Source: a virus
Virus record (IMG/VR): IMGVR_UViG_3300031631_000026
Coordinates: 1-24,336 of that record
Length of the DNA stretch: 24,336 nt
Reading direction: 5' to 3' (one strand)
Positions 1 through 24,336 of this stretch are shown here, one piece after another. A model generated the notes under the pieces. The model saw nothing but the letters and a program-made list of their open reading frames with translations. It did not search any database and was not told the DNA's origin. How positions within the stretch are numbered: position 1 is the first letter of the stretch; each line of letters starts with the position of its first letter. The translations under genes and the position numbers were made by a program.

Positions 1-32
1 ATTGCCACTGCTATTTGTTCACTTATTTTCAT
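1..32 (-). CDS. Start of a small gene running off the left edge (partial)
   Basis: An ATG at 32-30 opens a frame reading MKISEQIAVA up to the window edge. It overlaps the end of the upstream 63-aa gene, whose TGA is at 21-19. The start lies inside a 19-bp sequence that is repeated exactly at the next gene start to the right (201-219), which supports it as a real translation start. Only ten codons are visible, so the product cannot be identified. Confidence 0.4.
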   Translation of the reverse strand, partial: MKISEQIAVA

Positions 33-210
33 TTTGTCTTATTTTTTCTTTGAATAATTCAGTTGCTTTTGTAGTCCATTCATCTAATGTTATATGCCTA
101 CGATGTATTCCGTCAGTCATGTAATCTAGTTTTAATAAACGCTCATCACATCTGGCTGAATATCTTACCGTATCGTCTATTTCTGTTCTTGTAATGTGTG
201 TTATTTTCAT
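19..210 (-). CDS. Small hypothetical phage protein (63 aa)
   Basis: I do not recognise this protein. It is 63 residues, charged, with no membrane segment and no cysteine pair that would suggest zinc binding. Its second half (about residues 40-63) looks helical and ends in a lysine/asparagine-rich tail. The ATG at 210 overlaps the stop of the preceding gene by four bases (ATGA), a usual sign of translational coupling in this operon. It is the second-last gene visible in the early/replication operon. It could be an accessory host-takeover or regulatory protein, but nothing in the sequence shows this. Confidence 0.6.
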   Translation of the reverse strand: MKITHITRTEIDDTVRYSARCDERLLKLDYMTDGIHRRHITLDEWTTKATELFKEKIRQNENK

Positions 211-398
211 TTTGTCTTACTTAAATATTCATTCAATACTTCTACTGCTAGTTCTAATTCTCTAAACGTTCCTAAGTATTTGCGTTTCACTCTTACTTTA
301 AACGTGTTCTGTACCGTTTTTATGATATATTCTGGCAGCTCTCCTGTGTGTTCGGTCGCTTGTTTTGGTGTTCCAAACATCATTGTGTAATTGTCCAT
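207..398 (-). CDS. Small protein with an AP2/Arm-domain-like pattern (63 aa)
   Basis: Residues about 30-60 read FKVRVKRKYLGTFRELEL and then a helix. This resembles the three-strand-plus-helix pattern of AP2 or integrase Arm DNA-binding domains, in which a strand of alternating basic residues is followed by LGxF and a helix starting with an acidic stretch. That is a pattern resemblance only; the usual conserved tryptophan is absent. The gene sits between the 238-aa replication-region gene (stop at 406) and another 63-aa gene whose start it overlaps. No membrane segment is present. A DNA-binding accessory role fits both fold pattern and context but is unproven. Confidence 0.55.
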   Translation of the reverse strand: MDNYTMMFGTPKQATEHTGELPEYIIKTVQNTFKVRVKRKYLGTFRELELAVEVLNEYLSKTK

Positions 399-405
399 AT
401 TGTTT

Positions 406-1122
406 TTATTTATTTAATATTTCAAGAGCTTGTTCTCTTAGGTTTACTTTTCCTTCCTTTAATTCTGTGTACAATTCGTTAATTAGATGCTCTCTGCAAG
501 CATTATCTATCTTAAAGTTTAAGGTAGTAGATGAGCCTGCATCATGATTAATAGAACCTCTTACTTTTCTTCTTAATTCTTTACGCTCTTCGGTTGTTAG
601 GTTTATAAATCCATTCGCTGCGAACCATTTGAACTGCATTTCAATACCAGATATTTGAAAAGGATTACTAAATCTATTCTTTGGCTCTTCAAAATTTAAC
701 CACTCTTCATATTTTGCAACCACCACATTCAATACATAATCTCTATGGTCAGCACTCCGATCTGTATTAGCTGAATTGTATTCTATTTGAATGGCTTGCT
801 TTTCTTGAAATAGTTTATTGCTTTTATAACCGTTCTTTTGCTTTCTATTATTCAACCAAGTAAACCAAGTCTTTGGATTTACTGCATATTGATCCCCTGT
901 GCGAACTCCTAATTTGAAAGCACTATCTACATCTTCATAAGACATCGTGCTGAATGAATCTGTTAAATCGTTGCTGAGTATGTTAGCCATTATACTAACA
1001 TCTGCATCGTTCTTGTTTTGGCTTAATTCAAAGAATGTCCTTCTGACTATGTTTCCACAGAAGATTAATAGACCTGGTGTTTGTTCTTTTCCGATTTCCA
1101 TAGCTCTATTTTTTAGTTTCAA
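406..1122 (-). CDS. Uncharacterised replication-region protein (238 aa)
   Basis: This 238-aa protein directly follows the replication initiator gene and overlaps its end. Two starts are possible: ATG at 1122, overlapping the initiator by 17 bases, or the internal ATG at 1101, leaving a short gap. It has no Walker A motif, so it is not a DnaC-type ATPase loader, and no nuclease or zinc motif that I can see. Residues about 55-90 contain AFKLGVRTGDQYAVNPKTWF followed by WLNNRKQK, a Trp-rich basic segment. Later parts are charged and helical. Position suggests a partner of the initiator, such as a non-ATPase helicase loader, but this is inference from context alone. Confidence 0.6.
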   Translation of the reverse strand: MKLKNRAMEIGKEQTPGLLIFCGNIVRRTFFELSQNKNDADVSIMANILSNDLTDSFSTMSYEDVDSAFKLGVRTGDQYAVNPKTWFTWLNNRKQKNGYKSNKLFQEKQAIQIEYNSANTDRSADHRDYVLNVVVAKYEEWLNFEEPKNRFSNPFQISGIEMQFKWFAANGFINLTTEERKELRRKVRGSINHDAGSSTTLNFKIDNACREHLINELYTELKEGKVNLREQALEILNK

Positions 1123-1942
1123 ATACTTTATTCATATCTAAGGCTTTAATTTCTTCTGACTTTTCTCCAAACATCTCAGGAAAGTACTTCTTAGCTAAGC
1201 TGACTGGCTCATTTTTGTTGTTGTAATTAGGTTTTGCAGTTCGCCCCCATTTGCTTGCTGATGCTTTCCATTTCTGCATTTGATTTTTTCCAACCTTCCA
1301 TCCATTACTTTCATAATATTCAAAAAAGTTAATAGCTTCTTTTATATCAAATCCCTTTTCTTTAAAATAGGCTTCTACTTCCTGTAAGTCTTTTGGTATT
1401 TTAGCCTTAATAATCTTTTTAGGTTTAATATCTTTAATTAAAATCTCATCTGAAGGAGGTAGAGAATTTTTATTCTCCTTTTCTTTTATTTCTTTATTAT
1501 TATTATTTATTATTATTTCTTTATTATTATTAATAGTTTTAGCGTTTTGGTAATTGTGCAGTTCGCGTTTCGCTAATGATAGATTTAGCGTTTCGCTAAT
1601 ACTAGTATTTACACATTGTATTATATTGTCATCACAAATAGAGAAATGAACTTTTGCAGGAACACCACGTAAAAAAGTCTTTATCATCCCAGCATCCTCT
1701 AATGTTTTAATACACCTCTTTTGTTTCCTGTATGATAGTGTTGTTACCTCTGTAAGTTGTTGGCTAGTGCAAAAGAAATAATCTTCACCACTTACGTCTA
1801 TTAGCATCCCTCTGCTATAAAAATAACCTTCACGACCTATCAACTCAGTTAAAAGTAAAGAAGGCTCTATACCTACTCTAAGTGCTAATGATTTGTTTAT
1901 TTGCCAAAATGCTGTCTGGCTTAAAAAGTTTCGTGCTTTCAT
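1106..1942 (-). CDS. Phage replication initiator (winged-helix N-terminus, replisome-organiser C-terminus)
   Basis: The 278-aa protein has an N-terminal helix-turn-helix/winged-helix region (about 1-105), beginning with FWQINKSLALRVGIEPSLLL and including SYRKQKRCIKTLEDAGMIKT as the recognition-helix area. A low-complexity Asn/Lys/Glu/Ile linker follows (about 130-165). The C-terminal domain (about 185-245) has FFEYYESNGWKVGKNQMQKW, a motif I associate with phage replisome-organiser proteins (lambda O / DnaD-like role) that bring the helicase to the origin. The linker-coding DNA is AT-rich and is flanked by three 23-bp-spaced repeats, so the origin probably lies inside the gene, as in lambda O. 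The ATG at 1942 is preceded by a roughly 105-base leader. An unknown 238-aa gene follows with overlap. Confidence 0.8.
   Translation of the reverse strand: MKARNFLSQTAFWQINKSLALRVGIEPSLLLTELIGREGYFYSRGMLIDVSGEDYFFCTSQQLTEVTTLSYRKQKRCIKTLEDAGMIKTFLRGVPAKVHFSICDDNIIQCVNTSISETLNLSLAKRELHNYQNAKTINNNKEIIINNNNKEIKEKENKNSLPPSDEILIKDIKPKKIIKAKIPKDLQEVEAYFKEKGFDIKEAINFFEYYESNGWKVGKNQMQKWKASASKWGRTAKPNYNNKNEPVSLAKKYFPEMFGEKSEEIKALDMNKVFETKK
1490..1536. other. AT-only tract, candidate DNA unwinding element
   Basis: This stretch within the initiator gene is almost entirely A and T, made of TTA/ATT-type trinucleotide runs broken by a few C or G. It encodes the Asn/Ile/Lys linker of the initiator. It lies immediately beside the three iteron-like repeats at 1539-1599. 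In lambda, iterons in gene O are followed by an AT-rich region that melts at initiation. The same adjacency here suggests a duplex-unwinding element. The alternative is simple low-complexity drift in a disordered linker. Confidence 0.5.
1539..1599. repeat. Three dyad iterons at 23-bp spacing: candidate phage origin
   Basis: Three 15-bp units share the form TTAGCG-TTT-CGCTAA. They are at 1539-1553 (two mismatches in the right arm), 1562-1576 (one mismatch in the left arm) and 1585-1599 (perfect inverted repeat). Their starts are exactly 23 bp apart, about two helical turns, so a bound protein would lie on one DNA face. Because 23 is not a multiple of three, the copies are read in different frames by the initiator gene (ISETL, LAKRE, YQNAK), so similarity is kept at DNA level and not by the protein. 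This matches the lambda ori design of imperfect palindromic iterons inside O. Initiator binding is inferred. Confidence 0.7.
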
Positions 1943-1968
1943 GATTTATCAAATTAAATCTTTGATAT

Positions 1969-2047
1969 AAAAAAAACCCATTTCGTTGAGGTGGACGGCT
2001 CGCAGAAATAGGCTTTTAGGAAAATGCTTTAAGTATCGCGTCCACTC
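1969..2047 (-). ncRNA. Structured leader RNA or small RNA upstream of the initiator gene
   Basis: The untranslated stretch between the HTH gene and the initiator can fold. Arms at 2039-2045 and 1991-1997 form a perfect 7-bp stem (GTGGACG with CGTCCAC), extended by two pairs past a bulged C. Inside, 2012-2027 forms a GC/TTTT-AAAA/GC hairpin with a three-base loop. A run of eight T on the minus strand (1976-1969) follows the last paired arm, and a TATATTTG promoter box lies just upstream (2056-2063). This could be a small RNA of about 75 nt, or an attenuator or structured 5' UTR. The fold also works on the plus strand, so the strand rests on the promoter and T-run. I recognise no named family. 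Confidence 0.45.
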
Positions 2048-2055
2048 GATAGGTA

Positions 2056-2063
2056 CAAATATA
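2056..2063 (-). promoter_or_regulatory. Bacteroidetes-type -7 box upstream of the initiator leader
   Basis: The minus strand reads TATATTTG, a perfect match to the Bacteroidetes -7 consensus TAnnTTTG. A convincing -33 TTG at the normal distance is missing; the upstream DNA is T-rich (GTTAAATATATTTTTTG). Transcription would start near 2049 and read through the foldable leader into the replication initiator. Confidence 0.5.
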
Positions 2064-2100
2064 CAAAAAATATATTTAACACCGCATTTTAATCAATAGC

Positions 2101-2307
2101 TTATGAAATACTATTGATAATACTCTCCTTAGATTCCTTTGATACCCTAGAGAATAGTGGTACATACTTATAAAAGAATGTAACATCTCTACAGATCTTA
2201 TCTATGGTTGGTCTGGACAATCCAGTTGCCCTTATAAGTTCAGACTTACTCTCAAACTTTGATTTTATCCACTTTTCCTGTGGTGTGTTAGCTTCAAATG
2301 TCTTCAT
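2101..2307 (-). CDS. Small helix-turn-helix protein (68 aa)
   Basis: Residues about 18-40 read SKSELIRATGLSRPTIDKIC, a clear helix-turn-helix pattern: helix, Gly-Leu-Ser turn, then a recognition helix with Arg-Pro-Thr. The rest is a short basic/aromatic segment and a serine-rich tail. There is no dimerisation or peptidase domain, so it is a minimal Cro-like or MarR-fragment-like DNA-binding protein. It sits between the SSB-like gene and the leader/initiator gene. It could control early transcription, including the promoter at 2056-2063 just downstream, but that target is inference. Confidence 0.65.
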   Translation of the reverse strand: MKTFEANTPQEKWIKSKFESKSELIRATGLSRPTIDKICRDVTFFYKYVPLFSRVSKESKESIINSIS

Positions 2308-2334
2308 AGTGTTAGTGGGTATTAAATAATAGAA

Positions 2335-2349
2335 ACGCTCTTAGAACGT
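2335..2349. promoter_or_regulatory. 15-bp dyad between SSB-like and HTH genes
   Basis: The short intergenic sequence contains a palindrome-like site of the form ACGnTCTnAGAnCGT. On the minus strand it is followed by a weak T-rich run (TTTCTATTATTT). It could be an operator for the adjacent HTH protein or a weak terminator/attenuator after the SSB-like gene. The stem would be only about six pairs with a three-base loop, so termination would be weak. Confidence 0.3.
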
Positions 2350-2350
2350 A

Positions 2351-2824
2351 TTAAAATGGTAGGTTATCCTCGCCAACTTCTTTAGCCTTTATTTCATTCC
2401 ACTGCTTGGGTAACTGCACCTCAGAATTACCATTAACAAATGATACAAATCTTTCTGCTGTTTTCAGTACATCTACTTCCGTTGGTTTTAATTGAGGATT
2501 GATAGCATGGAAATCTACTGATGCCTTTAACATAGACTGTCTTACAATCTTGTTCTGTACATCGTCTGACTTACCACCCGAGAAACCTCCTTTAAATCCT
2601 TGTGATTGGTAAACTGGTTTGACTTTTGGAAACTTGCCTCCTGTATATTCATACTCCGTTTCAGCTCCGACCTCGAACTTGTTCTGGTCTTTGTTCTTTC
2701 CTGAGTATTCACCCACATCTCCATTTTGGAATACTACTTCGAATTTGTACATTAGTCCATAGGATCCATCCCATGTACCATTTGCTTGTACACTCATTAC
2801 TTTACTCTTTTTTACTTCTGCCAT
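2351..2824 (-). CDS. SSB-like single-stranded DNA-binding protein (157 aa)
   Basis: The protein ends in EVGEDNLPF, the acidic-plus-hydrophobic tip (compare DDDIPF of E. coli SSB) that SSB proteins use to recruit replication partners. Residues 1-70 alternate strands and glycine (MYKFEVVFQNGDVGEYSG, then EYEYTGGKFPKV), which fits an OB-fold. A Gly/Ser/Lys segment (about 73-88) follows, then a helix with IVRQSMLKASVDF. It would coat single-stranded DNA during phage replication. The gene lies upstream of the HTH and initiator genes, consistent with a replication module. The start at 2824 is preceded by a promoter-like site about 20 bases upstream. Assignment rests on the tail and overall pattern, not on a search. 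Confidence 0.7.
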   Translation of the reverse strand: MAEVKKSKVMSVQANGTWDGSYGLMYKFEVVFQNGDVGEYSGKNKDQNKFEVGAETEYEYTGGKFPKVKPVYQSQGFKGGFSGGKSDDVQNKIVRQSMLKASVDFHAINPQLKPTEVDVLKTAERFVSFVNGNSEVQLPKQWNEIKAKEVGEDNLPF

Positions 2825-2843
2825 GATTTCTGTTTTTGCTAAT

Positions 2844-2872
2844 ATACAAATATTAATTTATATATTAAAGTT
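2844..2872 (-). promoter_or_regulatory. Promoter-like site before the SSB-like gene
   Basis: On the minus strand AACTTT (2872-2867) is followed after 16 bases by TTTGTAT (2850-2844), with AAtaTTTG as a near match to the TAnnTTTG -7 box. The same two elements occur with a 14-base gap before the chaperone and scaffold genes. The ATG of the SSB-like gene is 20 bases downstream. Confidence 0.45.
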
Positions 2873-2877
2873 TATTA

Positions 2878-3117
2878 CTAGTTGTTTTCTTTTATAATAA
2901 GTTTAATCACTTCCTTATTTGAAAGCTTATCATATAGCCAGTCAGGAAATTCAAAGTCATAACTTAATGATTTATCCTGCTCTTGGACTTCTGTAATAGT
3001 TGTGAACTTCTTTGATAAGAATGTCATATCTACTGCACCTCGGCTAAATTTAATTGCATAGCTCTTTTCTGTATCGCAATTCTCTACCCATTGTGCTTTG
3101 TCTAGTCTAATTTTCAT
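2878..3117 (-). CDS. Small hypothetical protein (79 aa)
   Basis: I do not recognise this protein. It is 79 residues, begins MKIRLDKAQWVE, and alternates strands and charged turns in its first half. Its C-terminal third (FPDWLYDKLSNKEVIKLIIK) is probably a helix. There is no signal peptide, membrane segment or metal-binding motif. It lies in the run of small early genes between the zinc-ribbon gene (stop at 3133) and the SSB-like gene, so it is co-transcribed with them. A replication or host-modulation role would be a guess. Confidence 0.55.
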   Translation of the reverse strand: MKIRLDKAQWVENCDTEKSYAIKFSRGAVDMTFLSKKFTTITEVQEQDKSLSYDFEFPDWLYDKLSNKEVIKLIIKENN

Positions 3118-3132
3118 GTTGTTTTTGTTAAG

Positions 3133-3351
3133 TTAAACAACTTGTCCATCTGGATATTTAGTTGCTCTTGGAATATAATCATCTCCAGAAGTCTTAGCAC
3201 ATTTTTTGCACTTAATGTTAGGTATTACTTCTGTATGGAAAAAGTCATCATCATACCCACCTTCTAACAATTGATTGTTTTTGCAGTGTTCACATACCAT
3301 TAATGCTGTAAAATCTCTTCTGCTTTGGCTTTTAATTTCTTGTATTTTCAT
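3133..3351 (-). CDS. Small zinc-ribbon protein (72 aa)
   Basis: Two CxxC pairs are visible: CEHC at about residues 20-23 and CKKC at about 48-51. They are separated by a Gly/Asp-rich loop containing GGYDDDFFHTEVIPNIKC. This is a treble-clef or zinc-ribbon layout with four Cys ligands. The overall form (MKIQEIKSQSRRDFTALMVC at the start, TKYPDGQVV at the end) resembles short zinc-ribbon proteins found in many Bacteroidetes and other phages, whose function is unknown. The gene overlaps the 3' end of the upstream HTH gene (stop at 3332) by 20 bases. DNA or RNA binding is plausible. Confidence 0.7.
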   Translation of the reverse strand: MKIQEIKSQSRRDFTALMVCEHCKNNQLLEGGYDDDFFHTEVIPNIKCKKCAKTSGDDYIPRATKYPDGQVV

Positions 3352-3553
3352 AAACGTATTGTGTTATAGTGGTTTTAGTTCCCCACCGATTAGAAATAGT
3401 AATGTTAACTCCTTTGATTGTATGTCCTTCATCTCTTAGAATAAAGATGTAAGCTGCCAGTCTAGTATTCCCTAAATCCTGAATAGCTTGTAGTGAGGTT
3501 ATACTTCCGTACTGCTTCAAATAAGCCAGTAGTCTAGTCTTATGCGTAGCCAT
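3332..3553 (-). CDS. Helix-turn-helix protein (73 aa)
   Basis: From the ATG at 3553 the protein reads MATHKTRLLAYLKQYGSITS, then LQAIQDLGNTRLAAYIFILR. This is a winged-helix pattern with one helix (about 3-14), a second starting at the SITS turn and a recognition helix with TRLAA. It resembles the short HTH proteins in phage early regions that start with a 'yL..GsiT..qA' motif. I chose this start, not the ATG 13 codons upstream, because it overlaps the stop of the previous gene in a TAATG junction, as at other junctions here. It lies in the early operon and may regulate transcription. Confidence 0.65.
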   Translation of the reverse strand: MATHKTRLLAYLKQYGSITSLQAIQDLGNTRLAAYIFILRDEGHTIKGVNITISNRWGTKTTITQYVYENTRN

Positions 3554-3756
3554 TATAGTGTAGGGTTTTTGGGTCTGCCTAAAGCTACCCATTGTTCTAC
3601 CGTACCACCGTTGAATAATGTAATCTCACCAGATAACCACTTGGATCTCTCTTCGTGCCACTGTTGATGTTCTGCATCTACTTGACGTCCTAGTTCTGAA
3701 TCGTGTGCATTGCCTCTGAATACACTCTCGATAAATTGATTGAATAATCTGCTCAT
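3553..3756 (-). CDS. Small hypothetical protein (67 aa)
   Basis: I do not recognise this protein. It is 67 residues, with an acidic/histidine-rich middle (DAEHQQWHEERSKWL) and a Gly-rich stretch, LFNGGTVEQW. There is no membrane segment or cysteine. Both of its ends are TAATG-type junctions: its start overlaps the stop of the upstream 79-aa gene, and its stop overlaps the start of the HTH gene. It is thus tightly coupled within the early operon. The two Trp/His segments could form a small helical domain, but no function can be read from the sequence. Confidence 0.6.
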   Translation of the reverse strand: MSRLFNQFIESVFRGNAHDSELGRQVDAEHQQWHEERSKWLSGEITLFNGGTVEQWVALGRPKNPTL

Positions 3757-3995
3757 TATATGTCGTTTAATAATTCGTTAAGTTCTGCTACTCCATGAAA
3801 CACATTAAAGATAACACCTACACTCTCATCAGTAGAATATAAGTAATACACTACATTGTAAGCCTCACCTAGTTTCAATTCTGATATGAATGATTCTCTA
3901 GTTAAAGATTGAATTATAGCCTCTTTAATGTGAGGATATTCCAACTCATCTAATTTAGTCTTGTACTCTGGTTTAATTCTTTCTAGTAAGTTCAT
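3756..3995 (-). CDS. Small hypothetical protein, first gene of the early operon (79 aa)
   Basis: I do not recognise this protein. It begins MNLLERIKPEYKTKLDELEY and continues as helix (about 20-40), then strand-like YNVVYYLYS and VGVIFNVFHG segments, and ends in a helix. It is acidic and has no membrane segment. It is the first gene after the promoter at 4039-4070, so it should be made early. It is coupled to the next gene by a TAATG overlap at its stop. First-position early genes in phages often act on the host, but there is no direct evidence here. Confidence 0.6.
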   Translation of the reverse strand: MNLLERIKPEYKTKLDELEYPHIKEAIIQSLTRESFISELKLGEAYNVVYYLYSTDESVGVIFNVFHGVAELNELLNDI

Positions 3996-4038
3996 TCGTT
4001 CTGTTATTTACATCTAAGCTTATTCGCTTTCGATAGAA

Positions 4039-4070
4039 CAAATATAGTAAATTTATTTTACATATAGCAA
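4039..4070 (-). promoter_or_regulatory. Early promoter, Bacteroidetes type
   Basis: On the minus strand, TTG at 4070-4068 is followed after 21 bases by TATATTTG at 4046-4039. This fits the flavobacterial consensus TTG-N17-23-TAnnTTTG. The start would fall near 4032, giving a leader of about 37 bases before the ATG at 3995. It lies in the 124-base gap between the lysis cassette and the early genes, where an early promoter is expected. Confidence 0.65.
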
Positions 4071-4085
4071 CATATTAAAGTTTAT

Positions 4086-4103
4086 TATAAAATTATTTTT
4101 ATA
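4086..4103. promoter_or_regulatory. AT-only inverted repeat upstream of the early promoter
   Basis: A perfect 7-bp inverted repeat, TATAAAA with TTTTATA separated by four bases, sits 16 bases upstream of the -33 element. It could be an operator or an UP-like element. On the minus strand a T7 run (4112-4106) follows the end of the last lysis gene, without a GC stem, so there is no convincing terminator here. Confidence 0.3.
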
Positions 4104-4119
4104 TATGCAATCAAAAAAA

Positions 4120-4338
4120 CTATCTTTGGAATACTGAAAAGCATAAAGGTAGCACTGCAATGAAGGAAAGTAGTACATTATACTCATTCAATCCATTCAT
4201 TGCCATATCTGAAACGGATGCTGTAACTAATACTCCTGAAACAGATCTCTTTGCACTCCATTTCTTTTGCCTCTGACCTTCTTTAAAAACATCTGACAAT
4301 TTACCAACACTAATAAAGGCTTGTTTTAAACCTACCAC
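4120..4338 (-). CDS. Small membrane-associated protein at the end of the lysis cassette (72 aa)
   Basis: This 72-residue protein has a basic N-terminal half (KEGQRQKKWSAKRSV). A hydrophobic C-terminal stretch, LLSFIAVLPLCFSVF (about 56-70), is long enough for one membrane pass. The start is GTG at 4338, overlapping the stop of the preceding single-TM gene by seven bases; no earlier ATG is available. It is the last gene before the early promoter region. Small TM proteins clustered with an endolysin are usually holin, antiholin or spanin-like parts. Which of these it is cannot be decided from the sequence. Confidence 0.5.
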   Translation of the reverse strand: MVGLKQAFISVGKLSDVFKEGQRQKKWSAKRSVSGVLVTASVSDMAMNGLNEYNVLLSFIAVLPLCFSVFQR

Positions 4339-4490
4339 TTATTTTTGTCTTTAATAAATAAATTAATAAACGTGTCTATCTTGCCGAATACTGCATTATC
4401 TTCTTCGGTTGGTGTAAGATTAACTACTACCTTAATAAACGCTAATAAGGCTACTAAAAGAGCCATCCAGTTGCTTGCTATAAATTCCAT
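4332..4490 (-). CDS. Holin-like single-TM small protein (52 aa, short ORF)
   Basis: An ATG at 4490 opens a 52-aa protein starting MEFIASNWMALLVALLAFIK. It has one clear membrane helix (about 8-25), followed by a short soluble part with NLTPTEEDNAVFGKIDTFIN and a basic end (KDKNKW). The N-out TM plus 'LTPTxxDd..fgkiD.f' tail resembles small holin-like proteins in many phages. The gene lies ten bases after the M15 peptidase stop. It is one of at least three small TM genes in this cassette, so it may work as holin, antiholin or pinholin partner. Confidence 0.65.
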   Translation of the reverse strand: MEFIASNWMALLVALLAFIKVVVNLTPTEEDNAVFGKIDTFINLFIKDKNKW

Positions 4491-4500
4491 AGTGTTTGTT

Positions 4501-4851
4501 TTAATACATCCAAATTACTTCTTGTGGTAATTCTCGATCTGTATCTGCGTGAATAAATGTTTTTGCTATTCCTATCCTTGTAAATCCTACTGCTAATAAA
4601 GCATCTAAGATTAGTAATCTATTGTGTGATGTGCTACAAGCTATATCAACTGCCGTGCCTCTTAAATGTGCCGAGTTCTTTTTGCCACCTTCTTCCTCAT
4701 TGTTAGCCTCACATCTCCAGCTTGAATTAAGACTAAACGGAGTGTTGGCTATTCCCCGGGCTAACTCTAAATCAATTAACAGATCTTTATCCATCTTATC
4801 AAAACAGTTACCACAACAACAATGAAATTCAGATTCTTTAAAGTGCTTCAT
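4501..4851 (-). CDS. Endolysin, M15-family peptidase (116 aa)
   Basis: The 116-aa protein carries the M15 zinc-peptidase signature: SAHLRGTAVDI at 60-70, with H62 and D69 as zinc ligands, and a later HAD at 101-103 giving the third ligand, H101. The N-terminus FKESEFHC, with cysteines at 11-13 and 16, is common in Bacteroidetes phage members. The family cuts peptide cross-links of peptidoglycan (D-Ala-D-Ala carboxypeptidase or L,D-endopeptidase). There is no signal peptide, so release needs a holin, and small TM genes flank it. Its ATG overlaps the stop of the upstream 49-aa TM gene by four bases (ATGA). The length is normal for a single-domain phage enzyme. Confidence 0.88.
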   Translation of the reverse strand: MKHFKESEFHCCCGNCFDKMDKDLLIDLELARGIANTPFSLNSSWRCEANNEEEGGKKNSAHLRGTAVDIACSTSHNRLLILDALLAVGFTRIGIAKTFIHADTDRELPQEVIWMY

Positions 4852-4997
4852 TCTTTCTCTCTGAGTTTTTTAATATTGTAAATTAAGGCTGACATTAAGA
4901 CAAGGATTGTTAATATAGATTCTATCTCTATGAAGCCTATTGTCAAAGCTCCTACGTTTATCGTGTTAAAAATCACAAAGTCTAATTTTTCTTGCAT
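4848..4997 (-). CDS. Holin candidate, short two-TM-like protein (49 aa, short ORF)
   Basis: An ATG at 4997 opens a 49-aa frame starting MQEKLDFVIFNTINVGALTI. Nearly all of residues 7-40 is hydrophobic, broken by the acidic turn IEIES, so it may make two short membrane helices, or one long one (ESILTILVLMSALIYNI). The tail is basic (KKLREKE). It lies directly upstream of the M15 peptidase and overlaps its start by four bases, the classic holin-endolysin pair arrangement. I did not find a paralogue of it in the window. Confidence 0.65.
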   Translation of the reverse strand: MQEKLDFVIFNTINVGALTIGFIEIESILTILVLMSALIYNIKKLREKE

Positions 4998-5074
4998 CGG
5001 AGTTTTTTAAGATAGATTTTTAATTTCTCTTTATTCTCATCCTTGTTGTTCTTACTTCCTTTTGGCCTGCCCAT
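4982..5074 (-). CDS. Tiny basic protein with an AT-hook-like start (30 aa, short ORF)
   Basis: The frame from ATG 5074 gives a 30-aa peptide beginning MGRPKGSKNNKDENKEK and ending LKKLRCKKN. GRPKGSKN is an AT-hook-like minor-groove-binding motif, and the rest is strongly basic. It joins the connector gene upstream by a TAATG overlap and overlaps the holin candidate downstream by 16 bases in another frame, which fits the packing of this operon. It could bind DNA in the head or the cell. At this length a chance ORF is not excluded. Confidence 0.5.
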   Translation of the reverse strand: MGRPKGSKNNKDENKEKLKIYLKKLRCKKN

Positions 5075-5601
5075 TATCTTCTACCGTTACTGATCGTTAG
5101 TCCGTTTTCATAATAAGCTGAAAATATAGGATTCATCTGTGATGTAGATGTTGTTGTATTGTATTTTGGAAAGGTAGCACTATTTGCCTGTAAGTAATCA
5201 ATTAATCGTTCCGAATAAAACTGAGCGTTATCTCTCTCAATATTAATTAAAGAATCTACTTCTGACTTTGAAATAGGTGAGGCGTTATCTCCTGATACTT
5301 GAGCAATAGAACTGTTTAAAAGCTTGTTTGAAAGGTATGGATACAGCTCCACTAAAGTCCATCGCATAGTAACCATTCTAATATAGTCATCCATTAGTGT
5401 TGGATAGCTAGAATTAGCACTTGTTAAGTCATCTATGTTATCTTGCAGATCCTTAAACAAATTAGTTCCTAGAATAGGTTGTATGTATTTATCTTGTGCA
5501 GTAATTATTGCCGAAATAAAATACTTTTCATCTACATTTCCACCTACTTGAGAGTAGGCTTTTATGTAGTCTGAATCAATGAATGATACTTGTGCTTTCA
5601 T
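5074..5601 (-). CDS. Head-tail connector (adaptor-like) protein (175 aa)
   Basis: The 175-aa protein begins with an 'Fids-y-ka' region, then ISAIITAQDKYIQPILGTNL, helices around DDYIRMVTMRWTLVELYPYL, and ERLIDYLQANSATFPKYN near the end. This all-helical layout is typical of adaptor or head-completion proteins that dock under the portal, and it resembles the Bacteroidetes-phage adaptor family with 'A..k.I.p.lG..l'. A Ser/Thr-rich tail (about 145-175) follows. Its start overlaps the preceding 122-aa gene by 26 bases. It closes the virion-structural part of the operon before the lysis genes. Confidence 0.6.
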   Translation of the reverse strand: MKAQVSFIDSDYIKAYSQVGGNVDEKYFISAIITAQDKYIQPILGTNLFKDLQDNIDDLTSANSSYPTLMDDYIRMVTMRWTLVELYPYLSNKLLNSSIAQVSGDNASPISKSEVDSLINIERDNAQFYSERLIDYLQANSATFPKYNTTTSTSQMNPIFSAYYENGLTISNGRR

Positions 5602-5944
5602 CTTGATTGTCTTTAATTAATTCCATCGCCTCCTTATTAGTCATAAGGCAATTGTTTGGATAATTCATATTAGAACCTAATCCTAATAGAGCCGATACGC
5701 TTCCGTCTAACCAAGAGCAATCTAACTCCAAAACAAAGTATTTCTTCGCTCCGATTTTAAACTCTATAACGTTGCCAAACTTAATTCTATTATCAGCACC
5801 TAACTGCTCAAACGTAGTGTCTAAGGTTTCAATTAAAGCACCCTCTTCATCGTAAACCTTACGAGAATACTTACCTTCTAATTCAGTTGGGATTAGTCCT
5901 TTGTATGTTGCCCTGTTAAGGCATATAAATATATTTCCTTGCAT
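5576..5944 (-). CDS. Hypothetical structural-region protein (122 aa)
   Basis: I do not recognise this protein. It is 122 residues. The first 85 are mostly strand-like (KYSRKVYDEEGALIETLD, NVIEFKIGAKKYFVLELD), followed by a hydrophobic turn SVSALLGLGSN and a helix (NKEAMELIKDNQ). It lies between the LamG fibre and the connector gene, two bases after the fibre stop, so it is surely co-translated with them. It could be a small head-tail joining or fibre-attachment protein. There is no signal peptide and no catalytic motif. Confidence 0.6.
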   Translation of the reverse strand: MQGNIFICLNRATYKGLIPTELEGKYSRKVYDEEGALIETLDTTFEQLGADNRIKFGNVIEFKIGAKKYFVLELDCSWLDGSVSALLGLGSNMNYPNNCLMTNKEAMELIKDNQDESTSIIH

Positions 5945-5946
5945 AA

Positions 5947-7584
5947 TTAAGAGTGTGTAGCTGAGCTTACGTTAAAATTATTATCAATTTCTGTTGCTGT
6001 TAGTACGTCTGAGTAAATTAATAACTCGTCTATAATGCAATCCAACTCAAACGCTGTCAAATTAGATATTAAGAATGAAGTCCAAGTACTAAGATTAACA
6101 CCTGTGAATGTATAGAAATGCCAATCACCATCATATACAGGAGATGTATTTGCAGTCGAACCATCTTTATAAGCTGTAATAGTTCCTGCGTTTCCATCAG
6201 TCCAAACTCCACTGTCTGTTTGCCCTATAAATTCCGAACTAGTTTGTCCGTTAAGTACGCTAAACTTAGTTGTAGAAGTCTTTAACCAAAACTGAATAGT
6301 TCCGGTTGTAATAGCCGTTAATGTAGCATCACTAGCAATAGAACCATACCCACTCCCATCTAAATTAAATCCACCCTCTCTTAATCTTAGAGCGTTTCCT
6401 AATATATCATAACCTACGTTGTTAGGAGCTTCAATTAATGTTTTACCAGAAGTATTACTCCAATCCATCATACCCAACTGAGGTATGGTAGGTTGTTTGT
6501 CATCGTATGTAGCACCTGTAATAGTTCCGTTATTACCACCGCCTGAGCTATCGTAAGCAATCGAACCGCTACCCTCAGATAAAGCCCAGTAACCTACTAG
6601 ATTAGCTAAAGCAACCGAACCGCCTTTATTAAATACAAGGTCGTTTGGATTGTTATAATCAATTAAAGCGTCTGGCAAACTTAATTCAGCATCGTAAATT
6701 TGTACATCGGCTAAACTTAAAGCACCATAATCTGAACCAATTTTAGCAAACTCTAAATCGTTTACAAGTATATTAGTATCAGTTGTAATTACTACACGTT
6801 TAGGTGTCGTTCCTATTGAAGTAGTCGCTACACCATCTACATATATATTTGAATTACTCCAAGTACCAACCAAAGTAATAACACCACTAGAAGCTGTTAT
6901 ATTGTGAGTAGATGTCAAATTAAATATCTGCTCAGAAGTAGTATCTAAATTAACCCAAAAGCAAATAGATTTTAGATTTATGTTTGGATTACTTAAATCG
7001 ACTAAATCATTAACCCCATCAAAACCAAGAGCCTTACCTGTAAACAACTTAGCGTTGTTCGTGTTGGTAGATTTGTCAGGAGCGAATTGGGATACTTCTT
7101 TTATGGAGATGTTACTAATTGTAGCATTAACCCCATTCGAGGTTCTTTCAATATATAGTGTTGTAGATATTGCTGTACCTACGACTGTATGAGTTCCGTT
7201 TGATGTTGGTATTACAGCGATACCTAGTGATGAAACTAGTTTTAGTACATTTATGTCTGCCGATGCAGAATCAATTGTATATGTAATTGAATACGTTGTA
7301 TCAATATCTAAAACATTGCTCTGCCGAATATACACGTTAGAATCTACGGAGGTTAATGTAACAGAATTGTTAGCATTAAACACTACCGAATTTGGTGGCG
7401 TTAAAGCGGGATTCCACCAATCGTCAGAGCCAAGACTAAAATCCCCATTCTCCACCAACTCAGCCCCCAAGACATCAGCCTTAGTAAAGCCAAGCCATAG
7501 TTGTAGGTTCTGAGTGATTATAGATGCAGCTGTAGAGGCTCTTCGAGCTAATGCACCAATTGTATTTTGTATAACATTTATCAT
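5947..7584 (-). CDS. LamG-domain fibre or decoration protein (545 aa)
   Basis: The protein starts with a short amphipathic segment (1-40) that may anchor it. A jelly-roll carbohydrate-binding-like module follows (about 40-165: ENGDFSLGSDDWW up to NATISNISIKEV). Two LamG/concanavalin-A-like domains come next (about 175-300 and 330-540), with repeated 'FDGVNDLVDLS', 'YWALSEGSG' and 'DGDWHFYTFTG' strands. Such domains bind polysaccharides or glycans on the host surface. The gene directly follows the spike-base-like gene, so it probably builds a side or capsid-associated fibre for adsorption. The N-terminal module is similar in type to the insert near the start of the 1466-aa tail protein. Confidence 0.7.
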   Translation of the reverse strand: MINVIQNTIGALARRASTAASIITQNLQLWLGFTKADVLGAELVENGDFSLGSDDWWNPALTPPNSVVFNANNSVTLTSVDSNVYIRQSNVLDIDTTYSITYTIDSASADINVLKLVSSLGIAVIPTSNGTHTVVGTAISTTLYIERTSNGVNATISNISIKEVSQFAPDKSTNTNNAKLFTGKALGFDGVNDLVDLSNPNINLKSICFWVNLDTTSEQIFNLTSTHNITASSGVITLVGTWSNSNIYVDGVATTSIGTTPKRVVITTDTNILVNDLEFAKIGSDYGALSLADVQIYDAELSLPDALIDYNNPNDLVFNKGGSVALANLVGYWALSEGSGSIAYDSSGGGNNGTITGATYDDKQPTIPQLGMMDWSNTSGKTLIEAPNNVGYDILGNALRLREGGFNLDGSGYGSIASDATLTAITTGTIQFWLKTSTTKFSVLNGQTSSEFIGQTDSGVWTDGNAGTITAYKDGSTANTSPVYDGDWHFYTFTGVNLSTWTSFLISNLTAFELDCIIDELLIYSDVLTATEIDNNFNVSSATHS

Positions 7585-7842
7585 CTAAAATATAGCTACT
7601 ATATCCGATGCAGTTGTAAGGGCTGCTTTTACTCTTGTTACCTGTATAGGCATAAACGTTCCATCTGCAATATTTTTAAGAACTAATGTAGAGCCTCCTA
7701 ACGTGATAACTTCTACATCGCCTCCTGTACCTACAAATAATGCAGCTGGTGATGTTGGGCTTGCGCCTACTATATCTACTGTGTCGCTAGGAGTTACTGC
7801 TACTCCTGTTGTTCCTTGACGTACTATTAAACTTGTTGGCAT
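7585..7842 (-). CDS. Spike-base-like small virion protein (85 aa)
   Basis: From ATG 7842 the protein reads MPTSLIVRQGTTGVAVTPSD and continues through LFVGTGGDVEVITLGGSTLV and GTFMPIQVTRVKAALTTASD. The order 'tPsDt... lfVGt.GDV.v... G..l... G.fmPi.v.rV.a..Tta.diva' resembles small spike-base proteins described from gene transfer agents and phages, which seat a fibre on the capsid. The longer frame from 7911 would add a Lys-rich stretch that is a shadow of the portal gene's end, so I prefer 7842, twelve bases after the portal stop. The LamG fibre gene follows with no gap. Family assignment is by pattern memory only. Confidence 0.6.
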   Translation of the reverse strand: MPTSLIVRQGTTGVAVTPSDTVDIVGASPTSPAALFVGTGGDVEVITLGGSTLVLKNIADGTFMPIQVTRVKAALTTASDIVAIF

Positions 7843-7853
7843 CTTCTTTTTTT

Positions 7854-9599
7854 TTAGTTTACTTTTCCTCTGTTTGGCATGTCGATAGTGCGTGTATTTG
7901 CCTTTCTCCATCCACTCGCATTTCTTAATCCTTGTCCTGTTGGTTCTTGGTCTGTAACATCTTGGTCGTTTTTTAAACCTTCATTAGGTAAGAACTTTCC
8001 TTTGTTTCGTTTTCTAAACCAAACTTGTCTAATGAATTTATGATGGCAGTAGCAACCGCCTTTATACAACCATATGGAATATTTTGACTTGCCACGCTCT
8101 GCAAATTCTTTATTAATTCCATCCTTTGACATCTCATTTATATCCTCGAACCGATAAGACACTCCACGCTTAGCATTAGCCACCATATTTTTACAAAATA
8201 GTCTGCTATTTCCTGCTATGTTTTCTGAATATCTGTAGCGTATTTTATAAAGACCTTTATCAATCTTAGACTTAGCGTCTGGATCGGCAAATCTTTTGAA
8301 GAAGTTGAACGGCTTGTTGTGAATTTCTGATTCTGCTACTGCATCATCCACATCCATCTCATCTATTAATTCCCATTCATCTGTATCTACCTTAGAACCT
8401 TTGTCTGCTAAGTATTCGATCCAAGTATTTTCATCCTCATCGGACATATTAACTTCAATAGAAGCTTCAATTTCTTCTACATCTCTCTTTACATTATCTT
8501 CACTCTGGAAGGGATTAGTTGAAGCAAAATCTAAATTAATAGGATGTCCTGCTTCTAACATTATCAATTCCATAGCTTCTGTAAGAATATCCCTGTAATT
8601 TTTAATCACAATATCTTCAAACAGAATAGATGCAGTCTTTAATTCATCTGCGTTATTTCCTAAGCCACCACCATCTACATTAACACCAAATAATCTAGGT
8701 GAAACTACTCTATGCGAAATCATTACTTTGCTTGTAATTTCTTTGCTTAGAAACTCGTATTGTTTGTCTGCATCTGATAAGGGAAATGGTGTAATTTCAG
8801 GTGCGTTGGCTCTATCATTTGCAAAAGATAAAATAAACTTTCCTGCATTTTTAGATCCGCTTAATTCTGCTTCTATTTGCTTCTTTACTGCTTGGCGTTT
8901 TTCCTCAGATGGAATACCATTTGCAAAACTTAAAAGAAATGAAGGTGCTAAACCATTTTTGATATTAGCCAAGTGAAATTCCGAAACGTTTTTGTCTAAT
9001 TCAATATAATTAATACCACCTTGATAGTCAGGTTTTGGATAATAATACTGCCCTACAGAATACATGCTAAAACTAGCAATCTGATTTGGGTAGTCGTTTT
9101 TTTCGTTTGGATCGAATGCTTTTATTTTGGCAGAACCTACCTTTTTATAATCACTCCAGTTTTTAGAATACAAAAAGAACTCGCTAGGGTTTCCATCCAT
9201 CTCAGGTTCTACTCTCATGCACTCAAATGGCATGTGATTGACTTCTGAAATAGTGCTTCTATCTACTGAATATGAAATAGATAAGTAAAAACCTCCATGT
9301 ACTTTTAAATCTAAGATACATTTCTGAATAGTGTTTTTACCGATCCCTTGTTCAAACAATAATTTAAACTTTGCCCAACTTTCTGACTTAGTCTGAGGCG
9401 AGGAAACTCCTTCACCATAAATCCAAGTTGAAATACTATTACAAAGTGCGTTATGAACCGCCGATTTTTGATATAAATTAATAAGAAAGTCAGGGTAGTT
9501 ATTATCCACACCATAAGCCACGAAGTCAGTACCTTGTTTTATCGTTTCGGTATCGTCTATGTACTCGTGACTTTGTCCTAATGTTATTAAATCATTCAT
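7854..9599 (-). CDS. Portal protein fused to a C-terminal Cys/His-rich domain (581 aa)
   Basis: Residues 1-400 read as an SPP1/HK97-type portal: DFVAYGVDNNYPDFLINLYQ near the start, a wing region, then the stem/crown with SKVMISHRVVSPRLFGV and NYRDILTEAMELI. The ring forms the DNA channel at one capsid vertex. Residues about 445-581 form a distinct domain with YRYSENIAGNSRLFCKNM, SIWLYKGGCYCHH (C516, C518, H519, H520) and a basic tail ending in DMPNRGKVN. I have seen this domain type attached to portal or head proteins in Bacteroidetes phages; its role is unknown to me. The start overlaps the previous gene by ATGA. Its position downstream of the capsid genes is unusual. Confidence 0.78.
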   Translation of the reverse strand: MNDLITLGQSHEYIDDTETIKQGTDFVAYGVDNNYPDFLINLYQKSAVHNALCNSISTWIYGEGVSSPQTKSESWAKFKLLFEQGIGKNTIQKCILDLKVHGGFYLSISYSVDRSTISEVNHMPFECMRVEPEMDGNPSEFFLYSKNWSDYKKVGSAKIKAFDPNEKNDYPNQIASFSMYSVGQYYYPKPDYQGGINYIELDKNVSEFHLANIKNGLAPSFLLSFANGIPSEEKRQAVKKQIEAELSGSKNAGKFILSFANDRANAPEITPFPLSDADKQYEFLSKEITSKVMISHRVVSPRLFGVNVDGGGLGNNADELKTASILFEDIVIKNYRDILTEAMELIMLEAGHPINLDFASTNPFQSEDNVKRDVEEIEASIEVNMSDEDENTWIEYLADKGSKVDTDEWELIDEMDVDDAVAESEIHNKPFNFFKRFADPDAKSKIDKGLYKIRYRYSENIAGNSRLFCKNMVANAKRGVSYRFEDINEMSKDGINKEFAERGKSKYSIWLYKGGCYCHHKFIRQVWFRKRNKGKFLPNEGLKNDQDVTDQEPTGQGLRNASGWRKANTRTIDMPNRGKVN

Positions 9600-10042
9600 G
9601 GTCTGTAAACTTTAGTCGTTGGTATTACTTGCTCATCTTCGTTGAAATATGGCTCTGTAAAGGTGTCATTATTATACATAATAAACAAGCCTTTATCTGT
9701 AGTAAACCAATCTCCTGCATCTCCAACTGATATTGCTGCAACTAATTCTATAATTTCATAGGTATAAGTACCCTTTTCAGGAAACATTCCTTCTGTGAAA
9801 TCAAAATAATAAGTAGTACTTCTTTCTGTTTGCTCTAATTCAAATAAACTAGCTGTATATACCTCACGTGTTACTTGACTTGTAATGCTTAGCATACACT
9901 TTGTATCCTCTCCACTTAAGTAAGGTATAAAGTGACCACCATCTGGTAGATATTGCTTTACAGACGTTGTATTTGAGTATAGGCTTTTCTTGTTATTTAT
10001 CGCAATAAACTTTCTACCTACTGTTCTACTTATCTGAATCAT
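9596..10042 (-). CDS. Hypothetical virion-region protein, beta-rich (148 aa)
   Basis: I do not recognise this protein. It is 148 residues and mostly strand-like: VKQYLPDGGHFIPYLSGEDT, ASLFELEQTERSTTYYFDFT, GTYTYEIIELV. The pattern with 'F.f.eg.fpe.GtYtYei' resembles a small Ig-like beta-sandwich. It starts inside the end of the 56-aa gene (17-base overlap) and its stop overlaps the portal start. Being locked between a small protein and the portal suggests a head or neck structural job, for example decoration, but this is context only. Confidence 0.6.
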   Translation of the reverse strand: MIQISRTVGRKFIAINNKKSLYSNTTSVKQYLPDGGHFIPYLSGEDTKCMLSITSQVTREVYTASLFELEQTERSTTYYFDFTEGMFPEKGTYTYEIIELVAAISVGDAGDWFTTDKGLFIMYNNDTFTEPYFNEDEQVIPTTKVYRP

Positions 10043-10196
10043 TTTTATTCTTTTTTGCTTTAATAAAGAACGAAGGATACAACTTTAATATATGATTATA
10101 GTCTGAATCTAACATATAATCAGTAATTATAATCTCGTGAGATGGACTGATATATAATACCGATCCAACTATGTTTTTCTTTACTTTTAATCTCAT
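10026..10196 (-). CDS. Small hypothetical protein (56 aa, short ORF)
   Basis: An ATG at 10196 opens a 56-aa frame starting MRLKVKKNIVGSVLYISPSH. The middle reads EIIITDYMLDSDYNHILKLYPSFF and the end is very basic (KAKKNKND). The pattern 'v.yis.s.eiitd.mld.dy..ilklyPsff' resembles the short YqbF/FluMu-type domains found near head genes in phages, which bind DNA or structural partners. The gene fills most of the apparent gap between the terminator and the 148-aa gene and overlaps the latter by 17 bases, as other neighbours here do. This supports it as real. Confidence 0.6.
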   Translation of the reverse strand: MRLKVKKNIVGSVLYISPSHEIIITDYMLDSDYNHILKLYPSFFIKAKKNKNDSDK

Positions 10197-10206
10197 AATT
10201 TGTGTT

Positions 10207-10241
10207 AAAAAAAGAAAGGGATAGTATCACCTACCATCCCT
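10207..10241 (-). terminator. Intrinsic terminator after the capsid/tube genes
   Basis: On the minus strand AGGGATGGTA and TACTATCCCT form a 10-bp stem (one G-U pair) with a five-base GGTGA loop, followed by TTTCTTTTTTT. It stands 26 bases after the tube-like gene stop and before the 56-aa gene. It should cap the capsid/tube transcript and lower expression of the portal and later genes, which fits their low copy number in a virion. Confidence 0.85.
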
Positions 10242-10266
10242 CTCGTTCGTAAAAAAACAGAAATTC

Positions 10267-10830
10267 TTATGCTCCAGTAACTTGAGCGGAACTTACAGTC
10301 ACTTGGTCTGTAAAGTTTGCTTCTGTTCCACAATTAGTTGCTGGTAATAATTCAGTTGCTGCGAATGTCATAGTGTAAGCTAAGTTATCTGAAAGAGCCT
10401 TATCTCCATTGTGAATAAACGATCCACCTGTACAAATTGCTCCTTTATCAAATCCCACAAAATAAACTGTTCCTGTGTTATCTAATACAGCCATTTGCCA
10501 CGTTCCGTTTATTAAGTTTTGGAATACCACGTCTGCTTCACCAAAAGCACCTTTGAAAACTAATTCTAAGTCTTGTTGGTAACCTACACCACCACCCTCG
10601 TTTACAACGATAGTTTGTGTTAATGCAGAAAGATACGGATCACAATCAAACTGAAAGAAATCTGCTGCATCTAATGCAGGAGCTAATCCAGTCGATGTTA
10701 ATACACCATCTGTTAACGTTAATGCAGTAACTCTATTCGTATCAAATCTACTTATTACGTAAACTTTGTCTATACCTCCAGGCTGAACTTTACAGTATCG
10801 AGCCTTTCCGGTTGCTATTGTACAAGCCAT
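10267..10830 (-). CDS. Major tail tube protein candidate (187 aa)
   Basis: The 187-aa protein is small, beta-rich and Gly/Thr/Ala-rich: MACTIATGKARYCKVQPGGI, then an FQFDCDPYLSALTQTI region and KALSDNLAYTMTFAATELLP near the end. The 'G.f.. gd...sdn.gYtltf.a.E..pa' end is what I expect of Bacteroidetes siphophage tube proteins, which stack as hexamers to make the tail tube. It follows the major capsid gene and precedes a strong terminator, in keeping with a highly expressed virion protein. A capsid decoration protein is the main alternative. There is no signal peptide. Confidence 0.6.
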   Translation of the reverse strand: MACTIATGKARYCKVQPGGIDKVYVISRFDTNRVTALTLTDGVLTSTGLAPALDAADFFQFDCDPYLSALTQTIVVNEGGGVGYQQDLELVFKGAFGEADVVFQNLINGTWQMAVLDNTGTVYFVGFDKGAICTGGSFIHNGDKALSDNLAYTMTFAATELLPATNCGTEANFTDQVTVSSAQVTGA

Positions 10831-10847
10831 GTGTTAGTATTTAAAGA

Positions 10848-11849
10848 TTAAGCTGGTAAGATTGCAGCCGTAGTTCCTAGAACAATGTCCGAAGCAATAC
10901 CAATTTGAACACCTGTAGCGAATTTCATTGAAATACCTACATTGTCAGATCCGTCATACTCATAGAATGGAATTAATTTTACTTCATTCGTATCAGCTCC
11001 TAAATTAGTTCCGAAGAACAAGTTAGATTTTTGACAAAGAACAATAGCATCGTCTGGCATACCCGGACAAACATTAATTACAACTCCTAGGTATTGTAAT
11101 GCAGCAAAACCTTGGTTAGTACTTTGAAGATTTACACCTTGATTAGTTCCTACAGAGCCTAAAGCTTGCATATAGAACCCTGCAGTCTTTTGGTTAACTA
11201 GAATCTGAGTGTCTGGTTTACCTAATACGTTTGGACATGATGCATTTGCTTTAGCATATACCAATCCTAGTCCAGCGATAACATTAGCTGCTGAAATAGC
11301 CGTAATAGCTTGACCGTTTACACCGCCTGCAATATTCATTTGCCCTGCTGCTAAACCTGCTCTATTGAAAGTAGCACTATTAGATAAGAATCCTGCGAAT
11401 GTTGGAGTAGCTCCACCAACCCATATTCTATCTTCCATTTCTGCTGCTGCTTTATTAGCAACTGTGCTTAAAAGGAATGTAGCAAAGTCAGAAGGGATTG
11501 AACCGTTTCTACCGCTGAAGCTTGCACCTATCCAAGTTGGATATAATGTACCTCTACAAACAGTTTCGTTTACTTTCATATCCACTACAGATAATACTTG
11601 CTCTCCTACTGTTAAATCTGTAGTTGCATCCCAGTCACACCCTGCTGCTTGAATTACTGTTCCAGCCGTTAAGGTATTAACCACTGCACTTTTAGTAACG
11701 CCGTCTAACTCAGTTACGTATCCATTAGCAACTGTTGCAGCTAATTTTACTGACGGTGCTAAAAATGGCATTGCAAGGAATCCTGCGTAAGTATTTGCAC
11801 CAATAGAAATATCGGTTGCAAGTTCGTACTTAATTGATTTTTTATTCAT
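10848..11849 (-). CDS. Major capsid protein, HK97-fold candidate (333 aa)
   Basis: I take the ATG at 11849 (MNKKSIKYELATDI), one base after the scaffold stop. A TTG eight codons upstream would overlap the scaffold gene. The protein has an E-loop-like N-terminal part, a middle with FATFLLSTVANKAAAEMEDRIW (spine-helix and P-domain-like) and A-domain-type segments (GKPDTQILVNQKTAGFYMQA, YLGVVINVCPGM, DAIVLCQKSNLFFGTN). This resembles HK97-fold capsid proteins of Bacteroidetes phages. Placement after protease and scaffold genes agrees. It would form the icosahedral shell. The scaffold promoter at 12403-12429 and terminator at 10207 frame a scaffold-capsid-tube transcript. Confidence 0.8.
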   Translation of the reverse strand: MNKKSIKYELATDISIGANTYAGFLAMPFLAPSVKLAATVANGYVTELDGVTKSAVVNTLTAGTVIQAAGCDWDATTDLTVGEQVLSVVDMKVNETVCRGTLYPTWIGASFSGRNGSIPSDFATFLLSTVANKAAAEMEDRIWVGGATPTFAGFLSNSATFNRAGLAAGQMNIAGGVNGQAITAISAANVIAGLGLVYAKANASCPNVLGKPDTQILVNQKTAGFYMQALGSVGTNQGVNLQSTNQGFAALQYLGVVINVCPGMPDDAIVLCQKSNLFFGTNLGADTNEVKLIPFYEYDGSDNVGISMKFATGVQIGIASDIVLGTTAAILPA

Positions 11850-11850
11850 C

Positions 11851-12381
11851 TTAGTTTTCGTTTTGAAGTTCAAGCATCATATCTAAAGCTTTGTTGCCTG
11901 TATTATATGATTCTTTTGTTTGTGTATGCTTAACTGGTTTTTCTGCTGATAATTTAGAAATCTTACTTAGCTCTTTTTTCAAAGAATCGTTTTCTTTTAT
12001 AGCACTTGAAATCATTTCAGATAACTCTGTATGTAGGGTACCTAAAGCTTCAATTAAGTTTTCTTTAGTAGCGTAAGCCGATAAATCAACCTTAGCTAAT
12101 TCCTCTTCTACAACTTCAACTTCTTCTTGATTGACTGCCATAACTTCGCCGTCAACAATTTCTAAGTTTAAGCCACTATCTGTTTTATAGTTGCCAGTTG
12201 GTAATGGCATCTTTTCGCCATCTTCTGAGATTACGAATGCCATCGCACCTTCTTTCCACTCATCTGAGTCTGTTGCTATCTTAGTACCATCTTCTAAAAC
12301 TGCTTCTGCAAGCATTTCTTTTTCTGATTCCATTCCAAGCAACGTGCGAATAGTGTTAAGCACTTTCTTTTGATTTGCCAT
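11851..12381 (-). CDS. Capsid scaffold protein (176 aa)
   Basis: The protein has a beta-like N-terminal domain (about 20-90: 'GTKIATDSDEW', 'PLPTGNYKTDSGLNLEI'), then a long helical, acidic part (about 95-150) with coiled-coil-like heptads (ISSAIKENDSLKKELSKISK), and a short C-terminus. Small beta domain plus coiled coil directly before the capsid gene is the usual scaffold layout in these phages. It would guide procapsid assembly and be removed by the protease encoded just upstream (12435-13022). A promoter-like site lies about 20 bases upstream of its ATG. Confidence 0.72.
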   Translation of the reverse strand: MANQKKVLNTIRTLLGMESEKEMLAEAVLEDGTKIATDSDEWKEGAMAFVISEDGEKMPLPTGNYKTDSGLNLEIVDGEVMAVNQEEVEVVEEELAKVDLSAYATKENLIEALGTLHTELSEMISSAIKENDSLKKELSKISKLSAEKPVKHTQTKESYNTGNKALDMMLELQNEN

Positions 12382-12402
12382 TTTTTGTGTGTTTGTTCAT
12401 TA

Positions 12403-12429
12403 ATACAAAGATGTAATCAACGAAAAGTT
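12403..12429 (-). promoter_or_regulatory. Promoter-like site before the scaffold/capsid genes
   Basis: AACTTT (12429-12424) and TTTGTAT (12409-12403) are separated by 14 bases on the minus strand. This is the same pair and spacing found before the chaperone gene at 23352-23378. It lies in the 53-base gap before the scaffold gene and could provide extra transcription of scaffold, capsid and tube genes, which the terminator at 10207-10241 would end. Confidence 0.5.
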
Positions 12430-12434
12430 AGTAT

Positions 12435-13022
12435 TTATCCTTTTTTAATAATTTCTCTAATCTTACTTAATGTAGTTTCATCTTCTGATAATTCCATCTT
12501 ATCCGTAAAATATCCTTCAATAGAAAAGCCTTTTACCTTTCCTGTTTTTATGTAATTATCCCATATTGATTTGTCATTTACTTTTACGCTTACAAACCAA
12601 GTTCCTTCTGGAAGTTTATCAAATCCATACTTGTGTGATTTGTCTATTGGATTATCTTTAATCCAGCTCTCTACTACAGTTAAGTTTTTAAGATCTGCTT
12701 TGTGATGGATTGTATGGTTGTTTTGAAAGCCATTCATCATAAATAATTCAGATGCTTTCTTAATAGTTTCTTTTGAAAAGAACACATAAAAGTCATCGCC
12801 AGTTTCTTTATCCACTCTTAAAATTTGTCTGTTTGGAATAAGAACCGCTCCTGTTAATATTTGCTTATCCTTATCTTGTGTAGCAAATTGAACGTCTATT
12901 TTCTTTTCTTTTGCTAGTGCGATAAAATCACTATCAATAGCTCCTTCTTCTACTAAAGATATGGCAAATACACCGTCTTTGTTTTCTTCTTCGTCTATAA
13001 TCAATTCTACAATCTTAGTCAT
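12435..13022 (-). CDS. XkdF-like prohead serine protease (195 aa)
   Basis: The 195-aa protein has the pattern of the XkdF-like putative serine protease family: a His-rich NNHTIHHKADL (about 100-110), VVESWIKDNPID, then EGTWFVSVKVNDKSIWDNYI and GKVKGFSIEGYF, where the Ser of GFSIEG is the likely nucleophile and a His near 100-106 its partner. It would cut scaffold and capsid precursors inside the prohead. It sits between the tape measure gene and the scaffold gene, so the protease-scaffold-capsid order is normal even though the tail genes precede it. The start at 13022 leaves an 11-base gap. Confidence 0.8.
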   Translation of the reverse strand: MTKIVELIIDEEENKDGVFAISLVEEGAIDSDFIALAKEKKIDVQFATQDKDKQILTGAVLIPNRQILRVDKETGDDFYVFFSKETIKKASELFMMNGFQNNHTIHHKADLKNLTVVESWIKDNPIDKSHKYGFDKLPEGTWFVSVKVNDKSIWDNYIKTGKVKGFSIEGYFTDKMELSEDETTLSKIREIIKKG

Positions 13023-13032
13023 AATTTGGTTT

Positions 13033-14796
13033 TTAAAGTGTTGCTCTGTTTTGAATTTGGTTGGATATTTCTGTTTGGTCTTCTATGTCTTGTTGAACTA
13101 CAAATGCTTGTAAGGGCTGCTCAGTAAATATAGAAGTTGAAGCTGATAAATCAAACATAGAAGATGTATCTATTTGAGGTGTGACTGCTGGCGTGCTTCC
13201 CCCTCCCCCTCCGCCACCTGTTGAAGGTGGTGGTGGTGTTGTAGTTGTACTACCACTCGTTAATAGTTTCTTTGCGGATCTTACGTTACCAAATATTCTA
13301 AGTAAACCTAAAGCCCATTGTATCATCCCAGCACTACCAAAAGAAACGGCATTTAATGGATTCGCTTCTGATACTGCCATCAAACTAGATATGGATTCGG
13401 CTGTGTCAATTCCTATCTTAGCTAAAGCAAATCTCTTTTGGTCTTTCTCAGACTTGCCAAACATATCTGCTGCCATAGATAAGCCTTGTTTAAGACCGTC
13501 TAGCTTTTGCTGCTTCAGTAATTTTTCTGCGTCTGCTACTTTTTTGTCTGCTGCTATTTTTTTATCTGCTGCTAGTGTTGTTGCTGCTACATCTATTGCT
13601 ATGTATTTATCTGTTAAGGTTTGTGAATCTACCTTGAATTGTTCTTCTAATGCTAATGTGCTAACACCAGCTATCCTAGCCATTTCTAGTTTACGGTCGT
13701 AGTCTTGTTGGAGTGTTTCAAACTCAGCTTCTTTCTCGCTTAACTCAGCTAATTTTAATTCATCTAGTATTTCCTTCTGCTCTAATTTCAAACTAACCTC
13801 GTTGGTCATCTGCTCAGATCTGAATCCATTAATCCGTTCCTCTAAATCTGCTAATTCTGCTAACTGATCTGTAACGGCTGCTGCTAATTCTACACTTTCA
13901 GTATTTGCTGCTGCTTCTTTTTGTGCTAATTCTAGTTTTTTATTTAGGATCCGTTGCTCATCTGCTAATTGCTTTTCTAGGCTAACTAACAATGCATCAT
14001 TTGCTGCTATTCTTACATCTAAAGTTTTGGTAACATCATCTCTAATTTGTCTTTGTGATTCCTGTTCTTTTAGATATGTGAAATTTAACAAGCGTTGGTC
14101 AGCTTCTAAACCAATAACCTCGTTTCTTAATGCAGTAATTTTAGTTGCAGTCTTAACAGCTTCTGTACCTACTTCAATTAATGCTTTAGCTCCATCAATT
14201 AATACATCTGCTATTTTAGATTGTTGTACTTCATCTAGTCCTGTAGATAATTGTATGATTGCTGTTCCTGCATCCGATGCACCCTCTTTTACTTTATCCC
14301 AGTCAAGCGTAAACACACCTTCTAAGATTGTAGCAAACGCACCTAAATAGTCTTGTAGTCCTAATAATCTATTCCAAAGATTTGTTTTAATTAACTCCCA
14401 TAAATCTGAAATAGCTTGTTTTGGATTTGAGAATGTAGTCATTAAGCTTTCGCCTAAATCTAACACCACCGAAAACAGCGTATTAAATATAGAACTCAAA
14501 GCCTCAGTTGCAATGGTAACTGTGTCCATCACACGCTGGTTCTTCATCATTATATCTTTCAGGAATTTAAAGGCTTCGGTGATTAGAAAGAACCCTCCGG
14601 CTTTCATAGCAAGTCCGATTCCTTTAAACCCCTTTGCGATTCCTTTCAGTCCTTTCTCAGCAACTTTACCAGCTGCTTTCATTCCTTTAAGGTTTTCACT
14701 TATTTCTTTTGTTCCTTCTTTGACCTCCTCAATTTCCTCGATAGCTTTATCCATCTTGGCTTTAATCTCGAACTCAAATATTAGTTTATCAGCCAT
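13033..14796 (-). CDS. Tail tape measure protein (587 aa)
   Basis: The protein is mainly helical, with coiled coil at about 12-45 and again 255-440 (AEFETLQQDYDRKLEMARIA is typical). Hydrophobic, Gly-rich segments lie at about 50-80 (GIGLAMKAGGFFLITEAFKF) and 470-520. The Pro/Gly-rich linker (TTTTPPPPSTGGGGGGGS) precedes a C-terminal FVVQQDIEDQTEISNQIQ end that I associate with tape measure proteins of Bacteroidetes phages. Such proteins run inside the tube and set tail length; at about 1.5 angstrom per residue this one would give a tail near 90 nm. It is unusual that the chaperone gene is not next to it but 7.8 kb upstream. Confidence 0.75.
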   Translation of the reverse strand: MADKLIFEFEIKAKMDKAIEEIEEVKEGTKEISENLKGMKAAGKVAEKGLKGIAKGFKGIGLAMKAGGFFLITEAFKFLKDIMMKNQRVMDTVTIATEALSSIFNTLFSVVLDLGESLMTTFSNPKQAISDLWELIKTNLWNRLLGLQDYLGAFATILEGVFTLDWDKVKEGASDAGTAIIQLSTGLDEVQQSKIADVLIDGAKALIEVGTEAVKTATKITALRNEVIGLEADQRLLNFTYLKEQESQRQIRDDVTKTLDVRIAANDALLVSLEKQLADEQRILNKKLELAQKEAAANTESVELAAAVTDQLAELADLEERINGFRSEQMTNEVSLKLEQKEILDELKLAELSEKEAEFETLQQDYDRKLEMARIAGVSTLALEEQFKVDSQTLTDKYIAIDVAATTLAADKKIAADKKVADAEKLLKQQKLDGLKQGLSMAADMFGKSEKDQKRFALAKIGIDTAESISSLMAVSEANPLNAVSFGSAGMIQWALGLLRIFGNVRSAKKLLTSGSTTTTPPPPSTGGGGGGGSTPAVTPQIDTSSMFDLSASTSIFTEQPLQAFVVQQDIEDQTEISNQIQNRATL

Positions 14797-14799
14797 AGC

Positions 14800-15027
14800 T
14801 TATCGGTTTTTCCAAGCACTTTTATTGGATTCATATCTTCGTTTTAAGCGATTGTAAAACGTGCTTATGTTTGTTGGTTCGTAAATGTGTTTAAAGTTAG
14901 GTAGGCAATCAATTACGGGTACTATCGTGCTGATACATTCCCGTAAATGCTCATCTAATGTGTCAAGTTTGAAGATATAATCTACCTTGATTCCTTTTGC
15001 TTCTACTTCTGTTATACTATATCCCAT
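14800..15027 (-). CDS. Small hypothetical tail-region protein (75 aa)
   Basis: I do not recognise this protein. It has 75 residues, starts MGYSITEVEAKGIKVDYIFK, is helical in the middle (LDEHLRECISTIVPVIDCLP) with two cysteines, and ends in a basic stretch (YNRLKRRYESNKSAWKNR). It overlaps the end of the 1466-aa gene by 16 bases and stops three bases before the tape measure gene. The position suggests a tail-assembly role, perhaps capping or loading tape measure protein, but no motif shows this. Confidence 0.6.
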   Translation of the reverse strand: MGYSITEVEAKGIKVDYIFKLDTLDEHLRECISTIVPVIDCLPNFKHIYEPTNISTFYNRLKRRYESNKSAWKNR

Positions 15028-18000
15028 TTGTTCTTTAGATAAGAGATTACTTTTTGCACTTCTGAATCTGTGATGGCTACATTATAGCAAATTAACTCAT
15101 GTATTTTACCGTCAAATTCAAAGCTATCTGTTGTTCCTGTATTCGTGGCTGCACCAACTGAAAAGTATGTTACATTCGTGTTATCCGCTCCTGTAGTTCC
15201 TGTTCCTGTAAGTCCGTTTCCATCCCATATTTTAGTGTCCGTTCCTGTTCTTGTTCCTACTGCGATACTCAAATTAGTTACTGTTGCTGTTGGTATGTTA
15301 CAGGCGTTTACAGAAGTATCATTTAGCTGACTTGAATAACTAATACTATCCGATCCACTAGCCCCAGTTCCTCTGCTTGCATTTACTCTAAGCCCTACGT
15401 TTGGACTAGCGTCTGAATTAATACATCCCATTATTACTTGCCCATAATCTTCGGCTGTAGTAATATCTGATTTGTATACTGCAATAAAAGTATTATTTCC
15501 ATTTGCTAAGGCTAACAAGTCTGCATCTGTAGTATTCATATTTGTATCTGCAAAGTCTAAATATGGTCTGTGCCAATCGTCAAATTTATACTCAGGTTTG
15601 AAAGCTGCATCCGATTGCGTTACACGATTTTCGCCACCTGATAAGTCGTTCCATTGTGATACATCTACACCTGTTACACTTGCAAAGTTAGAAGCATCGA
15701 GCCATAGTTTACACCCTGTTATAACAGTGGGATCTAATATTGCAGGACTTACTAAATTATTTAAAAGAGTTGTTTCGTATTTTATGTTGAATGTCCAGTT
15801 AGCATCTATGCTATTAGTTGCTAATTTAATACACACAAAACCTCCACCATTACTATTGTAATAAGGTGGTTTACTTAATGGCAGAACCTCTATTGTAGTC
15901 GTTCCAAATACTGTATCTACTACAGATGAATCTACATTGTTATAAATAACTACAGGACTTGTATAATTTGAAAGCATCACCGTCTGAGTAATAATAGCTT
16001 TCTCTTTATACGATTGATTCGATGGACTTTGATTTATTCCTACTGCTTCAATAGTTAATTTGATGTTTGACTTTCCTGCAAATCTAATTCCGTTTTGATT
16101 AGCTGCTGAATTATAGTCATCTGAATAGCTGAATTTTCCATACTGCCCTATTAGAATATCTCCATCACTTACGGCGTTCAATACAAAGTTTCCTTTCTGA
16201 GCCACTCCCTTTATAGATGTTCCGTTGCTTATTACATCATCTCCTGTAATTAATATCCTTCCATAATCTCCAGATAACCGACCGCCTATTATTGATGTGT
16301 TATAATTTAACGATTCGCCAAATACTACATCTGAAAATTGATAAGTGTCTATGTTGTTATTCGATCCATATATAAACGAGTTTCTAACTGTTCTACCTAT
16401 TTCGTTTGTGTTACCTTCTATTTTATTGTTGAAGGAATTTCCTTTTATTGTGTTACCGTTACCAGTAATACTATTGTAATCACCTCCTGTAGTGTTATTC
16501 GTTCCGTTAATTGTGTTGGTTGTGTTTGTTAATATGTTACCAGCTGCGTTTCTATCATTTTCCTCACCCGGTAATGGCGTTCCTGCAGGAAGGTAACAAC
16601 CATAAAGCGAATTAGAATTAGGTAGCCATTGGAAGCCTTTTGCTAAACAACAAGTTTCACTTATCCCTGTAGTAGGTGTTGAACTTAATGAAGTTGTAAA
16701 TAAAACAAGTCCTGTATTAGGAGCTAAACTATGATAAATCCAATCGCAATCAACTTGGTTTTCCCCTGTTATAATACCACCAGTCTGATTAATTAGCGAT
16801 GTAGGTATATAATTACTTTTATTCACTAACAACAGTTCTACTCTTGCATTTCCAGAACTACTAACAGGATAACCTTTGATTGAATTAACTCTGTAATTGT
16901 GTCCCATTAATTGAATCGTGTCTGCAAAACTAAAATCTGCAATGTCTTTTGGTGTCAATCTAATATATGCCGATAACATTCTACTGTTTACGTTAAAGTT
17001 ATCTAGTACATAATCACTCCAAAACTTTCTTGCCATACCAAACGAAGGTAATACGTCCCAGTCTTGAGGTGCTGACGATAATGTTTCAGCCCAGTTTAAT
17101 GTCCAAACATCCGATCCATCTGTGAAATCCTTTTCTGAATAAGCACTAAAGAATGGGTAGTTTGAGTATTGATTATCTACTCCTGAAAACTCATTTCCAG
17201 TTGATAGGTTGTAAACAAACCCCCCTATTAATGGTTTAGTTCCGTGAAAGAAAGATAGTCTTACACCCCCTGTATTTTCTTTTGCTCCGTCTGCATTTGT
17301 GTTCCATATTGCACACGAATAAACGCCTAAATTGTTTGTTGAATTGTTTAAAGGATAGTTTATAGTAGGTACAAATATGCTTGTAAATTCTGTGTCTTTG
17401 TCTGCAAATTTATTCTTAACTCCAGGTTCTATGTATTCGCCGTAAGTCTGCTCATCTTCGTTAAATGGGTTTCTTTTTATAGACTGATAAACATAATCAT
17501 TACTTTGAGCGTCTTTGAATTTTACTTGCTTACCACTATATTTAGTAGGTGGTATAATTTGCACATCTTTTGTATAATCCACCTTATCACTCCAATCTAT
17601 TGCAACTCCTGTATCTACATAATCGTTATATGGCTCAACTAATAGTTCTGTAGGATTGTTTTTATTTGGAATCATTACTAAGTTGAACTTTGTCATTATA
17701 GACTTCCACCACTTTTCAATAGACAATTCGCCAAATAGATTATTTATGTAAACTATGTTTGTTATATCTGAATTAATTTCCGTTGGCTGAATCTTTAAAT
17801 CCATATCGGTTAATACCCAGTCCACTCCTGCATTATATATCGAACCCCAAAGTGTTATATTAAAATAATCACTTAAATCCGAAACTATTATTGTTATTGT
17901 TTGGCTAAAACTTGAGGCTGCACCTGTTGCACTAATTTCTAAATCAGAAAAATCTAAATAATCAGGCGTGCCACCTCCTAAACTAAAGCTTGTTCCATAA

Positions 18001-19412
18001 ATGAAAGACGGCACTACACTTGGCGTTATCGTTCCTGATATTGTTATTTGATAAGTTCCTGTTGCTTGTGGTGTCCACGTGCCTCCACTCCATTGGTTAG
18101 ATTCGTCTGAAATTTCTGTAGGGAAAGTAACAACTCTTTGAGGTAGAGGGTCACTATTACTAATACTCTGCGATGAATTATTTACAACTTGCGTATTAAA
18201 TGCATCAAGAACAATTTCAGTAGTAACTACATTCGTTTTGTTATAATTTAAGTCCATGTATATTTTTTGGAACTCTGCTGAATCAAACAACTCTGATGTA
18301 TATGTATATCCTGTAATTGCAAACACTTTATCAATAAGAGCCTTCAATTTTACTTGAGGTCGTAAATGCTTAGCGTTAAAACTAAATGTATTCCAATCGT
18401 CTGAATTAGTTACCGATGACTGAAAATAACTCATGTATGCACTTGAAGCAACTCCCATTCCATAATCCCATAAACTCCAAACGATATTACCACTGTCTAT
18501 TGATTCGCTGTTATATGAATCATAAACATTAGATACTGTAAGCTCGTGATTCCATTCTGAATAATCTAGTTCTTTAAATTTAGCTCCTTTTATTAAGTCT
18601 AGGAATCCTACTTCTGGACTGAATAATATACACTCATACTCATACCTATTTTTATCTTTTAAGTAGATGTTAGTAAGCTGCATATTTCCTTTAAACACTT
18701 CAATCGTATCTTTTAGAACATAGCACTCAGCCATTCCAAATGGATTATATGAAAAGTTATCATCTGAATAGTAAGAGCCTACTTTATAATAGCTGCCAAA
18801 GAATTGGTCGTTTGATGGTGAAGATGGAAGCCTAAAATTATAGGAGTGAGATCCTTTAGGCTTTAATGTTTTTATGTCTTTGAAATTGAAATCTAAAGTA
18901 AATGGACTTCCTTTTAATATATCTAGTTCTGTTATTCCATTAAATGATTCAGTCCATCCAACCACCAATAAAGATGAAAGTATAAGCGTCGTTCCTGTAG
19001 GTTCTACGAAGAACGGTCTAAACACCATAACAGCCGTTGTTTGTGTAGCAATAAATGTAGATGAAACAGAAAGAGGGCTTGTGCTGTAGTCTAATACACC
19101 GGCATCTCCACTCACATAATCTAAACCGTTAGTTCGTATGCTAAATGCTACATACGATGTTCCAACTGAAGAATTTAAAGTAAACGAATAGTTATATGAT
19201 TGCCCTACTATTAGATTAGGTATGGTTACTATTAATCTTTGAGTCCAAGTAGTTGAAGGCGTTCCTGTTGTTCCTTGAGTAAGTGTTGCTCCTGTAAGTG
19301 ATGTTCCAGAAAGCGTAGTAGTTCCTTCAGTTGTATATTGTGATACATCTGTTATGAACGTTCCTATAGATGGAACTACCTCTTTTCCTTTTACAAATAA
19401 TTGATATGCCAT
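15012..19412 (-). CDS. Tail-tip/receptor-binding protein with beta-helix and LamG domains (1466 aa)
   Basis: The largest gene in the window. After a short start (1-14) comes a jelly-roll insert (about 15-155). A long hub-like part follows (about 155-900), with GSHSYNFRLPSSPSNDQFFG and an EVFKGNMQLTNIYLKDKNRY region typical of Bacteroidetes phage tail-tip proteins. About 950-1040 is an Asn/Gly/Ile-rich repeat (NGTNNT, TGNGNTIKGNSFNNKIEGN) that reads as a short beta-helix. About 1225-1466 is a LamG/concanavalin-like domain (KLWLDASN, IHELICYNVAITDSEV). It would form the tip that binds host glycans. Its start overlaps the 468-aa gene's stop by one base (TAATG). Confidence 0.75.
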   Translation of the reverse strand: MAYQLFVKGKEVVPSIGTFITDVSQYTTEGTTTLSGTSLTGATLTQGTTGTPSTTWTQRLIVTIPNLIVGQSYNYSFTLNSSVGTSYVAFSIRTNGLDYVSGDAGVLDYSTSPLSVSSTFIATQTTAVMVFRPFFVEPTGTTLILSSLLVVGWTESFNGITELDILKGSPFTLDFNFKDIKTLKPKGSHSYNFRLPSSPSNDQFFGSYYKVGSYYSDDNFSYNPFGMAECYVLKDTIEVFKGNMQLTNIYLKDKNRYEYECILFSPEVGFLDLIKGAKFKELDYSEWNHELTVSNVYDSYNSESIDSGNIVWSLWDYGMGVASSAYMSYFQSSVTNSDDWNTFSFNAKHLRPQVKLKALIDKVFAITGYTYTSELFDSAEFQKIYMDLNYNKTNVVTTEIVLDAFNTQVVNNSSQSISNSDPLPQRVVTFPTEISDESNQWSGGTWTPQATGTYQITISGTITPSVVPSFIYGTSFSLGGGTPDYLDFSDLEISATGAASSFSQTITIIVSDLSDYFNITLWGSIYNAGVDWVLTDMDLKIQPTEINSDITNIVYINNLFGELSIEKWWKSIMTKFNLVMIPNKNNPTELLVEPYNDYVDTGVAIDWSDKVDYTKDVQIIPPTKYSGKQVKFKDAQSNDYVYQSIKRNPFNEDEQTYGEYIEPGVKNKFADKDTEFTSIFVPTINYPLNNSTNNLGVYSCAIWNTNADGAKENTGGVRLSFFHGTKPLIGGFVYNLSTGNEFSGVDNQYSNYPFFSAYSEKDFTDGSDVWTLNWAETLSSAPQDWDVLPSFGMARKFWSDYVLDNFNVNSRMLSAYIRLTPKDIADFSFADTIQLMGHNYRVNSIKGYPVSSSGNARVELLLVNKSNYIPTSLINQTGGIITGENQVDCDWIYHSLAPNTGLVLFTTSLSSTPTTGISETCCLAKGFQWLPNSNSLYGCYLPAGTPLPGEENDRNAAGNILTNTTNTINGTNNTTGGDYNSITGNGNTIKGNSFNNKIEGNTNEIGRTVRNSFIYGSNNNIDTYQFSDVVFGESLNYNTSIIGGRLSGDYGRILITGDDVISNGTSIKGVAQKGNFVLNAVSDGDILIGQYGKFSYSDDYNSAANQNGIRFAGKSNIKLTIEAVGINQSPSNQSYKEKAIITQTVMLSNYTSPVVIYNNVDSSVVDTVFGTTTIEVLPLSKPPYYNSNGGGFVCIKLATNSIDANWTFNIKYETTLLNNLVSPAILDPTVITGCKLWLDASNFASVTGVDVSQWNDLSGGENRVTQSDAAFKPEYKFDDWHRPYLDFADTNMNTTDADLLALANGNNTFIAVYKSDITTAEDYGQVIMGCINSDASPNVGLRVNASRGTGASGSDSISYSSQLNDTSVNACNIPTATVTNLSIAVGTRTGTDTKIWDGNGLTGTGTTGADNTNVTYFSVGAATNTGTTDSFEFDGKIHELICYNVAITDSEVQKVISYLKNKWDIV

Positions 19413-20818
19413 TATAGTAGAATTGGATTATACGTTTCTATTGAATACTCAAAATCTAGTGCATATTCTGTTTGCTCATGCTTATGTGATACAACCACTT
19501 CATCAATACTGTTATTCATTAGAATAATTGCTAAGGCTGTGCCGTCTTCATTGATATAATGAATCTGTGAGCTAATAAATAGATCTCTTACTTGTTCAAT
19601 CTTGTAATCTGGTAGGTAGCCTGTATGTATTTTAAACGATTGCTTTACGTTTGATGCTACATTCTTACGTGATTCATGTGCTACTCCCGGTACAAATGGT
19701 TTTTCGTTATATCCAGTTGCAGTATTGGCATAAGATTGCCCATAATTATAGATTGAAGTCTTTATTTCTTTTCGTTTATTACTGATTTTATCCTCTCGCT
19801 TTTTATCGAATGTGATATACTCCCAAACTCCAAACTTATTTATGTAGGCTAGTCTTTGCGTGTCAAATTTGTCACACCTTGTAACCATATTAAATCGATA
19901 CAATTTACTGTAATGTGTACCTCCGCTTGCAGATGAGGCGGACACATAATAATATGCTAATCCCACTTGGTCTGCAGGTCTATCCGTAGCCATCTTATTT
20001 AAGTTAGCAGGATAACACCCAACAGTTATTATCATACCACCACCATCCACTCCGCTAGCATCGTATTCGCCTCCATAAATTTCACTCTGAGTTAACACCC
20101 TTCTGCTTATTTCAACACCTGCTGCAGTATAGTAATTTATTACCACATATTGTGTTTCGGCTGTAGTATTTACAGATGCCGTTCTATTCAGAAACGATAG
20201 TGTGCCGAAATCTTCCATTGAAACATCTATTGCACTTCTAATACTATCAGTTAAGTTGTAATTTCCACTAAGAAACGACTTCGTTGTAGTGGTTAGTTTA
20301 TAATCTGAAAAGTCTGTATTGATTAGATCGGTGCTTTTAGTGTAGCCTGAAATCATATACATATCATCTGTTACTGCTGAGCCTTGTTTGCTTGGTGCTG
20401 CCGAGCTTGATGCAGCATAGAAATCCCATAGCTTTAATTCTATCTTTTTTGCTCCTGTACCGCCAGTTGAGAATATCTGTTCTACATAACCACTGCTATA
20501 TTTTTGATGTGGCATAGAATGAATATTCTGCTGAAAGTAATTAGTCGTTCCTGTAGTTTCTATACTTGCAGGAACTGTTAAAACTTGCTGCACCGAAATA
20601 GGGTAAACAATACTTTGTAATATTGAACTAATATCTATTAATCCATATCCTAAATTGTTTGGTCTGAAAGTGTAGGCATAAGTTTTAGAATCGTAAATAA
20701 CCTCCAAATAGAATCTAAATTTAGGTTCTGCTACGTTTGTACTCGTGCAAGTAATTACTCGCTTAGAGCCACTTAAAACATAGTCGCTGCTGTTGAAATT
20801 GTAGTTTTGTATTGCCAT
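19412..20818 (-). CDS. Distal tail-like protein (468 aa)
   Basis: The protein is beta-rich throughout. Late in the sequence it has LAYINKFGVWEYITF, a motif of the 'r..flN.fGvwdyf.f' kind that I recall from tail proteins encoded next to the tail tip in Bacteroidetes phages. The C-terminus (TGYLPDYKIEQVRDLFISSQ, then EYALDFEYSIETYNP) also fits. It probably joins tube and tip (distal tail or baseplate hub job). Adjacent genes agree: gp10-like neck upstream, 1466-aa tip downstream with a one-base TAATG overlap. No enzymatic motif and no signal peptide are visible. Confidence 0.65.
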   Translation of the reverse strand: MAIQNYNFNSSDYVLSGSKRVITCTSTNVAEPKFRFYLEVIYDSKTYAYTFRPNNLGYGLIDISSILQSIVYPISVQQVLTVPASIETTGTTNYFQQNIHSMPHQKYSSGYVEQIFSTGGTGAKKIELKLWDFYAASSSAAPSKQGSAVTDDMYMISGYTKSTDLINTDFSDYKLTTTTKSFLSGNYNLTDSIRSAIDVSMEDFGTLSFLNRTASVNTTAETQYVVINYYTAAGVEISRRVLTQSEIYGGEYDASGVDGGGMIITVGCYPANLNKMATDRPADQVGLAYYYVSASSASGGTHYSKLYRFNMVTRCDKFDTQRLAYINKFGVWEYITFDKKREDKISNKRKEIKTSIYNYGQSYANTATGYNEKPFVPGVAHESRKNVASNVKQSFKIHTGYLPDYKIEQVRDLFISSQIHYINEDGTALAIILMNNSIDEVVVSHKHEQTEYALDFEYSIETYNPILL

Positions 20819-21397
20819 CTACTTAATATCTAATCCTGTTGTTAAATCTTTTAGTAATCCCTCTTTTAAAGCTATTACAAACCGTTTCTTTGTTTCCTCA
20901 ATAGCGTCAGCCATAAAACTCCTCGCTCCTAATCCTTTCTCAGAAATACTCCTACCGATTAAATAAGATGCAGATTTTATGTTTGCCTCTGACTTCTTTT
21001 GAAACTTGCCATCCTTATCTCTTAGCCTTATTTTTGGACTGCGTACCCATTTTTCTACCACTCCTTTAGCTAGGTTATGTTTAGTGAACTTAGCTTTTGT
21101 CATTCCTGTTTTGTATTTCTTTACTGATGGATATGTGCTCTCACGCCCTTGCACTCCTTTTTCCATGAAGTACCCATAATCTTCTTTCGATCCGAACTTT
21201 AAGTTAATCTTATTATTTCCTAAAGTCAGTTTATAATATAGGCTCTTTTGTAACGCTCCTGTGTTATCTGTGATACGATATTTGCCATCTACCTTACGTT
21301 TGATTTTAAGGTTTCTCTTGGCTCGTTTTAAAACTTCCTGACCGTATAAGTCTAAAGCTTTAGCTGTGTTGGTTAAATCTACCTGTGTTTTAGCCAT
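20819..21397 (-). CDS. HK97 gp10-like neck/tail completion protein (192 aa)
   Basis: Residues about 5-30 form a helix rich in Lys/Arg (YGQEVLKRAKRNLKIKRKVD). DNTGALQKSLYYKLTLGNNK and KFGSKEDYGYFMEKGVQG follow, and GARSFMADAIEETKKRF near the end. This 'TG.L..S......yg.fmEkG..g ... ar.F...a' order is that of the HK97 gp10 / neck-type family, which joins the filled head to the tail. It is strongly basic. Its start overlaps the tail-terminator-like gene by 19 bases, and the two are usually neighbours in siphophages. Confidence 0.8.
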   Translation of the reverse strand: MAKTQVDLTNTAKALDLYGQEVLKRAKRNLKIKRKVDGKYRITDNTGALQKSLYYKLTLGNNKINLKFGSKEDYGYFMEKGVQGRESTYPSVKKYKTGMTKAKFTKHNLAKGVVEKWVRSPKIRLRDKDGKFQKKSEANIKSASYLIGRSISEKGLGARSFMADAIEETKKRFVIALKEGLLKDLTTGLDIK

Positions 21398-22623
21398 CTG
21401 TATAATTCTGTTTGGTTAGGTAAATCTACATCGTTTAATACTAATTCTTTAAATATGAAGTTGTTCGAGTTTGTAAGTTGTCCCCCCGTTCCTAAATAGT
21501 AGGCTGTGTTATCATCTAAATTAGCATCTATATATCCTGAAGATTCTATTCCTTCTAAATGTACATAAGTTTTATTTGTTCCACTTTCGCCACTTGCTTG
21601 TATTACTATTACTAAGGATTCCTCTCTTAAATAGTCAGTACTCTCATCTGCTACATTACCAATTAATGTAAATGAATTATCACTAACCTTGTTTATAACT
21701 AGCATATTTCTATGCGTTACTTCTGTGACTGTAGAACCACCTACTAATATTCTAAATCCTTTTGTTGGAGTGGTTAAAGAATCATCCATCCAAAATAATT
21801 CAGTGTAATTAGTCTTACTATCTTTAATATGTGAAACTTTTAAACCAAAAGTAGATGTATAAAATGATGATGAAGCACTCTTCCATATCATATACATGTT
21901 AGAAAAGGCGTCTGTATCTAATCCATTCAAATTAATACCTTGCTTATTGAAATCATACAGTAAGGTATTTTCACCTTGCCTAGTTAAAGAACCAACCGTA
22001 TCAAATGAATCTGTATTTATAAATGGTGCTAATCCTGTTATTGTTGTGTTACCTAAATAACCTCCTACAGTTACATTAGACTGTACATCTTCTGTAGCTG
22101 AATACCATTGTAAGTTTTCTAAATTAGTAACAGGTGCTGTGAAAGCTAAGCCGTCAAATATTTCAGTAGGCTCGTATGGTATGTTACATTGTGTAGATTC
22201 GTTTACTCCTGTAACTGTAATTGAAGTACTCCAACCGAATACTCTATTGTTGAAGCTTTCATCTATTGGTGCGCATGATATGCTTTCCGATCCTTGCAAT
22301 AGTAAAGTAGGATTCAGTATGTATTTACCTTTAAAGAACTCACTTCGTAAATCTTGCATTATTAGCAATGTATTGGCTAAGCTATCCTCTCGCCACTTAT
22401 CGCCCTGGTCATCATTTATACCTGTTAGAATATAAGCATCTACATCGTAGGCTATTGTGTTATCCTCAATTGTAGTTCCTGTAATGTTTATATGAAACAC
22501 AGGGTACTCGTTTATTTTTTTCAATTCCAATTGATCTGTTTCACCAACTGAAAATGAATTGATTTGACTGTGCTTATTTGCGAAGTCTTTGAAGTATGAT
22601 ATGATGCCAGAATATGTAATCAT
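21379..22623 (-). CDS. Tail terminator-like protein with a C-terminal LamG-like domain (414 aa)
   Basis: Residues 1-150 have the form of Bacteroidetes-phage tail completion/terminator proteins: FKDFANKHSQINSFSVGETD, EYPVFHINITGTTI, IAYDVDAYILTGINDDQGDK, NTLLIMQDLRSEFF, then FGWSTSITVTG. This protein caps the tube at the neck. Residues about 155-414 add a beta-rich module with FDTVGSLTRQGENTLLYDF and FSNMYMIWKSAS that resembles a LamG/concanavalin sandwich. A terminator alone is normally 130-160 aa, so the fusion is unusual and would put a sugar-binding-like domain on the neck. The ATG overlaps the stop of the frameshifted chaperone extension (ATGA). Confidence 0.62.
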   Translation of the reverse strand: MITYSGIISYFKDFANKHSQINSFSVGETDQLELKKINEYPVFHINITGTTIEDNTIAYDVDAYILTGINDDQGDKWREDSLANTLLIMQDLRSEFFKGKYILNPTLLLQGSESISCAPIDESFNNRVFGWSTSITVTGVNESTQCNIPYEPTEIFDGLAFTAPVTNLENLQWYSATEDVQSNVTVGGYLGNTTITGLAPFINTDSFDTVGSLTRQGENTLLYDFNKQGINLNGLDTDAFSNMYMIWKSASSSFYTSTFGLKVSHIKDSKTNYTELFWMDDSLTTPTKGFRILVGGSTVTEVTHRNMLVINKVSDNSFTLIGNVADESTDYLREESLVIVIQASGESGTNKTYVHLEGIESSGYIDANLDDNTAYYLGTGGQLTNSNNFIFKELVLNDVDLPNQTELYRWLKHR

Positions 22624-22844
22624 TTTTTCTTGTTGTTTTCTTGTTGTTCTGCTTTCTGCATTTGTAACTTAACGAAACATAACTTAAAAGGTAGCTCAGT
22701 GATTCTATTAAATTTAAGTAAATCTCCACCACATAAAGAATCTATTATAGCGAACCACCCATAATTACTGCGTGCTGTTGCTTCGCCTCCAGACGACTTA
22801 AATAGTTGAGTGAACTCCTTAAAGATTCGCTCCCTAAATGATAA
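22620..22844 (-). CDS. -1 frame extension of the tail assembly chaperone (GT-like fusion)
   Basis: In the -1 frame relative to the upstream chaperone gene, an open stretch of 74 codons begins at the T9 run and ends in TGA at 22622-22620. It reads LSFRERIFKEFTQLFK, then WFAIIDSLCGGDLLKFNRIT, then ELPFKLCFVKLQMQK. It has no start codon of its own at the right place, but it looks like the C-terminal part of Bacteroidetes chaperone fusions. It fills the apparent gap between genes, and its stop overlaps the next ATG. Together with residues 1-167 of the zero frame it gives a 241-aa fusion, analogous to lambda gpG-T. Confidence 0.8.
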   Translation of the reverse strand, partial: LSFRERIFKEFTQLFKSSGGEATARSNYGWFAIIDSLCGGDLLKFNRITELPFKLCFVKLQMQKAEQQENNKKK

Positions 22845-23344
22845 AAAAAAACCATCACTCCGTTTATATGGTCGATGCTTACTTGTTCAAATAGCTTAGC
22901 ATTTTTAATATGTTCTTCGGTATATGGCTCTATATTATACTTAGCTCCCTTTTCTTCTGTTATTGGTCTGTATAGAATAGCCATAATGTTCTGAATACCA
23001 TTAACGCCTTCTTTTACTTGCTCATCTAAATCCACAAACTCGCCCAAACTCATCTCATCTAGGTTAGGATGGAATCCAAACTCCACACCGCCCAAAGTTA
23101 TCTTGCCTACTATTTCTTTGTTTAATGGAACTGCTATTAGTTTAGATAGCTTTCTGTATATCTGTTGAATATCCGATACCTTCAACTTTTTAACGATCCG
23201 TAACGGCACATCGCATAGTGTTGAAATAGAATGTATGATAATCTCATCTTCATTCTTTAAGTCTGCTGAGCTAAAGTCTTGATAAGCTGCTAAGGTTACA
23301 TCGCTCCAGTTTGTAGGTATTACTATTTCTATTTCTTTCTTCAT
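22745..23344 (-). CDS. Tail assembly chaperone, zero-frame product (199 aa)
   Basis: The 199-aa protein starts IVIPTNWSDVTLAAYQDF after the first residues, with helices through SDIQQIYRKLSKLI and a conserved-looking NIMAILYRPITEEKGAKY (about 119-136). It ends in a zero-frame tail of 32 residues after the slippery T9 at codons 165-167 (VFF). These chaperones coat the tape measure protein during tail assembly; the short form and a rare frameshifted long form are both needed in many long-tailed phages. It follows a promoter-like site with a very short leader. Tape measure is encoded 7.8 kb away, which is unusual. Confidence 0.75.
   Translation of the reverse strand: MKKEIEIVIPTNWSDVTLAAYQDFSSADLKNEDEIIIHSISTLCDVPLRIVKKLKVSDIQQIYRKLSKLIAVPLNKEIVGKITLGGVEFGFHPNLDEMSLGEFVDLDEQVKEGVNGIQNIMAILYRPITEEKGAKYNIEPYTEEHIKNAKLFEQVSIDHINGVMVFFYHLGSESLRSSLNYLSRLEAKQQHAVIMGGSL
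22843..22851 (-). other. Slippery T9 site for -1 ribosomal frameshifting
   Basis: The minus strand has G followed by nine T then A, read in the zero frame as GTT TTT TTT TAT. This contains T_TTT_TTT, which fits the X_XXY_YYZ heptamer. A -1 slip changes the next codon to TTA and opens 74 more codons. The run falls exactly where the two frames must join, and the -1 frame is open all the way to the next gene. Confidence 0.8.
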
Positions 23345-23351
23345 GCTATAA

Positions 23352-23378
23352 ATACAAAGGTTAATTTACTGTAAAGTT
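23352..23378 (-). promoter_or_regulatory. Promoter-like site after the terminase gene
   Basis: AACTTT (23378-23373) and TTTGTAT (23358-23352) are 14 bases apart on the minus strand, in the 35-base gap after the terminase stop. AAccTTTG is a near match to the TAnnTTTG -7 box. Transcription would begin only a few bases before the chaperone ATG at 23344, giving a nearly leaderless message. Confidence 0.45.
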
Positions 23379-23379
23379 A

Positions 23380-24336
23380 TTAAATAATAGCGTAATCACC
23401 ATAACCACCGAAACATTCAAACCACATTCTCATCATTAAGGCATCTGCATAATCTGGACTTCTACCTAGTTTTTGTTTCTGTATGTCTTTTCCTTCAATA
23501 GCTGTTTTCTGCTGGTCTTTATCTACCTTATCACGCTTCACTATTTCTAATTCTGCTATGATTACATCCTTTATTGATTTGTCTTTGATGTATATTTTGC
23601 CATCATTAACCAATTCAGCTAGTTTAAAGTAGCATTGTGTTTTTAAATTCTGATAGTTTTCACCTTTTAATGCTTTGCCTCCATTTGAAAAGCCTACACA
23701 TCCACTAAATGAATCTACACATCCACCACCTACTCCATCTTGGTCAATTATTATCTTGCTGTTTGGTACTTTGAAATCTGATTGCAGCCCTTTTATTATT
23801 TCAACTAATTCAGGGATCGTATTTTTATCTATTGATACTATTTTCTCTGCTCTCAATCCGTTCCAATATATGATAACTGATTTATCTGCACCTAATCGTG
23901 CCACATCGCAACTAATATATCCTGTGCCTTCTTCTATGAATGTATTATTAAACAGATCCTGCAAGCTATCATAGTTGAATAGTAAAGCATCATCATCTGA
24001 ATACTCCCAATTTCCATACAGTAGCCTTTCTCGGCTTATTTTATCTAGTTTCTCTAGTTGTTTGATGTAGTGTTTGGATATTGCTTTATTGTCTGTTACA
24101 AGAGATTTTATGAATTTAGTGTGAACTGGTAGATTGTTTATTAAAGATGGTTTATAATATTTAGAATAGAGCCAACCTTTGGAAGGGTTACATGTTAAAA
24201 GTGTTTTAGGTATTAGGTTATATTCATCTAGTTTATATCTTATTCTGGAGTTTAAAACGCTGACTGCTTTCTCGGTTACTTCTGATGCTTCGTCTATGAA
24301 ACAATCTGTTATTTCTAAACCTCCTAAACTCGTGAA
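23380..24336 (-). CDS. terL: Large terminase subunit (partial, 5' end outside the window)
   Basis: The visible 318 residues continue upstream of the TTG at 23964 to the window edge without a stop. They start near Walker B (ITDCFIDEASEV, about 9-20), with the coupling motif LLTCNPS (about 46-52) and LLYGNWEY (about 105-112). The C-terminal RNase H-like nuclease follows: GYISCDVARLG (D144), IIIDQDGVGGG (D198/D200) and SPDYADALMMRMW (D295/D298). The enzyme packages DNA into the prohead with ATP and cuts concatemers. The N-terminal ATPase with Walker A lies beyond the right edge. The gene is followed by a promoter-like site and the chaperone gene, not by a portal gene. Confidence 0.93.
   Translation of the reverse strand, partial: FTSLGGLEITDCFIDEASEVTEKAVSVLNSRIRYKLDEYNLIPKTLLTCNPSKGWLYSKYYKPSLINNLPVHTKFIKSLVTDNKAISKHYIKQLEKLDKISRERLLYGNWEYSDDDALLFNYDSLQDLFNNTFIEEGTGYISCDVARLGADKSVIIYWNGLRAEKIVSIDKNTIPELVEIIKGLQSDFKVPNSKIIIDQDGVGGGCVDSFSGCVGFSNGGKALKGENYQNLKTQCYFKLAELVNDGKIYIKDKSIKDVIIAELEIVKRDKVDKDQQKTAIEGKDIQKQKLGRSPDYADALMMRMWFECFGGYGDYAII

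Follow-up and report, generated by a model that had tools for sequence, protein, structure and literature searches.

A probable replication origin with 23-bp iterons inside the O-like initiator gene of a Bacteroidota-type phage

In the virus record IMGVR_UViG_3300031631_000026, which was analysed whole (24,336 bp, hereafter the window) and is probably a fragment, positions 1482-1608 are most likely (probability roughly 0.87) a replication origin inside the linker of an initiator gene, where iterons would bind the winged helix of the initiator, an AT tract would open and the helicase would be recruited. The terminase in the window was closest to those of Flavobacterium phage 11b (50%) and Cellulophaga phage phi10:1 (45%), and therefore the label of a Bacteroidetes-type phage, used in the earlier note on this DNA, is reasonable.

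The initiator, its iterons and the AT tract

The following features were found in and around the proposed origin:

1106-1942, minus strand: O-like replication initiator gene, 278 aa (open reading frame; PHROG matches)
1607-1942, minus strand: N-terminal winged-helix domain, residues 1-112 (AlphaFold model, fold matches)
1694-1732, minus strand: putative recognition helix, residues 71-83, YRKQKRCIKTLED (from its place in the predicted model)
1586-1608, minus strand: iteron unit 1, 23 bp, with the perfect dyad 1585-1599
1563-1585, minus strand: iteron unit 2, 23 bp, dyad 1562-1576 with one mismatch (TTCGCGTTTCGCTAA)
1540-1562, minus strand: iteron unit 3, 23 bp, dyad 1539-1553 with two mismatches (TTAGCGTTTTGGTAA)
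1482-1541, no strand assigned: AT tract, proposed DNA unwinding element, coding for the disordered INNNKEIIINNNNKEIK linker (AT content, pLDDT)
1109-1390, minus strand: C-terminal helical region of the initiator, about residues 185-278, exchangeable between phages (identity comparison)

The initiator matched the profiles phrog_678 ("replication initiation O-like", E 4.9e-8) and phrog_428 ("replication initiation protein", E 9.4e-8), and the former was matched by 25 of the 26 aligned members of the initiator family (best E 5.7e-24). No Pfam family was reached by the initiator of the record, the tie to O-like proteins being one of PHROG profile only. In the AlphaFold model, pLDDT was about 90 over residues 21-90, with helices at residues 60-67 and 71-83 and wing strands at 87-92 and 97-102. 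The top fold matches of the N-domain were plasmid Rep N-domains (4pql, 4pt7, 5kbj, and 4pta; Z 10.8-9.6), their lead being narrow, with other winged helices next at Z 9.4, and the sequence identity to them only 15-17%; one plasmid Rep entry among the best matches is titled as a Rep-DNA complex. The winged-helix initiator that had been suggested earlier is thus supported by both the O-like profile phrog_678 and the predicted fold. The C-terminal part was modelled as small and helical at low confidence, and pLDDT was <50 for residues 136-162, a disordered segment matching the AT tract in position.

The first dyad starts at nt 344 of the initiator gene, directly after the DNA-binding domain. Dyad starts at 1539, 1562, and 1585 confirmed an exact 23-bp period, and the repeat reported by Tandem Repeats Finder at 1533-1600 (period 23, 3.0 copies, score 73) had the highest score in the record. 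The earlier note had described three copies of TTAGCG-TTT-CGCTAA at these places; the positions stand, whereas the sequence is perfect only in the copy at 1585-1599. The dyad pattern at no more than three mismatches was found six times in the record versus 7.0 expected, which is no rarer than chance, and the significance of the iterons must therefore come from their clustering and phase.

Synonymous-codon shuffles within the gene (n = 20,000), in which the encoded protein was kept exactly, served as the null for the iterons. A whole-gene repeat test at any lag was swamped by an in-frame 27-bp repeat of the AT tract, and the tests were therefore restricted to the linker or anchored on the units. 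Matches among the three 23-mers amounted to 48/69, versus 30.4 ± 4.0 in the shuffles (reached by 0/20,000), and dyad pairs in the three units to 15/18, versus 10.1 ± 1.4 (reached by 11/20,000). Repeat and dyad jointly were reached by 0/20,000 shuffles, so that the likeness of the copies goes beyond the constraint of the protein, as had been claimed; the copies are indeed read in different codon frames (23 mod 3 = 2). It could still be argued that the repeats reflect the protein, i.e., that a repeated or low-complexity linker peptide yields repeated DNA, since the region codes for a linker and the AT tract encodes low-complexity Asn/Lys/Ile with its in-frame repeat. However, the 23-bp period changes the frame at each copy, the peptide is not repeated, and the signal is lost in shuffles preserving the protein. 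A pure protein-repeat origin of the iterons was rejected by this test, and such an explanation of the region is hardly credible. Conservation extends over the entire 23-mer, made up of an AACTAG-like half and the dyad, and is not confined to the 15-bp dyad.

The stretch 1482-1541, directly 3' of the iterons, has an AT content of 93%, higher than any other 60 bp of the 24-kb record. The earlier description of an AT-only tract was nearly correct, AT-only runs being present at 1493-1518 and 1520-1535 and parted by one C. The in-frame 27-bp direct repeat, which encodes the low-complexity residues, occupies 1489-1536. Next in AT content among the 60-bp stretches of the record comes 4048-4107 (90% AT, AT-only run at 4081-4106), where the minus strand carries no clear gene.

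The 23-bp pitch in relatives and exchange with the N-domain

Relatives were obtained by protein searches of viral contigs, and the DNA that follows their winged-helix domain was inspected directly. Their units were aligned by anchoring at the start of the AT tract, and synonymous shuffles were again the null for each lag. In 31 non-redundant relatives, lag 23 gave 396 versus 174 ± 10 in the shuffles (z 21.9), the next most raised lag being 22 (z 5.4), and 23 was the best lag in 26 of the 31. For eight lineages with <65% N-domain identity, lag 23 had a z of 8.5 (0/300 shuffles). Taken singly, 19 of the 31 relatives reached p 0.05 and 12 fell short; L020, L086, L087, and L098 had no 23-bp repeat above their own synonymous-shuffle null. 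The lag was present too in a Fusobacterium phage relative, and no clear 23-bp repeat was found in the Lactobacillus and Eggerthella phage relatives. Lambda O, included as a positive control, gave lags 20 and 23 at its annotated iterons (p 0.0005). The period is not a product of the protein, as 23 is not divisible by three.

The units of the relatives comprised an AAC[TA][AT]G half and a lineage-specific half, ending ACTATTAATAAnAATAA, with dyad arms that differed between lineages; an AT tract likewise followed the iterons. The dyad was clear at one phase in the clade of the record (z 6.0) and only diffuse elsewhere, weaker than the period. Since the 23-bp lag is kept across lineages while the dyad is diffuse outside this clade, the pitch is the conserved quantity. 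A check proposed in the earlier note, that homologues should keep the iterons while codons drift, thus came out positive, and in a stronger form, the pitch being kept while the dyad arms change.

This pattern also bears on whether the dyads could be hairpins in single-stranded DNA or RNA, for primosome entry or RNA regulation, instead of duplex binding sites. The 6-bp arms around AAA would be compatible with hairpins, and the strand as DNA folded somewhat better than shuffles (z -1.9, 7/200 shuffles as good). However, the predicted best fold pairs arms of different copies without forming three hairpins, and relatives keep the 23-bp pitch with weak or absent dyads, so it is the pitch and not a hairpin that is conserved. 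The pure hairpin reading was rejected on account of this fold and the weak dyads in relatives, and a role of this kind is very improbable.

An exact copy of the 15-mer occurred in 79 stretches of viral contigs, and all but five, which had a related initiator, were without the 23/46-bp array; the 15-mer alone was therefore rejected as a diagnostic mark. Searches for relatives of the initiator returned one partial Fusobacteriales match only from genome contigs and two distant matches only from plasmids, and L053 alone as query matched itself only. In L056 (827-1543) about four units were seen versus two in near kin, the extra pair adding about 15 linker residues; iteron number varies in Stx phages in the same way. 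At the place of the AT tract, L022 has three TAATAATAAAGAA copies, which recall the 13-mers in unwinding elements; as these copies keep the reading frame, the protein could account for them.

Identity between the record and L021 was 67% in the N-domain, 75% in the iterons, and 34% in the C-domain, and the values for L022 were 66%, 75%, and 33%. Compared with L001, it was 64% in the C-domain and 81% in the downstream protein, 48% in the N-domain, and 36% in the iterons. L007 combines an L001-type C-domain with an unrelated HTH domain in front of it, and different repeats occupy the iteron position. Across all pairs, iteron similarity tracked the N-domain (partial rho 0.53, Mantel p 0.002) and not the C-domain (-0.22). 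These identities show that the N-domain and the iterons are exchanged between phages as one module. Since iteron and N-domain DNA adjoin each other, linkage accounts for part of this covariation; the C-domain DNA is also near the iterons, yet without such covariation. In the putative recognition helix, SYRKQ accompanies the record-type dyad, and SYHKQ (L005), TYHKQ (L006), and SYHIQ (L001) accompany other arms, a possible covariation of residues and arms that is a lead and not a test.

The proposed origin and known systems

In ori-lambda, O dimers bind the iterons and the adjoining AT-rich region opens, and the minimal unwinding fragment consists of two iterons plus the AT region (PMC5043065, PMC7466680). 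The lambda-like plan put forward in the earlier note holds for the record. As in phage lambda, the proposed origin is in the initiator gene, with the iterons right after the DNA-binding domain at much the same offset (nt 349 of O in lambda versus nt 344 here), an AT tract 3' of them, imperfect dyads with an A-tract centre, and matches to O-like PHROG families. The iteron spacing is 20/24/23 bp in lambda versus 23/23 bp in the record. Unlike lambda, there are three iterons instead of four, with a rigid 23-bp pitch and another sequence, in a Bacteroidota-type phage, and a relative of lambda P was not detectable.

Initiators of RepA_N plasmids (pSK41 Rep and relatives) combine a winged-helix N-domain with a separate C-domain; their Rep boxes lie midway along rep, the origin-encoded linker is dispensable, and the same kind of N-domain-plus-origin swap was reported for plasmid pPR9 (PMC5703833). 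The initiator studied here shares with them the predicted winged-helix plasmid Rep fold and the central position of the repeats in the gene; however, Pfam RepA_N (PF06970) was unmatched by it and by 25 relatives. The plan is also alike in SPP1 gp38, with oriL in gene 38. Unlike the record, the Vibrio PLE satellite RepA has a noncoding origin with iterons of about 30 bp (PMC8263062). Origins within initiator genes, and the exchange of N-domain plus iterons, are already known from lambda, SPP1, pSK41/pPR9, and PLE co-variation (PMC7466680, PMC6316719, PMC5703833, PMC8263062).

From the present data together with the established work on ori-lambda (PMC5043065, PMC7466680) and RepA_N plasmids (PMC5703833), we infer binding, oligomeric state, melting, and helicase recruitment as follows. 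The N-terminal winged helix of the initiator would bind the three 23-bp iterons, most likely as dimers because the units carry dyads, and the complex would strain and then melt the adjoining AT tract. The replicative helicase would then be recruited by the C-terminal domain together with other proteins, perhaps including the one encoded by the next gene. In annotated phages, related initiators adjoin DnaC-like loaders or a DnaB-like helicase. GC skew is monotonic, with no switch anywhere in the 24-kb record, and gives the placement of the origin no support; a search of Rfam gave no match. As the record is a 24-kb fragment, another origin could lie outside it.

The repeats could instead be sites at which the initiator or another phage regulator acts in regulation (autorepression, roadblock) and not in replication. 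Dyads of about 15 bp resemble ordinary operators and a further small HTH gene (2101-2307) lies just upstream of the initiator, but a site in mid-gene, about 340 bp past the start codon, would be unusual for an operator. In addition, the AT tract is kept 3' of the repeats in relatives, the repeats travel with the initiator's own DNA-binding domain, and known O-like and RepA_N initiators have their origin at this place (PMC7466680, PMC5703833). A regulatory role in place of replication is therefore unlikely.

The part of the literature searched contained no report of such an origin in a Bacteroidota phage. Lambda O, SPP1 gp38, and RepA_N plasmids already exemplify the plan itself, and the strict 23-bp pitch across lineages is a useful extra. 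It is conceivable, at somewhat below even chances, that in a large group of O-like initiators of Bacteroidota-type, Fusobacterium, and uncultured-host phages the pitch is held invariant by protein-protein geometry, while the lineage-specific half is read by a variable recognition helix. If so, origin and initiator specificity could be predicted from sequence and phage compatibility groups could be defined. The fixed pitch and the exchangeable N-domain and iterons extend the rule of modular origin specificity, as in lambda O and RepA_N, to these phages. The segment 1482-1608 is short and testable, and work towards a phage-based replicon in Flavobacterium could naturally begin with it; the record, L021, L001, and L007 form natural pairs for asking which residues read which bases.

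Gene neighbourhood of the initiator

One further gene is of concern for helicase recruitment:

406-1101, minus strand: companion gene, 231 aa, next downstream of the initiator (candidate helicase loader by position only)

Relatives likewise carry the companion gene downstream of the initiator (33-90% identity), and a NP[KR]TW..WLN region of its protein is nearly invariant among them; in L001, a cytosine-methyltransferase-like ORF lies between the two genes. The 231-aa protein had no match in Pfam, NCBIfam, or PDB sequences and no convincing PHROG match, and in the fold search all matches were at Z <5 with no helicase loader among them. A known helicase loader is thus without support from any of these searches, and the companion is a candidate for a new one.

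Upstream of the initiator, a 13-bp stem (AAAAGCCUAUUUC / GAAAUGGGUUUUU in the best fold) that leads into a U tract was found at 1968-2017 on the minus strand, between the HTH gene and the initiator start. It is terminator- or attenuator-like, although its fold energy is not unusual (z -1.1), and was missed by a simple hairpin scan because of its long loop. Further upstream, a 157-aa protein (2351-2824, minus strand) ends in GEDNLPF, an SSB-like tip, and different small proteins ending in GDGMPF are encoded upstream of the initiators of L001 and L021.

Follow-up and report, generated by a model that had tools for sequence, protein, structure and literature searches.

Among conserved examples of recoding by the ribosome, the frameshifted tail assembly chaperones are the textbook one. 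Where chaperones of the G/GT type are made, the short form is abundant and the fusion minor, both are absent from the virion, and tape measure and tube proteins are bound. The slip site of the lambda G/GT gene is GGGAAAG, and P2 gpE is likewise extended by a -1 shift. Genes of this type usually lie between those for the tail tube and the tape measure, a position which is not strictly defining.

Overlapping frames are also joined by programmed transcriptional slippage, as in Shigella mxiE and spa13 and in Thermus dnaX, which share an A/T homopolymer of at least nine bases at the frame junction; in mxiE, a single extra U on T9 joins the two frames. The RNA polymerase of Escherichia coli slips more on poly(T), mostly by one-base insertions (mxiE being an example with T9), and does so from T7 upwards, such that T9 is no absolute threshold (PMC6260861). 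Insertion rates climb exponentially with run length, and 80% of insertions are of single bases (PMC5574713). Each phenomenon is known on its own, yet the combination of a frameshifted tail chaperone with programmed transcriptional slippage did not turn up in the literature searched: neither tail chaperones made by transcriptional slippage, nor tail frameshifts in Flavobacterium phages, are reported in that open-access literature, which included few subscription papers. Here we describe a likely G/GT-type chaperone pair of Bacteroidota phages, the fusion of which probably arises through slippage of RNA polymerase.

Results

The locus and its neighbors

The window (the whole 24,336-nucleotide stretch analysed, from IMG/VR record IMGVR_UViG_3300031631_000026) carries the genes of interest on its minus strand. 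The zero-frame gene (22745..23344), which has homologues in IMG/VR, encodes 199 amino acids, of which residues 1-167 form a conserved N domain, and is predicted to be the short, G-like chaperone. The predicted slip site, nine T's read as GTT TTT TTT TAT, occupies 22843..22851 (A9 on the plus strand). From here the -1 frame continues for 74 amino acids and a TGA stop (22620..22844), an extension homologous in all relatives which would form the GT-like C domain. A -1 shift at T9 would yield a 241-residue fusion whose stop (22622-22620) runs into the start codon of the following gene (ATG, 22623-22621), forming an ATGA at 22620..22623, an arrangement shared by close homologues. Past the run, about 31 zero-frame codons are read over the -1 extension (22745..22842). 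An earlier note, made from the sequence alone, had these coordinates right, and correctly saw both the in-frame T_TTT_TTT heptamer and a zero-frame tail of more than a few residues. Its claim that the heptamer sits at the only place needed goes too far, as the zero and -1 frames overlap by about 140 nt, yet homology of the C half does begin right after the run, within a few residues.

Upstream lies the gene for the terminase large subunit (TerL; 23380..24336, minus strand; phrog_2, E 3e-23), cut by the window end. Downstream are a gene for 414 amino acids (21379..22623, minus strand), relatives of which lie 3' of the chaperone in 290 loci, and then a gene for an HK97-gp10-like tail completion protein (20819..21397, minus strand; PF04883, E 0.0014; phrog_5, E 3e-4). 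This order is conserved, the chaperone being followed by tail completion-type genes (HK97-gp10-like in 258 loci) and preceded by TerL where the latter is recognised (105 related loci). The chaperone gene is accordingly placed between terminase and tail completion genes rather than between tail tube and tape measure, and a tape-measure-like gene lies some 8 kb away within the window. Another nine-base homopolymer, this time A9 on the minus strand, is found at 7847-7855, at the stop of the portal gene and just ahead of the likely start codon (MPTSL...) of the gene that follows.

Identity of the protein

The AlphaFold model of the N domain has a mean pLDDT of 92.8, and the best of 155 re-aligned PDB chains was 2ob9, the HK97 tail assembly chaperone, a match which is weak when taken alone (Z 3.3, rmsd 3.0, 59 residues, 7% identity). 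Among 95 family members, 11 match Phage_TAC_7 (PF10109, tail assembly chaperones E/41/14) weakly (best E 0.0028), and 20 match phrog_166, annotated as 'tail protein' (best E 7e-6). The window protein itself has no Pfam match above the cut-off, a Foldseek search of the PDB with the N model returned nothing significant, and a sequence search of the PDB gave no credible match. The C domain model is small and helical (mean pLDDT 79), and no relative of it was found among solved structures. Taken together, the chaperone matches of the N half, the conserved gene order and the frameshift architecture make a lambda G/GT-type tail chaperone pair likely, in line with the identity first proposed from the sequence. 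Chaperones of this type are not usually encoded beside terminase and far from the tape measure.

Conservation of the -1 layout

With one half or the other as the query, homologues were obtained from IMG/VR, the Nonlabens phages P12024S/L, and five genome records of Bacteroidota, one of them that of the isolate Flagellimonas onchidii XY-359. These five records were found by scanning bacterial genomes with the C alignment; the N alignment gave no match there, and blastn against cultured phages gave none. Each half was placed by profile, with a script blind to the T run. By this measure, 423 of the 424 loci have the C half in the -1 frame, and none has it in the same frame or +1; the last locus (L265), inspected by hand, has the usual -1 junction with T10. 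An apparent internal deletion at positions 1387-1850 of L265 interrupts its N domain, leaving the T10 junction and the C half intact. A few loci with one half missing, mostly ending near the junction, were left unscored in this count. The long fusion by a conserved -1 transition, which the earlier note proposed, is therefore encoded in 424 loci, and the comparison of homologues that it called for uncovered no relative in which the -1 frame is closed or the T run missing.

As some contigs had been fetched more than once, runs were counted over 312 distinct junctions, which comprise 246 with T9, 60 with T10 and six with T11, and none with T7 or T8. The plain T9 first noted is true of the window, and T9 to T11 is the rule among its homologues. 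The run is in codon phase p1 at 234 junctions, p2 at 75 and p0 at three. Every junction has an in-frame T_TTT_TTT, and none of the 312 has a different slippery heptamer. The zero-frame tail after the site spans 19-91 codons across the family.

The cultured Nonlabens phage P12024S (JQ823122.1) has this T9 junction too, and its two halves are the coding sequences P12024S_38 and P12024S_39, annotated as separate hypothetical proteins and held by PHROGs in two families (phrog_32199 and phrog_38404). Five BFVD entries of 240-267 amino acids (A0A516L611, A0A516L5A8, A0A6J5N0W0, A0A6J5N3F3 and A0A6J5SVK3) match both the N and C models, and seem to hold both halves in one ORF, either as natural fusions or through homopolymer errors; no single-ORF relative occurs among the 424 fetched loci. 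A remote structural match was obtained to gp10 of Flavobacterium phage 6H (L188, 9586-10927), which is followed by an unannotated gap of 304 nt with a protein-like frame. Near the end of gp10 there is an overlapping -1 frame, with no T9, and the junction was not located.

Selection on the -1 frame

Between moderately related pairs of C halves, differences at -1-frame codon positions 1 to 3 were 0.103, 0.060 and 0.265 past the zero-frame stop, and 0.150, 0.092 and 0.208 within the overlap. Third positions vary most, and the -1 frame is under selection at the protein level. In the -1 frame the first ATG is a median of about 60 codons downstream of the run, and 20 of 102 loci lack one altogether; in the window, the extension has none until codon 60. 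As there is no ATG near the run and C-half homology starts at the run, it is the fusion that is conserved, and not a separate protein.

Features of the slip site

Elsewhere in the coding sequence of 102 related loci, runs of at least nine T's occur only three times in 530 kb, and T9 at the junction is far beyond chance. As at mxiE-type sites, an uninterrupted T9-T11 is conserved at the junction and such runs are otherwise avoided in coding sequence. The heptamer that the earlier note took for the ribosomal device, an account which is probably incomplete, fares differently: other genes of these loci hold 42 in-frame copies of T_TTT_TTT, and it is not markedly avoided in them (29% of in-frame TTT TTT are preceded by T there, against 35% expected; p 0.07), and what is conserved at the junction is a run of at least nine T's in any phase. 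By contrast with the tolerated heptamer, an extra T after in-frame TTT TTT is avoided in other genes (7/145; p 6e-8 against the codon background, and p 0.005 against other spellings of Phe-Phe). One such heptamer, in AGT TTT TTT CAA, seems to recur at one and the same position of a downstream gene in several relatives (L057, L063, L075, L080, L082, L088 and L093), and would serve well as a negative control for ribosomal slippage.

The bases flanking the heptamer vary together. At the 75 junctions where it is preceded by a base other than T (AGT, GAT, AAT, GGT and others), two T's always follow and the run reaches at least nine; where a T precedes (237 junctions), two T's follow at eight and are absent at 229. 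On a tree of 102 representatives the preceding base changed three times, and the following T's changed each time, a co-change which is suggestive and, with three independent changes, below significance. Once both peptides are fixed, T9 allows hardly any synonymous choice or none at all, and the support for a floor of nine comes from residues that co-vary.

Scans for downstream RNA structure by minimum free energy, which can miss pseudoknots, gave a mean z of about 0.1 to 0.2, no more structure than shuffled sequences would give. SD-like 4-mers lie upstream of 7% of sites, with no sign of an SD-like stimulator. Some ribosomal frameshift sites function without stimulators. A stop in the +1 frame, at a median of two codons after the run, was considered as a signature of slippage and rejected, being explained by a conserved Phe-Arg (TTT AGR), at which AGR makes up about three quarters of Arg codons against a background of 72%.

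Discussion

At least nine T's in any codon phase, the tolerance of the same heptamer elsewhere, and the lack of a detected RNA structure or SD-like motif together favor slippage by RNA polymerase, to which we give about double the probability of a shift by the ribosome alone; from these sequence patterns, we infer that the slip is transcriptional, or at any rate not only ribosomal. Most transcripts would carry U9 and give the 199-residue short chaperone. On a fraction of them, RNA polymerase would slip back on the U9:dA9 hybrid and add one U, which amounts to exactly the -1 frame, such that the C domain could be reached without any shift by the ribosome. A message with U10 would be read over 242 codons, yielding residues identical to those of the 241-residue fusion. 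On the model of gpG/gpGT, the predicted role of the N domain is to hold the tape measure protein, and that of the C domain to recruit subunits of the tail tube. Both machines may act, as the mRNA keeps U_UUU_UUU.

The main competitor is a programmed -1 ribosomal frameshift at U_UUU_UUU in the style of lambda G/GT, the additional T's being a by-product of residues constrained in two frames. This is possible, if on the whole doubtful. It would explain the in-frame heptamer at every junction, it draws on the constraint that residues flanking the run do experience in both frames, and it has precedent, as the lambda-type chaperone frameshifts covered in one review are all translational as described (PMC5009743). 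Against it stand the same in-frame heptamer, common and tolerated in other genes; the 312 junctions without a T7, a T8 or an alternative slippery heptamer; and the failure to find a stimulator downstream or upstream.

The remaining alternatives concern the DNA itself, or deny the fusion. Were the length of the run altered by replication slippage, phase variation could switch the fusion on in some genomes, and long A/T runs are indeed hypermutable and found here at lengths of 9, 10 and 11. However, the C half remains in the -1 frame at any run length, the fusion-on state is encoded in none of the 424 consensus loci, and the apparent single-ORF relatives in BFVD have no counterpart among them. 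Since all loci share one fusion-off state of the DNA, phase variation is very unlikely, and a sequencing or assembly error in what is really one ORF of 241 amino acids, for which the error-prone nature of homopolymers might be invoked, is excluded; the same frame state recurs in 424 loci of many samples, in P12024S, and in the F. onchidii isolate. Scarcely more credible is reinitiation, by which the C half would be translated as a gene of its own, with no fusion at all. The GenBank annotation of P12024S as two ORFs and the two PHROGs families would agree with this reading, yet C homology begins only a few residues past the run, well ahead of any ATG in the -1 frame.

The chaperone resembles several known systems in part. 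Like lambda gpG/gpGT, it would combine a short product with a -1 fusion bearing a helical extension, and it belongs to a cluster of tail genes; its N domain bears a weak likeness to a chaperone fold. Unlike that pair, it has a T9-T11 site and a long zero-frame tail, its gene directly follows terminase instead of lying between tail tube and tape measure, and its slippage is probably the work of RNA polymerase. Among solved structures the N domain is best matched by the HK97 chaperone, albeit with a Z score of only 3.3, and Phage_TAC_7, which covers P2 gpE and relatives, is matched weakly by some members and not by the window protein. With mxiE, spa13 and Thermus dnaX the locus shares a homopolymer of at least nine at the frame junction, and with mxiE the T9 by which one extra U would join two overlapping frames; those are cellular or plasmid genes, whereas this is a gene of phage morphogenesis found across a very large virus family. 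ORF pairs of IS elements fused at runs of nine A's resemble it in the conserved run of nine, the overlap of ORFs and the setting in mobile DNA, and differ in having A runs in transposase genes, where here there are T runs in a tail chaperone (PMC1088944).

We lean slightly towards the stronger proposal that in this family of Bacteroidota phages the ratio of chaperone isoforms is fixed at transcription, with no ribosomal shift, which would make it, to our knowledge, the first such chaperone. If so, the output of two proteins is what is conserved, and one level of decoding can stand in for another, as is known for dnaX. The family is very large and consists mostly of uncultured phages of Bacteroidota, and a simple annotation rule, by which the -1 frame is joined at T9-T11 in the gene after terminase, would apply to many of their genomes and name a tail chaperone where at present the halves appear as hypothetical proteins unrelated to each other. 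The scaffold of F. onchidii XY-359 (L432) contains a prophage-like region with a terminase-like gene, the T9 chaperone and tail genes, and, being carried by a bacterial isolate, could be a convenient experimental system.
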